A DNA stretch of 64,000 nucleotides from Halorhabdus sp. CBA1104 (GTDB lineage: Archaea > Halobacteriota > Halobacteria > Halobacteriales > Haloarculaceae). Every line of letters begins with the position of its first letter. Positions within the stretch are counted from its first letter, which is position 1. Where the stretch lies: NCBI RefSeq assembly GCF_009690625.1, contig NZ_CP033878.1, forward strand, positions 248,001-312,000, given 5' to 3'. The translations under genes were made by a program, and so were the position numbers. The notes beneath the pieces were generated by a model. It had not been told where the DNA came from and made no database searches. It saw only the letters and a list, made by a program, of their open reading frames with translations. Of this stretch, positions 1-64,000 are shown piece by piece.

Positions 1-29
1 CCGAGGCGGTGCTTTCGAACAGTCGATGA
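1..29 (+). CDS. 3' end of an upstream gene, possibly phytoene desaturase
   Basis: Only eight codons and a TGA stop are visible, ending in Ser-Arg. The TGA (27-29) overlaps the first ATG of the next gene, so the two are probably cotranscribed and translationally coupled. In haloarchaea a CrtI/CrtD-type desaturase commonly precedes lycopene elongase; that identity is inferred from context only. Confidence 0.35.
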
Positions 30-907
30 TGGCGACGACGTCACGGCGTCCCGGGCGTTCGAGTCTGCTCGACCGGGTGCGGTACCTGCTGGTCCTTTCC
101 CGACCCCGGTTTTGGCTGTATCTGGCCGGACCGGTCGTCATTGGGGTTGTCTACGCCGCCGAATCGACAGCGGAGCTGATCACCCCACTCTCGGTCGCGC
201 TGTTCGCCTACTTTCTCGTGCCCGCGAACGTCTTCCTCTACGGTGTCAACGACGTCTTCGACGTCGATATCGACGTCGAGAATCCGAAAAAGGAAGACGG
301 GCCGGAAGCGCGCTTCTCCGGGGACCGGTGGGTTCTTGGGGTCGTGCTCGTCTCGGGACTGCTCGCGCTTCCCTTTGCCTTCGTCGTCGGGCCTGCAGGC
401 AAAGTCACCCTGGCGGGATTCCTCGTTCTCGCCGTCGAGTACAGCGCCCCACCGTTCCGGTTCAAGACGACGCCTGGCCTCGATTCACTCTCGAACGGAC
501 TGTACGTCCTGCCCGGCGTCCTCGCGTTCACGGCCGTTGCGGGCCAGCTCCCGCCCCTCCCGGCGATCGTCGGCGGCTGGCTCTGGACGATGGCGATGCA
601 CACCTTTTCGGCGATCCCCGACATCGAACCTGATCGCCGGGCTGGCATCGCTACGACGGCGACGGTCCTGGGCCAGCGCCGGACCTACGCCTACTGTGGG
701 GCCGTCTGGGCGCTTGCAGCCGGTGCCTTCGCCCTGGTTCACCCACTGCTGGGTACTGTCCTCGCCGTCTACCCGCTCTTGGAACTCGTCATTGCCGTCT
801 CGGACGTGGTGGTCGACCGCGCCTACTGGTGGTTCCCGGCGATCAACACCGTCGTCGGGACCGTCCTGACGATGGGCTATCTCTGGAGGGTGATGTACGG
901 TGGCTGA
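26..907 (+). CDS. lyeJ: Lycopene elongase/hydratase, UbiA family
   Basis: A 293-residue polytopic membrane prenyltransferase. The first Asp-rich motif NDVFDVDID lies at residues 75-83 and the second, DIEPDRRAG, at 199-207; these bind the Mg-diphosphate of the prenyl donor in the UbiA family. Known haloarchaeal relatives add C5 units from dimethylallyl diphosphate to lycopene on the way to bacterioruberin. The ATG at 26 overlaps the upstream stop, and an ATG at 29 is an alternative. It overlaps the next gene, a bacterioruberin hydratase, by 8 bp; this pairing is the main reason to prefer lycopene elongase over another UbiA enzyme. Confidence 0.85.
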   Translation: MMATTSRRPGRSSLLDRVRYLLVLSRPRFWLYLAGPVVIGVVYAAESTAELITPLSVALFAYFLVPANVFLYGVNDVFDVDIDVENPKKEDGPEARFSGDRWVLGVVLVSGLLALPFAFVVGPAGKVTLAGFLVLAVEYSAPPFRFKTTPGLDSLSNGLYVLPGVLAFTAVAGQLPPLPAIVGGWLWTMAMHTFSAIPDIEPDRRAGIATTATVLGQRRTYAYCGAVWALAAGAFALVHPLLGTVLAVYPLLELVIAVSDVVVDRAYWWFPAINTVVGTVLTMGYLWRVMYGG

Positions 908-1784
908 CCTCGACCGCCGGCGATTCGAGGCGCGACTCGACAGGTTGGTCGCCGACAATCGCTTCACTATCGCGGTGACGTTCCCCGCGATCGGCGCCGT
1001 CATGCTCCTCGCCAGCGCCGAAGGCTGGTTCCCGGGGAGTCTCGAGTTCAACCCCTATCTGGTTCTCTTTGGGACCGCCGTGATGCGCCTGCCGCTGATC
1101 GCCGGGATCGCCCCCCTGGTCGACCGCCGGGCCGGCCTCGCGATCGCCGCCCTGACACTCTACACCTACGGGATCGAATTCACGGGCGTGCTGACTGGAC
1201 TCCCCTATGGCCACTTCGAGTACGCCATCGACCTCGGACCGATGTTGCTCGACACCGTCCCGGCAGCCCTGCCGATCTTCTTTTTCCCACTGGTGTTGAA
1301 CGCTTACCTGCTCTGTCTGCTCTTGCTCGGTGACCGTGCCTCGCTGACGCGGGTCCGGCTTCCGGCGGTCATCGCGACCGTCCTGGCGATGGACCTCGTG
1401 TTGGATCCAGGAGCGGTCGGACTCGGCTTCTGGGAGTATGCACCCCCGCTGTCGGGCGATGGTCTGTGGGCGGGTGCGACGGCTGCCCAGTTCTACGGTG
1501 TCCCGCTGTCGAACTACCTCGGATGGGTACTGAGTGCCAGCGTCGCCGTGCTCGCGTTCGATCTGGGCTTTCAGCGGGCTGGACTGCTCGATCGACTGGA
1601 ACGGACGGGCTTCATGCTCGACGACCTCGTGAGTTTCGTGATCCTGTGGGGCGCGATCAACGCCTGGTACGGCAACTGGCTTTCGGTCGCTGTGGCCGGA
1701 CTGTTCGGAGTCGGGCTGTTGGCGACCGACCGCTTCGACTTTGCTGTCCGGGAAACCGTTCCGCTGGTTCGCTCCCGGCAGTGA
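900..1784 (+). CDS. cruF: Bisanhydrobacterioruberin hydratase (CruF-type)
   Basis: A 294-residue, highly hydrophobic protein with about seven or eight predicted membrane spans and the layout of the carotenoid 1,2-hydratase family CruF. Haloarchaeal members hydrate the end groups of bisanhydrobacterioruberin to give bacterioruberin, the red C50 membrane pigment. It starts with GTG inside the end of lyeJ (8 bp overlap), so the genes are translationally coupled. Motifs such as GIEFTGVLTGLPYGHFEY near residue 90 fit the family. The function rests on family resemblance plus operon context. Confidence 0.85.
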   Translation: MADLDRRRFEARLDRLVADNRFTIAVTFPAIGAVMLLASAEGWFPGSLEFNPYLVLFGTAVMRLPLIAGIAPLVDRRAGLAIAALTLYTYGIEFTGVLTGLPYGHFEYAIDLGPMLLDTVPAALPIFFFPLVLNAYLLCLLLLGDRASLTRVRLPAVIATVLAMDLVLDPGAVGLGFWEYAPPLSGDGLWAGATAAQFYGVPLSNYLGWVLSASVAVLAFDLGFQRAGLLDRLERTGFMLDDLVSFVILWGAINAWYGNWLSVAVAGLFGVGLLATDRFDFAVRETVPLVRSRQ

Positions 1785-1882
1785 TTTCGGGCGTCTCGAG
1801 GCGGCGCCTCTCACGTCCGAGATACCACCCTCGTTTTGCCACCAGCGCCAGCCATTTTGTGGGTGGCCTGCCACCACCAGCT

Positions 1883-2149
1883 ATGACACGCACGAAACTC
1901 GAGACCGCAAGCGAGCGACTCGATTCGGCCGCCGACAGTGCCGAGACGAACGCAGATCGCCTCGCCGATCTCGCCGCTCAACTCGACCAGTTGGCCGAAG
2001 CCGACCGCGGTCCGGATCACGGTCGCATGGCCCGCATCCAGACCGCACTCGACGAGATCCAGCAAGAGACGGCCGACGAGACGGCAGCGACCATCGAGGA
2101 TGCCCGAACGGCGATCAGCGAGTACCGGGCGACTGTCGATGGCGTCTAA
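1883..2149 (+). CDS. Small conserved haloarchaeal protein, helical
   Basis: An 88-residue acidic protein starting MTRTKLETAS and ending TVDGV. It is almost entirely predicted helix with heptad-like Leu/Ala spacing, and contains ADRGPDHGRMARIQTAL in the middle. Similar short proteins with a conserved RGPDHGR block occur across haloarchaea under a domain of unknown function (I think DUF7553, from memory). No catalytic residues are evident. The start was chosen at the ATG just after a purine-poor intergenic stretch because the longer open frame upstream lies over the end of cruF. Confidence 0.65.
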   Translation: MTRTKLETASERLDSAADSAETNADRLADLAAQLDQLAEADRGPDHGRMARIQTALDEIQQETADETAATIEDARTAISEYRATVDGV

Positions 2150-2204
2150 GCCACGAACGACCGAACACGATTAGGACGCGGTCACCGGGGACCCAGTATC
2201 CCAC

Positions 2205-2588
2205 TCAGCCGGCCGTGGTTCGGTTGTCGACGGTCCACTCGTCTTCAGCGTAGGCCTGTAAGCGCCCGAAGAACCGTCGGAGGCCCGCTGCCTCCGTTTC
2301 GGGGAGCACGTGCAATCGGATCGCCCCGTCCCGTATCGACGCCCGGAACACGTCACCGGTCTCTCGGTCTCTGACCAGATAGACGACCATCGGTAGATCG
2401 TGGAAATCCCCGTACTGATACGGGCCATCGTCGAGGACGCCATCGAGGTAGGTCCGCAGGGTCGCTTCCGGACGTTGCTCGGCCGGTTCGAGTCGGAACA
2501 GCGTGGTGCCCTCGTAGGAGAGGCGGCCCGCCCGATCGTATTCCCGCTGTGGACGGGATTCGATCTCGAATGCGGGGTCGCTAGCCAT
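2205..2588 (-). CDS. Conserved hypothetical protein
   Basis: A 127-residue soluble acidic protein with no signal peptide or membrane span. It reads as a small alpha/beta domain: MASDPAFEIE at the start, then a YRDRETGDVF-like strand pair and an amphipathic helix near the C-terminus (AAGLRRFFGRLQAYAED). I do not recognise a family. The ATG at 2588 begins after the promoter region shared with the divergent SRAP gene; longer in-frame extensions run into that gene and are rejected. Confidence 0.65.
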   Translation of the reverse strand: MASDPAFEIESRPQREYDRAGRLSYEGTTLFRLEPAEQRPEATLRTYLDGVLDDGPYQYGDFHDLPMVVYLVRDRETGDVFRASIRDGAIRLHVLPETEAAGLRRFFGRLQAYAEDEWTVDNRTTAG

Positions 2589-2759
2589 GGTACCACTTCT
2601 CACTTGGTCGCTATCCGTTTTGAACGTACGGGCGGTATTGCAACCTGGCCGGCAGCGTTCGACTGTCAAAGAGCGGACAGGGCAACGCCTGTGGCGAACG
2701 CACGCAGGCGACTCTCGACAGGCCCCAGCCTTTTGTCCGCCGGTGGCCCTACACCGCGT

Positions 2760-3446
2760 ATGTGCGGTCGATACGGGCTGTTCACGCCGCCGACTGATCT
2801 CGAAGTGCGGTTCGACGCCTCCATGGCGTGTGACTTCGAGCCGACGTACAACGCCGCTCCGAGCGAGTCGCTGCCGGTCATCGACGCCGAGCAATCACGG
2901 CAGATCCGGACGCGCCAGTGGGGACTGATCCCGTCCTGGGCCGACGATCCGGACGCCCATCGTCACACCAACGCCCGCGCCGAGACGCTCTTCGAGCGGC
3001 CGAGTTTTCGGGAGTCTGCCGAGCAACGGCGGTGTCTCGTCCTCGCTGACGGGTTCTACGAGTGGGGGGCGCCGGACGGACAGCGCCGTCCCCACTTCGT
3101 CAGACGGACCGACGGCGAGCCATTCGCGATGGCGGGTCTCTGGGAACGGTGGACGCCCTCGAGGACCCAAACGAAGCTGGGGTCGCTTACGGCCGAGCCG
3201 GAACCGATCGAGACGTTCACCATCGTCACGACCCAGGCCAACGACGCGATCGAGCCACTCCACGATCGGATGCCGGTCGTGTTGCCGCCCGACGCCGAGG
3301 GACCCTGGCTGTCAGCTGACCCCGGTCGGGCGGCGTCGTTGCTGGAACCGCTCTCAGCCCAGCACCTTCGCGTCGATCCCGTCTCGCGGGCTGTCAACGA
3401 TCCGACGGCGACGGGACCCAAGCTGGTCACGCCGATCGAGCAGTGA
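2760..3446 (+). CDS. SRAP-domain protein shielding abasic sites (YedK/HMCES family)
   Basis: A 228-residue protein starting MCGRYG. Members of this family cut off Met1 and use Cys2 to form a thiazolidine crosslink with abasic sites in single-stranded DNA, protecting them from error-prone repair. All key residues are visible: Cys2, Asn71 in NARAETL, Glu101 in GFYEW and His168 in PLHDRMPV. The ATG at 2760 is fixed by the need for Cys at position 2, which rules out the longer open frame upstream. The gene is divergent from the preceding hypothetical gene and stands alone. Confidence 0.92.
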   Translation: MCGRYGLFTPPTDLEVRFDASMACDFEPTYNAAPSESLPVIDAEQSRQIRTRQWGLIPSWADDPDAHRHTNARAETLFERPSFRESAEQRRCLVLADGFYEWGAPDGQRRPHFVRRTDGEPFAMAGLWERWTPSRTQTKLGSLTAEPEPIETFTIVTTQANDAIEPLHDRMPVVLPPDAEGPWLSADPGRAASLLEPLSAQHLRVDPVSRAVNDPTATGPKLVTPIEQ

Positions 3447-3469
3447 CTCGATCCAGCTGGCCCTTCTCG

Positions 3470-4066
3470 TTAACTCTCGACCGGCTGGACGCCCACCAAG
3501 CCATCGAGGCTGCTTGTCCACTCGAAACCGGGGAGACGCACGTGTGAGAGTGATCCTTCGACGGCAAATCCCAGTCCTTCGAACACTAGCTGTGACGGGC
3601 GGTTATCGGGGGCGACCAGCGCCAGGCAGGCCCCGGTCTCCGCGGCCGCGAGGGCCGCTGCCTGTGCGACGAGTGCCGACGCGATCCCGCGTCGTCGATA
3701 GGCTGGGGTGACGTACAAGGCCCAGATGTACCCTCCGTCGAATTGCAGGGTCGTATCGATCGGCTCGACAGTGACCTGGCGGTCGATCGAGAGGACAACC
3801 GATCCCACGGTGCCTTCGATCGTCTCGACCCGGACGATCCAGTCGTCGGGAGCGATCGGGGCCTCGATCGTGTCGCTGTCACGATCGGCTCCGCGATCGA
3901 CGGCCAACGAGAGGTCGGGCGAGAGCGACGGTACCGGGACATCGAACGCTTCCGTCCGGTAGAGGCGAAGGCGGGAAATCCTGATCCCTCGATTCGTGAG
4001 TGCGTTCCACAGTGCTCGCCCGCACCTGGTCCGGGTCAGTCGCCAGACTGGGACGGCGTCCATCAT
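3470..4066 (-). CDS. GNAT-family N-acetyltransferase
   Basis: A 198-residue protein. The C-terminal half has the GNAT fold signature: a hydrophobic strand (YIWALYVTPAY) followed by the acetyl-CoA pyrophosphate loop RRRGIASALV, then a second strand (CLALVAP) and the LVFEGLGF element typical of motif B. The N-terminal half is less conserved and may bind the acceptor. Two ATG codons are adjacent (4066 and 4063). The substrate cannot be read from the sequence. The gene points the same way as the kinase-like gene upstream, with a gap of about 55 bp. Confidence 0.75.
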   Translation of the reverse strand: MMDAVPVWRLTRTRCGRALWNALTNRGIRISRLRLYRTEAFDVPVPSLSPDLSLAVDRGADRDSDTIEAPIAPDDWIVRVETIEGTVGSVVLSIDRQVTVEPIDTTLQFDGGYIWALYVTPAYRRRGIASALVAQAAALAAAETGACLALVAPDNRPSQLVFEGLGFAVEGSLSHVRLPGFEWTSSLDGLVGVQPVES

Positions 4067-4121
4067 CCTGCGTCTCGGAGGCGATAGCGATAAACGCTCT
4101 GGCTGTCGACTCGTGGGACGG

Positions 4122-4973
4122 TCAGTAGCCCAGTTCGGCAAGGGTCGCTTCGAGGCCGGGCAGATACTCCTCGCCGAACAGCCCAACGTGGATCAACAGC
4201 GGATACAGCCGGTAGACGAACCGGCGCGATTCGAAGAACCCCGGTTCGATCGATCGCAACGACCGGTAACGGTCGAAAAACGGGTTCCCGAACGTCTCGG
4301 TCCAGTCGATGTACGCGAGTTCGATCTCGGGATGCCCGTAGTAGGTCGCCGGATCGAGAAACGCCCGGACTTCGCCCTCGGCCGCGAGGACGTTCGTCCG
4401 CCAGACGTCGCCGTGGAGAAGTGCGGGCTCTGCAGGCTGGCTCAGTAGGTCTTCCAGGTCGTCGGCGACTGCCTGTACCCGCGCCGCCAGATCGTCACCG
4501 AGTGGGCCGTCCTCGCGAGCGCCACGGAGTTGCGGGACCAGTCGCTGTGCCCGGAAGAACGCGATCCAGTTTTCACGCCAGGGGTTTGGCTGGTCGAGCG
4601 AGCCCACGAGCGTATCGAAGGGAAAGCCCACGGCCTCGGCGGTAACGTCGTGTAACGCCGCCACGTGTTCGGCGGCGTTGCGCTCGACTGGGGGCGTGAT
4701 CGCCGACTCGCCTGCCACGTGCTCGATGACCAGGAGTTCGTCACTGGCCCACAACACGTCGGGGACCGGTAGCGCCGAGTGCTCGGCAAGGTATTCCAGC
4801 ATCTTCGCCTCGACCGACAGTGGTGTCTCTCCGGTCTTGGCGACGACCGGCGACCGCTCGGCGAAGTCGATGCGATAGACACGGCCGATCATGCCACCGT
4901 CGAGTTTCTGGCACCCGGTCGACTCGGCATCGAGTCCGTCGGCGACCTGCCCGGCGATCGACGCCATGGTCAT
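4122..4973 (-). CDS. Fructosamine kinase family protein
   Basis: A 283-residue protein with an aminoglycoside-phosphotransferase-like kinase fold. Visible: a degenerate glycine-rich loop (DGGMIGRVYRI, 25-35), a VVAKTG Lys, the catalytic loop HGDVWRTN (187-194), the metal-binding Asp in LDPA (207) and YGHPEIELAY (212-221), which is distinctive for the fructosamine/ketosamine 3-kinase family. These enzymes phosphorylate sugar-protein adducts so that they fall apart. ATG 4973 overlaps the stop of the HAD gene upstream (ATGA overlap), so the two are translationally coupled. The true substrate in archaea is not established. Confidence 0.8.
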   Translation of the reverse strand: MTMASIAGQVADGLDAESTGCQKLDGGMIGRVYRIDFAERSPVVAKTGETPLSVEAKMLEYLAEHSALPVPDVLWASDELLVIEHVAGESAITPPVERNAAEHVAALHDVTAEAVGFPFDTLVGSLDQPNPWRENWIAFFRAQRLVPQLRGAREDGPLGDDLAARVQAVADDLEDLLSQPAEPALLHGDVWRTNVLAAEGEVRAFLDPATYYGHPEIELAYIDWTETFGNPFFDRYRSLRSIEPGFFESRRFVYRLYPLLIHVGLFGEEYLPGLEATLAELGY

Positions 4974-5953
4974 CGCTTCCCCCCCGACTCGTTTGCCGAT
5001 CCCGGTTCACTGTCGTCGGATCCGAACGGACATGCTGCCATCGTCCGTTCGAGCGCTGTCCCGAGAGCCATCTCCCGGGGGACAGTCACCACGTCGGTCG
5101 ATCGATCGAGTTGGTCTGCACCGAGGGCCTCCGCACTGACTGTCCGGGACTCGGCTGGCAACTCCTCGATGACGTTCCCGCGACCGGCGACCGCCAGAAA
5201 CAGATCGGCCGCTCGGGCCATCGGCAGGTCGCTGGCCGAATCACCGGCAGCGATCACGTAGTCCCAGTCTCGTCGGTTGCGTAGTCGTTCGACCGCTGGC
5301 CCCTTCTGGACGAAGCTGTACTCGCCGGTGAAGCGACCGTCTCGCGTCTCGAAATCGGTGCCGACCACTCGGACACGATCATCGATCAGTTGTGCGTACT
5401 GGGTGGCGACGTGTGTCGGGACGTCCGTGACGAGAACGACGTCGACACCGCGCTCACGAAGCGTTTCCTGAAGCCGTTCGTCGACACGGACGGCGAGCCC
5501 GAGCGCCGCTGTCACGGCGTCGTCGATCTGCTCGGCGCGCTTGTCCCTCAGCAACTGGCCGTAGGCGTCGAGTACCTGTGTCTGCATCGACCGGTAGTCC
5601 GCTCCATCGCCGGTCGGGCCACTCCGCGAGGCTCCTCGGGCGCGCAGTCGGATCGCCTTCGCGAGGACGCGAGCGACGATAGCATCCAGTCCCATCGCGG
5701 CGAGTGCGTCACAGCCGCGTAAGGCGCCCAGCCACCGGTCCCGGGAGCGATCGCCTCCGGCGTAGTCGGCGACCGCCCCGAGCACGTTCCGGATGGCCGC
5801 TCGATCGGCGTCACTCAGCGGGAGCTCACTCGCATACGGGAGGACGGCGAGCGTTTCGACGAAGATCGAGCCGTGTCGGTGGACCGTTCCGTCGATATCG
5901 AGACAGAGGCCGACGCGACGAGTGGGCGTTCCGGCCGACTGGGACGCTGTCAT
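4970..5953 (-). CDS. HAD-superfamily hydrolase
   Basis: A 327-residue protein with motif I DIDGTV (19-24, nucleophile Asp19), motif II in LVTDVPTH (about 174-181), motif III Lys217 and motif IV GDSASD (237-242). These indicate a phosphatase-type HAD enzyme of the Cof/phosphoserine-phosphatase kind. A long helical insert (about 40-165) forms the cap and probably sets the substrate. Its stop overlaps the start of the fructosamine-kinase-like gene, which suggests that the two act on linked phospho-sugar metabolites; this is inference. Confidence 0.75.
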   Translation of the reverse strand: MTASQSAGTPTRRVGLCLDIDGTVHRHGSIFVETLAVLPYASELPLSDADRAAIRNVLGAVADYAGGDRSRDRWLGALRGCDALAAMGLDAIVARVLAKAIRLRARGASRSGPTGDGADYRSMQTQVLDAYGQLLRDKRAEQIDDAVTAALGLAVRVDERLQETLRERGVDVVLVTDVPTHVATQYAQLIDDRVRVVGTDFETRDGRFTGEYSFVQKGPAVERLRNRRDWDYVIAAGDSASDLPMARAADLFLAVAGRGNVIEELPAESRTVSAEALGADQLDRSTDVVTVPREMALGTALERTMAACPFGSDDSEPGSANESGGKR

Positions 5954-6043
5954 CGAACCGATACTCGACCGTCACTGAGTTTAACGTATCGGGTCGGTGT
6001 CGAGACACCCCTGTGGCCGCTCTCCGGACCCACCGGCCGTAGC

Positions 6044-6658
6044 TCAGGCCTGACGGGCGAACGCGAGGTTGCCGTTGATCGATTCGATGTACGCCTCTAC
6101 GACGTCGCCTTCGCTGGCTCCCGGGACGAAGATCGTGTAGTTGCCCTTCTCGGCGACGCCGTCACCTTTCCGGCCGGTGCCGACGATCTTGACCTCGTAG
6201 CTTTTGCCTTCTTCGAGGGTGGGGCGCTGGCCTTGCGAACTCGACGACGACGCGCGCGTCTCGACGGGCCGGAAGGCCCCGCAAGCCTGACAGCGGAGCA
6301 TGTCGATACCGTTCTCGGTCGCCAAGATCGTATCCGGCAGGCCACACTCAGAGCAGGTGACGTACTCGGCGACGTAGCTGTCGATCGCTGCGGCGAAGTC
6401 CGCGCCGTCGAACTCGCCGTTGTATCGGGCGCGGTCGTCCTCGAATTGCCCGCTGGTACCGAGTTCGCGCTGGATCGAGCGGTGGACGTGTTCGGCATCG
6501 CGAGAGAGGGCGTCCGCGATCGCTCCCAGGTTCGTCAGTCGGGTAAACGCCCCGTCGGCTTCGCCCTCGGGATCGGGGATCGAGAGTCGTCGTTCGTCGG
6601 CCGCCGGGCGGTCGGGCAGTGCGTCGTGGGCTCGCTGTAAGGCCTGCTCGTAGTTCAT
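6044..6658 (-). CDS. Translation initiation factor aIF2 subunit beta with TRAM domain
   Basis: A 204-residue protein. Residues 1-95 match the aIF2-beta core and the C2-C2 zinc ribbon has Cys102, Cys105, Cys123 and Cys126 (CSECGLPDT ... CQACG). A serine-rich linker (137-141) leads to a C-terminal beta-barrel of the TRAM type (about 148-204, GKSYEVKIVGTGRKGDGVAE). aIF2 delivers initiator tRNA to the small ribosomal subunit. The added TRAM RNA-binding domain is typical of haloarchaea and absent from the classical archaeal protein. It stands alone, convergent with nothing. Confidence 0.9.
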   Translation of the reverse strand: MNYEQALQRAHDALPDRPAADERRLSIPDPEGEADGAFTRLTNLGAIADALSRDAEHVHRSIQRELGTSGQFEDDRARYNGEFDGADFAAAIDSYVAEYVTCSECGLPDTILATENGIDMLRCQACGAFRPVETRASSSSSQGQRPTLEEGKSYEVKIVGTGRKGDGVAEKGNYTIFVPGASEGDVVEAYIESINGNLAFARQA

Positions 6659-6739
6659 ACTGTTCGGACGTGATCCAGACAGAAGGATGCTCCGTGAGGC
6701 GTGATAGAGCGGGTCACGCCGCTGGCTCTCGTGGCTTCG

Positions 6740-7747
6740 CTATCGCTCGTCGGCGAGGACGTCACGGTAGACCGCAAGAAGGTCGTCGGCGATCGCATCG
6801 ATGGTGTAGGAGTCACTCTGCTCGCTGGCCCGTTTTCCGAGTCGTTCACGTCGCTCCGGGTCCCGCAGGCGATCGAGCGGCTCGGTGAACTCCTCGCTTC
6901 CCTTCAGGCAGTCCTCGCCATCGGTCAACCACTCGAAGGTCGGAATGTCCCGAACGACGGGCGGCCGACCGCAGGCCATCGCTTCGAGCAGCGCCATTCC
7001 CTCGTTCTCGTTTTTCGTCGGGAAAAAGAAGATGTCTCCCGCCGCGAACCCACCCCGAATATCCTCGATATAGCCGGTAAACGCACAGTTGTCGGGCGCG
7101 TTCGCGACGAGTTGCTTTGCCGTCTGTGAGCGAAGCAGACTGTCCAGTCGGCCTCCACCGGTCGGGTTGAGATAGCCAAACCACGCAAAATCCAGCTCCG
7201 GCATCGCCCGGGCCGTCTCGATGAACGCCCGTAGGCCCTTGCGCTCGATGACGTGGCCGACGTTGAACACGACTGGGGGGTCCAGATCGTAGCGGTCGAG
7301 ATACGTTTCGCGGAGCGACTCGAACCCCTCGAGGCGTTCGGGATCGAACCCGTTCGAGACGACCGACGTCGGGACGTCACAGTAGCCCTCGATCACGTCG
7401 CGGTTGTGCTCGGACGGACAGATCAACCGGTCGCCCAGTCCATAGGCCGCTTCGAGATAGGGCCGCAGGGGCTTGGCCAGGAGGTTCGAGAATGCGAAAC
7501 TCTCCCGGAAATCAGCCGCCGTCTGGTGGGTGTGAATCACGACCGGCACGCCGGCCCGCTGGGCGCGCCAGGCGTAGAAAACCGACTGTGGCCCCATGTT
7601 GTTGAGGTGTAAGAGATCGGCCCCGAGATCGGGCTCGGTCGTGTATTCGATCCCGGCCCGATCGAGGATCGTCCGTTGCTGGCGGACTGACTGGGCCTGT
7701 CCGCCGGTGATCGCGTCCTCCCACTCGAAATAGTGACTAATCCGCAC
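6740..7747 (-). CDS. Family 4 glycosyltransferase
   Basis: A 335-residue GT-B fold enzyme. The N-terminal half has HTHQTAADFRESF (72-84) and the C-terminal half has VFNVGHVIERKG (160-171) and the donor-binding E-x7-E element ENEGMALLEAMACG (247-260). Such enzymes move a sugar from a nucleotide donor to a lipid, glycan or small molecule; the acceptor cannot be told. It starts with GTG at 7747. No other glycan genes lie beside it, so a role in glycolipid or osmolyte synthesis is as likely as in protein glycosylation. Confidence 0.8.
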   Translation of the reverse strand: MRISHYFEWEDAITGGQAQSVRQQRTILDRAGIEYTTEPDLGADLLHLNNMGPQSVFYAWRAQRAGVPVVIHTHQTAADFRESFAFSNLLAKPLRPYLEAAYGLGDRLICPSEHNRDVIEGYCDVPTSVVSNGFDPERLEGFESLRETYLDRYDLDPPVVFNVGHVIERKGLRAFIETARAMPELDFAWFGYLNPTGGGRLDSLLRSQTAKQLVANAPDNCAFTGYIEDIRGGFAAGDIFFFPTKNENEGMALLEAMACGRPPVVRDIPTFEWLTDGEDCLKGSEEFTEPLDRLRDPERRERLGKRASEQSDSYTIDAIADDLLAVYRDVLADER

Positions 7748-7819
7748 GCGTGTCTTCGATCTCGCGGGCCACCGTTCAGTACCTTCCGGATTCGAGTCGC
7801 CTCTCGATCTGTGCCGGCC

Positions 7820-7834
7820 GCAAGCATTTACTCA
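7820..7834 (+). promoter_or_regulatory. TATA/BRE-type promoter
   Basis: GCAAGCATTTACTC has a haloarchaeal TATA element (ATTTACT, centred at about 7829) preceded by a purine-rich BRE-like stretch. Transcription would begin at about 7856, three bases before the ATG at 7859. Confidence 0.45.
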
Positions 7835-7858
7835 CTGCGTGAGAACGAACTGGCAGAC

Positions 7859-7933
7859 ATGGAGCACCCAGCCCACACCGATCGCCGACAGCAGACACCA
7901 CTGAGACGGACAACTGGGGGGCGGCGAGCATGA
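7859..7933 (+). CDS. Possible 24-residue leader ORF coupled to the membrane protein
   Basis: ATG 7859 sits about 3 nt after the predicted transcript start, as in leaderless haloarchaeal genes. The short frame encodes a basic peptide (MEHPAHTDRRQQTPLRR...) and its TGA (7931-7933) overlaps the ATG (7930) of the next gene as ATGA. This geometry suggests translational coupling, but nothing in the peptide is recognisable and it may not be made. Confidence 0.3.
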   Translation: MEHPAHTDRRQQTPLRRTTGGRRA

Positions 7934-9777
7934 GTTTCGGGCGTCGGCTCGGCCTCGCGTTCGCCGGAGTGGTACTCGTCGTGGCGTTGGTCGGGAGCAA
8001 CGTGTTCATTACGGCCGGACAAACCGCGTTGCGTGCCGATTACGTGACCGACACACTCGACGACGAGGACGCCTATACCGAGGCGATAGACGTCCTCGAA
8101 GAACGGATCAGCACCGAGATCGACTCGGTGGATCTCGATACGAGCGGGGCGTTGCCGGCCCAGATCGACGCCTCGGGCGTCGAACCCGAGCAGCTCGTCG
8201 ACGAGGCGCTCACGGAGTCGTACGTCCGGACCCAGACCAACGAGAACATCGATGCGATCTACGCGTTTCTCCACGGTGAGACGGATTCGCTGTCGATTTC
8301 GGTCGATCTCGCGCCGGTAAAGTCGAACTTCGCACAGGCAGTCACCGAGGGCATGATCGCCGTCGACGCGCCTGCCCTGGCCGACATCGCGGCCAATCAA
8401 CTCGACGGGGCCGGCGGACAGATCGACGCCACGACCGTCGAAGGCTTACTCGACAGCGAGTCGAGCTTCCAGCAGACCCGGGCCGAGTTCCAGTCGTCGC
8501 TGGGCGATGGGGCAGATCTCCAGACCGTCAACCAGCAACTCAAGTCCGAACTCGAAACGGCGACGCGCCAAGAAGTCGGCGGGTACGACCAGGAGCTCAC
8601 CGATGGGGCTGTCGACTTCCAGTTCGCGACGGTCGACGCACTGACGAGCGATCTCACCTACCAGGAATACCGCCAGCAGGTCGAGTCCCTCACACAGCGG
8701 ATCGCCGAGCGAGCCCAGGTGATCGTCCGTGAGCGACTCGACCAAGAGCTGCCCAACACTCTCTCGCTGACCGAAAATATGGATACCGAGGCGCGGGACC
8801 GTCTCGATACCGCCGCTGACGGCGTCCAGCTCGTCGATCTGCTCACCCTGGCGTTGCCCGCGTTGGCCCTGTTGGTGATCGGTGTCCTCGCCGTACTCAC
8901 GCGCTCGCTGTGGACCGTCGGCCGGACAGTCGGCGCGAGTTCACTGATCGCCGGCATCGCCGGATTTCTCCCAGCATTGTTGGCGCGTGATCCACTCACC
9001 TCGGCGATCCGGGACGCTATCGGCGGGCCGGACGGTCAGCGCTTTGCCGACGTGACGATCGCTCTCGTCGACGGCATCTTCGCTCAACTTCGAACCCAGT
9101 CACTGCTCTTGCTCGTCGCCGGGCTCGTCTTGCTCGTGCTCGTGTTCGCCGACAAACGCGGTTACTTCGATGGGTTCCGACGGCAACTCGGCTTTGGCCC
9201 TGCCCCGCGGGCTGGTGGTCCAGGTGGCTCCCGTCAGGCGGCCCAGCCGCATCGCGGAGACGCCGGCGGTCGTGCGGGTACCCAGCCCGGTCAACGCGCC
9301 GGACAACGCCAGGGCCAGCCCCGTGGCCAGGGGCCACGCCAGCAGGGTGGGCAGCCGAGCCAGGGCAGCCAGCAGACGACCCCGCAACGTGGCCAGCAGA
9401 CCGGCCGACAACAGCCCGATAACGCACAGCCACGCCAGCGAGGCGGGCGCCACTCTCGCGGCCAGGGGCAGTCCCAGCAGCGCCAGGGTGACGACCGCAC
9501 TCGGCCCGGCCAGGGACAGCCACCGGCCGGCGTCGACCCACAGGACCCCCGGGCCGGCCAGCCCAGCGAGTCCGACGCTTCGACGCCAGTGGGAGACGCT
9601 GGAGAGGACTCGTCATCAGGCGCCGGCACACCCGACGAAAGCAGGGCTGTGAGCGACGACCCGTCGGGAGAACCCGACGCTGCGGAGACTGACTCAGCGG
9701 CCGAGGACCCGACAGCATCCGAATCCGATTCGGACGCGGCCGACGACTCCACAGACGACACTGCCGATCGCACCTGA
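7930..9777 (+). CDS. Membrane protein with Gln/Gly/Arg-rich and acidic tails
   Basis: A 615-residue protein. Residues 7-29 form an N-terminal membrane span, followed by an acidic, helical, probably extracellular region to about 290, then three spans (about 296-318, 325-348 and 388-408). From about 417 to 530 the chain is a low-complexity tail made mainly of Gln, Gly, Arg and Pro, then a Ser/Asp/Glu-rich end (about 545-615). The topology puts the tail in the cytoplasm if the first span is a signal anchor. The basic, Gln-rich stretch is very unlike the acidic halophile proteome. The frame stays open with normal GC3 bias throughout, so it is coding. The function is unknown. Confidence 0.75.
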   Translation: MSFGRRLGLAFAGVVLVVALVGSNVFITAGQTALRADYVTDTLDDEDAYTEAIDVLEERISTEIDSVDLDTSGALPAQIDASGVEPEQLVDEALTESYVRTQTNENIDAIYAFLHGETDSLSISVDLAPVKSNFAQAVTEGMIAVDAPALADIAANQLDGAGGQIDATTVEGLLDSESSFQQTRAEFQSSLGDGADLQTVNQQLKSELETATRQEVGGYDQELTDGAVDFQFATVDALTSDLTYQEYRQQVESLTQRIAERAQVIVRERLDQELPNTLSLTENMDTEARDRLDTAADGVQLVDLLTLALPALALLVIGVLAVLTRSLWTVGRTVGASSLIAGIAGFLPALLARDPLTSAIRDAIGGPDGQRFADVTIALVDGIFAQLRTQSLLLLVAGLVLLVLVFADKRGYFDGFRRQLGFGPAPRAGGPGGSRQAAQPHRGDAGGRAGTQPGQRAGQRQGQPRGQGPRQQGGQPSQGSQQTTPQRGQQTGRQQPDNAQPRQRGGRHSRGQGQSQQRQGDDRTRPGQGQPPAGVDPQDPRAGQPSESDASTPVGDAGEDSSSGAGTPDESRAVSDDPSGEPDAAETDSAAEDPTASESDSDAADDSTDDTADRT

Positions 9778-10009
9778 GAGCCCTCGGCCAGTCTCGGGGC
9801 ACTGTGTCAGTCCAGTCTCTCTTCTGGTCGGCTCCACTACCGGCCGTCGGGCCAGTATCGGTTTGACTGCGTGAGTCGCTACTGGGCGATCGTGGTAGCG
9901 AGCGCGAGACGGAGCAACGCAATTCACGGTCTCTCATCTCCGTTCGTGGCTATCTGTGGCTCGACTCTCTGTGAGAGACGCCCATGGGGCGAGATACCAC
10001 CGGTCCCGC

Positions 10010-10020
10010 ACGCCTTTAGC
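10010..10020 (+). promoter_or_regulatory. Promoter of aIF1A
   Basis: ACGCCTTTAGC carries a haloarchaeal TATA element centred near 10016. The ATG at 10043 lies 27 bases further on, so the transcript is probably leaderless. Confidence 0.5.
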
Positions 10021-10042
10021 GTGTCCGGGTCCTAACAATGCT

Positions 10043-10327
10043 ATGAGCGATAAATCAGGGCGCCGGAATCTTCGGATGCCCGACGACGACGAGGTGTTCG
10101 CCGTGGTGACACAGCACAACGGCGGCAACCACGTCGAACTGCAGTGTGAGGACGGCAAGACCCGCATGGGGCGCATCCCCGGGCGCATGAAGTACCGCGT
10201 CTGGATCGAGGAGGGCGACGTCGTGCTGGCCGAACCGTGGGACTGGCAAGACGAGAAGGCAAACGTCGAGTGGCGCTACGACAACGCCGACGCCGAGCAG
10301 CTCCGTCGCGAAGGGCACATCGACTGA
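10043..10327 (+). CDS. Translation initiation factor aIF1A
   Basis: A 94-residue OB-fold protein of the IF1/eIF1A family. Visible motifs are the basic start [18 protein letters not shown], the core strand [25 protein letters not shown] and the acidic C-terminal tail. It binds the A site of the small subunit during initiation. The ATG at 10043 matches the promoter spacing; the ATG at 10038 is out of frame. The length is usual for haloarchaea. It is a single gene followed by a T-rich stretch. Confidence 0.95.
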
Positions 10328-10486
10328 CGCAGGGCTTCTTGGGATTTCTTTTCGGCCCGTAGTCCCAACCTCGCGTCGCCGTCGCTGTTCTCGCCTGGCT
10401 CTCCAGGTGTACGCCCGCATTCTGGCCCGGCCCAGTCCGTTGCCGACCACAGAGGACTTTTCCCGCCGACGCCAGTAGCTTCGGCC

Positions 10487-11539
10487 ATGCCAGGTGCCGG
10501 CGAGGCGCCCAGCGATCGGTTACGTGATCGGGCCAGCGGGAGTGATTCGAAGCTCTGGCTGTTCATGGGTGCCGATCGGTGGCTCGTCACGGGGTTGCTC
10601 GTCGCGGTCGTGTTCGTCACGCTGACCGCTGCAGGCTCCCTTCTGCCGGCCGCCGAGGTCGCAATCCGATCGGGTGACTCGGTGGACACTCTCTTTCAGG
10701 CCCTGTTGACGGCGACGATCACCGGCGTCACGCTCGTGCTCACCCTGAACCAACTGGTGCTCTCTCAGGAACTCGGTGCTGCGGGCGACCAGCGCGAGCG
10801 CATGGAGGAGGCCATGGCGTTCCGCGAGGACGTCGCCGACGCCGTCGGAACGCCCGTGAGTCCGGCTCGGCCGGCACAGTTCCTCCGGGCGCTCGTCCAG
10901 GTCTCCGGCGAGCGGGCACGTGACCTCCGGGACGCCGTCAGTACCGACGCGGACGCGAGCACGTCCGATACGGAGCTGCAGGAGGCGGTTGAAGATTTCA
11001 CCGATAGTCTGATAGCAAATTCCGAGACGGTCGCGACGGGACTCGACGACGCTCGCTTTGGCGAGTTCGACGTCATCGCCTCGGCGCTCGATTTCAACTA
11101 CTCCTGGAAGATCTTCACGGCCCGCCGCATCCACGAGCGCTACGGCGATGCCCTCGATACGGAGGGGCAGGCCGCCCTCGACCAGTTGATCGACACGCTA
11201 GAACTGTTTGGCCCCGCCCGCGAACACTTCAAGACGCTGTACTTCCAGTGGGATCTCATCGACCTCTCGCGGCGGATCCTCGTGGCATCGGTCCCGGCGT
11301 TGCTGGTCTCGGCAACGATGGTCGCGTTTTTCGACGCGTCGACGCACACACCGGCTGTCGCTGGCGTCGACATGTTGGTCCCGATCGTGGCAGCCGCGAC
11401 GACGGTCGCGCTGATCCCGTTCTTGCTCCTGCTTGCCTACATCGTGCGGATCGCGACGGTCACCAAGCACACCCTCTCGATCGGCCCCTTCATTCTCCGG
11501 GAGACCGACGACGTCGCCGAGGTCGAATGGGACCAGTAA
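10487..11539 (+). CDS. Conserved membrane protein of unknown function
   Basis: A 350-residue protein with four predicted membrane spans: about 32-54 and 68-93 near the start, and about 262-281 and 293-319 near the end. Between them lies a long acidic soluble region (about 95-260) rich in helices, with a Ser/Asp-rich patch near 155. The architecture (two spans, cytoplasmic or external domain, two spans) recurs in haloarchaea. No transporter or enzyme signature is visible, so I give no function. It is a single gene with an ordinary intergenic gap on each side. Confidence 0.7.
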   Translation: MPGAGEAPSDRLRDRASGSDSKLWLFMGADRWLVTGLLVAVVFVTLTAAGSLLPAAEVAIRSGDSVDTLFQALLTATITGVTLVLTLNQLVLSQELGAAGDQRERMEEAMAFREDVADAVGTPVSPARPAQFLRALVQVSGERARDLRDAVSTDADASTSDTELQEAVEDFTDSLIANSETVATGLDDARFGEFDVIASALDFNYSWKIFTARRIHERYGDALDTEGQAALDQLIDTLELFGPAREHFKTLYFQWDLIDLSRRILVASVPALLVSATMVAFFDASTHTPAVAGVDMLVPIVAAATTVALIPFLLLLAYIVRIATVTKHTLSIGPFILRETDDVAEVEWDQ

Positions 11540-11755
11540 CGGCGCTCGTTGTCCCCTGCGTGCAGTTCCGTGACGCGTTCGATTAACTGGCGTCTCCTGA
11601 CTACAGCGACACCGCTCTCGGATGTATTCGATGTATTATACTGCATCCACGCTGGCGACACTTCTCTGGCAAACACGCGACCGACGGCAGCGTCCCGCGT
11701 TCGCGCCAGATTGCGCCCCACGTCGTCGCCGTCTCACCTGAGCTAGTACCCGCGC

Positions 11756-12259
11756 TTACGAGGCGTCGTCGTCTTCGTCGCGCTCGCTCGCCTTGCTAAT
11801 CTCCTCGCTGACGGTTTCCTCGACTTGCTCGCTGACTGTATCCTCGACGGTTTCCTCGACTTGCTCGCTGACGGTCTCGGTCACCTCTTCGGTGACTGTC
11901 TCGCCGACTTGTTCGGCGACGTCGTCGACCTCCTTGGAGACAGTTTCGCTGACGGTCTGTTCGACCTCGTCGCTGACCGATTCTTCGACGCGATCGACCT
12001 CTTTAGAGACGGTTTCGCTGACGGTCTGTTCGACCTCGTTGTGGACGGTCTCTTCGACCCGTTGGGCCATCTCGCTGGTCATCCAGTCGGGGTCGAACCG
12101 CCCCATCTTCCAGGCAATGTGGATGACGTAGGCGATCAGTGCACCCAGTCCGAAGGCCACGCCGACACTGGTCTCGGCGACGAAGATAATCCCGACTGCG
12201 ACGAAGATGAGCGCCCCATACGCCAGGTCGACGAGAAAATCGACACGCGAGGGATTCAT
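11756..12259 (-). CDS. Membrane protein with Val/Glu/Thr repeat tail
   Basis: A 167-residue protein. Two closely spaced membrane spans (about 10-28 and 32-50) are followed by about 105 residues built from repeats of the type VEETV, VEQTVSETVSKEV and VSEQVEETV. These have a hydrophobic residue every third or fourth position and no Pro or Gly, so a long amphipathic or coiled-coil helix is expected on one side of the membrane. The DNA shows matching internal repeats (for example near 11813 and 11859). The ATG at 12259 was chosen because upstream codons lack haloarchaeal character. Function unknown; oligomeric scaffold is a guess. Confidence 0.7.
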   Translation of the reverse strand: MNPSRVDFLVDLAYGALIFVAVGIIFVAETSVGVAFGLGALIAYVIHIAWKMGRFDPDWMTSEMAQRVEETVHNEVEQTVSETVSKEVDRVEESVSDEVEQTVSETVSKEVDDVAEQVGETVTEEVTETVSEQVEETVEDTVSEQVEETVSEEISKASERDEDDDAS

Positions 12260-12448
12260 CGTTTCGTCACCGCTGTTCGGTCGGTGTGTTCGTTGTATCC
12301 GTCCATACGCGATGGTTCGACCTGGCCACAGGAATAACCACCCATTTGCGATCGTCCCGTCCAGTCTTCGGGTTCGTGACAGCACCATTCCGCGCGAGGC
12401 TCGATCTCTCCGTCGGCGTGCCCCCCCGGCGGCGTCCGTTCGTGGCGG

Positions 12449-13483
12449 TCAGTCTCCGAGTGGCGCCTGGCGCAGCTCTTCTCGTAGAGCCTGGATATCC
12501 GGTTCGTTGTCGCCAGCGAAGCGAGCCCGGACCGCCAGCACTTCCTGGCGGGAGACGGTGACGCTGCCCGCTTCGACGACGGCCGCCGGGTTCGATTTCA
12601 GCTCTCGGATCGTCCCGACGGCGAGTAAAAACGGGATCGCCCACGCCGCCCGGGTGTTGCCACGCACTTCGGGCATGGTTTCGAGCCAGGACTGTGCACC
12701 ATCGAGGTATCGCTCGGCTCGCTCGACGATCTGCGTGATGATCGGCGCGAACGCCGCCCCGCTCGACGGATCGGCGATGTCCGCGGGTTCGAGCCCTTCC
12801 TCGGCGAGTAAGGGTTGTGGCACGTAGACGTTCCGTTCCGTCCGGTAGTCCGTCGCGACGTCTTTGGCGACGTTGACGAGCTGTAACAACAGTGCGAACG
12901 ATTCGGCGTCTTCGCGAAACGACTCTCGCTGTCCCGGGTCGACCTCTTCGAGTAAGAGCGACGTGACGAACTCACCGACGGTCCCGGCCACGTACCAGCA
13001 GTACGACTCCAACTCCTCGAACGATTGGAGGCGAAGCCCGCCGGTGTCGGCGTATCGCTCGACGAACGTCGCCATTCCGTCGACGAGCTCCCGGATCGAC
13101 GGCCGGATCACGTCTCTGGAAGCCGCCGGGAGCGACTCGAACTCCCCAACGGCTTCCGGGGCGCGAGCGACGACATCCCAGTCGTCGCTTGGCTCGGCGG
13201 GGAGCCACGGTTCGACGGCCGTCCGAAACGCCTCGATCGACGTCTCGTCGTCCGGGTCCAGGGCACGACTGTACGTCTCGAGGAGTGCGACCCGCTCCCC
13301 GGGCGGGATGTGGCGAGCGTCCTCGACGGTATCGGCGATCCGACAGAGCAGGTACCCGAGACAGATCTCCCGGGCCATCGGCTCGCGCAACTCGTCGATG
13401 GTGAGCGCAAACGTCCGTGAGACAGTCGTCACGGCGTCGTAGTACCACGCAAGTTCGTTCCGCTCGGTCTGCTCGTCGGCCAT
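12449..13483 (-). CDS. Squalene synthase (phytoene/squalene synthase family)
   Basis: A 344-residue enzyme. The first Asp-rich motif is DTVED (51-55) and the second is in NVAKDVATD (204-212). YCWYVAGTVGEF (161-172) matches the YCHYVAGLVG element characteristic of squalene synthase, which argues against CrtB. It would join two farnesyl diphosphates head to head to make squalene, the membrane isoprenoid abundant in haloarchaea. No C-terminal membrane anchor is present. It is divergent from the methyltransferase gene at 13.6 kb. Confidence 0.85.
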   Translation of the reverse strand: MADEQTERNELAWYYDAVTTVSRTFALTIDELREPMAREICLGYLLCRIADTVEDARHIPPGERVALLETYSRALDPDDETSIEAFRTAVEPWLPAEPSDDWDVVARAPEAVGEFESLPAASRDVIRPSIRELVDGMATFVERYADTGGLRLQSFEELESYCWYVAGTVGEFVTSLLLEEVDPGQRESFREDAESFALLLQLVNVAKDVATDYRTERNVYVPQPLLAEEGLEPADIADPSSGAAFAPIITQIVERAERYLDGAQSWLETMPEVRGNTRAAWAIPFLLAVGTIRELKSNPAAVVEAGSVTVSRQEVLAVRARFAGDNEPDIQALREELRQAPLGD

Positions 13484-13598
13484 CTCGATATCGGATCAAC
13501 GAGCTCCCCACTTGAAAACGTGACTGCATTGGATGACTGCTCGCTGTTCCCGGCCGGCGTGTCGAGGAACCTTTCTGTCTCCCTACCGAACAGTGGGT

Positions 13599-14243
13599 GT
13601 GGATTCAAACGACGTCCGCCGCACGTGGGCCGATCGATCCGGCGAGTTCTCCCCGGCGTACTACGCCCACTACGGTCCGGACGAGAAAAGCGAGGCGATC
13701 GGTGACCTGCTGGCTGGGACTATCGCCAAGGATGGCTCGGTGCTGGAACTGGGCTTTGGGTCCGGCCGGCATCTCTCTCATCTCCAGCAGCGTGGATTCG
13801 AGTCACTCTCCGGTGTCGATGTCAACGAGGATGCTCTCGACGTTATGACTGATGCGTACCCGGCTCTGGCAGCCGACGGTACCTTCTATTTTGAAGCGAT
13901 CGAGGATGTCGTCGAGGACTTCGACGACGGGGCCTTCGAGGCCGTCTACTCCGTCGAAACCCTCCAGCACGTTCATCCCGATGCCGACTGGGTATTTGCT
14001 GAACTTCGCCGGATTACGGATGCCCTTCTCGTCACGATCGAAAACGAGAGCGAGGTCGAGGCCGGGCAGTCCGGCGACCCGGCGGTCACCTACGTCAACG
14101 ACGAGGTGCCGCTGTACTATCGTGACTGGAAGCAGGTGTTTACCGACGCTGGCTTCGTCGAGATCGAATCCCGCCCTCTCGGTCGCGACATCTTGCGCGT
14201 GTTCCGTCCGGACGACCACGAGGCGCTCTCGGAGTCGTCTTGA
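13599..14243 (+). CDS. Class I SAM-dependent methyltransferase
   Basis: A 214-residue protein if started at the GTG at 13599 (MDSNDVRRTWADRSGEFSPA); an ATG at 13533 would add 22 atypical residues. Motif I is LELGFGSGRHL, the acidic end of strand 2 is GVDVNEDALD, and the motif at strand 4 is VYSVETLQHVHPDADWV. The layout is that of small-molecule methyltransferases of the UbiE/SAM type. The substrate is not evident. The gene is separate from its neighbours. Confidence 0.75.
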   Translation: MDSNDVRRTWADRSGEFSPAYYAHYGPDEKSEAIGDLLAGTIAKDGSVLELGFGSGRHLSHLQQRGFESLSGVDVNEDALDVMTDAYPALAADGTFYFEAIEDVVEDFDDGAFEAVYSVETLQHVHPDADWVFAELRRITDALLVTIENESEVEAGQSGDPAVTYVNDEVPLYYRDWKQVFTDAGFVEIESRPLGRDILRVFRPDDHEALSESS

Positions 14244-14298
14244 CGCGGTGCTGTCTAGCCCAGGTTCGGTGGTCCGCAAGCCCCATTCGTGATGGAAC

Positions 14299-14775
14299 TT
14301 ATCCGTCCGCTCGTTCCCACCGTTCGAGCGTGTATCCCTCGAAGCGTGTATCGTCCGTCCGGGTCCAGACACTGGTGTCGAAATCGGGAAATTCGGCGTC
14401 GCCCTCGTACGTGCCATCGATTCGACTCACCAGCAGCCGATCGCAATACGGGAGAAAGGCCGCGTAGATCGCCGCCCCGCCGAGGACGTACAGCACCGGC
14501 GCGTCTTCCGTGCGGGCGCGTTCGATCGTTGCCTCGACGCCGCTGGTGTGGACGACTGCTGGCTCGTCGTACGTCCGCTCGGTACGGCTCAACACGAGTT
14601 GTCTGGCCCCGGGCGGGTCCTCAAACATCTCGAAAGTCCGGCGGCCGATGGCGACGGTTTCTCCGGCAACACGCTCACGATACCGGCGGACTTCCTCGGG
14701 CAAGTGCCACGGCAGGGTCGGTCCATCACCGATGACACCGTTCTCGGCGACGGCCGCGACGGCGACGATATCCAT
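14299..14775 (-). CDS. folA: Dihydrofolate reductase
   Basis: A 158-residue protein of the usual DHFR length. Visible motifs: IVAVAAVAENGVIGDGPTLP (residues 3-22), with the TLPWHLPEEVRRYR segment carrying the active-site acidic residue, VAIGRRTFEMF, and VLGGAAIY, the NADPH-binding glycine pair. It reduces dihydrofolate to tetrahydrofolate for thymidylate and purine synthesis. The ATG at 14775 precedes DIVAV, the normal DHFR start. No thymidylate synthase gene sits beside it in this window. Confidence 0.93.
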   Translation of the reverse strand: MDIVAVAAVAENGVIGDGPTLPWHLPEEVRRYRERVAGETVAIGRRTFEMFEDPPGARQLVLSRTERTYDEPAVVHTSGVEATIERARTEDAPVLYVLGGAAIYAAFLPYCDRLLVSRIDGTYEGDAEFPDFDTSVWTRTDDTRFEGYTLERWERADG

Positions 14776-14929
14776 GCATAGCTGTTCGCAGGCACTGGTC
14801 ATTAATCGCCGGGCTGTCCCTCGCCGGTAGGCAGCTGCTCGGCACTCGCCGCGGTCTCCACGACGGATCTGGTCCACCCGCTGCTTTCGATAACGAACGT
14901 TTCTCACGGTGGAGTGCAAAGCGGTAGCC

Positions 14930-15697
14930 ATGTGCCCACAAACTGGTGACTACGACGACCGGGCTGTCGCCGCACTCGCCGACCGCAACTACGAGACTGC
15001 AGGAGACGCCTTCGCGCGGGCCGGCTGGCAAACACTCACTGCGCCACGGCCAGGCCAAAGCCCGTTCGATGCCGACGAGAAAGGGTGGGTCGGGAACGCC
15101 CTCAAACACCACGTGACGAGCGCGCTCTGCTATCGTGTCGCCGGTTGTCACACTCGGGCCCGGCATCGCGGGACCGAGGCTGCTGCGATTGGTCGTGACC
15201 TCCAGACGGTCCTCGAACACCCCGCACAGCAAGCCTGTCTTCAGGAACTGATCGGTGATGCCAGACTTGCCGGCGGACTCGACGGTCCAGCCGAGGCCTA
15301 CAGTGAGGCAGCCCAAGCCTATCGTGGGGCCGCCAAATCGGTCGAGGAGCCACAGTATTGGGGGACGACACCGCTTTTCGAGGCGGCCACAGCCCCGCTC
15401 CAGCAGGTCGCCCGAAGTACGGCAAACGGGGAGATTGCCGTCACCTGGGAAGCCCTCCACGGCTCGGATCCGTCGAGGCCGGGTCAATTTCTCGCCCACC
15501 GAGCGACGTTCAAGCGCCAGCGATTTCCGGCGCTCCTCGAGTCGGTCCTCGCGGACGGCTATCTCGCTGCCCCACGCGGGACGACGGAATACAACAACGC
15601 GAACTACCAGTGTCCAGCGTGTGGCTCGACCGACGTCAACTGGGTCGCAGAGAGCGTCCTCTGTCTGCGGTGTTCGACGCCAGCTGAACGGCAGTGA
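14930..15697 (+). CDS. Conserved haloarchaeal protein with C-terminal zinc ribbon
   Basis: A 255-residue protein. Residues 10-140 look like helical tetratricopeptide-type hairpins (repeated Ala-rich helices such as YETAGDAFARAGWQ and AEAYSEAAQAYRGAA). The last 30 residues form a zinc ribbon with CPACGST and CLRCST. It is soluble with no signal. The ATG at 14930 (MCPQTGDYDD) is preferred to one seven codons earlier because it fits the usual start region. I cannot assign a function; a protein- or RNA-binding scaffold is possible. Confidence 0.65.
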   Translation: MCPQTGDYDDRAVAALADRNYETAGDAFARAGWQTLTAPRPGQSPFDADEKGWVGNALKHHVTSALCYRVAGCHTRARHRGTEAAAIGRDLQTVLEHPAQQACLQELIGDARLAGGLDGPAEAYSEAAQAYRGAAKSVEEPQYWGTTPLFEAATAPLQQVARSTANGEIAVTWEALHGSDPSRPGQFLAHRATFKRQRFPALLESVLADGYLAAPRGTTEYNNANYQCPACGSTDVNWVAESVLCLRCSTPAERQ

Positions 15698-15786
15698 CCG
15701 CGTTTGGATCGGTTTGCCACCGGCGCACGGATCGAATCGACGCACAGTCGCGAGCAGTATTCTCACATCAGTTGATATAACTGCTG

Positions 15787-15813
15787 TGCTGAATACAGAG
15801 CCTGTATTCAGCA
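15787..15813. repeat. Perfect 12-bp inverted repeat with 3-bp spacer
   Basis: TGCTGAATACAG (15787-15798), spacer AGC, then its exact complement CTGTATTCAGCA (15802-15813). It lies 90 bp after one gene and 121 bp before the next start. No T-run follows, so a repressor-binding site or processing hairpin is as likely as a terminator. A weaker inverted pair (CAGTT/AACTG) lies just upstream. Confidence 0.7.
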
Positions 15814-15898
15814 ATCAGCCATCGTGAGTTTCACGCCGATTCTGAGGAATCAGTCGCTCAGTGTGCAAACATGATTACTGGAGTATGGACGGGGTCGG

Positions 15899-15911
15899 TA
15901 GCTTAATTTTC
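15899..15911 (+). promoter_or_regulatory. Promoter of small membrane protein
   Basis: AGCTTAATTTTCC contains a TATA-like TTAATTTT centred near 15906; the ATG at 15934 lies about 28 bases downstream, which fits a leaderless transcript. Confidence 0.4.
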
Positions 15912-15933
15912 CCTCGAAGAAACTGCTGTAGAT

Positions 15934-16134
15934 ATGAGTGCAACATACCCTCTCGTAGGATTCTTCGCCCTTCTCTTTGGGCTCGTTATGGTTGTCTGGC
16001 CACGAACCGTTGCACGCTGGCGGAACAGTGGCGCCGTGAATTCTGACCCGACAACTGGGCTGGTTCGGTTAACTCGGTATTTCGGCGGCCCTGCTCTCAT
16101 TATTCTTGGAACTATTTTGATGGTCTCACCATAG
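15934..16134 (+). CDS. Small two-span membrane protein
   Basis: A 66-residue protein. Two hydrophobic segments (about 5-22 and 49-64) flank a short basic loop (RTVARWRNSG). The spacing from a TATA-like element supports the ATG. Codon usage is less GC-rich than in neighbouring genes. I do not recognise a family; such proteins are often annotated as hypothetical in haloarchaea. Confidence 0.55.
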   Translation: MSATYPLVGFFALLFGLVMVVWPRTVARWRNSGAVNSDPTTGLVRLTRYFGGPALIILGTILMVSP

Positions 16135-16467
16135 AACTCTGATTGGTCGCTGATACAAATTTATCTGTACTGAGTACTCGGAGGAGACTCCAATTGGAGG
16201 AAACTCCGTACAAGATATGCGCCTTATATTCAGCACGGTCGCCGAAACATATCGTCTACAACGTATTTCAACAGAGGCCAAACTTTGTATAGTTCTCCCG
16301 ACCAGTAAATCGGTGGCCTCGGTACTCATAGGGCTCGTCGTCGCCGGGTCGTGAGGCCGGCTCGGCCCGTGGGCTCGTCATCGGCCAGCCGAGGGTACAC
16401 GCGGCAGGCGCAAAACGGTTGCTCACCGTCCGCTCCATTCAGGGCCGTTCGGGACCAAACACCGCTC
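16135..16467. other. AT-richer intergenic stretch
   Basis: No gene is convincing here. It holds a perfect 12-bp palindrome CTCCAATTGGAG (16188-16199) within a run of GGAG/CTCC blocks. It ends with open frames that run into the RNA cyclase gene but have no haloarchaeal coding character. Confidence 0.5.
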
Positions 16468-17475
16468 GTGCTCGAACTCGACGGGAGCGAGGGCGGTGGA
16501 CAGTTGTTCCGGTCGGCGCTGGCCTTCTCGGCGATGACCGGCACGGCAATCGAGATGACCGACGTCCGAGGCTCTCGCCCCGACCCGGGGCTTCGACCCC
16601 AGCATCTGGCTGTTCTGGACGTACTTGCGGATATTTCCAACGCGACGGTCCACGGCCGCGAGATCGGCGCGACGACGGTCACCTTCGACCCTGAAGACCC
16701 GCGAGGCGGCCGTTACAGCGCCGATATCGGCACGGCGGGGAGCATCCCGCTCCTGTTCGACGCCGTGGTGCCCTTGGCCACTGTCCTCGAGGAGCCACTC
16801 GTCCTCACCGCCACTGGCGGGACGGATGTCCAGTGGTCGCCGCCGATGGCTTACCACCGCCAGGTCAAACTCCCGGTCCTGGCAGACCACGGCGTTCACG
16901 CCGGCGTCACTGTCGACCGACCCGGTTTCTATCCGGCCGGCGGTGGTGAGGCGACACTTTGCCTCGCGCCGTCGACGCTCGAGTCGTTCGCGCTCGGTGA
17001 TCCGGGGGGACTCGTCGGGGCACGGATCTACGCTACGGCGTCGATGGATCTGCAGGACGCAGACGTAGCGACGCGCCAGGCAACCGCCGCAGCCGACGCC
17101 CTCGCGGCGGCGGGCGTGGACGTCACGGCTGTGACGACCCAGCATTCGGTGACGCCATCGACGGGTTCGAGCCTGGTGATTCGACTCGACTTCGAGGCTT
17201 CGGTCGCAGGGGTTTCCGCACTCGGTGAACGCGGGAAACCGGCCGAGCACGTCGCCAGTGAGGCTGTCGATCGAGCACTCGACGTCCGGGATTCGCCCGC
17301 GGCCGTCGACGCTCATCTCGCAGACCAACTCGTCCCGTTCTTGGCGGCTGCAGGCGGCGAGATCTCGATTCCGGACGTGACGGACCACGTCGAGAGCCAC
17401 TGTCGGCTACTCGCTGCCTTCGGGTTGGACATCGAACCGGTTCAGGACGTTACTGGCCTCACACTCGTCGGGTAA
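16468..17475 (+). CDS. rtcA: RNA 3'-terminal phosphate cyclase
   Basis: A 335-residue enzyme. Motifs: GSEGGGQLFRSALAFS (6-21), RPQHLAVLD, GGGEATL in the middle and the nucleophile His283 in AHLADQLVPFL, which is adenylated during catalysis. It converts RNA 3'-phosphates to 2',3'-cyclic phosphates using ATP. The start is taken at GTG 16468, giving the usual start LELDGSEGGGQ; an ATG at 16351 would add 39 residues of unlike composition. The length is normal for RtcA. It is a single gene, convergent with the aldo-keto reductase. Confidence 0.9.
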   Translation: MLELDGSEGGGQLFRSALAFSAMTGTAIEMTDVRGSRPDPGLRPQHLAVLDVLADISNATVHGREIGATTVTFDPEDPRGGRYSADIGTAGSIPLLFDAVVPLATVLEEPLVLTATGGTDVQWSPPMAYHRQVKLPVLADHGVHAGVTVDRPGFYPAGGGEATLCLAPSTLESFALGDPGGLVGARIYATASMDLQDADVATRQATAAADALAAAGVDVTAVTTQHSVTPSTGSSLVIRLDFEASVAGVSALGERGKPAEHVASEAVDRALDVRDSPAAVDAHLADQLVPFLAAAGGEISIPDVTDHVESHCRLLAAFGLDIEPVQDVTGLTLVG

Positions 17476-17511
17476 GTCGCTTGGATGGCCCTCTCCAGTC
17501 CATGATGCACG

Positions 17512-18525
17512 TCAGGCGGTTGTCTGATAGAGGGATCCATCCTCGTCGTAGCGCGCGTCGAAGATCCGTCGGAACTGCTCGTCGGTCAGTTCGACCTCGA
17601 TCGCGCCAAGGTTCTCCTCGAGTTGTTCGACCGTTCGGGCCCCGACGATCGGGACGCAGGTGAACTCGGGCTGGTCGATCAACCACCGAAGGGCGACCTG
17701 TGCGGGTGTGGCTCCAACCGCTTTGGCGACTGCCCGCACCTCGTCGAGGACGTGCCAACCCCGCTCGGAGACATAAAAGTCCAGAAAGCGGTCGTCGAGC
17801 TGGGCGCGGGCGTCCTCCGGGGCGTCGAGTTCGTATGTCCCGTCGCCGGCGCGCTCGTACTTGCCCGTCAGGAACCCACCGGCAAGCGGCGAGTACGGAC
17901 AGACTGCCAGGTCCTGATCGGCACAGACGTCCAGATACGCTGTGACGTCCTCGTAGTAGGCGGCGTGAAAGAGCGGCTGCGTGACGGTGAAAGCTTCGTA
18001 GTTGTTGACGTCGGCTTTCCAGAGACCCTTGGTGAGTTTCCAGGCGTCGGCCGTCGAGAGGCCGACGTGGTGGACTTTGCCCTCACTGACGAGATCGTCG
18101 ATCGTCCGCAGCGTCTTCTCGATTGGCGTCTCGTCGTCGAAGCGGTGTAAATACAGGATATCCAGGTAGTCCGTATCCAGGCGATCGAGCGACCCGTCGA
18201 CTTCAGCCCGGACGTTCTTCGCCGAGAGGTTCTCTTGGAACCGTGACTCTTGCGACCAGTAGCACTTCGAAGCGATCACGTAGTCTTCACGGTCGCGCTC
18301 TGTGAGCCATTCGCCGATCCAGCGCTCGCTGTCGCCCCTGCCGTAGCCGTTTGCAGTGTCGATGAAGTTCCCACCCAACTCCGCGTAAGCGTCGAGCAGT
18401 TCGTGGGCCTCTTCCCGGCCCGTCTCGACGACGCCCGTCTCCTCGTGTTCCATCCCGAACCGCCACGTCCCCAGGGCGATCGGCGACACTTCGAGTCCCG
18501 TCTTGCCAAGTCGTCGGTAGTACAT
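17512..18525 (-). CDS. Aldo/keto reductase
   Basis: A 337-residue TIM-barrel oxidoreductase. The catalytic tetrad is visible as Asp56, Tyr61, Lys87 and His127 (NFIDTANGYGRGDSE; IASKC; YLHRFD). The C-terminal NADP(H)-binding segment with VPIVGARTVEQLEENLGA is of the AKR11/12 kind. It reduces carbonyl compounds, or may interconvert sugar aldehydes; the natural substrate cannot be read. The start at 18525 (MYYRRLGKTGLEVS) is the family standard. Confidence 0.88.
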   Translation of the reverse strand: MYYRRLGKTGLEVSPIALGTWRFGMEHEETGVVETGREEAHELLDAYAELGGNFIDTANGYGRGDSERWIGEWLTERDREDYVIASKCYWSQESRFQENLSAKNVRAEVDGSLDRLDTDYLDILYLHRFDDETPIEKTLRTIDDLVSEGKVHHVGLSTADAWKLTKGLWKADVNNYEAFTVTQPLFHAAYYEDVTAYLDVCADQDLAVCPYSPLAGGFLTGKYERAGDGTYELDAPEDARAQLDDRFLDFYVSERGWHVLDEVRAVAKAVGATPAQVALRWLIDQPEFTCVPIVGARTVEQLEENLGAIEVELTDEQFRRIFDARYDEDGSLYQTTA

Positions 18526-18756
18526 ACGACCGAACCTCTATCCGCCGGCCCAATAACGATTGGTGGCGGTCTCGCCCGCATCTCCGCTGTCGACCCTTGA
18601 CTTTCCCTTCGCTGTGCGTGAGTGGGCCGAGACGATCCCGAGAACCCAACGCGCGTCGGTGTGGCCGTCGTCAGGCGACATTCGAGGACGAAGACGGCCA
18701 AAACGACTGGGGGGCGCTGGCTGCCCAATGTGACGGGAAAACCGCTCCGCTCGCAG

Positions 18757-19770
18757 TCACTCGTCGATTCGCTCGCGCGCAGCGGCCACCAGCAACGGGA
18801 ACGTGATGGTCGCGTCGGCGTACACTGAGGCGTTGCGGGCGGCCTTTTCGAGTTTCCCCCACGAGCGGGCTTCGTCGAGTGTCGCGCCCGAGAGACCACC
18901 AGTCTGGGGCGGGTCCATCGTCAGTTGGACGGCGTAATCGTAGGCGTCCGGACTGACTAACATCGTCTGGAGGACGAAGTTCTTCGGGACGCCGCCCCCG
19001 ACCACCAGCGCGCCGGCCTGCTCGGCCTCGTAGGCAATGTCAGTAATCTGTGTCATATCCGCCAGCGCGTCCAGCGTAAAGTCGCTGGTCTGGTTGTACA
19101 TCCAGGCTTGCAAGCCCAGTACCGAATCCTGGACGGCGGGACAGTAGATCGGGACGTCGTTCTCGTAGGCCGCGGCGGCGATACCCGGCCCTTCTTCGAC
19201 GTCCTCACGCTCGTTGATCTCGCTGTTGGCTCGGCCCAGCTCCTCGGTCAGGCGCTGGATCGAGACGCTTCCTTCCGCTTCCAAGACGGGAAAGACCTCG
19301 TCCCGGAGGTGCTCCTCGAAGGTCGTAAAGTACTCCTGGGGGAGATAGACGTTGTAGATGCGATCGACGCCTTCGTCGCGCAACTGTTCGTCGTGTTCGC
19401 GGGGGGTGGCGTCCTCGGCGACGACCTCGCCGTGGTGGTGCTTGCCGCCGATCGCTTCGATCGTGTCGTGGGTGAGGTTCGCGCCCGTCGTCACCAGCGC
19501 GTCGACGTGGCCGTCCCGGATCAGGTCGGCCACGATTTGGCGCATCCCGGTCGGGACCATCGCCCCCGCCAAACCGAGGAAGTTGGTCACGTCGTCGCCG
19601 AGCATCTCGCTGTAGATGTCGACGGCCTCGTGCAGTGTGTTCGCGCCGACACCGCCTTCGCCGTACTCTCCGGCGAGTTCTCCGACTGTCATTCCAGCGC
19701 GTACTTCGGCGTGCCCGATCGGATCGTGACCGAACGTCTCGCGATGACTCTCGGCGTGGTCGTCTGTCAT
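18757..19770 (-). CDS. dys: Deoxyhypusine synthase
   Basis: A 337-residue NAD-dependent enzyme. The active-site lysine is Lys306 in RSWGKLEK, followed by VYADATITFPLLVAA, the diagnostic C-terminal motif. TTGANLTHD and VVGGGVPKN form the NAD site. It moves the butylamine part of a polyamine to a lysine of aIF5A, whose gene is at 26.3 kb. The start at 19770 (MTDDHAESHRETFGHD) was preferred to the much longer open frame, which crosses the next gene antisense. It is single, with about 56 bp to the SprT-like gene. Confidence 0.93.
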   Translation of the reverse strand: MTDDHAESHRETFGHDPIGHAEVRAGMTVGELAGEYGEGGVGANTLHEAVDIYSEMLGDDVTNFLGLAGAMVPTGMRQIVADLIRDGHVDALVTTGANLTHDTIEAIGGKHHHGEVVAEDATPREHDEQLRDEGVDRIYNVYLPQEYFTTFEEHLRDEVFPVLEAEGSVSIQRLTEELGRANSEINEREDVEEGPGIAAAAYENDVPIYCPAVQDSVLGLQAWMYNQTSDFTLDALADMTQITDIAYEAEQAGALVVGGGVPKNFVLQTMLVSPDAYDYAVQLTMDPPQTGGLSGATLDEARSWGKLEKAARNASVYADATITFPLLVAAARERIDE

Positions 19771-19826
19771 AGTCACTCCTCCACGGGCGAGGCGCTTGAA
19801 GCGTACGATCGCGGTAGCTCCGGGGC

Positions 19827-20414
19827 TCACGACTCGGGGTGGCTCATCGTCAACGGAGCCCAACAGCACTCCGAGCGGTACTGCTCGTACTCGGCGACGA
19901 ACTGACAGTCCCGATATCGCCGGGCGACCGCCCGGCCACAGTCCCCACAGCGGAACAGCCACTCCGGCGTCGCGAAGCTTCGACAGTGCATGTCGGTCTC
20001 GATCTCCTGGGCGCGTCGGCGGAATGCCGCTCCGTGGTCGGTCGTCCCGAAGCGCTGGAACTGCTCGACGTGGAGCAACTCGTGGCGGAGCGTCGATGCC
20101 CACTCCGAACGTGAGAATTCCGCGAAGGCGTCCCAGGTCAAGGCGACCGTACAGGGAAGGGGCCGGCCATCGCTGTCGGGAACATCGTCCCAGTTGATCG
20201 GCTCACCGACGGTCGCATCCGGCAGTTGTGGCCGCTTGACGGCTGCTGCCCGGCGGCGCGCCCGCGTCGAGACGGTCCACTCGACGAGATCCAACCGAAC
20301 GTCGAGTAGCCACTCGCGGCGCGCCTCCCGGGCGTAGGCGCGCGACCAGTCGACCAGCTCGTCGTGACTGTCGACCGACTCGAATGCCGGTACTTCCGCC
20401 CTGTCGATGGCCAT
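19827..20414 (-). CDS. SprT-like metalloprotease
   Basis: A 195-residue protein. The zinc site is HELLHVEQ (His111, Glu112, His115), with a third ligand candidate His127. A C-terminal treble-clef/zinc ribbon has CGDCG (about 156-160) and later cysteines (CQF, ECCW). The SprT/Spartan family removes DNA-protein crosslinks in eukaryotes; whether archaeal members do so is not known. It follows the Nif3-like gene with only 2 bp between, so they form one transcription unit. Confidence 0.82.
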   Translation of the reverse strand: MAIDRAEVPAFESVDSHDELVDWSRAYAREARREWLLDVRLDLVEWTVSTRARRRAAAVKRPQLPDATVGEPINWDDVPDSDGRPLPCTVALTWDAFAEFSRSEWASTLRHELLHVEQFQRFGTTDHGAAFRRRAQEIETDMHCRSFATPEWLFRCGDCGRAVARRYRDCQFVAEYEQYRSECCWAPLTMSHPES

Positions 20415-20416
20415 GC

Positions 20417-21184
20417 TCAGAGGCCGGTCGGGTGGTCGATGAACGTCGTCTCCAGGCCCCACTCTTCGGCGAGGCCGGCGAGGGCACGGACCCCGAAGGT
20501 CTCCGTGGCGTAGTGGCCCGCCAGGACGACAGTGAGTCCCAGTTCCTTCGCACGGTGGTAGACCGCCTGTTTGCCCTCGCCCGTCACCAGTGCGTCGACC
20601 CCTTTCTCGGCGGCCTCATCGATCCAGTCGGTCCCACTGCCGGTGACGATCGCCACGTCGCTGATCTCTTCGGGGCCGAAGTCGAGGGTCTGTATCGGCT
20701 GGCCACCGATATCGAGTTCGCTGGCAAGTCGCTTTTCGAGTTCCTCGACTGTCATCGCCGGCATCCGGCCGCGCTGGCCGATGTACTCCCCGCCGAGTTC
20801 GCCGAAGGGCGCGCGGTTGCTCAGGTCCAGGACATCGGCCAGCCCGGCCGCGTTACCGAGATCCTGGTGGCCGTCCAGCGGCAGATGGGCCGCATACAGC
20901 GGAAGGTCCCCCTCCAGTAGCGGGGCCAGCCGGCGGTAGGACTCGCCGGTCACGCTGGTGATCCCATCGCCCCAGAACAGGCCGTGGTGGACGACGAGTA
21001 GATCCGCGCCGACCTCTCGAGCGCGGTCGATCGTCTCGACGGCGGCGTCGACCGCGACAGCGACGTGCTCGATCTGGCGGTCTGTGGATCCGACCTGGAG
21101 CCCGTTCGCGCTGGCGTCGACGTCGGCGTAGTCCTCGACCCGGAGTCGCTCGTCGAACCGGTCACAGATCTCGGTACAGTCCAT
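20417..21184 (-). CDS. Nif3-like dinuclear metal center protein
   Basis: A 255-residue protein. The His/Asp/Glu metal ligands of the NIF3/YbgI family are visible: LLVVHHGLFWG (His pair), AAHLPLDGH, and HYATETFG near the end. Members form hexameric toroids with two metals per subunit; a GTP cyclohydrolase- or hydrolase-like activity has been proposed for some. The start MDCTEICDRFDER at 21184 is typical. It is the first gene of a pair with the SprT-like protein. Confidence 0.88.
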   Translation of the reverse strand: MDCTEICDRFDERLRVEDYADVDASANGLQVGSTDRQIEHVAVAVDAAVETIDRAREVGADLLVVHHGLFWGDGITSVTGESYRRLAPLLEGDLPLYAAHLPLDGHQDLGNAAGLADVLDLSNRAPFGELGGEYIGQRGRMPAMTVEELEKRLASELDIGGQPIQTLDFGPEEISDVAIVTGSGTDWIDEAAEKGVDALVTGEGKQAVYHRAKELGLTVVLAGHYATETFGVRALAGLAEEWGLETTFIDHPTGL

Positions 21185-21514
21185 ACTTGCCCGTTTCGCG
21201 GGCGGTACTGTAGTAGTTCTGGAGTCTTGTTGAAAATCATACAACCACTGTGCCGTTTTGCGGATCTAAAATTGTTTTACACCGATAAGCGACAGAAATC
21301 ACCACCGGGTTTTGAATACTCGTAACGGCGCAGATATAACAGAGGAAAATCCAGTCATAAATTGCGAAATATCTAAGGTTTATCGGTTTATATTCGCACT
21401 ATGGCACTGATTCAGTCGGCCATTTTCGATCTGGTTGTTTACAGTGACTGTTTGGTAGCTAGTGCGAGCACAACGATTGCCCACCAAGGGCAGAGTGAAT
21501 AGAGAGATATAGAC
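21185..21514. other. AT-rich intergenic boundary of the accessory island
   Basis: No gene is supported. Base composition drops sharply from about 21240. It contains a TATA-like ATCGGTTTATATTCGC (21378-21393), a plausible promoter for the propeller gene 120 bp further on, and a second TTGTTTACAG near 21434. It marks the left edge of the island. Confidence 0.5.
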
Positions 21515-22828
21515 GTGACTGATAAATCAACGCAGACGACGCGGCGACAGTACCTACGCACAGCGGCAGGTATCGGCACGGTAGCAGCGATCGGCTCGAA
21601 AGCGAGTCAAAGTGGGACAGCGCAAGCGAGTTCGGGTGGTGAGGAAATCTGGCGGTATGAGACCGGCAATTCTCCCCACTCATCACCGACGGTGGTGGAT
21701 GGGACTGTCTACGTCGGGAGTTGGAACCTCTACGCGATAGATGCGGCGACGGGCGAGAAAGAGTGGGCCTTCGAGACTGGCAATTGGATCACCTCGCGAA
21801 TATCCAGCCCGACGGTAGCCGATGGGACTGTCTTCGTCGGGAGTGATGACTGCAACCTCTACGCGCTGGATGCGGCGACGGGCGAGAAAGAGTGGGCCTT
21901 TGAGACGGGCGCTGAGGTGAAGTCGTCACCGACGGTGGTAGATGGGACTGTCTTCGTCGGGAGTGATGACTACACCCTCTATGCGCTGAATGCGGCGACG
22001 GGCGAGAAAGAGTGGGCCTTCAAGCCCGGCTATTGGGTGGAATCGTCGCCGACGGTAGTGGATGGGACGGTCTTCGTCGGGAGTAACGACAAGAACCTCT
22101 ACGCGCTGAATGCGGCAACAGGCGAGAAAGAGTGGGCCTTCGAGACGGGCACCTACGTGTACTCGTCGCCGACGGTAGCCGATGGGACAGTCTTTGTCGG
22201 GAGTTACGACGACAACCTCTACGCTGTGGATGTGGCGACGGGCGAGAAAGAGTGGGCGTTCGAGACTGGCGATAGGGTGGACTCGTCGCCGACGATGGTG
22301 GACGGCACCGTCTTCGTCGGGAGTTGGGATGAAAACATCTACGCGCTGAATGCGGCGACGGGCGAGAAAGAGTGGGCTTTCGAGACTAGCGCCAGGGTGC
22401 GTTCGTCGCCGACGGTGGGCGATGGGACGGTCTTCGTCGGGAGTAACGACAACAACCTCTACGCGGTGGATGGGGCCACGGGCGAGAAAGAGTGGGCATT
22501 TGAGACGGACGGCAGGGTGGAGTCGTCGCCGACAGTGGTGGATGGAACCGTCTTCGTCGGGAGTAAGGATGAAAACATCTACGCGCTGGATGCTGGTATC
22601 GAAGGATCGAGCGAAGGCTCACGCGTCACACTCACCACGCTAGGCCAACACAACCAATCCCGCCCTGGTGAGTCCTTTACCGATTCCGCACCGGAGGGTG
22701 GACAATCGAACGCGAGCACATCGACGTCCGGTCCGGGATTGGGGGTCCTCGGTACAGTGATCAGTCTGGGGGGCGCAAGCTATCTCATTAGTCGAGCGAG
22801 AAACGGTAGCCAAGAGTCTGTAGAGTAG
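21515..22828 (+). CDS. Tat-exported PQQ-like beta-propeller protein
   Basis: A 437-residue secreted protein starting at GTG. The twin-arginine motif TRRQYLR (residues 9-15) is followed by a hydrophobic stretch and an Ala-rich cleavage region. Eight repeats of 40 residues (about 47-365) carry SSPTVVDGTVFVGS and ATGEKEWAF, the PQQ/WD-like propeller signature. A Ser/Thr-rich linker leads to a C-terminal membrane span (GPGLGVLGTVISLGG) and RAR, resembling archaeosortase PGF-type anchors but with Leu in place of Phe. The protein is probably cell-surface bound. PQQ-binding residues were not identified; a structural or binding role is likely. Confidence 0.85.
   Translation: MTDKSTQTTRRQYLRTAAGIGTVAAIGSKASQSGTAQASSGGEEIWRYETGNSPHSSPTVVDGTVYVGSWNLYAIDAATGEKEWAFETGNWITSRISSPTVADGTVFVGSDDCNLYALDAATGEKEWAFETGAEVKSSPTVVDGTVFVGSDDYTLYALNAATGEKEWAFKPGYWVESSPTVVDGTVFVGSNDKNLYALNAATGEKEWAFETGTYVYSSPTVADGTVFVGSYDDNLYAVDVATGEKEWAFETGDRVDSSPTMVDGTVFVGSWDENIYALNAATGEKEWAFETSARVRSSPTVGDGTVFVGSNDNNLYAVDGATGEKEWAFETDGRVESSPTVVDGTVFVGSKDENIYALDAGIEGSSEGSRVTLTTLGQHNQSRPGESFTDSAPEGGQSNASTSTSGPGLGVLGTVISLGGASYLISRARNGSQESVE
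21755..22596 (+). repeat. Tandem 120-bp repeats inside the propeller gene
   Basis: The block GGCGAGAAAGAGTGGGC recurs at intervals of 129 and then exactly 120 bp (starts near 21755, 21884, 22004, 22124, 22244, 22364 and 22484). Neighbouring copies are highly similar over most of their length at DNA level, so copy number could change by recombination. Confidence 0.9.
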
Positions 22829-23007
22829 TAACTGTCCTACTCGACGGTCTCGTTGATCTGCAGCTTCTTCGCGGAGCGACTAACTGACGTCGTCCCGAGA
22901 CGGTCAGGACCGCGGGTATTCGATTCAATCTTCAGAATTGGGGTGAGAACTATGGCGCTGGCTGACACTCCATATTGGTATATTATCTACACATCTAGAA
23001 ATCCAAA

Positions 23008-23023
23008 GCGAAATACTTATATT
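23008..23023 (+). promoter_or_regulatory. Promoter of the Tat protein gene
   Basis: GCGAAATACTTATATT gives a BRE (CGAAA) and a TATA element (CTTATATT) centred near 23018. The predicted transcript start is at about 23045, which is the GTG start codon, so the transcript is likely leaderless. Confidence 0.65.
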
Positions 23024-23044
23024 ATATACATAAATTCTCGGATT

Positions 23045-24114
23045 GTGGAAGAAACAACAAGACGGACCTTCCTGAAAAGCAGTAGTATCGCCGCAGGGCT
23101 ATTAGCTGGGTCGGCAGTAGTCAGCGCCAAAACAACAATAAAAACAAACTCAGAATCCGACGAGACTATAAAGATACGCTATCAGTAAAAGAAATAACTC
23201 ATCACCGTAATGATTTCATTGAGAGCGCAGATGGGGTTCACCCATCGGACATTCCTACAGCCAAACCAGTTGGGAAGACTGCAGACAAACAAGTAGCTGC
23301 GTATAATCTTGATTTAATAGATGGTGCAGTTCATGAATGGACAGGGGTGGTGCGTGGTAAACGGAATAATGACAGCGAATTCACCACCCACAAAAATTCA
23401 GGGAACAAAAAGGCACCAAAGGAAATAGTAGAGAATGTGCATAAAAAAGCCGATGAAGATGTACGAGTAAAACGAAAGAAAAAATCAAGACTTAACAATA
23501 ACCAAGTCGACGTGGCTAAAAAATCAGATGAGGTCGATTTTGATGTGGGTTGGGACGATATGGCATCAAATGACCACTGGGAAGAGGGCGAATGGGGGAC
23601 CACAATGGGATGGAATGTTCAATGGAAGAAAGCTCCCAATGCAGAAAGCGTTCACGGAGTCAAAGCTCATGTTAATTTGAAGCCCGGAAAAGAACATCCA
23701 ATCATTAAAGATCGTGCGGAAAAGGCAATCTTGAAGCAGAATTACAACCACGCAGACGTGTTTTCCGAAGATTATCGTCCCTATAACACTAATGGCCAGG
23801 CTAGTGAGTCTTGGAGTATTGGCGTAACTGCAGGCAGTGATACAGTAAATGTTGGGGTTGAACATTCAACACAACATTCGAAGAAGGATATGGAGATCCA
23901 TGATGACAGTGCTGTAAATGACCCAGATCTCCAAAATATGGAACATACGTACGATATTAGTAACGATCTCCGAAAGCATACTGTCCGGGCTACTCAATTT
24001 GGGATTGTAGAAGTGGATGACAAAGACAAAGATGGAGAAAAATTTGCATACATTGATCTCCAGGGTGAATTCAAACAATGCGACATCCAAAACGGGTACG
24101 ATTACTATTGGTGA
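23045..24114 (+). CDS. Tat-signal protein of unknown function, frameshifted
   Basis: The GTG at 23045 begins a Tat signal (VEETTRRTFLKSSSIAAGL) that ends at a stop at 23186-23188. The -1 frame is open from 23086 to 24114 and continues the mature protein. Adding one base near 23173 (TATAAAGAT read as TATAAAAGAT) would join ESDETIK to DTLSVKEITHH in a 356-residue protein. The mature part is lysine- and asparagine-rich, hydrophilic and AT-rich, unlike other genes here, and has no recognisable domain. It may be horizontally acquired. Real pseudogene, consensus error or programmed shift are all possible; confidence is in the combined reading. Confidence 0.6.
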
Positions 24115-24619
24115 CATAAGCCAATAGTATAGAATCATATATAACTAACCAGTACGGACGGATATATTTTCTCTATGGAGGCGGACTTGATTGTTTCTTG
24201 TTGCCCTCGAAGGAGATAATGAAGATAGCACCAATTCCACAGGCCGCGAGTAACCCTATTGCCGCTGGTGAGTCCGGCACCACATAGATAACACACTGGC
24301 CCCGATGACAGACGTCAATAGCGTCACAATCAGCGTTCGATCCGTATTGAGACACAATGGGGGCTGATCGATGAGTTCAAGGCCAACATAGTGGCGGACG
24401 GTCAGCAGGGCAACGATGATTTTAGAAAATCAGTCTTCAAGTGGGTCGCTACGTACCAGGCTCAGGACCGCGGGAACAACAAGGATATGAACAGTACTGC
24501 TATGATCATGTATATGTCTACCTTCGTATGTGATATTTGAACGGGTTCTGCACTACATCCTCTGTCTGATGTAATGTGCTTTGGTGTGGTCCCACGGTCG
24601 GGAGCGGGACTAAGCTGCG
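24115..24619. other. Low-GC region with a possible gene remnant
   Basis: No complete gene is supported. A + strand frame from 24322 to 24540 is open and protein-like (IDEFKANIVADGQQGNDDF...) with GC-rich third positions but has no good start, so it may be the end of a decayed gene. A minus-strand GTG frame (24173-24355, 60 residues, one membrane span) overlaps it; both cannot be real. TCAGGACCGCGGG at 24462 repeats a site at 22904. Confidence 0.35.
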
Positions 24620-25393
24620 TCACTCGTCCGCTCGTCGGAGCTGCTCGCCGTCGCGCTCGATGACGTCGCGCTCGATCAGTGCGTCGATGACTGCCTCCGA
24701 TTCCCGACGTTCGATCTCGTAGGCACTTCTGGCGACCGTCTGGATATCGTCAGCGTCGACCGGGAACTCCCGATTCTGGAGGAGCTTGACCACGCGGTTG
24801 TACGCCGACTGCGAGAAATCCGCGTCGGCTGCTGGGGCTGTCGTCTCGTCGGTTGCCCCGTCCGTCGAGTCCTCGCGCTCGTCTGTCTCTGCCCGCCCCT
24901 CGCTCGCCCCGGTTGGATTCTCGTCTCCCGGCTGTTCCTCAGTCGTCTCGCTCGTTCGATTGGGCGCTGGGTCCGTGGTGCCCGTCCGGTCGTCGGTCGT
25001 CTCCTCCTGCTTGCCGGCCCTCGCGTCGCTGCCGTGGTTTCCGGCAGATTTGCCTTCGTCGTCTTCCGCTCCGTCGATCTCGAGGAGATCGGGGCGCTCG
25101 TGATCGAACCCGTCGAGTACCGAGTTGTCGGGTCCTGATCGTGTGGCTTCTCTGTCTTCCTCACGTGAAAGCGTCTCCTGGGCGGTATCTGGCCCGTTAA
25201 CCGCTCCGGGCGCAGTCGCTGCGTCGACGACCCGCTCGACGACTGTCGAGAGTTTCCGTCGACACTCTGGACAGAGGACGACCGTACTCTGGTCTTCGAC
25301 GCCGGGACGGAGATCCCGCGGGACGACCGGATACTCTTGGAGTGGAGCCTCTACCGCGACGCCACAGAAGTAACAGGATGCCAAGCGGTCCAT
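24620..25393 (-). CDS. Zinc-finger protein with long acidic linker
   Basis: A 257-residue protein. The N-terminal zinc finger has Cys7, Cys10, Cys41 and Cys44 (CYFC ... CPEC). A 110-residue linker of Glu, Asp, Thr, Gly and Ala is probably disordered. The last 70 residues (FSQSAYNRVVKLLQNREFPV ... VIDALIERDVIERDGEQL) look like a winged-helix domain. This resembles transcription-related adaptors but no DNA-binding target is known. The ATG at 25393 was chosen because the zinc finger starts right after it. Confidence 0.65.
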   Translation of the reverse strand: MDRLASCYFCGVAVEAPLQEYPVVPRDLRPGVEDQSTVVLCPECRRKLSTVVERVVDAATAPGAVNGPDTAQETLSREEDREATRSGPDNSVLDGFDHERPDLLEIDGAEDDEGKSAGNHGSDARAGKQEETTDDRTGTTDPAPNRTSETTEEQPGDENPTGASEGRAETDEREDSTDGATDETTAPAADADFSQSAYNRVVKLLQNREFPVDADDIQTVARSAYEIERRESEAVIDALIERDVIERDGEQLRRADE

Positions 25394-25458
25394 GTCCGGG
25401 TGGTAGGATCGGGCGGGGCAAAAACCCCGGCGGCCCACTCCCGAGCCCGTCCACTCGG

Positions 25459-26271
25459 TCAGTCCGCAGCGTGGGCGTAGACAAACGCCCGCAGTAGCTT
25501 CCCCGCCAGCGCGGCTGCCTGACCGTCGTCCCGATCGTTGACTTCCACCACGTCGAACCCGGTGGCGTGGGGGGCAACCTCCCGAACCAGGCGGTCCATC
25601 GTCTGTGGATTCAGTCCACCGGGTTCCATCGTCCCGGTCCCCGGGGCAAACCCTGGATCGGCGGCATCGATATCGACGCTGAGATAGACCGATTCGTCGT
25701 CGAAGCCGGGCGTCCAGTCGCGGACGTTCGCGGGCGGGACGACGGAGACGTCGGCCTGACTCGCCCGATCGTACTCGGCTTCGCTGCCCGCCCGCGCTCC
25801 GAGGATCACCGCCCGATCGGCCACGTCGAGGGCGTGACGGGTCACCGTCGAATGGCTGTCGGGATCGCCGGCGTATTCTGCCCGCAGGTCGAGGTGGGCG
25901 TCGAGACAGACGAAGACGTCCGGGTCGATCGCGCGGACGCCCGCGACGCTGACGGTATGCTCGCCGCCGACGAGCAACGGCAGGAGTCCCTCCGCCTGCA
26001 AGTCCCGTAACTCGCCTTCGAGGAAGGTCAGGTACTGTTGGGCGTCGCTGATCGCACCGACGGCTCCGACGTCGCCGTGATCGTAGACGTCACGCGCCGA
26101 GAAGTGACTGTTCGTTTTCGGGTCGTAATCTTCGAAGGAGCGTGCGAACTGCCGGATGCGATCCGGCCCGAAACGAGCGCCCGGCTGGAAGGTTGTCGAG
26201 ACATCGAGTGGCGCACCGACGACCGCATAGGCAGCCGACTCGCGGTCGGCGAGTGCGCCGGGAAAAACCAT
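25459..26271 (-). CDS. speB: Agmatinase-family ureohydrolase
   Basis: A 270-residue enzyme of the arginase/agmatinase fold. The manganese ligands are visible: GGEHT (His105), DAHLD (124-128) and SVDIDAADPGFAPGTG (about 198-212). It hydrolyses the guanidino group of agmatine-type substrates. It follows aIF5A directly, with start and stop codons adjacent. In Haloferax volcanii an agmatinase-like gene next to aIF5A is linked to the deoxyhypusine pathway (from memory), so the true substrate may be an aminopropyl-agmatine or a protein-bound guanidine. Confidence 0.88.
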   Translation of the reverse strand: MVFPGALADRESAAYAVVGAPLDVSTTFQPGARFGPDRIRQFARSFEDYDPKTNSHFSARDVYDHGDVGAVGAISDAQQYLTFLEGELRDLQAEGLLPLLVGGEHTVSVAGVRAIDPDVFVCLDAHLDLRAEYAGDPDSHSTVTRHALDVADRAVILGARAGSEAEYDRASQADVSVVPPANVRDWTPGFDDESVYLSVDIDAADPGFAPGTGTMEPGGLNPQTMDRLVREVAPHATGFDVVEVNDRDDGQAAALAGKLLRAFVYAHAAD

Positions 26272-26646
26272 CTATACGACCTTGCGCTGCTCTTCGAGTT
26301 CGAGGTATTCGATTTCGTCGTCGGGTTCGAGATTCTCGTCTTCGGGGACGCGCATCGTGAACGTCTCGTAGGTCTCCAGATCCATCACCTGAGCGTCGTT
26401 GCCCGAGACCGAGACGACCTGGCCCTGTTTGCGCTCGATGATCGGGACCCAGACCTTCGCGTCGACCGGCTGGGAGAGACTCCGCTTTTTGCCGTCGAAA
26501 ACGCCCTTCCCGTCGATACGGGCCTTCGCACTGCCGTGTTTCCCTGGTTTGGCCGTGCTGTAAGACGTGATCTTGCAGGGCGTCTCGTCCATCATCACGT
26601 AGCTCCCTTCGTCGAGCTCTCGCACTTCGGTCTGCTGTTTTGCCAT
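26272..26646 (-). CDS. Translation factor aIF5A
   Basis: A 124-residue protein of the eIF5A family. The hypusination loop KPGKHGSAK is at residues 33-41 with the modified Lys36, and the C-terminal OB fold follows ([16 protein letters not shown]). It helps ribosomes through slow peptide-bond formation and needs deoxyhypusine synthase (dys at 19 kb). The ATG at 26646 is the usual start ([14 protein letters not shown]). It shares a transcription unit with the agmatinase. Confidence 0.95.
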
Positions 26647-26729
26647 GTGGCGGGATTGTCCGGGGATGAGTATAAACGGTTTGGAACGCATCGCGTCGTC
26701 ACTGGCGGTTTCCCGGCCATTTCCGGCGC

Positions 26730-28472
26730 CTACGTCCAGCGATCTTCCGTGGGCGATTTGGCCTCCTCGTCACTGACCGGGCCGTCTGCCCCGATCGCCG
26801 GGCTGTCGGGCTGTCCCGTTTCATCACGCTGTCGCATGTTCTGGCGCGTGAACTGGGGTTTGGCCCGAATCGACTGCCGCTGTCGGAACGACCGATAGAG
26901 ACCGAACAACACGAGCAGTGTCACCAGCAGCGAGAGCAGCGTCGCCCGGACCGTCGAAAACGAGTACAGCACCGCTGTCGAGACGAACCCGCCGGTCGCA
27001 AAGAGTCCCAGCACGAGCCGCGCCGCGAGAGCGTCCAACAGGCCGTCGGAGTCCTCGAGGTCGGCCCTGACGTAGAAGTCGTCCCGATCGATCCGGTCGA
27101 GCGTCGTCTCGAGTTTCGGTGGGATCCGAACCGCCGACCGTCCTGCCTGTCCGACTTCCTCGACTCGATCGCGAACGAACTCCCTGGCACTCTCCTCTAG
27201 ATAGCCCTCCTCTCGGAGGAAGTCCGTCGCTACGTCGATGAAGTCAAACTCCGGATCCAGCGTCACGCAGACGCCTTCGACGACCGTCGCGACCCGGAGG
27301 ACAAGCGCCAGGTTCGATGGCAGTCGGAGCGGGAACTCATAGATCGTGTCTTCGACCTTCTGGATGATCTGCTGGACGCGGTACTGTCCGATATCCTCGC
27401 CCCGGGCGTCGGCGATCGCCAGTTCCATCACCTCGGCCATGACCTGTCGGTCCGCCTCCGGTGAGAGTGTCCCCATCGCGATGAGTGCATCGAGGATGGC
27501 GTCGATGTCCTGGTCGGCGACGGCCATGTAGAAGTCGATGATCCGGTCTTGAAGGTAGGCATCGACCCGGCCGCTCATGCCAAAGTCGTAGAACACGAGC
27601 GTCCCGTCGTCTTGGACGGCGAGATTCCCGGGATGGGGGTCAGCGTGATAGACCCCATCCTCGACGATCATCTGGAAGTACGCGCGTTCGAGATTCTCGG
27701 CCAGTGCTGTCCGGTCGACGCCACGCCGATCGAGTTCCTCGACGTCGTTGATCTTCGTCCCCTCGATGTACTCCATAGTGAGGATCCGTCGCGTCGAGTG
27801 GGTCTGGACGACAGGCGGGATTCGAATGCCCTCCTCCGCAGTGAAGTTTCCCCGGATCTCGGTCAACATCTCGGCTTCGCGCTCGTAATCCATCTCCTCG
27901 CGGATCGTCGTGGCGAACTCGTCGGCCAGTGTCTCGAGGGAGAACGATCGCGCATCGTCGACGAAATACAGGATGATGGGCAACAGCCACTGGACGACCT
28001 GCAGGTCGGACTCGACGAGCTGTTCGACGCCCGGCCGACGTACCTTTACCGCGACTGGATCGTCCCCGACTTCGGCGTAATAGACCTGCCCCAGACTCGC
28101 GCCGCTGATCGCCTCAGTGTTGAACTCGCTGAATCGCTCCTCGACTGTGCCCAGCTCGTCTTCGATGACCGCCTGGGCCTTCTCCCAGTCGGCTGGGGGC
28201 ACGCTATCTTGGAGTTTCGAGAACTCCTCGACGTACTCCGGCGGGAGCACGTCCGGCCGCGTCGAGAGCAACTGCCCCAGCTTGATGAACGTCGGCCCGA
28301 GTGTCAAAAGCGACTGCAGCAGTCGCTCGGCTCGATCTCGGCGTTGCTGGCTGGAGACACTCCGGCTTCGACCGAACAGAAGGAACCGCCGGCGGTCCCG
28401 GGCGTAGGTGAGCGCAAGCGGGAGGAACTGCCGGACGACGGCGACAAACCGCCAGTAGGTACGGAGGGACAC
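26730..28472 (-). CDS. ABC1/UbiB (AarF) family kinase-like protein
   Basis: A 580-residue protein with the atypical protein-kinase-like fold. Motifs: the KxGQ element in [16 protein letters not shown] (62-77), [17 protein letters not shown] and YDFGMSG. Two membrane spans lie near 490-530, and a polar tail ends the protein. The family supports isoprenoid quinone synthesis or lipid homeostasis and lacks classical protein-kinase activity. It is close downstream of the Hsp20 gene (13 bp) and may be cotranscribed. Confidence 0.88.
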
Positions 28473-28485
28473 CCGACAGCCACCC

Positions 28486-28842
28486 CTAGGCGTCCTCGAC
28501 GGGAATCGACTCGCTCGTCGTCACGGTCGATTTCGGGAGTCGGAGTTCGAGGACACCCCGCTCGACGGTCGCTTGGGCATCGCCGGGGGCGACGGCCGGC
28601 GGCAAGGGGACCTCGACGTCGAGGAACAGCGATCGCTCCTCGGAGACGTACTCGAAGTCCGCGGGAATCGATTTCTCGCGACGCGCCTCGACGAGCAATC
28701 GCCCGTTCTCGACCGAGACGTCGACTGTCTCGGCAGTGCTGCCGGGCATGTCGAGTACGAGCAGGTAGGCATCTTCGGATTCGAGCAAGTCGGCGAAGAC
28801 TGCCTCGGGCAAGTCCTCGATCGCCTCACGGAGCGCTGACAT
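28486..28842 (-). CDS. Hsp20/alpha-crystallin small heat shock protein
   Basis: A 118-residue protein starting MSALREAIEDLPEAV. The alpha-crystallin domain covers about 20-110 with LLVLDMPGS and the C-terminal GVLELRLPK element that packs the last strand. Small heat-shock proteins bind unfolding proteins as oligomers. A second Hsp20 lies at 40.4 kb. The start at 28842 avoids a 41-residue extension of basic residues that does not look like coding sequence. Confidence 0.82.
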   Translation of the reverse strand: MSALREAIEDLPEAVFADLLESEDAYLLVLDMPGSTAETVDVSVENGRLLVEARREKSIPADFEYVSEERSLFLDVEVPLPPAVAPGDAQATVERGVLELRLPKSTVTTSESIPVEDA

Positions 28843-28924
28843 GGACCGTCTTTCGAGCGGTAGGGCCAAAAACACGGTGGTATCGACACTTCGAGGGACG
28901 CTTGCTGCTGTCACACGGCAACGG

Positions 28925-29698
28925 TCAGGCGACCAGCCCGACCGCGCCAAGCGCCAGTACGCCAAGGCCGAGAGCGACAGCCGCCAACCCGATCTTCGCG
29001 ACTACCCAGGCGACGCCGCGCTCCCGACGATCCGCGAGCAAGAATCGACGAACTCCACGGCCATCGACACGGACGTTGACCTCGCCCCCGCGAGCACCCG
29101 CGGTCGGATCGGCGTGGGCGCGGCCGTAGACGTAACAGTCCTCGCCCGGATCGAGCCGCCGCTCGACGAAGCGCTGTTCGTTGCCAATATGCAACTCGGC
29201 GACCCCGATGTCCAGGGTCTCGTCTTGTGGCGAGACGTTCGGGTTCTCGGCGACGAACTGTCGGATGCGTTCGGGTGGGGTCGTCCCTGCAGGGACTGTT
29301 ACCGTGTGTTCCTCGAACTCCCGGACCGAGCCAGCCGGTTCGACCCGACAACTGGCAGTGTCATCAGCCAGCCGAAAGGGGCCACCGACCAATCCCTGGT
29401 CGAGGGTCTTCCAGTACGTCCGCGAGCCGTGCGTGCCGCCGCTGGTTCGTCGTTCCTGGACGGCCCACTCACAGACGAGGGTCTCGACCCCGGAGATCGG
29501 TGCCTGGGCGGTCCCCTCACCGGGCTCGGCCGTCCCCATCACCTCGACCGGGCCGGTCTCGTTGGGCAGTTCGAAGACGGCAAGCGGGTCGCCGCGATAG
29601 ACACGCCAGGCGAAGGACAACTCTCGAAGGCCAAGCGCCACGATTGCGAGTCCGACCAGCGCCACGATCGTGCCGCCGAGGAGGGCGATCGACACCAT
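28925..29698 (-). CDS. Membrane protein with GIDE-like domain
   Basis: A 257-residue protein. An N-terminal span (about 3-24) and a C-terminal hairpin (about 232-256) enclose a soluble domain. This contains CEWAVQERRTSGG, SRTYWKTLDQ and GGPFRLADDTASCRVEPAG, a pattern like the GIDE domain of eukaryotic MUL1/MAPL membrane proteins, though without a RING finger. The similarity is by eye and weak. The function in haloarchaea is unknown; a membrane-bound binding protein is a reasonable guess. Confidence 0.65.
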   Translation of the reverse strand: MVSIALLGGTIVALVGLAIVALGLRELSFAWRVYRGDPLAVFELPNETGPVEVMGTAEPGEGTAQAPISGVETLVCEWAVQERRTSGGTHGSRTYWKTLDQGLVGGPFRLADDTASCRVEPAGSVREFEEHTVTVPAGTTPPERIRQFVAENPNVSPQDETLDIGVAELHIGNEQRFVERRLDPGEDCYVYGRAHADPTAGARGGEVNVRVDGRGVRRFLLADRRERGVAWVVAKIGLAAVALGLGVLALGAVGLVA

Positions 29699-29772
29699 TT
29701 CACGACGCTTCTTCTGGCTAGCAGATGAGCATTACGCTGGTGTGTCATCCCGGACAGAGCCACTCGACCCGC

Positions 29773-30411
29773 TCAAAGGAGTTCGTCCAGCCGCTTGACG
29801 TGCTGCTCGCCGTCGATGTCCCCCGGGCGGTCGGTCCCATCGAACCGTTCGACGTGGATCCCGTCTAGGCCGGCGTTGTGGGCGGCTCGGACGTCGTGAG
29901 GGCTATCACCGACCATGACACCAGCGTGGCCGTTGGTATCGACACCAAGATCGCCCATCGCGCGCTCGACGGGCGCGGGATCGGGTTTCCACCCGAGGTC
30001 CCCGTCACAGCAGACGACGGCGTCGAACTGTTCGCCAAGGCCCAGCGTCTCGAGGGTCGGTCCCGTCAGGTACGGCTGGGAGTGAGTGACGATCCCGGTC
30101 GGTGCGTCGATCGTCGAGAGCAGTTCTCGGGCATCATCGTACAGGTAGGCCGCCTGTGCCCGGGCCGTTGGGTCTTCGATCTCGTGATAGGCCGGCCAGA
30201 ACTGGTCGGGATCGAGTCCCCACTCCCGGAGCTGGTCGTTTCGTGATCCAGTGAGTCCATGCCAGAGGACCCGGATCTCTCGCTCGTCGAAGTCGTAGTC
30301 GAGTCGCTCGCCGACCCGATCGAACACCTGCTGGGGATAGTCGCCCTCGACGTCGACGAGCGTCCCGTCGAGATCGAACAGCCAGAAATCGTATTCGGGT
30401 GGCCGACTCAT
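29773..30411 (-). CDS. HAD hydrolase, phosphoglycolate-phosphatase-like
   Basis: A 212-residue enzyme. Motif I is FDLDGTL (12-18, nucleophile Asp13), motif II is the Thr of TGIVTHSQPY, motif III is the Lys of LGWKPDPAP, and motif IV is VMVGDSPHDVRAAHNAG. A helical cap (about 25-90) is of the C1 type. It probably hydrolyses small sugar phosphates; the exact substrate is not given by sequence. The start at 30411 (MSRPPEYDFW) is preferred over one six codons upstream. Confidence 0.82.
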   Translation of the reverse strand: MSRPPEYDFWLFDLDGTLVDVEGDYPQQVFDRVGERLDYDFDEREIRVLWHGLTGSRNDQLREWGLDPDQFWPAYHEIEDPTARAQAAYLYDDARELLSTIDAPTGIVTHSQPYLTGPTLETLGLGEQFDAVVCCDGDLGWKPDPAPVERAMGDLGVDTNGHAGVMVGDSPHDVRAAHNAGLDGIHVERFDGTDRPGDIDGEQHVKRLDELL

Positions 30412-30540
30412 CGCCACCCAGTAGGACACTCGCCGCTATGAGCGTTCCGCACGCTATCGGTGACTGCCGTTGCACTCTCCGATCACGGCGACCGTCGTCG
30501 CCGGGTGAACCTTATTGTCACGGCGACCACCACTTCCGAT

Positions 30541-30714
30541 ATGCAAGCCGAAGCCTGGGAGTCCATCGACGTGATCCACAACACCAAGGGTGAGCCACAC
30601 GTCCTCCAGCAGAAAGTGACGGTGTACACTGCAGGCGTCACCGAGGAATCGTCAGGCTATACGAAGCCAACGATGGAGCACCGGCTCGTCCCGTTGGCCG
30701 ACATCACGCAGTAA
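30541..30714 (+). CDS. Small conserved haloarchaeal protein
   Basis: A 57-residue acidic protein (MQAEAWESIDVIHNTKGEPH...LADITQ), with no cysteine, signal or membrane span. A TATA-like CCTTATTG (about 30509) lies some 29 bp before the ATG, which supports a leaderless start. I recognise no family, but short proteins of this kind are widespread in the group. Confidence 0.55.
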   Translation: MQAEAWESIDVIHNTKGEPHVLQQKVTVYTAGVTEESSGYTKPTMEHRLVPLADITQ

Positions 30715-30804
30715 GCACCGGCTCTCTTCGCGGGAACGAGCCGACGAGCCGTCGGCTACCCGGTTGATAGTGTATTAGGAGAATCGCGAGTCGCGTCGAA
30801 AGCC

Positions 30805-30999
30805 TTACTGGCGGACGACGTTGGTCGCGCGGGGGCCCTTCTCGGCCTGTTCGATGTCGAATTCGACTTCCTGTCCTTCTTCGAGGTCCGGGCCGCCGAC
30901 GTCTTCCATGTGGAAGAATACGTCTTCGTCCGCATCCTCAGTCTCGATGAAACCGTAACCGCCAGTGTCGTTGAAGAAATCGACCGTACCAGTTGCCAT
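30805..30999 (-). CDS. cspA: Cold-shock domain protein
   Basis: A 64-residue single cold-shock domain. RNP1-like GYGFIETED and RNP2-like VFFHMEDV motifs are present, with the start MATGTVDFFNDTGGYGFI. Such proteins bind single-stranded RNA and act as chaperones. The ATG at 30999 is fixed by the promoter-like CTTATACATCC about 27 bp upstream. It is a single gene. Confidence 0.95.
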   Translation of the reverse strand: MATGTVDFFNDTGGYGFIETEDADEDVFFHMEDVGGPDLEEGQEVEFDIEQAEKGPRATNVVRQ

Positions 31000-31021
31000 T
31001 GCGAATCTACTGAGGGGAGTG

Positions 31022-31036
31022 GGATGTATAAGGCTT
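31022..31036 (-). promoter_or_regulatory. Promoter of the cold-shock gene
   Basis: On the minus strand, AAGCCTTATACATCC has a TATA element centred near 31029, with the start codon about 30 bases downstream; a leaderless or nearly leaderless transcript is expected. Confidence 0.5.
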
Positions 31037-31110
31037 CCGAGAGATGGCGTACCACGGGGACGCGAAACACGCCCCATGAGTGTATCTATCGCCCGGCATA
31101 CGGACTCTCT

Positions 31111-32283
31111 TCACGTATCGCTGTCTCGCAACGTTTCGTGGATGCCAATCACTAGCCCTGGCACGACGATCATGAACAGGTGCTCTTCGAGCGGAATGGC
31201 GAGCAGGTCGATCCCAGTCCGTAACTCGATGGCGAAGATGCCCACTTCGAGCGTGTACCAGTCCCAGACGTACGCCAGCGGATAGAGGACGACGATACTT
31301 CGGGCTGCACTCGCGATGGCCTCGCCTCGCCACAACAGCGCCAGGGCGAGCGCGCCAAAGACCACCTCCGTCGCGAGGTAGGTGTACGGACCGAAGACTC
31401 CGATATCGATCGGGAGCGGCCCAGCCATTGGCCGATACCACAGTGCGATCAACAGGAGCGCGAGAAACACGTACGCCCCACGGACCAGCAACATCGTCGC
31501 CAGCCGCGGGTCGGCCCGGCGCGCGATCGCCGCGACGCCGCCGAACGCGAACACTGCGAGTATCGTCCCCGTCGGGAACACGCCGGTTGCGGCCAGGCCG
31601 GCCACGCCGAGCAATCCGGCGGCCAGACACCCTTCGGCCGTTTGGCGTGCTCGCGACCGCCCGAGGACGACGGCGACCGTTCGCTTCTCGATCGACCGGT
31701 CGTAGGCGTAATCCTGGGCGTCGTCGATCACCTTGATCCCCAGTAGCACCGCGAGCAACACGCCCGCCAGGCCCAGGACAGCTGGCGTCAGCGAGCCGTG
31801 GCCGGCGACGAACGACCCCAGTAGCGCAAGCGCGATCCCGGCTGGATACCCACCGGTCGCCGTGACGGGATTCGTATCGAGTTGCGGGGCGTGGAAGTAT
31901 CCCAGCGCCCACGTCGGCGCGGTCAGGGCGGCACCACCCAGCCCAGCCGTCAGGAAAACCCCGGTCAGCGCGGCCAGGAAAACCACCCCGGCCGCGACCA
32001 GCCCGACCCGACAGCCAGTGGCCGACAGCGGGTGATCGTCGTCCTCGCCGCGGACGAAGAAGTCGACGTAGCCATCCTTGAGGTGGGCGGTGTAGACGGC
32101 TGTGAAGATGGCCGTCGCGTGCAGCGCAGCGATCGTCGGCCCGAACGAGCCTGTCTCCCGGGCGGCAAGTAGCGATCCCGTCAGTGAGACGGCCACCGGG
32201 GGCAACATGAACACGGGGTGGATCTGGGACGCCAGCGCTCGGGCCGCCGGTAGCGTGCCGGACTGACGCCGGGCGATCGCCAT
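31111..32283 (-). CDS. UbiA prenyltransferase fused to a lycopene-cyclase-like domain
   Basis: A 390-residue membrane protein. Residues 1-260 hold a UbiA-type fold: an Asp motif in KDGYVDFFVRGEDDDH (about 68-83) and the second in KVIDDAQDYAYDRS (about 185-198). The C-terminal 110 residues have three spans and end with IDLLAIPLEEHLFMIVVPG, which resembles the Pro-x-Glu-Glu motif of the CrtYc/d-type lycopene beta-cyclase. Both domains use isoprenoids, so it may make a cyclised prenyl product or simply combine two activities. Start 32283 (MAIARRQSG) is preferred to one 14 codons upstream. Confidence 0.78.
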   Translation of the reverse strand: MAIARRQSGTLPAARALASQIHPVFMLPPVAVSLTGSLLAARETGSFGPTIAALHATAIFTAVYTAHLKDGYVDFFVRGEDDDHPLSATGCRVGLVAAGVVFLAALTGVFLTAGLGGAALTAPTWALGYFHAPQLDTNPVTATGGYPAGIALALLGSFVAGHGSLTPAVLGLAGVLLAVLLGIKVIDDAQDYAYDRSIEKRTVAVVLGRSRARQTAEGCLAAGLLGVAGLAATGVFPTGTILAVFAFGGVAAIARRADPRLATMLLVRGAYVFLALLLIALWYRPMAGPLPIDIGVFGPYTYLATEVVFGALALALLWRGEAIASAARSIVVLYPLAYVWDWYTLEVGIFAIELRTGIDLLAIPLEEHLFMIVVPGLVIGIHETLRDSDT

Positions 32284-32393
32284 ACGTGCTTCTCGGTATC
32301 TATCCGCATAGTCGTGTCGGCACACTCAAATGTTGCTGGCGAACCGGCGAGTCAACCCCGCCGTCCAAGTGACTACAGCCCCCACTTCCTCCT

Positions 32394-33830
32394 ATGTCAG
32401 AGACGGCTGTCGTCTGGCTGCGGCGTGACCTGCGAGTGTACGACAATCCGACACTCGCCGACGCGTGTTCGGCCGATCGCGTTCTGCCGGTCTACTGTTT
32501 CGACCCACGGCGGTACGGCCCGCGGCAGTTCGGCGGCCCCGCGTCTTTCGAGTACGACGGCATCGGTGCCGGTCGGGCACAGTTCGAGCGCGAGGCAGTT
32601 GCGGACCTGCGCGAACAGCTTCGCGATGCAGGCGGGGACTTGCTCGTCCGCCACGGGCGTCCCGACGAGGTGGTGCCCGATATCGTCGAGCACGTCGACG
32701 CCGACCGCCTGCACTGCCAGACGCTTGCGCTCCCCGAAGAGCGGACGCGCGAACACCAGCTTCGAGCGGCGGTACCGGACGACCTCGCGGTAACGCGACA
32801 CTGGACGCACACGCTCCATCACGTCGAGGATCTGCCCACGCCGTACGACGAGATGCCGGATACGTTCACCCCGTGGCGCAAGGCGGTCGAGAACGAGAGC
32901 CACGTCCGGGATCCGCTCGACGCGCCTGCTGTTCCACCGCTGCCGGCGGACACGCCCGAGGCCGGATCGATCCCCGACCCCGACACCTTGGAGGTCCTCG
33001 GCGACGTGCCCGATGATGACCGAATGGCCCTGGAGTTCGCGGGCGGGGAAACCGCCGCTCAGGATCGTCTCGAGGAGTACGTCTGGGAGAGTGACTCCCT
33101 CCGGGAGTACAAACAGACCCGCAACGGGCTGGTCGGCCGGGACTATTCCTCGAAGTTCTCGGCGTGGCTGAACGTCGGGTGTCTGTCGCCCCGCAACGTC
33201 TATCAAACCGTCCAGGCCTACGAGCGCGAACGCGTCGCCAACGATTCGACGTACTGGCTCCGCTTCGAGTTGCGCTGGCGGGACTTCTTCCAGTTCCAGT
33301 TCGCCAAGTACGGCGGGCAGTTCTTCAGGCCGGGTGGGATCCGTGAGCGGACCGACATCCACTGGCGTCGCGACGAGGCTGCCTTCCAACGCTGGCAGGA
33401 AGGACGAACGGGGGTGCCGTTCGTGGACGCCGCTATGCGGGAACTCGCGGCGACAGGCTACGTCAGCAATCGCGCTCGCCAGAACGCCGCCTCCTTCCTG
33501 GTCCACGACCTGAATATCGACTGGCGGTGGGGTGGGGCCCACTACGAGCACCACCTGCTCGATTACGACCCGGCCTCGAACTACGGCAACTGGGCGTACA
33601 TCGCGAAGGTCGGCAACGACAGTCGCGAAGGCGGGTTCGATGTCCTTTCCCAGGCCGAGCGGTACGATCCTGGCGCGGAGTACATCACCCAGTGGTGTCC
33701 GGCACTCGACGGGTTGATCGCCGAGTACGCCCGCGAGCCCTGGCGGATGAACGACCGCGAGCAACGCGACCGTGGCGTCGTCCTCGGCGAGGACTATCCC
33801 GAGCCGATGGTCGATCCCGACCGACTGTGA
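32394..33830 (+). CDS. DASH-type cryptochrome/photolyase
   Basis: A 478-residue flavoprotein. The N-terminal photolyase domain (WLRRDLRVYDN) is followed by the FAD-binding helical domain with SSKFSAWLNVGCLSPR, RNRARQNAASFLVHDLNIDW-like and SNYGNWAYIAKVGND, the CRY-DASH signature. DASH proteins repair cyclobutane dimers in single-stranded DNA and can sense blue light. It is complete, with length as expected, and is followed by a degenerate photolyase end at 34.6 kb. Confidence 0.92.
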   Translation: MSETAVVWLRRDLRVYDNPTLADACSADRVLPVYCFDPRRYGPRQFGGPASFEYDGIGAGRAQFEREAVADLREQLRDAGGDLLVRHGRPDEVVPDIVEHVDADRLHCQTLALPEERTREHQLRAAVPDDLAVTRHWTHTLHHVEDLPTPYDEMPDTFTPWRKAVENESHVRDPLDAPAVPPLPADTPEAGSIPDPDTLEVLGDVPDDDRMALEFAGGETAAQDRLEEYVWESDSLREYKQTRNGLVGRDYSSKFSAWLNVGCLSPRNVYQTVQAYERERVANDSTYWLRFELRWRDFFQFQFAKYGGQFFRPGGIRERTDIHWRRDEAAFQRWQEGRTGVPFVDAAMRELAATGYVSNRARQNAASFLVHDLNIDWRWGGAHYEHHLLDYDPASNYGNWAYIAKVGNDSREGGFDVLSQAERYDPGAEYITQWCPALDGLIAEYAREPWRMNDREQRDRGVVLGEDYPEPMVDPDRL

Positions 33831-34123
33831 GAGTAAACTCCTCGCCTGCTAGCTGACCAAAGCAACTGACGCCCCGTTCGTCGAATACGATCAGAAACAG
33901 GCCAGATTGTTCTTCCGTCGCTACGATACCGTCCAGAACATCGCCGTCTGCTCGTCGTGGATTAGCAGCCAGTGCACGAGTTGGCGGGTACACTCGGGAC
34001 ACTGCTCACTATCTCGCTATCTGCTTATTGACAGAAAACCCGCTCGACTTGTGTACTGGACACGTCACGAAATGGCACTCACAGACATATCCACAGTGGA
34101 CTGCTGTCCGTATCGTAGTCACT

Positions 34124-34513
34124 TCAGGCCCGTTGGCACCATTCGACCGCTTCCTCAGCCGAATCAAACGATTCTGTTTCGACGTCGGTCTCCGTCTTCA
34201 TTTTCACAGTCGTCGACATCATTCCCTCAGCGACGTACGCGAGCCGATCTATGTTCACGTCGTCGGCCAATTTTGACCACTCTTCGTTGATGTGGTCGAG
34301 TGAATCTTGGATGGCACTTCCCAGCGACTCTGCATTTTCAATGACGATGACTGTGCCATCCATGCTGTCTTTCCCTGCTTCCTCCCGATAGTGGTCTTGT
34401 CCGTGCTCTATTTCGCCGGAGTCAAAATACGCGGCGAAGTCAGTAATTCTCCACACCCCGACACTACCGGATCGTTCGTACTCGACGTGACTGAGATCGT
34501 CTATTGACACCAT
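34124..34513 (-). CDS. Small conserved acidic protein
   Basis: A 129-residue protein starting MVSIDDLSHVEY. It is soluble and acidic, with an alpha/beta pattern (TVIVIENAESLGSAIQDSLDH) that recalls the STAS/SpoIIAA-like fold, but I cannot confirm this. The sequence is less GC-rich than its neighbours and it sits between the DASH gene and a decayed photolyase end, hinting at an insertion. Function unknown. Confidence 0.6.
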   Translation of the reverse strand: MVSIDDLSHVEYERSGSVGVWRITDFAAYFDSGEIEHGQDHYREEAGKDSMDGTVIVIENAESLGSAIQDSLDHINEEWSKLADDVNIDRLAYVAEGMMSTTVKMKTETDVETESFDSAEEAVEWCQRA

Positions 34514-35028
34514 GTCACATTGTACGACCGGGCAGGACATTAAAACATAACCTCGAATATTCAGTATTGAGAATTGGTCGATAGAGTGAGACTCGCTCTA
34601 CGACCCACGCAAGCAGGTTCGGGACAACGATCCGGGCGGCGGGTTTATCACGCAATACGTTCCCGAATTGCGATCGTTCCCGACAGCATACCTCGACCGG
34701 CCAAAACGAGCGCCACAATCCGTCCAGCAGGAGTGTGGCGTTATCATCGGCGAGGACTATCCCGCCCCGATCGTCGACTTCGAGGCGCGCCGCGAGGCGG
34801 CTCTCGATCGGTGGGCAGCCCTTTCGGATCGTGCCCGGGAAGCGCTGTCCGATCCGGCAGTGGCCCGGCGAGCATCGCTGTCGCGCTCTCGCGATAGGCA
34901 GGGAAGCCGGACCGACGACGGTGTCTGCCCTCGGCCGGACGAGCAGGCCGGTCTCGATGACTTCGTGTGCACGGGAGGCGATCGACACCAGCAAAAGCGC
35001 TTACTGCCGGGTCTTCGAAGACCGAACC
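34514..35028. other. Intergenic region with a decayed photolyase end
   Basis: The first 75 bp are AT-rich with no gene. From 34590 to about 34902 a photolyase C-terminal remnant is readable (see separate entry). A TATA-like GCTTACT (about 34999) lies 27 to 30 bp before the ATG at 35029. Confidence 0.6.
34590..34902 (+). pseudogene. Truncated cryptochrome/photolyase C-terminus
   Basis: The frame reads YDPRKQVRDNDPGGGFITQY, then FPTAYLDRPKRAP, CGVIIGEDYPAPIVDFEARR and ALDRWAAL. This is the normal order of the FAD-domain end in photolyases. It starts just after an in-frame stop (34587-34589), has no start codon or N-terminal domain, and runs into unrelated sequence after about 34902. It is different in sequence from the DASH gene end, so it derives from another family member. 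Confidence 0.65.
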
Positions 35029-35328
35029 ATGACCGCGACTTTCCCAGCGAACCGCAAGCATAACCTGGCGATCGAGTTCTCGCGGTACGCCGCCTTCGGT
35101 GTCGGCGACGTGCTCGAAACCGACGAGGGCACAGCGGTAACTGTCGAGGATTTCGCCTTTCGGTTCGAAACCGACACGTTCGTCTACTGGTTCGAGCAAC
35201 TCGATGGCTCCTATACAGAGCCCGAACTCGCCGACTGGGCGCTGATCGAGGAAGCCGACCGCGAGGAGTACGTCGACCCCGGCTTCGACGGCCAGCAGAT
35301 TCCAGACCCGGACGCCGCCGGTGAGTGA
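35029..35328 (+). CDS. Small conserved haloarchaeal protein
   Basis: A 99-residue acidic protein (MTATFPANRKHNLAIEFSRY...). It forms mainly beta strands (FGVGDVLETDEGTAVTVEDFAFRFETDTFVYWFEQ by pattern) and a short acidic tail. No zinc or catalytic motif is visible. It is followed 42 bp later by a small zinc-finger protein on the same strand, so the two may be cotranscribed. Function unknown. Confidence 0.65.
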   Translation: MTATFPANRKHNLAIEFSRYAAFGVGDVLETDEGTAVTVEDFAFRFETDTFVYWFEQLDGSYTEPELADWALIEEADREEYVDPGFDGQQIPDPDAAGE

Positions 35329-35370
35329 CCGGGCGGACGCTTTTTGCGCGTTGGGCCCCGAACAGCACGT

Positions 35371-35580
35371 ATGACGAGCGAGCCCTGCGACGGCTGCGGT
35401 GCGGCAGTTCGGATCGCCGGCGGTATCGGTGACATGTGGAGTGTGGATCAGTCAGCGACCGGCGGGATGACGCTGGAACTGGCCGATGGGACCGAACACT
35501 TTCTGTGTCACGACTGCATCGAAACACTCCCGGACGACCGTGAGGTCCGTGCCGAAGACGTGGCCACACTTGGCGAGTGA
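35371..35580 (+). CDS. Small zinc-finger protein
   Basis: A 69-residue protein with CDGCG (Cys6, Cys9) near the start and CHDC later, which can bind one zinc ion. The remainder is acidic. Such short zinc-ribbon proteins are abundant in haloarchaea and mostly uncharacterised. Confidence 0.7.
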   Translation: MTSEPCDGCGAAVRIAGGIGDMWSVDQSATGGMTLELADGTEHFLCHDCIETLPDDREVRAEDVATLGE

Positions 35581-35835
35581 GCGGTGTGATCGGTCCCCCG
35601 CCGTCACTGTCCGCTGTCCAGACGTGGTGACTACTATTTTGCCTCTGTAGTGCTCAATATTGCTCTCTGGTCAACGTGGGGCCGTTTCATCTGCTTTGTC
35701 GCCGACGTCAGACACGCCTCCCTGTGGGACATTTCCACACGAACAGAAGGGGTTCTGTGGCGCAACTCCAGTGTCGCCGCTTGCCCGTTTCGGCCGTCAC
35801 TGGAAACGAGAGCGCTTTCGACGAGCGGTGTCTGC

Positions 35836-38025
35836 TCACTCGACGACAGCGACGTCCGTGATCTCGAACCGTGCACCGCCGTTTTCCCCCTCTGCCACGG
35901 TGATGTCCCAGCCGTGAGCGACGACGAGTTGCCGAACGCTCGCGAGACCGAATCCACTCCCCTCCGTGGCCGTCGAATAGCCGGCCTCGAAGATTCGCTC
36001 ACGGTCTGGGGCTGGCACGCCCGGGCCATCGTCTTCGATGTACCAGCCGTCTCGAAATCGGCCGACAGTCACCGTCACGTTCGCGCCCGCGTGTTCGAGG
36101 GCGTTCTTGAACAGGTTCTCGAACAGGCGCTCCAGTGCGCGCTGGTCTGCCTGGATCGTCACGTCGTCTTCGCACTGGAGAGTTGCACAACCAGGGGCCA
36201 GCGACTCCCACACTGGCTGTGCCACTTCGAGCAGACTGGTTGGGTGTACTTCGGAGACGAACTCTCCTTCCCGCATTACTTTCGAGAGGTCCCCCAGGAG
36301 AGTCTCCATGCGTTCGAGGGCGCGTTCGGCCGCCTCGAAGTGTCTCTCTTCGCCAGTTTCGGCGGCGAGTTCGAGCCGTCCCCTGGCCGTCTGCAGCGGC
36401 GTCCGGAGGTCGTGAGAGACGACGCTCCCGAAGTGCTCGAACTGTTCGAGCTGCCGCTTTAGCTGCCGTTCGCGTCGCTTGCGTTCGCTAATGTCCCGTC
36501 CGACGCCGGCGACGTAGACGTTGCCCTCTTGGTCGGCCAGGCGGCGTTTCCGGAATTCGAACGGAATCGTCTGGCCGTCTTTCCGGACGAGTTCAGCCTC
36601 GATCGTCGAGGCTCCATCGAGGAACGCCGCTTCGATATCCGCCCGGATTCTAGCCCGGTCCGTGTCAGCGAACAACTCGAGGGCGTCCATCGATAGCAGC
36701 TCTGCCCGCTCGTAGCCGGTCTTTTCGACTGCCTGCTCGGTCACACGAACGATTTCGCCGTCTTCGTTTAGGACGTAAACAACGTCTTCGAGGACGTCGA
36801 GTGCGTCTTCCAGAAACGTTCGGTCGTGTTCCCGCGAGCGCCCGGCGTCACGCTGGTCGGAGATATCTCGCATCACTTGCAAGAACCCTTCGTGGGTGCC
36901 TTCCGCGTCGAAGACCGCGCTCGTCGTCACGTCCGCCCAGAACGTCGACCCGTCCGACCGCACGCGCCAGCCCCCATCCTCGACGGTTCCTTCTGTGCGT
37001 GCTTCGTCCAGTCTCTGTTCGGGGACGGCCGCCTCACGTTTATCTTCGGGGTACAACGCCGAGACGTGTTCACCCAGAATGGCCCGGCTATCGTAGCCAA
37101 GGAGCCCCTCGGCCCCGTCGTTCCAGCTCGTGACGAACCCTTCCGGGTCGAGGCTGACGATCGCGTATCCCTCGACGGCGTCGACGAACCGCTCGAATCG
37201 CTGGCGCTCGCGCCGTAACGTCTGCTCGCGGTGTTTCTGTTCGGTAATATCGTCGACCAGACACAGCAGCGTTCCGGCGTCGGTCATCGCCAACGCGTGG
37301 TCGACGATTACCCGGTTGCCGTCCGCACAGACGTGGACGCTCTCGCCCGACCAGGAACCCGCCGCCGGGATCGCCGGCAGGATCTCTTCGTAGACCTGTT
37401 CGACGTGCTCGTCGGGATAGAGTTTCTCCCAGTGCTCGCCTTCTAGGTCGGCCGGCTCGTAGCCGAACGTCTCGGCGTACGCGTCGTTGACGTACAAGAA
37501 AGTCCCCGCTTGGTCGATAAACGAGATACCTTCCCGGGCCGTTTCGATCGCTTTGAACGTGTGCTCGACTTCCAGTTCCGCGTAGTACTGTCTCGTCGCG
37601 TCTTCGATTCGCTTCGCCAAGACCGTGTACTGGTCAGTACCGCTCTTCTTGGGGGTGTAGTCGGTGACACCAGCCGAGATCGCCTCGCTTGCGATCCCTT
37701 CGTCGCCCTTGCCGGTGAACAGAATAAAGGGGAGATCGGGCCGCTGCTCCCGGATGGCATCGAGCAACTCCAGACCGGTCGCCCCTCCCATATCGTAGTC
37801 GCTGACGACGCAATCGACGTGTTCGTTTTCGATCGTTTCGAGGGCCTGTGAGACGCTCTCGGCACGCAGCACCTCGATCGTGTCGCCCTCACGCTCGAGG
37901 TAGACCGCGACCATCTCCGCGTAGGCCTGGTCGTCGTCGACGTGGAGGACGGTGATCCGATCGGAGTCCCGAAGTAACCCGGCCCCAGCCCGCGAATCGG
38001 GCGGATCGGAGTCTGTCGTCGCCAT
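35836..38025 (-). CDS. Receiver-PAS-histidine kinase
   Basis: A 729-residue cytoplasmic sensor (start MATTDSDPP at 38025; an ATG 16 codons earlier is possible). Order: receiver domain (about 24-140; VLHVDDDQ, phospho-acceptor Asp76 in SDYDMGG), three PAS domains (about 150-265, 280-400, 405-525), a dimerisation helix with His in VVSHDLRTPL (about 536), and an ATPase domain ending GSGFGLASVRQLV. There is no membrane span. The receiver in front suggests it takes a phosphate from another kinase or is regulated internally. No partner regulator is next to it. Confidence 0.88.
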   Translation of the reverse strand: MATTDSDPPDSRAGAGLLRDSDRITVLHVDDDQAYAEMVAVYLEREGDTIEVLRAESVSQALETIENEHVDCVVSDYDMGGATGLELLDAIREQRPDLPFILFTGKGDEGIASEAISAGVTDYTPKKSGTDQYTVLAKRIEDATRQYYAELEVEHTFKAIETAREGISFIDQAGTFLYVNDAYAETFGYEPADLEGEHWEKLYPDEHVEQVYEEILPAIPAAGSWSGESVHVCADGNRVIVDHALAMTDAGTLLCLVDDITEQKHREQTLRRERQRFERFVDAVEGYAIVSLDPEGFVTSWNDGAEGLLGYDSRAILGEHVSALYPEDKREAAVPEQRLDEARTEGTVEDGGWRVRSDGSTFWADVTTSAVFDAEGTHEGFLQVMRDISDQRDAGRSREHDRTFLEDALDVLEDVVYVLNEDGEIVRVTEQAVEKTGYERAELLSMDALELFADTDRARIRADIEAAFLDGASTIEAELVRKDGQTIPFEFRKRRLADQEGNVYVAGVGRDISERKRRERQLKRQLEQFEHFGSVVSHDLRTPLQTARGRLELAAETGEERHFEAAERALERMETLLGDLSKVMREGEFVSEVHPTSLLEVAQPVWESLAPGCATLQCEDDVTIQADQRALERLFENLFKNALEHAGANVTVTVGRFRDGWYIEDDGPGVPAPDRERIFEAGYSTATEGSGFGLASVRQLVVAHGWDITVAEGENGGARFEITDVAVVE

Positions 38026-38133
38026 GTTCACACTAGGGTCAGGCTCCGGAAATGCGTTTGGCCAGTCACTCACGGCTCCCGGTCGCGATGGGTTCGCGGC
38101 ACCCTTTTGCTATCGCTCCTCGAAGGCCCGGCT

Positions 38134-39069
38134 ATGCGTGCCGACGAGATGCATCCCCAGGCCCGTGCCATCGTCGATCGACAGCGACGACTCGGCCTGC
38201 CACCGATTTCCCGGTACGATCGACGACTGATCCGGGCGCTCGAACGCATCGGGACGTGGATTGGGGGCCGAGGCTCGCCCGCTGTCGGAGCGACGACCGA
38301 CGGGACTATTTCCGGTCCCGACGACGATATTCCGGTTCGTGTCTACCAACCGGACCAACCGGGACCGTATCCGACACTCGTGTACTTCCACGGTGGGGGC
38401 TTCGTCTTTGGCAGTATCGCGACCCACGATACGGTCTGCCGGCGGCTCGCCAGAGAGACTGGCGCGGTCGTCGTCTCCGTCGCGTACCGACTCGCGCCCG
38501 AGCACCCGTTCCCAGCGGCCGTCGAAGATGCCTTCGCCGCCACTCGCTGGGCGGCGACCAATCCGGACCGTCTCGACTCGGACGGCCATCTGGCCGTAGC
38601 TGGCGACAGCGCGGGTGGGACACTGGCCGCCGTGAGTGCCCTGTTGGCCCGGGACCGTGACGGCCCGGCGATCGACTACCAGATCCTGCTGTACCCCGGA
38701 ATCGGTATCCGGGACGACCAGCACTCGGTGGCCCAAAACGACGGGATCGCCCTCGCTGCTGAGGATCTCGAGTGGTTCCAGGAGTGCTACTACGAGAGCG
38801 AACTCGACAGCCACAACCCCTACGCCGATCCGATCCATGCCCGTGATCTGGCCGGCGTCGCGCCGGCGACGGTCGTCACTGCCGGGTTCGATCCGCTCCG
38901 GGACGGCGGCCTCGCGTACGCACAGCGACTCGAGTCCGATGGCGTTGCCGTCACCCACCGCCACGAAGACGACATGATCCATGGCTTCCTGACTGCAGAC
39001 ATCGATCGCGCGGAAACGATCGTCTGCGACGTGGCGACCGATATGCACGCCGCGATCGGGATGCGGTGA
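38134..39069 (+). CDS. Alpha/beta hydrolase of the hormone-sensitive lipase family
   Basis: A 311-residue enzyme. The oxyanion-hole motif HGGGF is at residues 86-90, the nucleophile elbow GDSAGG has Ser159, and the acid and base are Asp253 (GFDPLRDGG) and His283 (MIHGF). These esterases hydrolyse short-chain esters. The start at 38134 (MRADEMHPQA) is supported by a typical N-terminal helix. Single gene. Confidence 0.9.
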   Translation: MRADEMHPQARAIVDRQRRLGLPPISRYDRRLIRALERIGTWIGGRGSPAVGATTDGTISGPDDDIPVRVYQPDQPGPYPTLVYFHGGGFVFGSIATHDTVCRRLARETGAVVVSVAYRLAPEHPFPAAVEDAFAATRWAATNPDRLDSDGHLAVAGDSAGGTLAAVSALLARDRDGPAIDYQILLYPGIGIRDDQHSVAQNDGIALAAEDLEWFQECYYESELDSHNPYADPIHARDLAGVAPATVVTAGFDPLRDGGLAYAQRLESDGVAVTHRHEDDMIHGFLTADIDRAETIVCDVATDMHAAIGMR

Positions 39070-39175
39070 CCCGATTTGAGTGCCAGGCAGTGGGAAACAC
39101 GGATCGGTGGTACCGTTATCGTTTCCGCACCCGCGGTGACCGAACAGTTTTCCGAATGCTGGCCCCACTCCACAT

Positions 39176-40033
39176 ATGCTTCGGCTGGCGGTCTCGACGC
39201 AAGCGGAGACCTACGAGCGACTGTCTGATCCTCTCGCCGACCGCGGGATCGAAGTCGTCCCGATTCGAACCGACGAGCGGACCGTCCCACTCGGAACTGA
39301 TCCATTCCCTGCTGTCGACGTGGGCTATGTTTTCCCGCCACGACTGATGGAAGGTGACGTTGCGTCACTCGCCCTCGATGTGCCGTGGATCAACGACCGC
39401 GCGTGTGTGCTACGCTCGCGCAACAAAGCAGGGGCCCTCCAGCGCCTCGAAGCTGACGGCCTCCCGATTCCAAAGACGACGCTCGTCTCCAATCCCGTCG
39501 ATCGCGAGACACTCCAGTCCGTCTTCGAACAGTTCGACCCACCTGTGGTGGTCAAACCCAATTCGACGACCCGCGGGAACGGGGTCACACTGGCTCACGA
39601 TATAGATTCCTTCCTGGGCATTTGTGATTATCTCGACCTCGTCCACGACTACCGGGCAACTGGTGACCGGTCGTTTCTCGTCCAAGAATTCCTCCCGGAC
39701 GCAACTGACTATCGTGTGATGGTCCTCGATGGTGAGTACGTCGGCGCCGTCGAACGCCGCCTGGCCGAAAACGATGTCGGGGGCCACTGGAAACACAACG
39801 TCCACCGCGGCGCAACCGCCCAGCCTGTCGATCTTGCCGAGCATCACCGTCGTCTCGCCGAACGGGCCGCCTCCGCGATGGACGTCCCCATCGTCGGTAT
39901 CGACTTGCTCGTGACCGCCGACGGCGCCGTCGTTACCGAGACGAACGCACGGCCAACGATCGACGACGCCGAGAAATACATCGCCGGCTTCTGGGATCAC
40001 GTCGCTGATCTCGTGCGCCGAACCGCGAAATGA
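39176..40033 (+). CDS. RimK-like ATP-grasp ligase
   Basis: A 285-residue protein of the ATP-grasp fold. Motifs: PPVVVKPNSTTRGNGVTL (ATP-binding loop), LVQEFLPDATDYRVMVLDG, and the Mg-binding end VTETNARPTIDDAEK. It joins a carboxylate to an amine or thiol, as in RimK/LysX enzymes. The specific substrates cannot be read. The start at 39176 (MLRLAVSTQAETYERL) fits the N-terminal domain. Confidence 0.85.
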   Translation: MLRLAVSTQAETYERLSDPLADRGIEVVPIRTDERTVPLGTDPFPAVDVGYVFPPRLMEGDVASLALDVPWINDRACVLRSRNKAGALQRLEADGLPIPKTTLVSNPVDRETLQSVFEQFDPPVVVKPNSTTRGNGVTLAHDIDSFLGICDYLDLVHDYRATGDRSFLVQEFLPDATDYRVMVLDGEYVGAVERRLAENDVGGHWKHNVHRGATAQPVDLAEHHRRLAERAASAMDVPIVGIDLLVTADGAVVTETNARPTIDDAEKYIAGFWDHVADLVRRTAK

Positions 40034-40217
40034 CCCTCTGGTTGTGAACGCGATTGCCGCTACTGGTATCCTCGTTCTCCTCGTTCAAATTCCTTCGTAG
40101 GAAGCATACTACTTCTGTCGTATATCTTCCCCGGCCAGTATCAACCGATAGATTGCAAGTTCCTCCCTGTGCAACTGTTGTCCAGCAGTATAGACAGGTA
40201 TCGTTTAGTCACAAAAA

Positions 40218-40228
40218 CATTATTATAG
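40218..40228 (+). promoter_or_regulatory. Promoter of small zinc-ribbon gene
   Basis: CATTATTATAG, centred near 40224, is a strong TATA match, placed 27-28 bases before the ATG at 40252. Confidence 0.5.
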
Positions 40229-40251
40229 ACTGTGTAAAATTAGTTGATGCT

Positions 40252-40389
40252 ATGTCAGCGGTAGAATTGCATCAGTGCCCGGAGTGTGGGAGCGACGAGA
40301 AACAGAAAGTGGGCCAGGATTCGGTCCCGGGAGGAACCGATTGGCGTCACTACGCGTGTCTGTCCTGTGGCTACGAGTGGCGCGTTTGA
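40252..40389 (+). CDS. Small zinc-ribbon protein
   Basis: A 45-residue protein. CPECGS and CLSCGYEWRV give a complete C2-C2 ribbon, like the TFIIS or RpoM type. It has a good promoter with a leaderless start. Function unknown; a nucleic-acid-binding role is possible. The next gene is convergent. Confidence 0.75.
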   Translation: MSAVELHQCPECGSDEKQKVGQDSVPGGTDWRHYACLSCGYEWRV

Positions 40390-40436
40390 AATCCTGCTGT
40401 CCCAACTTTGAGGTCCTGGGGAAAGATCGAACAGTG

Positions 40437-40832
40437 TCAGGAGAGGTCGATTGCCGCCGAGTCCTCGCCCGTCTCGAAGGTCACTTCTAGGATACCGTTG
40501 TTGTAACTCGCTTCGGCCGTGTGTTCGTCGACGCGGGTCGGGAGCTGCACCCGCTCGTGGTATTCCCGTTGATCGCCGGCCGCATCGATCGTGAGTCGTT
40601 CACCATCGCACTTGAGATCGATCGCGTCCTTCGAGACGCCCGGCAAGTCGGCGACGACACGTAGTCGTTCGTCCTCTTCGTAGACATCCAGATGAACGTT
40701 GTTCGTCGTCGCTGACTCGCCCTCGCGGCGTTCGACGTGCATGTCGAATTCACCACTGGTCATGTCGTTCATCATCCGCTCAAGCTCACGAAAGAAGTCG
40801 TTGAACGGGTCGTCGCGGTCGTCTCTTCGCAT
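40437..40832 (-). CDS. Hsp20/alpha-crystallin small heat shock protein
   Basis: A 131-residue protein, the second Hsp20 of the window, starting MRRDDRDDPFNDFFRELERM. The alpha-crystallin domain (about 45-125) has LRVVADLPGVSKDAIDL and NGILEVTFE. Its N-terminal arm is longer and more helical than that of the copy at 28.5 kb. It is divergent from GAPDH. A TATA-like GGCTTTTGATG lies about 26 bp upstream of the ATG. Confidence 0.87.
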   Translation of the reverse strand: MRRDDRDDPFNDFFRELERMMNDMTSGEFDMHVERREGESATTNNVHLDVYEEDERLRVVADLPGVSKDAIDLKCDGERLTIDAAGDQREYHERVQLPTRVDEHTAEASYNNGILEVTFETGEDSAAIDLS

Positions 40833-41002
40833 GCTCGCTAGTAGGGTCGAACGCATCAAAAGCCTTCTGAACGGCGAAATTCCCCCAGCCGTTGTCTCCC
40901 TCGAATTCGATTGCACGTATGTCTGTCCGTGCGTGAATATAGTGATATATACCGCCTTCACGAGTATCGATCGTGAGATACTCGCCTTTCACTTCGCCAT
41001 AT

Positions 41003-41018
41003 CGAAAAACATTTACTC
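41003..41018 (+). promoter_or_regulatory. Promoter of GAPDH
   Basis: CGAAAAACATTTACTC has a BRE (CGAAA) and TATA element (TTTACT), centred near 41013. The transcript would start at about 41040, giving a short leader of about 15 bases. Confidence 0.55.
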
Positions 41019-41054
41019 AATGTTGCCGCTACCTTCATACGGAGCTATACTACT

Positions 41055-42065
41055 ATGAGTGCAAGCGATCCGGTCCGCATCGGGATCAACGGCTACGGTC
41101 GAATCGGCCGCTGTACCCTCCGTGCTGCCCTCGAGAACGACGACGTCCAGATCGTCGGTATCAACGACGTGATGGACTTCGAGAAGATGGAATATCTCAC
41201 GAAGTACGACAGTGCCCTTGGCAACCTGCCGTACGACGTCGAACGAGACGGTGACACGCTCACTGTCGACGGCAACGACATCGACTTGCTGAACATCCAG
41301 AGCCCCGAGGAACTGCCGTGGGACTCCCTGGACGTAGATGTCGCCATCGAGTCGACGGGCATTTTCCGCACCAAAGACGAGGCGAGCGCACACCTCGACG
41401 CCGGTGCCGAGAAGGCCCTGATCTCCGCGCCGCCGAAAGGCGACAAGCCCGTCCCGCAGTTCGTCTACGGCGTCAACGACGACGAATACGACGGTGAGGA
41501 CGTCGTTTCGGCTGCTTCCTGTACCACCAACAGTGTCTCGCCGCCGATGTACGTCCTGCTCGAGGAGTTCGGCGTCGACGCTGCCGAGATGACGACGATC
41601 CACGCCTACACTGGCAGTCAGGCAATCGTCGACGGTCCCAAATCGAAGACCCGTCGTGGTCGGGCGGCCGCCGAGAACATCGTCCCGACGACGACCGGCG
41701 CCTCGACCGCGACGCCGAACATCCTGCCCGAACTGCAGGGCAAGTTCGAGGCCATGGCGATCCGCGTCCCGGTCCCGACCGGCTCGATCACCGAGATCGT
41801 CGTCGACCTGCCCGGCAACCCGGACGTCGAAGAGATCAACGCCGCCTTCGAGAAATACGCCAACGGCGAACTCGAAGGCTCGATGGGCGTCACCGACGAC
41901 CCGATCGTCTCCCGTGACATCGTCGGCTGGGAGTACGGCTCCTGTGTCGACTTGCAGAAGACCTCGACCGTCCAGGGTGGCAAGCTCGCGAAGATATTCG
42001 CCTGGTACGACAACGAGATGGGCTACACCGCCCAGATGATGCGGCTGGCCGAAGACATCGTCTAA
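41055..42065 (+). CDS. gap: Glyceraldehyde-3-phosphate dehydrogenase
   Basis: A 336-residue enzyme with the NAD-binding start GINGYGRIGRCTLRAAL and the active-site Cys156 in ASCTTNS. It is of the bacterial/eukaryotic class I type rather than the archaeal class II type, which lacks the CTTN motif. It converts glyceraldehyde 3-phosphate to 1,3-bisphosphoglycerate. It is 66 bp upstream of pgk on the same strand, so the two steps are probably coexpressed. Confidence 0.95.
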   Translation: MSASDPVRIGINGYGRIGRCTLRAALENDDVQIVGINDVMDFEKMEYLTKYDSALGNLPYDVERDGDTLTVDGNDIDLLNIQSPEELPWDSLDVDVAIESTGIFRTKDEASAHLDAGAEKALISAPPKGDKPVPQFVYGVNDDEYDGEDVVSAASCTTNSVSPPMYVLLEEFGVDAAEMTTIHAYTGSQAIVDGPKSKTRRGRAAAENIVPTTTGASTATPNILPELQGKFEAMAIRVPVPTGSITEIVVDLPGNPDVEEINAAFEKYANGELEGSMGVTDDPIVSRDIVGWEYGSCVDLQKTSTVQGGKLAKIFAWYDNEMGYTAQMMRLAEDIV

Positions 42066-42131
42066 TCGGTCCGATCCCATTCCGTAGTGTACAGGGACGC
42101 AATTTCTTTCAGAACACGAAACCCACCAATC

Positions 42132-43354
42132 ATGGCTGCATTCAACACGCTCGATGACCTCGCAGATGGACAGCGTGTCCTGGTCCGCGTCGACCTCAAC
42201 TCCCCAGTCGAGGACGGCGTCGTCCAGGACAACCACCGCTTTGACCGCTATGCGGAGACGGTCCGCGAACTCGCCGATCGGGACAACAAAGTCGTCCTGA
42301 TGGCCCACCAGGGCCGGCCCGGCCGCGACGACTTCGTTTCGCTGGACCAGCACGCCGAAATTCTCGAAGAATACGTCGGTAAGCCGATCACCTTCATCGA
42401 GGATACCGTCGGCGACGACGCTATCGACGCCATCGAGGCGCTCGAAGCCGGAGAGATCCTGCTGCTCGAGAACACCCGGATGGTCGACGACGAACTGCCC
42501 GAGAAGGCCCCGAGGAACACGCCGACAGCGACTTCGTGAAGACGCTCTCGCCGTACTTCGACGCCTTCGTCAACGATGCGTACTCGGCGGCCCACCGCGC
42601 CCACGCCTCGACGGTCGGGTTCGCACTGGCACTGCCGGCCTATGCGGGCCGCGTCATGGAAGCCGAATACGAGTACAACACGGGCGTCGCCGAGCGCGCC
42701 CGCGAGACCGAGGGCCAGGTCACGATGGTCCTGGGTGGCAACAAGTCCGAAGACGTCATCAGCGTCGTCAACAATCTGGGCGACGCCATCGACACGTTCC
42801 TCATCGGCGGCCTGCCGGGCGAACTGTTCCTCCGCGCGGAGGGCAAGTCTGTCGGCTACGACGTCGGTGGGATGGACCTGCTTGACGACCAGTGGGACGA
42901 GACCAAAGACACGCTCGAAGACCTCGTTGCCAACCGTCGTGAGGAGTTCGAACTCCCCGTCGACTTCGCCTACGAGGACGCTGAGGGCGAACGCGCAGAG
43001 ATCGCGCTGGCGGACATCGAGGAGAAAGAGACCGGCTACCTCGACATCGGCCACGACACCATCGAGGAGTACGTGCCGATCATCGAGGACAGCGAGGCCG
43101 TCTTCGTGAAGGGCGCGGTCGGCGTCTTCGAAGACGAGCGTTTCGCCGATGGGACAGTCGAACTCATCGATGCGATCGGTCGGACAGAGTGCTTCTCGGT
43201 CGTCGGTGGCGGTGACACCGCCCGGACGCTGTCGATGTACGGACTCGACGAGGACGACTACGATCACATCTCCATCGCCGGCGGCGCGTACCTCAACGCC
43301 CTCACCGGCCAGGAACTCGAAGCTGCCGAAGTGCTGATCGAGCAGGCCGACTGA
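42132..43354 (+). CDS. pgk: Phosphoglycerate kinase, frameshifted in this sequence
   Basis: The N-terminal half (MAAFNTLDDLADGQRVLVRV...LLLENTRMV) and the C-terminal half (from DFVKTLSPYFDAF to the end, with VVGGGDTARTLSMYG) are both intact PGK. They are joined by a one-base deletion in the C4 run at 42508-42511: the first frame reads on to a stop at 42537-42539, while the +1 frame gives APEEHADSDFVKTL. Adding one C restores a 407-residue enzyme of normal length. PGK is essential for glycolysis, so a consensus error is likely. It transfers phosphate from 1,3-bisphosphoglycerate to ADP. Confidence 0.9.
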
Positions 43355-43377
43355 CGCTCGCCGATCTTCACGGTCCG

Positions 43378-43397
43378 GCCACTTCGCGTGGCTTTTT
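43378..43397 (+). terminator. Likely terminator of pgk
   Basis: A GCCAC/GTGGC stem with a TTCGC loop is followed by TTTTT (43393-43397), 24 bp after the pgk stop. Confidence 0.5.
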
Positions 43398-43562
43398 GAC
43401 ACTTTTCGGTAGTCATCCAGTTTTGTCTTAGATCTGACCTTTTGGTCCTGCAGATGTCCAACGACCACCGACAGAGACGTCGCTGCAGGGATATCGCTTC
43501 GAGGCTTGGCTCTACACAAATTGCGCGTCGGTCGTCGCGCCTCCGGTTTCAGGGCGTTTCGA

Positions 43563-44186
43563 TCATTTCTCGTTGCGCGTACAGTCACAGCCGCCCTGTT
43601 CGAGGAAGGTGTCGACGTCGTACTGTGTTCCACACTCTTGGCACAACACCTGGACGCTGGCGAACACCTCGAAGTCGTCGACGTCGATGCGGTCGGTTTC
43701 GCCCAGGTTCTCGATCCGGGTTTCAGTGATCGCTTCTAGTCGTGTTTGTAGACGTTGGATCGACTCCTGGTCTTTTTCGATCTTCTCTTCGGCTGCTGGC
43801 TGCTCGTATTCGGCACCACGCCACTCTTTGAGGTACGAGCGGATCGCTTGGTAGGTAACGAAGTCTCGGTCGAGTTGCTCGAGATCGACACCGTTTCGCT
43901 GGAGCCGTTCACGGGTATCGGTTCGGACGCCTGCGCTGACGTCCGTGTCAGTGAGGTTCCGATAGATCGCGTCGACATCGTTTTCGAGCGTACTCATGCC
44001 CGCCTCAACCAGTGTCTGTGCCAGCAGTCGCTTGTTGAATAGCTCCGCAAGGTCCCGCAGGCTCAACCGTCGGTCTCCATCGGCCGTCCAGCGCGATTCG
44101 AGTTCCGCCCCGAGGTCGCCCAGATCGTAGCGGTCGATCAACCGTGCTACCTTGCTCGACGGCTTGTCTGTCTGCTCGTTGGCCAT
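43563..44186 (-). CDS. rdfA: Rod-determining factor RdfA
   Basis: A 207-residue soluble protein: MANEQTDKPSSKVARLIDRYDL, then ESRWTADGDRRLSLRDLAELFN, a long helix (about 128-165) and a C-terminal zinc site (CQECGTQYDV ... GGCDC). This closely matches the haloarchaeal protein RdfA, needed for rod shape in Haloferax volcanii (from memory). It follows the SMC-related gene with a 45-bp gap, the usual pairing. Confidence 0.8.
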   Translation of the reverse strand: MANEQTDKPSSKVARLIDRYDLGDLGAELESRWTADGDRRLSLRDLAELFNKRLLAQTLVEAGMSTLENDVDAIYRNLTDTDVSAGVRTDTRERLQRNGVDLEQLDRDFVTYQAIRSYLKEWRGAEYEQPAAEEKIEKDQESIQRLQTRLEAITETRIENLGETDRIDVDDFEVFASVQVLCQECGTQYDVDTFLEQGGCDCTRNEK

Positions 44187-44231
44187 GGATCTATTTTCGT
44201 TTATCGAGCGCGAAACGCGACGGCTCGGGCA

Positions 44232-46187
44232 TCATATTGAGGTCAATCGCCGGTAGTCGTCGTCGACAGCCTGGGCGTCTTCGGGCAGTAGCGCCACGAC
44301 CAGATACTCCGCATACTCCGCGAAGTAGTCGATCAGTCTGGCGATCCGCTCTGCGTCGATCGCCTCCAGTGAGTCCAGCAACATGAAGGGGACGTCTTCG
44401 TGGAGGTCGTGGACGAGGTAGCCGGCGAGAGCGAAGACCAGGCCCGTAACCTTCCGCTCACTCTCACTGAGGTGGTCGATCGTATCGTCGTAGGCCACGT
44501 CGTTGTCCGTCGTGCGGACGACGTGGAGTTCGAACACCGTCCGATCGACTGTTTCTCTACCTTGCCGGACTGACTCTGTCGTCCGGTCGATCCAGATCCG
44601 ATCGAGGTTTTCGTACTCCAAGATATCGAGGATCGCGTCCATGTGGTCGTTGAACGCCTCGACGGCTTCTTTCTCGATCTGTTCGATCCGCGTCCGAGCG
44701 TCCGTGAGTTGCTCTCCTAGCCGTTCGCGTCGCTCCCGTAACTCTTCGCCTTCCTCGATCATCGACTCGATTTCGGCGATCTCGTCGGTCACGTCTTCGA
44801 GCGTCGACTCGAGGCGATCGATATCGAATTCGAGCTGGTTGGCTTCTCGGTGCAGTGTGAGAATCTCCTCGAAATCGGCATCCTCGAACTCGTCGACCGT
44901 CGTTTCGAGGCGCTCGATCTCTTCGGTAAGTTCCTCACGACTGTCTTTCAGTGTGGAGATACGCTCTTGCCGCCGTTCGATTTCCGTCTCGATCTCTTCG
45001 AGTTCGCGCTCGATCTCGTCGCGTCGCTGTCGGGTACGTTCGATCTCTCGGCGCCGGGTTTCGTACTCGTCGAGCTCGTCGTTGACGTCGTTGAGCGTCT
45101 GGACCTTTTGTTCCCGAAGATCTTCGAGGGATGTGACTGTCTCTTCGATCTGGTCGCGCTGAACGCGTGACCCACACGTCCAGCAAACGACTTCTTCGTT
45201 GGCATCTTCGAGCAGTTGATCCGTGACGTTCCCGTTCTGTGCTCTTGTATCGTCTTCGACGTCACCCAGCAACTCGTAGTCTCCTTCTTCGAGTCGCTCC
45301 TGGTTGTAGCTGATGAGGCTCTGGAGGTCGCTTATCTCGCCGTTTAGGGATTGGCGGCGGTTCCGGAGTGTCTCGATTTTCTCGGCCAACTCAGTGTCAT
45401 CGCTCTCTGGTGCCGGGAGCTCCGACAGCTCCGTCTCCCGTTCGGACCGCTCGCTCCGCAGCGACGAGATACTCTCCTGTTGGGTTTCGATATCTCGACG
45501 AACGGTTTCCAGTTCGGAGCGGACCGACCGTAGTTCTTCCAGTGCATCCTCGAACTCCGCTTTGACTCGTTGACTCTCCTCGATATCGTTTGAACTCTCG
45601 TCGATCGTCTCCTCGAGTTCGGCCAGCTCTTCGCGCTTGCTCTCGATCTCCGCCTCGATTGTATCCCGTCGTTCTTCGAGCTCCGGGAGATCGCGTTTGC
45701 GGGACTCGATGGTGGCCAGCTTGTCGTTGATCGACCCCTTCTCCTCGCGCAGGCGCTCGATCTCCTCTTTGATCTCTTCGACGTCGATCGGTCGCATAAT
45801 GAGCTCGTGGAGATCTGCCCCGCGCGAGACGGCCAGTCGTGCCTCGTTTGCTTCGTGCAGAAAGGCGAACAACTCTGCGACCGTCGGGTCATCCAGATAC
45901 CCATCCCCGTCGTACTGTACCGCCTCGCCAGCCGTCTCGAGGGTCCGCTCGTAGTCTTCTCCCCCCAGCGTCATCTCGACGCGGCCCTGATCAACATCCG
46001 CTTTCAGCGAGGCCTGATCGGACCCCATCCCAGCCATGATCGCCTGTAGAAACGACGTCCTGTTGGTAGCGTTTTCCCCCACCAGAACGGTAACTCCCGG
46101 TTCAACGTCGACGTTGGTCGACGTGATCCCGCCGATGTTTTCGACGGTGAACGACGCGACCCCGGGCTGTTGATCTCGTAGACTCAC
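44232..46187 (-). CDS. Archaea-specific SMC-related protein
   Basis: A 651-residue protein with an SMC/Rad50-like layout. The N-terminal nucleotide loop GENATNRTS (37-45) is degenerate: it lacks the usual GKS/T. Two long coiled coils (about 140-325 and 350-520) flank a zinc hook CWTCG (about 335). The C-terminal head has LSESERKVTGLVFALAG (signature-like) and PFMLLDSLEAIDAER (Walker B). It starts with GTG. The head may still bind nucleotides but the altered P-loop is characteristic of this group. It forms a two-gene unit with rdfA. Confidence 0.85.
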   Translation of the reverse strand: MSLRDQQPGVASFTVENIGGITSTNVDVEPGVTVLVGENATNRTSFLQAIMAGMGSDQASLKADVDQGRVEMTLGGEDYERTLETAGEAVQYDGDGYLDDPTVAELFAFLHEANEARLAVSRGADLHELIMRPIDVEEIKEEIERLREEKGSINDKLATIESRKRDLPELEERRDTIEAEIESKREELAELEETIDESSNDIEESQRVKAEFEDALEELRSVRSELETVRRDIETQQESISSLRSERSERETELSELPAPESDDTELAEKIETLRNRRQSLNGEISDLQSLISYNQERLEEGDYELLGDVEDDTRAQNGNVTDQLLEDANEEVVCWTCGSRVQRDQIEETVTSLEDLREQKVQTLNDVNDELDEYETRRREIERTRQRRDEIERELEEIETEIERRQERISTLKDSREELTEEIERLETTVDEFEDADFEEILTLHREANQLEFDIDRLESTLEDVTDEIAEIESMIEEGEELRERRERLGEQLTDARTRIEQIEKEAVEAFNDHMDAILDILEYENLDRIWIDRTTESVRQGRETVDRTVFELHVVRTTDNDVAYDDTIDHLSESERKVTGLVFALAGYLVHDLHEDVPFMLLDSLEAIDAERIARLIDYFAEYAEYLVVALLPEDAQAVDDDYRRLTSI

Positions 46188-46500
46188 AGGCGGGAGTGGT
46201 CGCTATGTCCATTTAAACATATTGTTCGTTCACAAATATTCTTCGAACTCAAAATTATATTATTTACTATACTATACAAAAATATCTCTCCCGGGGTAGC
46301 TGTCGTCCAGCACCCGCTCAGATCCCTCTTTGCATGTTCAATATGGGCGAAAGATCTTCTCTTTTGTTTTCTGCTCGATTACTAGTGTCTCACTCACCCC
46401 GCCCGCGGCAGTCGTTATCGGGCGGACAACGGAATCGGTCGACGGATTCGAACTCCGGCGAGGCCGAAAACACTAATCGTTCGCCCCCGTACCGATTGCC
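46188..46500. other. AT-rich intergenic region between divergent genes
   Basis: No gene is supported. It holds the promoter of the SMC-related gene near 46215 and an AT-rich block (about 46240-46285). The aminopeptidase ATG is at 46501. Confidence 0.6.
46211..46229 (-). promoter_or_regulatory. Promoter of the SMC-related gene
   Basis: The minus strand reads ACGAACAATATGTTTAAAT: a TATA element (TTTAAAT) centred near 46215 lies 28 bases before the GTG start at 46187, so the transcript is probably leaderless. Confidence 0.55.
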
Positions 46501-47454
46501 ATGAGCGACGACGATTTTCGCCGACCAGCTGAAACGGCAATCCAGCAGTGTCTCGGCCTCGAGGCCGAAGAATCCTGCCTGATCGTTACCGACGACCGAC
46601 GTCGGCCGATCGCCGAGGCGCTGTACGCGGCTGCCAGCGAGACGACAGACGACGCGATGATCCTCCAGTATCCACCCGGCGAGCAGCATGGAGCCGAGCC
46701 CCCAACAACGGTGGCAACCGCGATGGCGAGTGCCGATGTCGTCCTCGCGCCCACGACCAAGAGCCTGAGTCACACGCGCGCTCGAACTGAAGCCAACGAT
46801 GCCGGTGCCCGGGTGGCAACACTGCCGGGGATCACTGACGACGTGTTCACGACCGGCCTGAACGTCGACTACGCCGAGATTCAGGACCACAGCGAAGCCA
46901 TGCACGAGCGGGTCGCTGACGCCGATGAGATTCGGGTCACCTCCGAGCAAGGGACCGATATCCGGCTCCAGCCTGGTGATCGCGAGTGGCAACTCGATAC
47001 GGGCATCGTTCACGACGCCGGGGAGATGTCGAATTTGCCCGCTGGTGAGGTGTTTATCAGTCCGGCGACTGCGACGGGCACGATCGTCGTAACCGGGACG
47101 ATGGCACCACACGGCCGACTCAGCGACGAGCAGGCGGTTCGCATCGCGGTCGAAGACGGCTCCGTCACCGAGATCGACGACGAGACGATCCGCGGCCAGG
47201 TCGAGGAAGCCGCCGCGGAAGTCGGCGACGACGCTTACAACCTCGCGGAGTTCGGGATCGGGACGAACGTCGGCGTCCGCCAGCTCGTCGGGTCGGTACT
47301 GCTCGACGAGAAAGCCGGCGGGACGGTCCACTTTGCTATCGGCGACGACGCGGGCTTCGGTGGTGACACTTCGGCACCGATCCACCTCGATGGCATCCTC
47401 CAGGATCCGACCGTCGCTGTCGACGGCGAGGAAATCACACTTCCGACGCCCTGA
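46501..47454 (+). CDS. M29-type aminopeptidase-like protein
   Basis: A 317-residue protein resembling thermophilic aminopeptidase T (family M29). The metal-binding region is recognisable in NLPAGEVFISP, NLAEFGIGTNVGVRQLVGS and GTVHFAIGDDAGFGG ... IHLDGI. The usual Glu and His ligands appear present. It would remove N-terminal residues from peptides in the cytoplasm. It is the first of a set of same-strand genes to 49.7 kb, though gaps differ. Confidence 0.8.
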   Translation: MSDDDFRRPAETAIQQCLGLEAEESCLIVTDDRRRPIAEALYAAASETTDDAMILQYPPGEQHGAEPPTTVATAMASADVVLAPTTKSLSHTRARTEANDAGARVATLPGITDDVFTTGLNVDYAEIQDHSEAMHERVADADEIRVTSEQGTDIRLQPGDREWQLDTGIVHDAGEMSNLPAGEVFISPATATGTIVVTGTMAPHGRLSDEQAVRIAVEDGSVTEIDDETIRGQVEEAAAEVGDDAYNLAEFGIGTNVGVRQLVGSVLLDEKAGGTVHFAIGDDAGFGGDTSAPIHLDGILQDPTVAVDGEEITLPTP

Positions 47455-47529
47455 ACGACCACGTTGGACGCCTGTCGGTCGCGTCGCTCCGACGGCGCTC
47501 TTTTACGTTCGGGTCGAGTACGCTCGGCC

Positions 47530-48180
47530 ATGACCGACTCGACACAGCGGGTAGGGCTGCCTTGTCCGGCCTGTTCGCCCGACTTGGAGACTGTTCACGA
47601 CGTTCTCAACCACGGCGGGCAGGCGACGGTTCGATGTACCGAGTGTGACCACGTTCACAAGACCTCTCTCCCCGAGGCACGGACTGTCGAACGGGATGTC
47701 GTCGTCTCACAGGACGGTGAATCGTTCACGGCGACGGCCGAACCGCCCGCCGATGAAACCTTGGCCGTCGGCGAAGAGTTCGTCTTAGAGACCGCGGACG
47801 CGATCATGACGGTCCGGATCACCAGTCTCGAACTCGACGAGGAGGGCCGAGTCGAGGAGGCACCTGTCGAGGACGTCCAGACGATCTGGACGCGCGCGGT
47901 GGGCAACGTCAGCGTCAACGCGACGGTCCACCCCAAGTCGGGAGCCCGTGACGAGACGCGAAGTGAGACGCTGCACGTCCCTGGCGACTACGAGTTCGTC
48001 GTCGGCGAAACTGACGAACTGGGTGAGTTCACCTATACGATCGAGGGCATTCACCTCCGGGACGACGCCCGCGGCTACGAGTACGAGAAACTCGACCACG
48101 ACCGGGATAGTGCCCCCGCCAAGGACGTCAATCGACTTTACCTCCGAGACGAGACCAGCGACGCCTGGTCGGCGTGGTAG
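47530..48180 (+). CDS. Zinc-finger protein of the HVO_0476 type
   Basis: A 216-residue protein. The N-terminal zinc ribbon has CPACSPDL and CTECDHVH. The rest is a beta-rich domain (VGNVSVNATVHPKSGARDE, GDYEFVVGETDEL) with an acidic surface. Relatives occur across haloarchaea with the name HVO_0476 family (from memory). Function unknown. The stop is 2 bp before the start of the PCMT gene, so the two are coupled. Confidence 0.75.
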   Translation: MTDSTQRVGLPCPACSPDLETVHDVLNHGGQATVRCTECDHVHKTSLPEARTVERDVVVSQDGESFTATAEPPADETLAVGEEFVLETADAIMTVRITSLELDEEGRVEEAPVEDVQTIWTRAVGNVSVNATVHPKSGARDETRSETLHVPGDYEFVVGETDELGEFTYTIEGIHLRDDARGYEYEKLDHDRDSAPAKDVNRLYLRDETSDAWSAW

Positions 48181-48182
48181 GG

Positions 48183-48878
48183 ATGGCCCGCTGGTGGGGT
48201 TCGGACCGCGATCGTGCTGCGACAGACGGAGGAGACGACAACTGGCGACAGCGACGCACTGCCCTGATCGAGGACCTCAGAGAGCGCGACCGGGTGAGCG
48301 ATCGAGCCCTGGACGCGCTTGCGGCCGTGCCGCGACACGCATTCGTCCCCCAGTCTAGCCGTCGAGGGGCCTACGCCGACCGTCCGCTGTCGATCGGCGA
48401 GGGCCAGACCATCAGCGCCCCGCACATGGTCGCGATCATGGTCGATCGCCTCGACCTCGAACCCGGCCAGGAGGTCGTAGAGATCGGCACGGGGTGTGGC
48501 TATCACGCTGCCGTCACCGCCGAAGTCGTCGGGGCCGAGCACGTCTACAGTGTCGAATATCACGCCTCGCTTGCGACACAGGCCCGCGAGCGGTTAGCCG
48601 ACCTGGGCTACGGCGACGTGTCAGTCCGTGTCGGCGATGGCCACGAGGGCTGGCCGGCACACGCCCCCTACGACCGGGCGTATCTCACCTGTGCAGCGAC
48701 GGATATCCCGCCTGCCGTCCTCGATCAACTCCGGCCCGATGGCGTCTTTCTCGGGCCGATCGGTACGCGTTCACAGCGACTGGTCCGGGTCAGCAAGCAT
48801 CCGGACGGCTCGACGGAGCGTGAGGACTTCGGTGGGGTCCGATTCGTCCAGATGCAGGGTAGCGACGAGTCGCCGTGA
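48183..48878 (+). CDS. pcm: Protein-L-isoaspartate O-methyltransferase
   Basis: A 231-residue enzyme. Motifs: AVPRHAFVPQ, GQTISAPHMVAIM (the isoaspartate-binding loop) and VEIGTGCGYHAAV (SAM-binding motif I). It repairs isoaspartyl residues in damaged proteins. The start ATG 48183 directly follows the HVO_0476-type gene. A divergent paralogue follows 62 bp downstream. Confidence 0.92.
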   Translation: MARWWGSDRDRAATDGGDDNWRQRRTALIEDLRERDRVSDRALDALAAVPRHAFVPQSSRRGAYADRPLSIGEGQTISAPHMVAIMVDRLDLEPGQEVVEIGTGCGYHAAVTAEVVGAEHVYSVEYHASLATQARERLADLGYGDVSVRVGDGHEGWPAHAPYDRAYLTCAATDIPPAVLDQLRPDGVFLGPIGTRSQRLVRVSKHPDGSTEREDFGGVRFVQMQGSDESP

Positions 48879-48940
48879 TCGCCAGCCGGAGACCACCCGG
48901 GAACGCGATGTTCATTAGGGTGGACTCGTAATCTCGCTCA

Positions 48941-49678
48941 ATGGATCCTGCGGTATTGCGTGAGGACATGATCGACGGGCTCCGCCACGAGAGCCGCGCT
49001 GTCCTCGATAGCGAAGCCGTCGCGACGGCGATGAATGCCGTGCCGCGACACGCCTTCTTCGACGACGAGCGGGCGGCCTACGCCGATCGGGAGACCGAAC
49101 GCCTGGGGACGCGCGTCCTCGCGCCTTCGACGGTCGCCCGGTTGTTCGAGGCGTTAGCTGTCGAGCCAGACGACTCGGTGTTGATCGTCGGCGCGGGCGT
49201 CGGCTACACCTCGGCGGTTGCGGCTGCGATCGTCGGTCCCCGGAACGTCCAGGCTGTCGATATCACCCGCCAGGTCGTCTACGAGGCCCGACAGAACCTA
49301 TCGACGGCGGGCTATGACTCGGTGTTCGTCGACTGCCGGGACGGGGCGGCTGGGCTCCCCGAGTACGCGCCCTACGACCGCATTCTCCTCGAAGCGGCGG
49401 CCGTCGAGCCTCCACAGGCACTCCGCGAGCAACTCACCCCCAGTGGGCAACTCGTGATGCCACTCGGCGCCCACGAGCAGACCCTGGCCGTCTTCGAAGG
49501 CGACGAGGTCGTCGCCGAGTGCGGACCAGTTGCCTTCCGGCCGATGCTCGTCGAGGGCGAACAGGTCGGTGCCATCGAGCGCAACCGGATGCACCGGGAA
49601 GATGACGAACGCGCCCGCCAGGCAGCCCAGTCACGGACCGGCTGGGAGCAAGACTGGATCGACTGGGACGGGTCGTGA
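48941..49678 (+). CDS. Divergent PCMT-like protein
   Basis: A 245-residue paralogue. AVPRHAFFDD and LIVGAGVGYTSAV (motif I) are retained, but the loop GQTISAP is replaced by GTRVLAPST. The C-terminal end (QSRTGWEQDWIDWDGS) is longer. It may methylate another substrate or have lost the isoaspartate activity. The tandem arrangement with pcm is typical of haloarchaea. Confidence 0.82.
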   Translation: MDPAVLREDMIDGLRHESRAVLDSEAVATAMNAVPRHAFFDDERAAYADRETERLGTRVLAPSTVARLFEALAVEPDDSVLIVGAGVGYTSAVAAAIVGPRNVQAVDITRQVVYEARQNLSTAGYDSVFVDCRDGAAGLPEYAPYDRILLEAAAVEPPQALREQLTPSGQLVMPLGAHEQTLAVFEGDEVVAECGPVAFRPMLVEGEQVGAIERNRMHREDDERARQAAQSRTGWEQDWIDWDGS

Positions 49679-49864
49679 GTCCGTCGGCTGCGTCCGGGGC
49701 GGCTCTGTCGGGAGCCGCCGCCCGCTCTCGATGGATGTGGCTTTTTGTGGTGGCTGGGCGAACGATGGACCAATGGTACGATCTATCGTCGACTGCCGAT
49801 GTCACGTGGGCGTCGAGACTGGCCATCGAGCAACCACAGCTGCGATCGTCGGGGGGCGTGACTG

Positions 49865-50689
49865 ATGGACGACGAGCGACCGACGGCTGATCACGACGTC
49901 GACCTGGATCAACCCACGTCGCTGGATTTCGAGGCGCTCCTGGCGGATGGCCTCGACGGATTGCTGTCCCGGACTGGCGCCCAACTTGTCGTTCTCATCT
50001 CCGCTATCGGCATCGTGAGTACCGTTTTCTGGCAGTCGCTTCAACTGACCGTCAGCGAGGCAATGATCACGTACTTGCAGGAGAACTTCGACGCCACTGA
50101 TTCACAGGTGCAGACGGCGCTGACCGAACTCGAAGGCACGGTCGACGCGTTGGGACTGACGATCGACATCTCAGTCCCCACGATCGTCGCCGGCATTATC
50201 CTGCTTGCGCTGCTGGGCGAAGCAATCAATATCGTTGCTATCCGGGCCTTTGCCGACGGTGCACTCGATGGGATCCCACGCGATCTCGTCACCCGCCGGC
50301 TGGGCGTTGCGACGCTTTATGGCTTCCTCGGTGGGATCGTCCTGCTCGTCGCAATCGGGCTGGGGCTCCTGTTGTTGGTCATCCCCGCGATCTTCGTCTA
50401 CGTCGGGACGCTGTTTTTCCGCCAGGAGATCGCCGTCGCGGATAAAGGGCCGGCTAGGGCCATCTCGGGAACGTGGGCACTCACGAAGGGCAATCGCTGG
50501 CTGTTGTTCGGGGTCGCTGTCGTGCTGTTCCTCGTTGGGTTCGTTGTCCCGCTCTTCCCGGGTGCGATTCCCGGCACGTTTGGGACCGTCGCCAGTGTGT
50601 TCGTCTCGAGTATCGTGGGGGTCTTCTCGATTGCCACCATTACGGAAGCGTACGTCAGACTTCGCAGACAGCACACCGAGTCGATGTGA
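49865..50689 (+). CDS. Polytopic membrane protein of unknown function
   Basis: A 274-residue protein with about five or six spans: 41-61, 105-124, 148-182 (two), 210-230 and 238-258. The segment FFRQEIAVADKGPARAISGTW is a recurrent feature of membrane domains related to glycerophosphodiester phosphodiesterase membrane domains. No catalytic motif is visible. A small overlapping frame (49765-49890) with its own TATA-like site is not supported as a gene. Confidence 0.7.
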   Translation: MDDERPTADHDVDLDQPTSLDFEALLADGLDGLLSRTGAQLVVLISAIGIVSTVFWQSLQLTVSEAMITYLQENFDATDSQVQTALTELEGTVDALGLTIDISVPTIVAGIILLALLGEAINIVAIRAFADGALDGIPRDLVTRRLGVATLYGFLGGIVLLVAIGLGLLLLVIPAIFVYVGTLFFRQEIAVADKGPARAISGTWALTKGNRWLLFGVAVVLFLVGFVVPLFPGAIPGTFGTVASVFVSSIVGVFSIATITEAYVRLRRQHTESM

Positions 50690-50792
50690 GCATTTGTCGA
50701 TCGGTGTGTCCTTCGTTGCTACGCGCCTGGGTGACTGATCGGTTCCTCACCGCATCGAAACCCACGAGTGTCCCGGCTCGAAATCGCCACTG

Positions 50793-51179
50793 ATGGAACT
50801 GAGCCAGCCCCACCCCCTCAAGCGGGTTGAACCGCTGGTGTTGATCGCCATCGGCGGGTTCGCCGGGGCGATCTTGCGGTACGCACTCTCCGCTGGATTG
50901 CCCACTCCCGTCGTCGGGACGCTCGTGGCCAACGCGCTCGGAAGCTTCGGACTGGCGATCGTCCTCTACGAGAAGCGACTCGCCGACCTGCTGTCGACCG
51001 AGACCCGTCTGTTGGTCGGGACCGGCTTTCTCTCCTCGTTTACCACCTACAGCACGTTTGCCGTCCAGACGGCCGGCCTGTCGCCAACCTGGGCCGTCGG
51101 GAATATTCTCGCCAACTATGCGCTCGCGATCGCGGGCGTTCTCGCCGGCCGGGCCGTTTCTAGGGGGTTGGTCGCGTGA
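50793..51179 (+). CDS. crcB: Fluoride channel subunit CrcB (first copy)
   Basis: A 128-residue protein with four spans. The Fluc motifs GGFAGAILRYA, NALGSFGLA and GFLSSFTTYSTFA are all present. Two subunits form a channel that exports fluoride. It overlaps the second copy by 4 bp, so they are likely made together and form a heterodimer, as in other split or duplicated Fluc pairs. Confidence 0.92.
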   Translation: MELSQPHPLKRVEPLVLIAIGGFAGAILRYALSAGLPTPVVGTLVANALGSFGLAIVLYEKRLADLLSTETRLLVGTGFLSSFTTYSTFAVQTAGLSPTWAVGNILANYALAIAGVLAGRAVSRGLVA

Positions 51180-51526
51180 ACCCTGCCGTGTTGGTCGGCC
51201 TCGGTGGGATCGTGGGCGCACTCACACGCCATGCCGTCGGTCAGTGCATCGAGCGCGAGGGTGGAGACACCTTCGCGGTCAACGTCCTCGGAAGCTTCCT
51301 GCTCGGGGCGATCGTCGCTGCGCCAGTCGGTGAGCCAGCCGCACTTGCGCTAGGAACGGGTTTCTGTGGCGCGTTCACGACGTTCTCGACGTTCGCCTTC
51401 GAGACCGTCCGCCTCTACGAGGACGGGCGTCGCCGCCGCGCGATCGCTACCGCGGCCGGCCACCTGGGCGGGGCGTTGATCGCCGTGGGCGTCGGGACGC
51501 TGGCCGTCAGTGTCCTCGTCGGCTAG
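51176..51526 (+). CDS. crcB: Fluoride channel subunit CrcB (second copy)
   Basis: A 116-residue four-span protein starting with GTG, overlapping the first copy. Motifs are LGGIVGALTRHAVG, NVLGSFLLG and GFCGAFTTFSTFAFE. The two copies differ in sequence, which supports a heterodimeric channel. No fluoride riboswitch was seen upstream. Confidence 0.92.
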   Translation: MNPAVLVGLGGIVGALTRHAVGQCIEREGGDTFAVNVLGSFLLGAIVAAPVGEPAALALGTGFCGAFTTFSTFAFETVRLYEDGRRRRAIATAAGHLGGALIAVGVGTLAVSVLVG

Positions 51527-51596
51527 CGGTCACCGTCGGCGGCTCTCTCCCCTGTCGGCCGCGGGGTTCACGTGCCTCCCGACCGTCCGTTTTCGT

Positions 51597-52703
51597 ATGG
51601 ATCCAGCGGACCTTCGCGCGACCATGCCCGTCACGAGCGAGGTGGCCTATCTCAACACCGGCGCGAGCAGTCCCGCCCCGCGACCGGTCGTCGAGGCGAT
51701 GACGGATTGGGTCGAGTATCATAATTTCGAGGCTCCCGCCGAGGCGGGGATCTATCCTCACGCCTGGGACACCTACGAGGCCGTCCGCGAGACGATCGCC
51801 GGGTTTCTGGGCACCACTCCTGAATCGATCGGACTCACCGGGAGCACCGCGGAGGGCATCTCGGTGATCGCGTCGTCGATCGATTTCGAGCCTGGTGACG
51901 TACTCGTCCGGACCGACCTCGAACACCCGGCCGGCATCCTCCCGTTCGACCGCATGGCCGACCTCCACGGTCTCGAGGTACGGACCCTCGAAACCACCAA
52001 TGGCCGACTCGATCTCGACGACCTTCGTGATGTCGTGGCAGACGCACGCTTGCTCGCGATGAGTTCGGTCTCCTGGAGTCACGGCACCCGGCTTCCCGTC
52101 GAGGAGGTGGTCGAAATCGCCCACGAGGCTGGAGCGCAGGTCCTGATCGATGCCGTCCAGTCGCCCGGCCAACGTCCCGTCGACCTCGAATCCTGGGGCG
52201 CGGACTTCGTTGCCGGGTCGGGCCACAAGTGGCTGCTTGGTCCCTGGGGTGCGGGCTTCCTCTATGTCGCCCCCGACACGATCGATTCGCTCACTCCCCG
52301 ACGGATCGGGTATCGCGGCGTCGAGGATCCAACCGGCTCACCCTACGAGTACAAGGCGGGTACCGCCCGGTTCGAACTCGGGACGACCTCGCCCGCCCCC
52401 CACGTTGGCCTGGCGACGGCGATCGACCTGCTGGAGTCGGTCGGCATGCAATCCGTCCAGGCCAGGATCGAGCGACTGACCGACCGCCTGAAGGCGGGGC
52501 TCGGTGATCGTCTCATCAGTCCACGCGACTACGAGTCGGGATTGGTCACATTTCAGGCAGAGGCCCCGGAAGCCACCGTCGAGGCACTAGCTGAGGCAGG
52601 TGTGGTTGTCCGGCCGTTGCCGTTCCCTCCCGGTGCGGTCCGTGCCTCTGTTCATGCCTTTAACACTGTAGACGATATCGATCGGTTGCTCGAAGCCCTC
52701 TAG
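51597..52703 (+). CDS. Class V aminotransferase
   Basis: A 368-residue PLP enzyme of the cysteine-desulfurase/isopenicillin-epimerase-like group. The cofactor lysine is Lys211 in SGHKWLLGP. Other family features are YLNTGASSP (near the start) and DAVQSPGQRPVDLESWGADF. It lacks an evident catalytic-Cys loop, so a desulfurase is not certain. The start at 51597 (MDPADLRATMP) is usual. It is 70 bp from crcB, without evidence for a common role. Confidence 0.83.
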   Translation: MDPADLRATMPVTSEVAYLNTGASSPAPRPVVEAMTDWVEYHNFEAPAEAGIYPHAWDTYEAVRETIAGFLGTTPESIGLTGSTAEGISVIASSIDFEPGDVLVRTDLEHPAGILPFDRMADLHGLEVRTLETTNGRLDLDDLRDVVADARLLAMSSVSWSHGTRLPVEEVVEIAHEAGAQVLIDAVQSPGQRPVDLESWGADFVAGSGHKWLLGPWGAGFLYVAPDTIDSLTPRRIGYRGVEDPTGSPYEYKAGTARFELGTTSPAPHVGLATAIDLLESVGMQSVQARIERLTDRLKAGLGDRLISPRDYESGLVTFQAEAPEATVEALAEAGVVVRPLPFPPGAVRASVHAFNTVDDIDRLLEAL

Positions 52704-52719
52704 GGGCCGGTGACCGCTA

Positions 52720-53376
52720 TCACTCGTTGCCGACTGGCCGCCGCCGCAGTTCGTCGATCTGGCTCCGCAGGCGGTCGAGTTCTGATTCCAGTGCCTCCCG
52801 GCGATCGATGAGGTTGCTCAACTCTTCGGTGTTGACCGAGAAGTCGTCGCCCATCGCGGCCTCCAGGGCGTCGGTCGTCGAGCGGACGAACTGTGTGCCA
52901 ACTTCGAGCACTTCCTCCGGTGATTCACACCCTTCATAGAGGGCAACGTCGCCCGACTTGACGGTGTAGCGGATCAGCGGCAGCGCTTCTTCGGCGTGAT
53001 AGCTCGTCGTCGTCTCCAGGCCGGTGACGGGGTTCCGTCGGTCCCGTGCCTGCTCGTTGCGGACGATGCTGAACGCCTCCGCTAAGGACGGATAGGTCTC
53101 GGCCAGGTCCCGTAATCGGTCGGCCGCGGTCACGTCAAGCTGTGCTTCGACGTCGCCGAAGAACTGTGCTGATCCGGTCAGGCTCAGCGCCACCGTGAAG
53201 AAGACGCCGCGGTTCTGTTCGGCGAGTCGTCTGATACGTTCTCGGACGGCCTCGTGTTCTCCCTCTAGGGCCTGTCGTTCGAGATCGTCGAGTAGTGTCC
53301 GGATCCCCGATTCGCGTTCGAGATATTCCTCGACGAGCATCCCCGGCAACTCCCCTGCATCGTCCGGTTGGTCCAT
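52720..53376 (-). CDS. Coiled-coil conserved haloarchaeal protein
   Basis: A 218-residue acidic, helical protein. Residues 15-55 form a helix (EYLERESGIRTLLDDLERQA) and 185-213 a coiled coil (NLIDRREALESELDRLRSQIDEL). The middle has GVFFTVALSLTGSAQFFGDVEAQLD. I recognise no family and no ligand motif. The start at 53376 (MDQPDDAGELPG) was chosen at the end of coding-like sequence; the longer frame is antisense to the next genes. Confidence 0.65.
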   Translation of the reverse strand: MDQPDDAGELPGMLVEEYLERESGIRTLLDDLERQALEGEHEAVRERIRRLAEQNRGVFFTVALSLTGSAQFFGDVEAQLDVTAADRLRDLAETYPSLAEAFSIVRNEQARDRRNPVTGLETTTSYHAEEALPLIRYTVKSGDVALYEGCESPEEVLEVGTQFVRSTTDALEAAMGDDFSVNTEELSNLIDRREALESELDRLRSQIDELRRRPVGNE

Positions 53377-53568
53377 AGCTTCCCTTTGGCCGCCGTCACT
53401 AAACCCTTCTCGCCGGCAGCGTCTCGGGCCCATCGTTCGACCGGGACACACCGAGCCCGCAACATGGCTACTCGCTTGCGGTGCCGCGCTGCTCGATCGG
53501 TGACCAGCCCCACAGCGGTAGCCCATTGTGCCGAAAGACAGTAGGTCGGATGGGGACAACGTCGCCGT

Positions 53569-54012
53569 ATGCGTGAGTGTCCGTATTGCGGGGCCGACGC
53601 CGAGGCGGGGGCGCGGTACTGTGATCGGTGTGGGGAGCGACTCGTGTTCGAGGGCGACGACCGGGACGGCTTTCTCGGCCGGACGTCGGTCCAGTACCTC
53701 CAGGGTGTGCGCCACGGGGCGCGACCACTCGATCCGTCGACCGGCTATCACGAGAACCTCCGGGCGGAACTGACCGCCGCGATCGAAGACTTCTCTCATC
53801 TGGCTTCCGTGGGCGAGCTCCAGCTGTCTGAGGTGCTCGACGTCGACGACGCACAGTTCCAGGCTCTGGAAGACGATATCTCTCCGGACACTGACCTTCG
53901 CCCCGCGACACGCCGTGCACTGGGTGTCGCCGTGCTCGTCGCGCTGCTCGAAGAGACATACGACGGACCGATGCTGGACGAGTTGCAGGTACTCGCCAGC
54001 GACGTCGAGTGA
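53569..54012 (+). CDS. Zinc-ribbon protein with helical domain
   Basis: A 147-residue protein. The N-terminal ribbon has CPYCG and CDRCG (residues 4-22). The remainder is helical (ELTAAIEDFSHLASVGEL and RALGVAVLVALLEETY). It may regulate or scaffold other proteins. Function unknown. Confidence 0.7.
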   Translation: MRECPYCGADAEAGARYCDRCGERLVFEGDDRDGFLGRTSVQYLQGVRHGARPLDPSTGYHENLRAELTAAIEDFSHLASVGELQLSEVLDVDDAQFQALEDDISPDTDLRPATRRALGVAVLVALLEETYDGPMLDELQVLASDVE

Positions 54013-54069
54013 TCCAGCGAGGTACACGAGACGAACCTTGTTGTCGGTCGAGCCTGTCACTAGCAGCCG

Positions 54070-54492
54070 ATGACTTCGAACCTGACAAATGCCGTCGAGG
54101 GAATCGTCTACGAACCAACACAGACCGACAGCCCAGGTCTCGATCTCACGGTGGCGGAGGTCTACGAAGTCGCCGCCCCCGGTCGCGTCGACTTCGGCGG
54201 TGGTGAGCTCGAAGCCGCCGACCTGCGCGCGGTCCAGACCACCCTCCACAACAGCGACGACGACTACGAGTGGTATCATCTCGATGCTGGCCAGTATCTG
54301 GTGGCGTTCAACGAGTCTCTCACCACGACCGACCAGTCCTACTGGCTCCAGACTCGTGACGCTGTCAGGGACGCCGGGGCGTTCCATCCGTCGCTTCGTG
54401 TCACCGACCTAGATCCAGTACCTCTCTCCGTGGGCGGCGACGGGATCCGGCTCAAAGACAACGCCCGTGTCTCGACGTTGCTTCCGTTGTAG
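54070..54492 (+). CDS. dCTP deaminase/dUTPase-like protein, degenerate
   Basis: A 140-residue protein resembling the jelly-roll dUTPase/dCTP deaminase fold: LDLTVAEVYEVAAPGRVDF and WYHLDAGQYLVAFNESL match the start and central strand in haloarchaeal members. The conserved catalytic Ser-Ser-x-Arg and Glu motifs are not evident, so it may be inactive or bind nucleotides. The start is MTSNLTNAVEG. Confidence 0.65.
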   Translation: MTSNLTNAVEGIVYEPTQTDSPGLDLTVAEVYEVAAPGRVDFGGGELEAADLRAVQTTLHNSDDDYEWYHLDAGQYLVAFNESLTTTDQSYWLQTRDAVRDAGAFHPSLRVTDLDPVPLSVGGDGIRLKDNARVSTLLPL

Positions 54493-54545
54493 GCCACGTC
54501 TGAATCGGGAGCCACCCTTTTTGTCCTCGCCCGCGTTGTGTGTCC

Positions 54546-54713
54546 ATGGGATTGTTCGAGAATCTCGGCCGTAAAGTCGAGTCCTTCAAACAGGGCGCGG
54601 CTGACAACGCCAGCGAGCCAACCCATCGCTGTGGGGATTGCGAGTCGGAATTTTTCACGGACTACGAGACTTGCCCCGATTGTGGGAGCGATGCTGTCGA
54701 TTCGACCGAGTGA
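54546..54713 (+). CDS. Small zinc-ribbon protein
   Basis: A 55-residue protein (MGLFENLGRKVESFKQ...). CGDCES and CPDCGS give one zinc ribbon, preceded by a short amphipathic helix. It starts 54 bp after the dUTPase-like gene. Short proteins with this layout are common in haloarchaea; function unknown. Confidence 0.75.
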   Translation: MGLFENLGRKVESFKQGAADNASEPTHRCGDCESEFFTDYETCPDCGSDAVDSTE

Positions 54714-54795
54714 CAGCCAGGGGAACGAAGTGAGTGGCGTGGATTCAACGGGATTGGGCGGCGAGATCGTCGCCGCGAAGGCCGGAAGACGCCAG

Positions 54796-54819
54796 GCCCC
54801 CGAGCGGGATTTGAACCCG
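54796..54819 (-). repeat. Partial copy of tRNA-Asp 3' end (A)
   Basis: GAGCGGGATTTGAACCCG (54802-54819) is identical over 18 bp to tRNA-Asp at 55081-55098; the adjoining acceptor part has changed (CCCCC for CCCGG). It lies about 279 bp from the gene. Confidence 0.7.
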
Positions 54820-54934
54820 TTGGGAGACGTTCCGGGGCTGTGACTCCGTGTGTTCAAATCCTTCTGGGGTATCGACCGAACTCGAGTCGCTCGGCGACGA
54901 GACCTATCGCTTAGTGATCGAGTTCGGAAAAGTA

Positions 54935-54957
54935 CGCCCGGAGCGGGATTGTGAACT
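54935..54957 (-). repeat. Partial copy of tRNA-Asp 3' end (B)
   Basis: CGCCCGGAGCGGGATT (54935-54950) is identical to 55075-55090 over 16 bp, including the discriminator base; then an insertion breaks the T loop (ATTGTGAAC for ATTTGAAC). It is 140 bp from the tRNA gene and 139 bp from copy A. Confidence 0.75.
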
Positions 54958-55074
54958 AGTAGAAGACTCGCTGGCGCTCGTCTTCTAGAGTTCAAATCTC
55001 TTTGGAGCGCACACAGCAAATCAGATGTTCGCGACACGCTAACGCAGTCGCTCACGGAGTTGAATGCAGAGAAG

Positions 55075-55147
55075 CGCCCGGAGCGGGATTTGAACCCGCG
55101 TCACGACCGTGACAGGGTCGTATGATGGGCCACTACACCATCCGGGC
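55075..55147 (-). tRNA. tRNA-Asp (GTC)
   Basis: The 73-nt minus-strand gene has a 7-bp acceptor stem (GCCCGGA/TCCGGGC), a T arm GCGGG-TTCAAAT-CCCGC, an anticodon arm around CCTGTCACG with anticodon GTC, and G as discriminator, as expected for Asp. No CCA is encoded and no intron is visible. Confidence 0.95.
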
Positions 55148-55394
55148 CTGCTACACTCCTTCGTATCCGGGTGGTAATATTAAGACTTTCCAAACAGACC
55201 CGGACTGTCGGTCACTCACGTGGTGGTGATTGACGTAGTGCGTGCCGATCGGTCCCGACGACGACCACCCCGGTCGCTGACTCCACATCGCCCCGCCTGC
55301 CAGGGGGTATCCGACCAGAACACATTTACCTGCAGTCGGCCTACGTGGCGGTACTGAACGCCTGTACGCCGACAGCTATTGCCGGCGGTTTTGG

Positions 55395-55408
55395 TAAGCG
55401 TTATATGG
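55395..55408 (+). promoter_or_regulatory. Promoter of the RNA polymerase operon
   Basis: TAAGCGTTATATGG holds a TATA element (TTATATGG) centred near 55404. The ATG of rpoH is at 55482, so a leader of about 50 bases is expected. Confidence 0.55.
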
Positions 55409-55481
55409 CTTCCACCGGTAGCAATCTGTAGTATCTCGTGACAACAACCTTCTCCAGCCCGCCACACTCGACATCACACAC

Positions 55482-55709
55482 ATGGTAGACGTAAGTCAAC
55501 ACGAACTCGTTCCAGAACACACCATCCTCGACGACGACGAACTCGAGGACGTGCTCGCGGAGTATGATATCAAACGGACTGACCTGCCGAAGATCAAGCG
55601 TGCCGATCCCGCCTTGCCTAACGAGGCGGAAGTCGGCGACGTGATCAAGGTCATCCGGGATTCACGAACAACCGACACCGCCGTGGTGTACCGACTCGTC
55701 GTAGAATAA
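55482..55709 (+). CDS. rpoH: RNA polymerase subunit H
   Basis: A 75-residue protein ([16 protein letters not shown]). [11 protein letters not shown] and AVVYRLVVE are the family hallmarks. This subunit (RPB5 C-terminal domain) binds the polymerase jaw and opens the operon. It is one base apart from rpoB''. Confidence 0.97.
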
Positions 55710-55710
55710 C

Positions 55711-57276
55711 ATGGATACGGAAGATCATCGCGCCATATCACGGGAATACTTCTCGAGGGATCGACTCGCCGAACACCACTTTCGGTCGTTCAACGCCTTC
55801 CTCGACCGGGGGATGCAGGAGGTCGTCGACGAGAAGGCGACCATCGATACCGACATCGGTGACAAGGAAGGCGAAGAACCCGTCTGGGTCGAACTCGGCG
55901 ACGTCCGCGTCGTCACGCCCCGCGTCCGGGAGGCCGACGGCAGTGAGGAACTGCTGTACCCCCAGGAAGCGCGCCTCCGGAACATCACCTACTCCGCCCC
56001 GGTCTTCATGGAGATGGCCATCGTCAAGGGCGGCGAAGAGGAAGAAGAGCGGGTCGTCGACCAGACCGAAACCAAGGTCGGCCGGATGCCGATCATGGTC
56101 GGCTCCGAGAAGTGCAACATTGCCGGCTTCACCGACGAGGAACTGATCGACATCGGTGAGGACCCTGCCGACCCCGGTGGATACTTCATCGTCAACGGCT
56201 CCGAGCGGGTCCTGATGACCAGCGAGGACCTCGCGCCGAACAAGATCCTCGCGGAGTACGACACCAAGTACGGCGACGAGATCCAGGTCGCCAAGACCTT
56301 CAGTCAGCGTCGGGGCTACCGAGCGCTGGTCCTGACCGAACGCACCCGAGATGGGTTGCTCGAAGTCTCGTTCCCGAGCGTCTCGGGATCGATCAACTTC
56401 GTCACGCTCGTTCGCGCACTCGGCTTAGAGAGCGACGAGGAGATCGTCCATCGCGTCAGCGACGATCCCGAGATCGTGAAGTTCATGCTCGAAAACCTGG
56501 AGGCTGCAGAGGTCCAGTCCCAGGAAGAAGCCATCGAGACGCTTGGCAAGCGCGTCGCCTCCGGGCAGGGCAAGAACTACCAGCTCAAGCGGGCCAACTA
56601 CGTCATCGATCGGTACCTCCTCCCACACCTCCACGAGGAAGGTGTCGAGGAAGAAGAGGTCCGGATCAACAAGGCCTACTACCTCTGCCGGATGGCCGAG
56701 GCGTGCTTCGAACTCGCCTTAGAACGCCGCGAGTCCGACGACAAAGACCACTACGCCAACAAGCGCTTGAAAGTCTCGGGCGACCTCATGCGGGACCTCT
56801 TCCGGACGGCACTGAACAAGCTGGCACGGGACGTCAAATACCAGCTCGAACGCGCCAACATGCGTAACCGTCAACTCTCGGTCTCGACGGTCGTCCGCTC
56901 GGACGTCCTGACCGAACGACTCGAACATCCACTGGCGACGGGTAACTGGGTCGGGGGCCGTTCGGGCGTCTCCCAGCTCGTCGACCGTACCGACTACATG
57001 GGGGTTCTCTCCCACCTGCGACGCCTGCGTTCGCCACTCAGCCGTTCCCAGCCCCACTTCGAAGCGCGTGACCTCCACGCCACCCAGTGGGGTCGCATTT
57101 GTCCCTCCGAGACGCCAGAAGGGCCGAACTGTGGACTGGTGAAGAACTTCGCGCAGGCGATGGAGCTCTCCCAGCACGTCGAGGACGAACGCGATCTGAA
57201 ACATACACTCGCGGACATGGGGGTACAGGGCATCCCCGCGATCGAAACCAGCGCACAACAGCCCGCAGACGATTAA
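55711..57276 (+). CDS. rpoB2: RNA polymerase subunit B'' (N-terminal half of B)
   Basis: A 521-residue protein. [21 protein letters not shown]-type lobe sequence and [20 protein letters not shown] near the end are diagnostic. It supplies the protrusion, lobe and fork of the B subunit. Haloarchaea split B into B'' and B'; the break follows the PEGPNCGLV motif. It is one base from rpoB'. Confidence 0.97.
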
Positions 57277-57277
57277 T

Positions 57278-59103
57278 ATGAGTCAGGGACGCGAAGCCAA
57301 AGTCTACGTCAACGGAAGTCTCGTCGGGACCCATCCCGAACCGGAACAGCTCGCAAACCAGGTACGCGAAGCTCGCCGCCGTGGCGAGGTCAGCGAGATG
57401 GTCAACGTCTCGGTCAAAGACCGTACCGACGAGGTTATCATCAACGCCGACGCCGGCCGGGCCCGCCGCCCACTGTTGGTCATTCGTGACGGTGAGCCAC
57501 TCGTCTCCGAGGAAGAGATCGAGGCGGTCAAAGACGGCGACCTCTCCTTTGAGGATCTCGTCGACCGGGGCTACGTGGAGTTCATCGACGCCGAGGAGGA
57601 AGAGGACATCCTCGTTGCGGTCGATAAAGACGAACTCACGGAAGACCACACCCACCTCGAAGTCGACCCACAACTCATCTTCGGGATCGGTGCCGGGATG
57701 ATCCCCTATCCCGAACACAACGCGAGCCCGCGGATTACGATGGGGTCGGGGATGATCAAGCAGAGTCTGGGGCTGCCAAGTGCGAACTACCGGGTTCGCC
57801 CGGACACGCGCCAGCACTTGCTGCACTACCCGCAGCTGTCGATGGTCAAGACCCAGACGACCGAACAGATCGGCTACGACGACCGGCCGGCGGCCCAGAA
57901 CTTCACGGTCGCGGTCATGTCCTACGAGGGATTCAACATCGAGGACGCCCTCGTCATGAACCGAGGATCGGTCGAACGCGCCCTCTCGCGGTCGCACTTC
58001 TTCCGGACGTACGAGGGGGAGGAACGCCGCTATCCGGGCGGTCAGGAAGACCGCTTCGAGATCCCGGACGACGAAGTGCGGGGCGCTCGCGGCGAAGACG
58101 CCTACACGCAACTCGACGAGGACGGCCTCGTCAACCCCGAGACGAAGGTCGGCGAGAACGCTGTCCTGCTCGGCAAGACAAGCCCGCCCCGGTTCCTCGA
58201 AGAGCCGGACGATATGGGCGGCCTCAGCCCGCAAAAGCGCCGTGAAACGTCAGTGACGATGCGATCCGGCGAGAGTGGGGTCGTCGACACGGTGACGCTT
58301 ATGGAGGGTGAGGATGGCTCGAAACTCTCGAAGGTCAAGGTCCGTGACGAGCGGATCCCGGAACTCGGGGACAAGTTCGCCTCGCGACACGGCCAGAAGG
58401 GTGTCGTTGGCCACCTTGCCCCCAGGAAGACATGCCATTTACCGAACAGGGTGTCGTCCCCGACCTCATTTTGAACCCCCACGCACTCCCCTCGCGGATG
58501 ACTGTCGGGCACATTCTGGAGATGATCGGCGGGAAGGTCGGTGCCCTGGAAGGTCGCCGCGTCGATGGGACCGCTTTCACTGGCGAGGACGAAGAAGAAC
58601 TCCGCGATTCCTTGGAGGATCACGGCTTCAAGTCCTCGGGGAAGGAGGTCATGTACTCGGGCATCACGGGCGAGAAGATCGAGGCCGAGATCTTCGTCGG
58701 GACCATCTTCTACCAGAAACTCTACCACATGGTCTCGAACAAGATCCACGCCCGTTCGCGTGGTCCGGTCCAGGTGTTGACTCGCCAGCCGACCGAGGGG
58801 CGTGCCCGCGAGGGTGGGCTCCGGATCGGGGAGATGGAACGGGACGTCTTCATCGGGCACGGTGCCGCCTTGACGCTCAAAGAGCGCCTGCTCGATGAGT
58901 CAGACCAGGAGTGGATCAACGTCTGTGGACAGTGTGGGATGACCGCCGTCGAGAACGTCGATCAACGCCGCGTCTACTGTCCCAACTGCGATGAGGAGAC
59001 CGACGTCCACGAGGTCGAGATGAGTTACGCGTTCAAACTCCTCTTAGACGAGATGAAAGCGTTGGGTATCGCGCCGCGGATCGAACTGGAGGATGCAGTA
59101 TGA
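57278..59103 (+). CDS. rpoB1: RNA polymerase subunit B' (C-terminal half of B), frameshifted
   Basis: The frame from 57278 carries [12 protein letters not shown] and [14 protein letters not shown], then fails: a C5 run (58421-58425) where six C are expected sends it to a stop at 58472. The following frame continues with [30 protein letters not shown], and the zinc ribbon CGQCG ... CPNC to 59103. Adding one C gives 608 residues, the usual B' length. It is essential, so a consensus error is likely. It overlaps rpoA' by 4 bp. Confidence 0.93.
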
Positions 59104-62100
59104 GTACCGGACAATCACCCAAGTCGATCGGCAAGATCAGCTTCGGGCTGATGGACCCAGAGGAGTACCGGGACATGAGTGCCACGAAGGTCATTACGGC
59201 CGACACTTACGACGACGACGGGTTCCCCATCGACATGGGGCTGATGGACCCGCGACTGGGCGTCATCGACCCTGGCCTGGAGTGTAAGACTTGCGGGAAA
59301 CACTCCGGGGCCTGTAACGGCCACTTCGGCCACATCGAACTCGCCGCGCCCGTGATCCACGTCGGCTTCTCGAAACTCATCCGGCGACTACTGCGAGGGA
59401 CCTGCCGGGAGTGTTCGCGCTTGACCGCCGTCGATGCCGCGAAGTTCACCGATGGCGAGGGCGCTGTCGACCTCGCGGCCGCCGAGGCCGCCGCCGAGGA
59501 GAAGAAACGCGAATTCCGCCAGGAACTCCGTCGGACGGCAGAGCTGGGCAACGACTTAGATGACGTGTTGAAGTCGGCCATCCGGCAGGCTCGCTCGGCC
59601 AGCCGGTGTCCCTACTGTGGGGCCGAGCAGTTCGACGTCAAACACGAGAAACCGACGACCTACTACGAGATCATCGAGGTTCCCCATCCGGAGATCGAAG
59701 AACGCCTCAGCATGGCGATGGATCCGCCCGAAGGCGAGCCTGTTACGCCCGACGAACTCGCCGAGGCCATCGACGATGCCTTCAGTGCGGGTCGGATCCG
59801 GGAACTGCTCTCTGGCACCTACCGGCCCGACCGCAACGACATCGGTGCCTTACAGCAGATCGGCAAGGCGCTTTCCCGATTCAACGACTTAGAGGAACAC
59901 CTCGGCGAGCAACTGGACTTCGAGAGTGCGTCGTCGTATCTCCTCGATGAGGATATGGACAAGCTGATGCCCAGCGACATCCGGGACTGGTTCGAGGAGA
60001 TCCCGGACGAGGATATCGAGGCCATCGGGATCAACCCCGACCGGTCCCGACCCGAGTGGATGATCCTCACCGTGCTGCCGGTCCCGCCGGTGACGGCCCG
60101 CCCCTCGATCACGCTGGACAACGGCCAGCGGAGTGAGGACGACCTTACGCACAAGCTGGTCGACATCATTCGGATCAACCAGCGGTTCATGGAGAACCGT
60201 GAGGCCGGCGCGCCCCAGCTGATCATCGAGGACCTCTGGGAACTGCTGCAGTATCACGTCACTACGTTCATGGACAACGAGATCAGCGGAACGCCGCCGG
60301 CCCGGCACCGCTCGGGCCGCCCGCTGAAGACCCTCTCTCAGCGCCTGAAAGGCAAAGAGGGCCGTTTTCGTGGATCTCTCTCGGGGAAACGCGTCAACTT
60401 CTCGGCACGGACTGTCATCTCGCCGGACCCGACACTCTCGCTCAACGAGGTCGGAGTGCCCGACCGGGTCGCCAGCGAGATGACCCAGACGATGAACGTC
60501 AACGAGCGGAATCTCGAGGACGCACGTCGGTACGTCGCCAATGGGCCGGAAGCCCATCCTGGTGCAAACTACGTTCGCCGGCCCGACGGTCGCCGACTCA
60601 AAGTGACCGAGAAGAACTGCGAGGAACTCGCCGAGAAAGTCGAACCCGGCTGGGAGGTCGCCAGGCATCTGGTCGACGGTGACATCATCATCTTCAACCG
60701 CCAGCCGTCGCTGCACCGGATGTCGATTATGGCCCACGAGGTCGTCGTGATGCCCTACAAGACCTTCCGGCTGAACACGACGGTTTGTCCGCCGTACAAC
60801 GCGGACTTCGACGGTGACGAGATGAACATGCACGCCCTCCAAAACGAGGAGGCCCGTGCGGAGGCTCGCGTCCTCATGCGGGTGCAAGAACAGATGCTCT
60901 CCCCGCGCTTTGGTGAGAACATTGTCGGCGCGATCCAGGACCACGTCACCGCGATGTACCTGCTGACCAACCAGAACCCGACGTTCAACGAGACCCAGGC
61001 TTTGGACCTGTTGCGGGCGACCAACGTCGATACACTGCCCGAACCTGACGGGGAAGAAGACGGCAACGCCTACTGGACCGGCCGCTCCATCTTCTCGGAA
61101 CTCTTGCCGGACGATCTGAACCTCGAATTCACGAGCGAGGCCGGCGACGACGTCGTCATCGAGGATGGCCAACTCGTCGAGGGGACGATCGACGACAGCG
61201 CGGTCGGTGCCTTCGGCGGAGACGTCGTCGATTCGATCGCGAAGATCTACGATAAGACCCGTGCCCGCATCTTTATCAACGAGGTCTCGACGCTCGCGGT
61301 CCGGACGATCATGCACTTCGGGTTCTCGATCAGTATCGACGACGAGTCGATCCCGCCCAATGCGGCCGAACAGGTCGACGAGGCCATCGACAATGCCTAC
61401 GAGCGCGTTCAGGAACTGATCACGACGTACGAACAGGGCGATCTCGAATCGCTTCCCGGCCGGACGATCGACGAGACACTGGAGATGAAGATCATGCAGA
61501 CGCTCGGCCAGGCCCGTGACAGTGCGGGTGACATCGCCGAAGACCACTTCGCAGAGGACAATCCGGCCGTGGTGATGGCCGACTCCGGGGCGCGTGGCTC
61601 GATGCTCAACCTGACGCAGATGGCCGGCTGTGTTGGCCAACAGGCAGTCCGCGGCGAGCGGATCAACCGCGGATACGAGAATCGGACGCTCAGTCACTTC
61701 AAACCGAACGACCTCTCGGCGGACGCCCACGGCTTCGTCGAACACTCCTATCGTGAGGGACTCGATCCCAAGGAGTTCTTCTTCCACGCGATGGGTGGAC
61801 GGGAAGGGCTGGTCGACACGGCAGTCCGTACCTCCAAGTCCGGGTACCTCCAGCGTCGACTCATCAACGCGCTGTCGGAACTGGAGACTCAATACGACGG
61901 GACAGTCCGAGACACCAGTGATACTGTCGTCCAGTTCGAATTCGGCGAAGACGGTACCTCTCCGGTCGACGTCTCCTCCAGTGATGACTTCGACATCGAT
62001 GTCGAATCGATCGCCGACCGGATCATCGATGCTGAATTCGACGACGACGCGGCAAAGGCGGAGTTCCTCGAACGGGAGGCCTTGCCGACGAACCTCTCTG

Positions 62101-62141
62101 AACATGCCGACGAGCGCTGGCTCGCGGAGGGTGATGACTGA
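59100..62141 (+). CDS. rpoA1: RNA polymerase subunit A' (N-terminal part of A)
   Basis: A 1013-residue catalytic subunit. Zinc ligands: [17 protein letters not shown] (61-77), CRECSR and CPYCGAEQF. The active-site Mg loop is [12 protein letters not shown]. The trigger/bridge region [20 protein letters not shown] is complete, with no intein. Haloarchaea split A into A' and A'' at this point. Its length is slightly above the usual value because of an acidic C-terminal tail. Confidence 0.97.
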
Positions 62142-63382
62142 TGAACGGCGAATTCACCGAATACAATCCGTTAGATCGCTTCGAGCACGTCGACACCGAC
62201 GTCAGCGCGGTCGTCGAAGACACCGACTTGCCGCGCCGACTCAAGACGCGCGTCTACGAGACCATCGAAGACCGCGAGGGTGTTACCATCGAACAAGCCG
62301 ACGATATCGCGAAAGCTGTCGAGTCGCAGTACCTCGACACGCGAGTCGATCCGCTCGACCCCGTTGGGACGGTCTCGGCCCAGTCGATCGGCGAACCCGG
62401 CACCCAGATGACGATGAACACGTTCCACTATGCGGGGGTCGCCGAGATCGACGTCACCCAGGGGCTGCCGCGGCTCATCGAGCTAGTCGACGCTCGCAAG
62501 GAGCCAGACACGCCGATGATGACAGTTCACCTCGACGAGGAGTACGCGACCGAACGCGAACGCGCCCACGAGGTCGTCTGGAAGATCGAGGCGACACGGA
62601 TCCTCGCGCTGGGTGACGTCTCGACGAACGTCGCCGACATGGCCGTCCAGATCGATCTCAACCCCGAGACGCTCAAAGAACGGTGGCCGACTGCCGACAG
62701 TGTCGACGAGGTTGCCCAGGAAATCGCCACCACCATCGAGTCCCAACTCGGTGTCGATACGATCCGCAAGGAGACGGTTATCCAGTTCGGTCCGGAAGAA
62801 CCCTCCTACCGGGATCTCCTTCAGCTCGTCGAGGAACTGCGGGAGATCGTCTTCAAGGGCATCGAAGAAGTCTCCCGCGTCGTCATTCGGAAAGAGGAAC
62901 TCGAAGACGGCAACGAGGAGTTCGTCCTCTACACCGAGGGGTCGGCCTTTGGCGACGTTATCGGTATCGAGGGCGTCGACGCCTCTCGGACGACTTGTAA
63001 CAACATCCACGAGATCTTCAGCAACCTCGGTGTCGAGGCCGCTCGCGAGGCAATCATCGAAGAAACGATGAACACGCTCGAAGAGCAGGGCCTGGACGAC
63101 GTGAACATCCGCCATCTGATGCTCGTGGCAGACATCATGACCAACCGTGGCGTGATCGAGTCGATCGGTCGCCACGGTATCTCCGGTAGTAAAGAGTCTG
63201 TCCTGGCCCGTGCCGCCTTCGAGGTTACCGTCTCACACCTGCTCGATGCGGCCATCCACGGTGAGATCGACGACCTCAACGGCGTCACCGAGAACGTCAT
63301 CGTCGGGAAGCCGATCAAGCTCGGAACCGGTGACGTCGACCTCCGGATGGGCAGTCACACCGGCGGCGGCGCAGCCGACTGA
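62141..63382 (+). CDS. rpoA2: RNA polymerase subunit A'' (C-terminal part of A)
   Basis: A 413-residue protein. [20 protein letters not shown] and [17 protein letters not shown] are the conserved trigger-loop and jaw elements. It completes the A subunit. No intein is present. The start overlaps the A' stop by one base, and 3 bp separate the end from nusA. Confidence 0.97.
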
Positions 63383-63385
63383 CGC

Positions 63386-63820
63386 ATGACGATCTCCCTG
63401 TCGGACGAACAGCGTCGTGCGATCGCCATCGCCGAAGACGTTGCGGACGTGACCGTCCGGGACTGTGTCTTCGACGACGAACACGACCACGTGGGTTTCG
63501 TCATCAAAACCGGCGAAATCGGCAAGGCGATCGGCCGTGACGGCGAGACCGTCGATCGTCTCGAGCAGCGACTCGGCCAGGACGTCACGCTCGTCGAAGA
63601 TGCCGACAGGCCAGCAGCGTTTCTCGCAAATGCGTTTGCGCCGGCAGCCATCGAGGCTGTCACGATCGAAGACGACGAGGATGGGCGCCTCGCCAGCGTC
63701 GACGTCGATGACCGTGATATCGGTATCGCGATCGGAGCGGACGGCCGGAAGATCGAACTCGTCCGGGAACTCGCTGCCCGTCACTTCGACTTCGACGAGA
63801 TCGAATTGACCGAAGCGTAA
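63386..63820 (+). CDS. nusA: NusA-like KH-domain transcription factor
   Basis: A 144-residue protein with two KH domains: FVIKTGEIGKAIGRDGETVD (about 35-54) and DIGIAIGADGRKIELVREL (about 112-130), each with the GxxG-type loop. It lacks the S1 domain of bacterial NusA, as is normal in archaea. It is the last clear member of the operon in the window. Confidence 0.93.
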   Translation: MTISLSDEQRRAIAIAEDVADVTVRDCVFDDEHDHVGFVIKTGEIGKAIGRDGETVDRLEQRLGQDVTLVEDADRPAAFLANAFAPAAIEAVTIEDDEDGRLASVDVDDRDIGIAIGADGRKIELVRELAARHFDFDEIELTEA

Positions 63821-63933
63821 TCGGACGCGGCAGACGGACTGGCAACTCGGTTCTTGGGCGAACGCCATCGAGGCCCCACAGTCGAAACCGATGCACGCTT
63901 TGTTCGTGGCATCAATCGGCACGTACGAGCGAT

Positions 63934-64000
63934 GACAGCGGAGTTCACAGATAGATCCCTGGCCGAGCACCAGCGCGTCTTCGAGAAGATTTGGTCTCAA
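63934..64000 (+). CDS. 5' end of an unknown gene
   Basis: An ATG at 63934 opens a frame (MTAEFTDRSLAEHQRVFEK...) that runs off the window with good GC3 bias. It does not resemble ribosomal protein S12, which usually follows nusA in haloarchaea. Too short to identify. Confidence 0.35.

What the first reader, a model, noticed from the sequence alone, without database searches (positions are those of the whole stretch)
23045..24114. Frameshifted, AT-rich Tat-exported protein of unknown family
A perfect promoter and leaderless GTG start a Tat signal, but the mature part continues only in the -1 frame after about 23173. The deletion (one A in TATAAAGAT) is of the same kind as in pgk and rpoB', so the gene may be intact. 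The mature protein is lysine- and asparagine-rich, hydrophilic and unlike its host's acidic proteome, which hints at transfer. It has no family I recognise and could be a secreted toxin, adhesin or enzyme.
Basis: partly seen in the sequence, partly recalled or inferred. Interest (0 to 1): 0.6.

Follow-up and report, generated by a model that had tools for sequence, protein, structure and literature searches.

The report
Frameshifted haloarchaeal Tat-secreted protein with propeller neighbour
A salt-loving archaeon carries a broken-looking gene for an exported protein that turns out to belong to an unnamed but widespread haloarchaeal family, often sitting beside a surface propeller protein or a tiny membrane protein in the way toxin genes sit beside immunity genes; its function is still untested.

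Summary
An adjacent membrane-protein gene is genuinely decayed, so real decay is not excluded.

The protein is not family-less. Profile searches find matches in 56 of 391 haloarchaeal genomes. Members are two-module Tat proteins, absent from Pfam, NCBIfam, PHROGs, PADLOC and PDB. An intact homologue lies on a Natrinema plasmid. In 12 of 54 loci a PQQ beta-propeller gene is a neighbour, usually in tight operons; other members carry small two-TM proteins or an unrelated secreted protein. The gene predates this species: a sister species keeps its last eight codons and stop as a deletion scar, another lost it cleanly, and both keep the propeller intact.

Best reading (moderate confidence): a halocin-like secreted antagonist with exchangeable surface immunity partners, here a near-identical-blade propeller. 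No activity is shown; chaperone, adhesion or pseudogene remain open.

The parts
23009..23022 (+). BRE/TATA-like promoter CGAAATACTTATAT, about 26-28 nt before the GTG, consistent with a leaderless transcript
   Evidence: only match in the window to CGAAANNNTTATAT with up to 1 mismatch, chance mean 0.12; sequence
23045..23188 (+). Tat signal ORF (47 aa, TRRTFLK...AVVSA), cut short by the frame change
   Evidence: family profile positions 7-43
23128..23149 (+). interval that must hold the frame change (A-rich tract after the signal, before LRIRRD)
   Evidence: Tat frame matches profile 7-43, mature frame matches from 27; LRIRRD at 23149 aligns to the intact Natrinema protein
23149..23490 (+). 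N-module of the mature protein (LRIRRD..VKEI..AAYNLDLIDGAVHEWTGVV..VHKKAD)
   Evidence: alignments A1/A5; boundary set by members in which N- and C-modules are separate genes
23491..24114 (+). C-module of the mature protein, predicted beta-rich (RPYNTNGQASESWSIGVTAGSDTVNVGVEHS...), ending QNGYDYYW-stop
   Evidence: low-confidence model
21515..22828 (+). neighbouring Tat-exported PQQ/BamB-like beta-propeller, about 8 near-identical 40-aa blades, PGF-CTERM-like C-terminus; intact in sister species
   Evidence: PF13360 5e-87; TIGR04126 21.0 bits, below its 24.5 cut-off; 120-nt repeats 80-84% identical; orthologues dN/dS 0.35-0.39
22966..24141 (+). segment absent from sister genome G144; G318 has a matching deletion that leaves the last 8 codons and stop
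24160..24560 (-). broken multi-TM membrane-protein gene, convergent with the Tat gene; intact (134 aa) in G144

Best explanation
The locus encodes a member of an unnamed haloarchaeal family of Tat-exported two-module proteins that most likely acts as a halocin-like secreted antagonist. Proposed steps: (1) the twin-arginine signal exports the protein (consensus signal shown; export inferred); (2) the N-module carries or holds the beta-rich C-module, which in some relatives is a separate, signal-less gene directly downstream (gene arrangement shown, role inferred); (3) the C-module acts on neighbouring cells by binding or membrane damage rather than catalysis (inferred from the lack of invariant catalytic-type residues); (4) the producer protects itself with a linked, exchangeable partner: here the surface-anchored near-identical-blade PQQ propeller, elsewhere a small two-TM protein or a 330-aa secreted protein (linkage shown, immunity inferred). 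In this assembly the window copy has one frame change between signal and N-module, either an assembly error or a recent lesion.
For: A family of 54 examined loci across haloarchaea, matches in 56 of 391 genomes. Twin arginines conserved in 45 of 45 aligned members, first R 44 of 45. A PQQ propeller is a direct neighbour in 12 of 54 loci, 11 on the same strand, most within 160 bp, while no propeller recognised by the profile lies elsewhere in those loci (P about 1e-10). Small two-TM ORFs lie just downstream in 8 of 53 loci against 0.8% at random positions, and a third partner type in 4 loci. Partner types alternate on the tree. N- and C-modules are separate adjacent genes in the same genome's second locus and in G089, G318 and G321. 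Members are very divergent (median 17% identity), patchy, and several lie next to integrases or transposases. In sister species the gene is lost but the propeller is kept under purifying selection, as orphan immunity genes are.
Against: No known toxin domain, no solved-structure relative, and no usable structure model (pLDDT 38). No activity data. About 30 of 54 loci show none of the three partner types. PQQ propellers are common, general protein-binding modules (PMC9218822), so the propeller may have its own function; it is as old as much of the genus at this locus and is found there without the gene. The two-TM count is inflated to an unknown degree by AT-rich DNA. The window copy is frameshifted and its downstream membrane gene has decayed.
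Confidence: 0.45

Rival explanations
1. Surface assembly or adhesion pair: the propeller is a BamB-like chaperone or scaffold for a beta-rich secreted protein that has a structural or attachment role, with no antagonism.
For: Tight operons (gaps about 4-55 bp in several loci), both partners exported, PQQ propellers known to bind proteins (PMC9218822), beta-rich C-module (weak).
Against: Partner type changes between close family members (two-TM, 330-aa protein, propeller), which a dedicated chaperone would not explain; extreme divergence and patchy presence; the propeller persists without the secreted protein in sister species.
Confidence: 0.25
2. The window copy is a decaying pseudogene: the frameshift is real and the protein is no longer made in full.
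For: Downstream membrane gene broken by several indels in the window; two sister species have deleted this gene.
Against: Only one lesion in 1.07 kb and 320 clean codons after it; the same assembly has shifts in the essential genes pgk and rpoB'; promoter and start are intact.
Confidence: 0.2
3. Secreted enzyme or other exoprotein unrelated to conflict.
For: Export and wide distribution.
Against: In 48 aligned members the conserved positions after the signal are structural (P, G, Y, W, S); no invariant catalytic pair.
Confidence: 0.08

Closest known systems
Natrinema sp. SYSU A 869 plasmid protein WP_222913911.1 (hypothetical)
   Same: Full homologue (27-29% identity over about 89% of the query), intact Tat signal in frame, LRIRRD block, PQQ propeller gene upstream
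   Different: Acidic (pI 4.1 against 5.7); on an 881-kb plasmid near an integrase and an IS5 transposase; its propeller gene is itself split between frames
Halobiforma haloterrestris DSM 13078 homologue (L029, same as G320)
   Same: 26-28% identity, Tat signal, low GC, PQQ lipoprotein-type propeller 21 bp downstream
   Different: An in-frame TAA separates N- and C-modules, at about the place where other members are two genes
Halocins, for example halocin H4 of Haloferax mediterranei
   Same: Works-like comparison: Tat-type signal and a secreted haloarchaeal protein of about 360 aa
   Different: No similarity beyond the signal in a profile test (H4 sequence recalled from memory); no activity known here
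Polymorphic toxin-immunity systems (PMC3482391, seen; archaeal survey mBio 2019 e00715-19, not readable here)
   Same: Divergent exported protein with variable linked partner genes in mobile contexts
   Different: No recognised toxin domain or trafficking domain; Tat export instead
Highly repetitive PQQ beta-propellers (PMC9218822)
   Same: Neighbour propeller has near-identical blades; that paper links some highly repetitive propellers (WRAP, VCBS) to innate immunity or self-recognition
   Different: No published link of PQQ propellers to haloarchaeal secreted antagonists was found in the library searched

Membership tests
Tat-exported proteins | Twin-arginine signal (S/T-R-R-x-F-L-K plus hydrophobic stretch) | tested here: met
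   TRRTFLK in the 23045 ORF; TIGR01409 above cut-off; RR conserved across the family
Unnamed two-module Tat family (profile A5) | Profile match over N- and C-modules | tested here: met
   Mature frame matches positions 27-365 at E 1.7e-99, though the window is in the profile; independent tests: G320 E 1e-14 and Natrinema E 1e-13 with the window alone as query
Unnamed two-module Tat family (profile A5) | Signal and mature part in one frame | tested here: not met
   Two frames in this assembly; may be an assembly error
Halocin H4 | Sequence similarity beyond the signal | tested here: inconclusive
Halocins | Inhibits other haloarchaea | not testable with these tools
   needs a lawn assay
Polymorphic toxin-immunity systems | Linked, variable partner gene | tested here: met
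   12 propeller, 8 two-TM, 4 330-aa partner loci
Polymorphic toxin-immunity systems | Recognised toxin domain | tested here: not met
   no significant Pfam, NCBIfam or PHROGs family
Polymorphic toxin-immunity systems | Partner neutralises the toxin | not testable with these tools
   needs expression and binding assays
Anti-phage defence systems | Match to a PADLOC model | tested here: not met
   no match for the protein, the propeller or the Natrinema homologue
Fil_haemagg_2 adhesins | Pfam gathering score | tested here: not met
   15.8 bits against 22

The most novel reading that the evidence does not exclude
Haloarchaea share a widespread, undescribed antagonism system in which a Tat-exported two-module protein, sometimes encoded as two adjacent genes, is neutralised at the producer's surface by exchangeable partners, including beta-propellers with freshly amplified blades; some lineages keep the propeller as orphan immunity after losing the toxin.
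Probability: 0.35. Interest if true: 0.75.

Novelty: new variant of a known kind. Interest (0 to 1): 0.5.

Why it matters
Few archaeal secreted antagonists have known genes, and their immunity proteins are scarcely known. A family found in about one in seven haloarchaeal genomes sampled, with linked candidate immunity genes of three kinds, would make producer self-protection in haloarchaea directly testable. The sister-species comparison (gene lost, propeller kept) gives ready-made test strains. If the family is not antagonistic, it is still a common unnamed exported family with a conserved partner.

Tried and rejected
Pfam, NCBIfam, PHROGs, PADLOC and PDB sequence searches: no family. Phage and viral contigs: no relative. 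GTDB contig scans by peptide pattern: only the Halobiforma homologue; the deeper profile was too divergent for patterns. AlphaFold2 with two sequences: pLDDT 38, pTM 0.28, not interpretable, so no fold search was run. Loci from the genome search were not sent to the structure tool because its stated rule does not list them. Halocin H4 membership: no support. The HapP precursor paper (PMC12893001) was read as a lead; no sequence was compared. The idea that low GC shows recent transfer was dropped after the family comparison and the scar in G318. The idea that the propeller arrived with the gene was dropped: it sits at this locus across most of the genus.

Full report
What was checked. The Tat ORF starts at GTG 23045 and stops at 23188. 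The rest of the protein is open in the -1 frame from 23086 to 24114, 342 codons. A BRE/TATA-like element sits at 23009-23022, the only match in the window, at leaderless spacing from the GTG. Homology moves it: the mature frame already reads LRIRRD at 23149, and the intact Natrinema homologue has ...SLRIRRDTSDPVSPAEI... directly after its Tat signal. The family profile matches the Tat frame at positions 7-43 and the mature frame from position 27. So the shift lies in the A-rich stretch between about 23128 and 23149.

Is the shift real? pgk is whole in three sister genomes but split between two frames here, and the catalytic region of rpoB' is split here but whole in two. Both splits fall at or beside C runs. 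These genes are essential, so the assembly has homopolymer indel errors. That makes an artefact plausible in the A-rich tract. Against this, a membrane-protein gene on the minus strand just downstream (about 24160-24560), intact as 134 codons in sister genome G144, is broken by several indels in the window and is also broken in G318, so real decay is going on at this locus. Artefact and recent lesion are about equally likely, with a slight lean to artefact.

What family is it? With the window protein alone, one of 391 class genomes besides its own matched (G320, E 1e-14), later identified as Halobiforma haloterrestris DSM 13078 by contig, and one plasmid matched, Natrinema sp. SYSU A 869. A profile of these three found 11 genomes, and a 12-member profile found 56 of 391. 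Fifty-four loci were examined in detail. The weakest profile hits cover only the signal region and are not counted as secure members. The family has a Tat signal (twin arginines in 45 of 45 aligned members, first R 44 of 45), an N-module (R-G-x-x-x-D-P-I-S ... V-A-Y-N ... D-G ... G-x-V ... H-x-x-A-D) and a beta-rich C-module. Median pairwise identity is 17% and no catalytic-type residue is invariant. No Pfam, NCBIfam, PHROGs, PADLOC or PDB entry describes it.

Modules can be separate genes. In the window's own genome a second locus (L059; G000:C1 about 1441968-1443382) has an N-module with a Tat signal, a signal-less C-module starting just after its stop codon, and a 61-aa two-TM protein. The same N-then-C order is seen in G089, G318 and G321, and Halobiforma has a stop codon at the boundary. 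Some splits may themselves be sequencing errors, but they recur at one boundary.

Partners. A PQQ beta-propeller gene is a direct neighbour in 12 of 54 loci (window, Natrinema, Halobiforma, G203, G307, G059, G268, G164, G115, G046, G123, G181), 11 on the same strand, often 4-55 bp away; no propeller recognised by the profile lies elsewhere in those loci. In Natrinema the gap is about 740 bp. Under a simple random-placement model the chance is about 1e-10 or less. This model assumes one gene per kb and a uniform propeller density of 0.3-1% of genes; the genomes hold from 11 to 54 PQQ stretches each. Two-TM ORFs lie within 300 bp downstream in 8 of 53 loci against 0.8% at random positions, though AT-rich DNA favours hydrophobic ORFs, so the contrast is overstated; three of them share a GIQIT-like motif by eye. 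A 330-aa secreted protein accompanies four related members. Partner types alternate on the tree, where many deep nodes are weak. About 30 loci have no recognised partner.

History of the window gene. Sister genomes G144 and G318 have the same order NIF3-like gene, propeller, downstream gene. G144 lacks window 22966-24141 cleanly. G318 lacks most of it but keeps a stretch that reads QNAYEYSW-stop against QNGYDYYW-stop in the window, 43 of 52 bases identical. The gene therefore predates the split from G318 and was lost, at least once and probably twice; recent gain in this species is not supported. The propeller is intact in both, with dN/dS 0.35-0.39. Three other genus members have a propeller of only about 26% identity at the same place with no recognisable family gene beside it, and G268 has none there but has its own family gene plus propeller elsewhere. 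The window propeller has about eight near-identical blades (120-nt repeats, 80-84% identical), and differences between orthologues cluster by eye in the loops (not tested statistically).

Interpretation. Exported, divergent, patchy proteins with exchangeable linked partners, where the partner persists after the protein is lost, fit a toxin-immunity arrangement. That is inference from context. The persistence of the propeller fits equally well with an independent propeller function. PQQ propellers are general protein binders, and a study of highly repetitive propellers links some other classes to innate immunity or self-recognition (PMC9218822). No paper found in the library describes this pair; the most relevant archaeal survey (mBio 2019 e00715-19) could not be read, so prior description cannot be ruled out. 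The structure model was unusable.

Verdict.

Noticed in passing
window 21515-22828: PQQ propeller with about eight near-identical 40-aa blades; orthologues in sister species differ mainly in short loops, which by eye looks like diversification of one face.
   Followed up: partly
window 24160-24560 (minus strand): Multi-TM membrane-protein gene intact in sister genome G144 (134 aa) but broken by several indels here and in G318.
   Followed up: partly
window 42132-43351 and about 57692-58809: pgk and rpoB' are split between frames in this assembly but whole in sister species, pointing to homopolymer errors at C runs.
   Followed up: yes
window 47894-48860: A further gene matches a sister-genome ORF (L080) in two frames, possibly another assembly frameshift.
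   Followed up: no
L059 7975-9381 (G000:C1 about 1441974-1443380): Second family locus in the same genome: N-module with Tat signal, separate signal-less C-module, then a 61-aa two-TM protein; same order in G089 (L099).
   Followed up: partly
L003 3848-5105: The propeller gene next to the Natrinema homologue is itself split between frames in a plasmid record marked complete.
   Followed up: no
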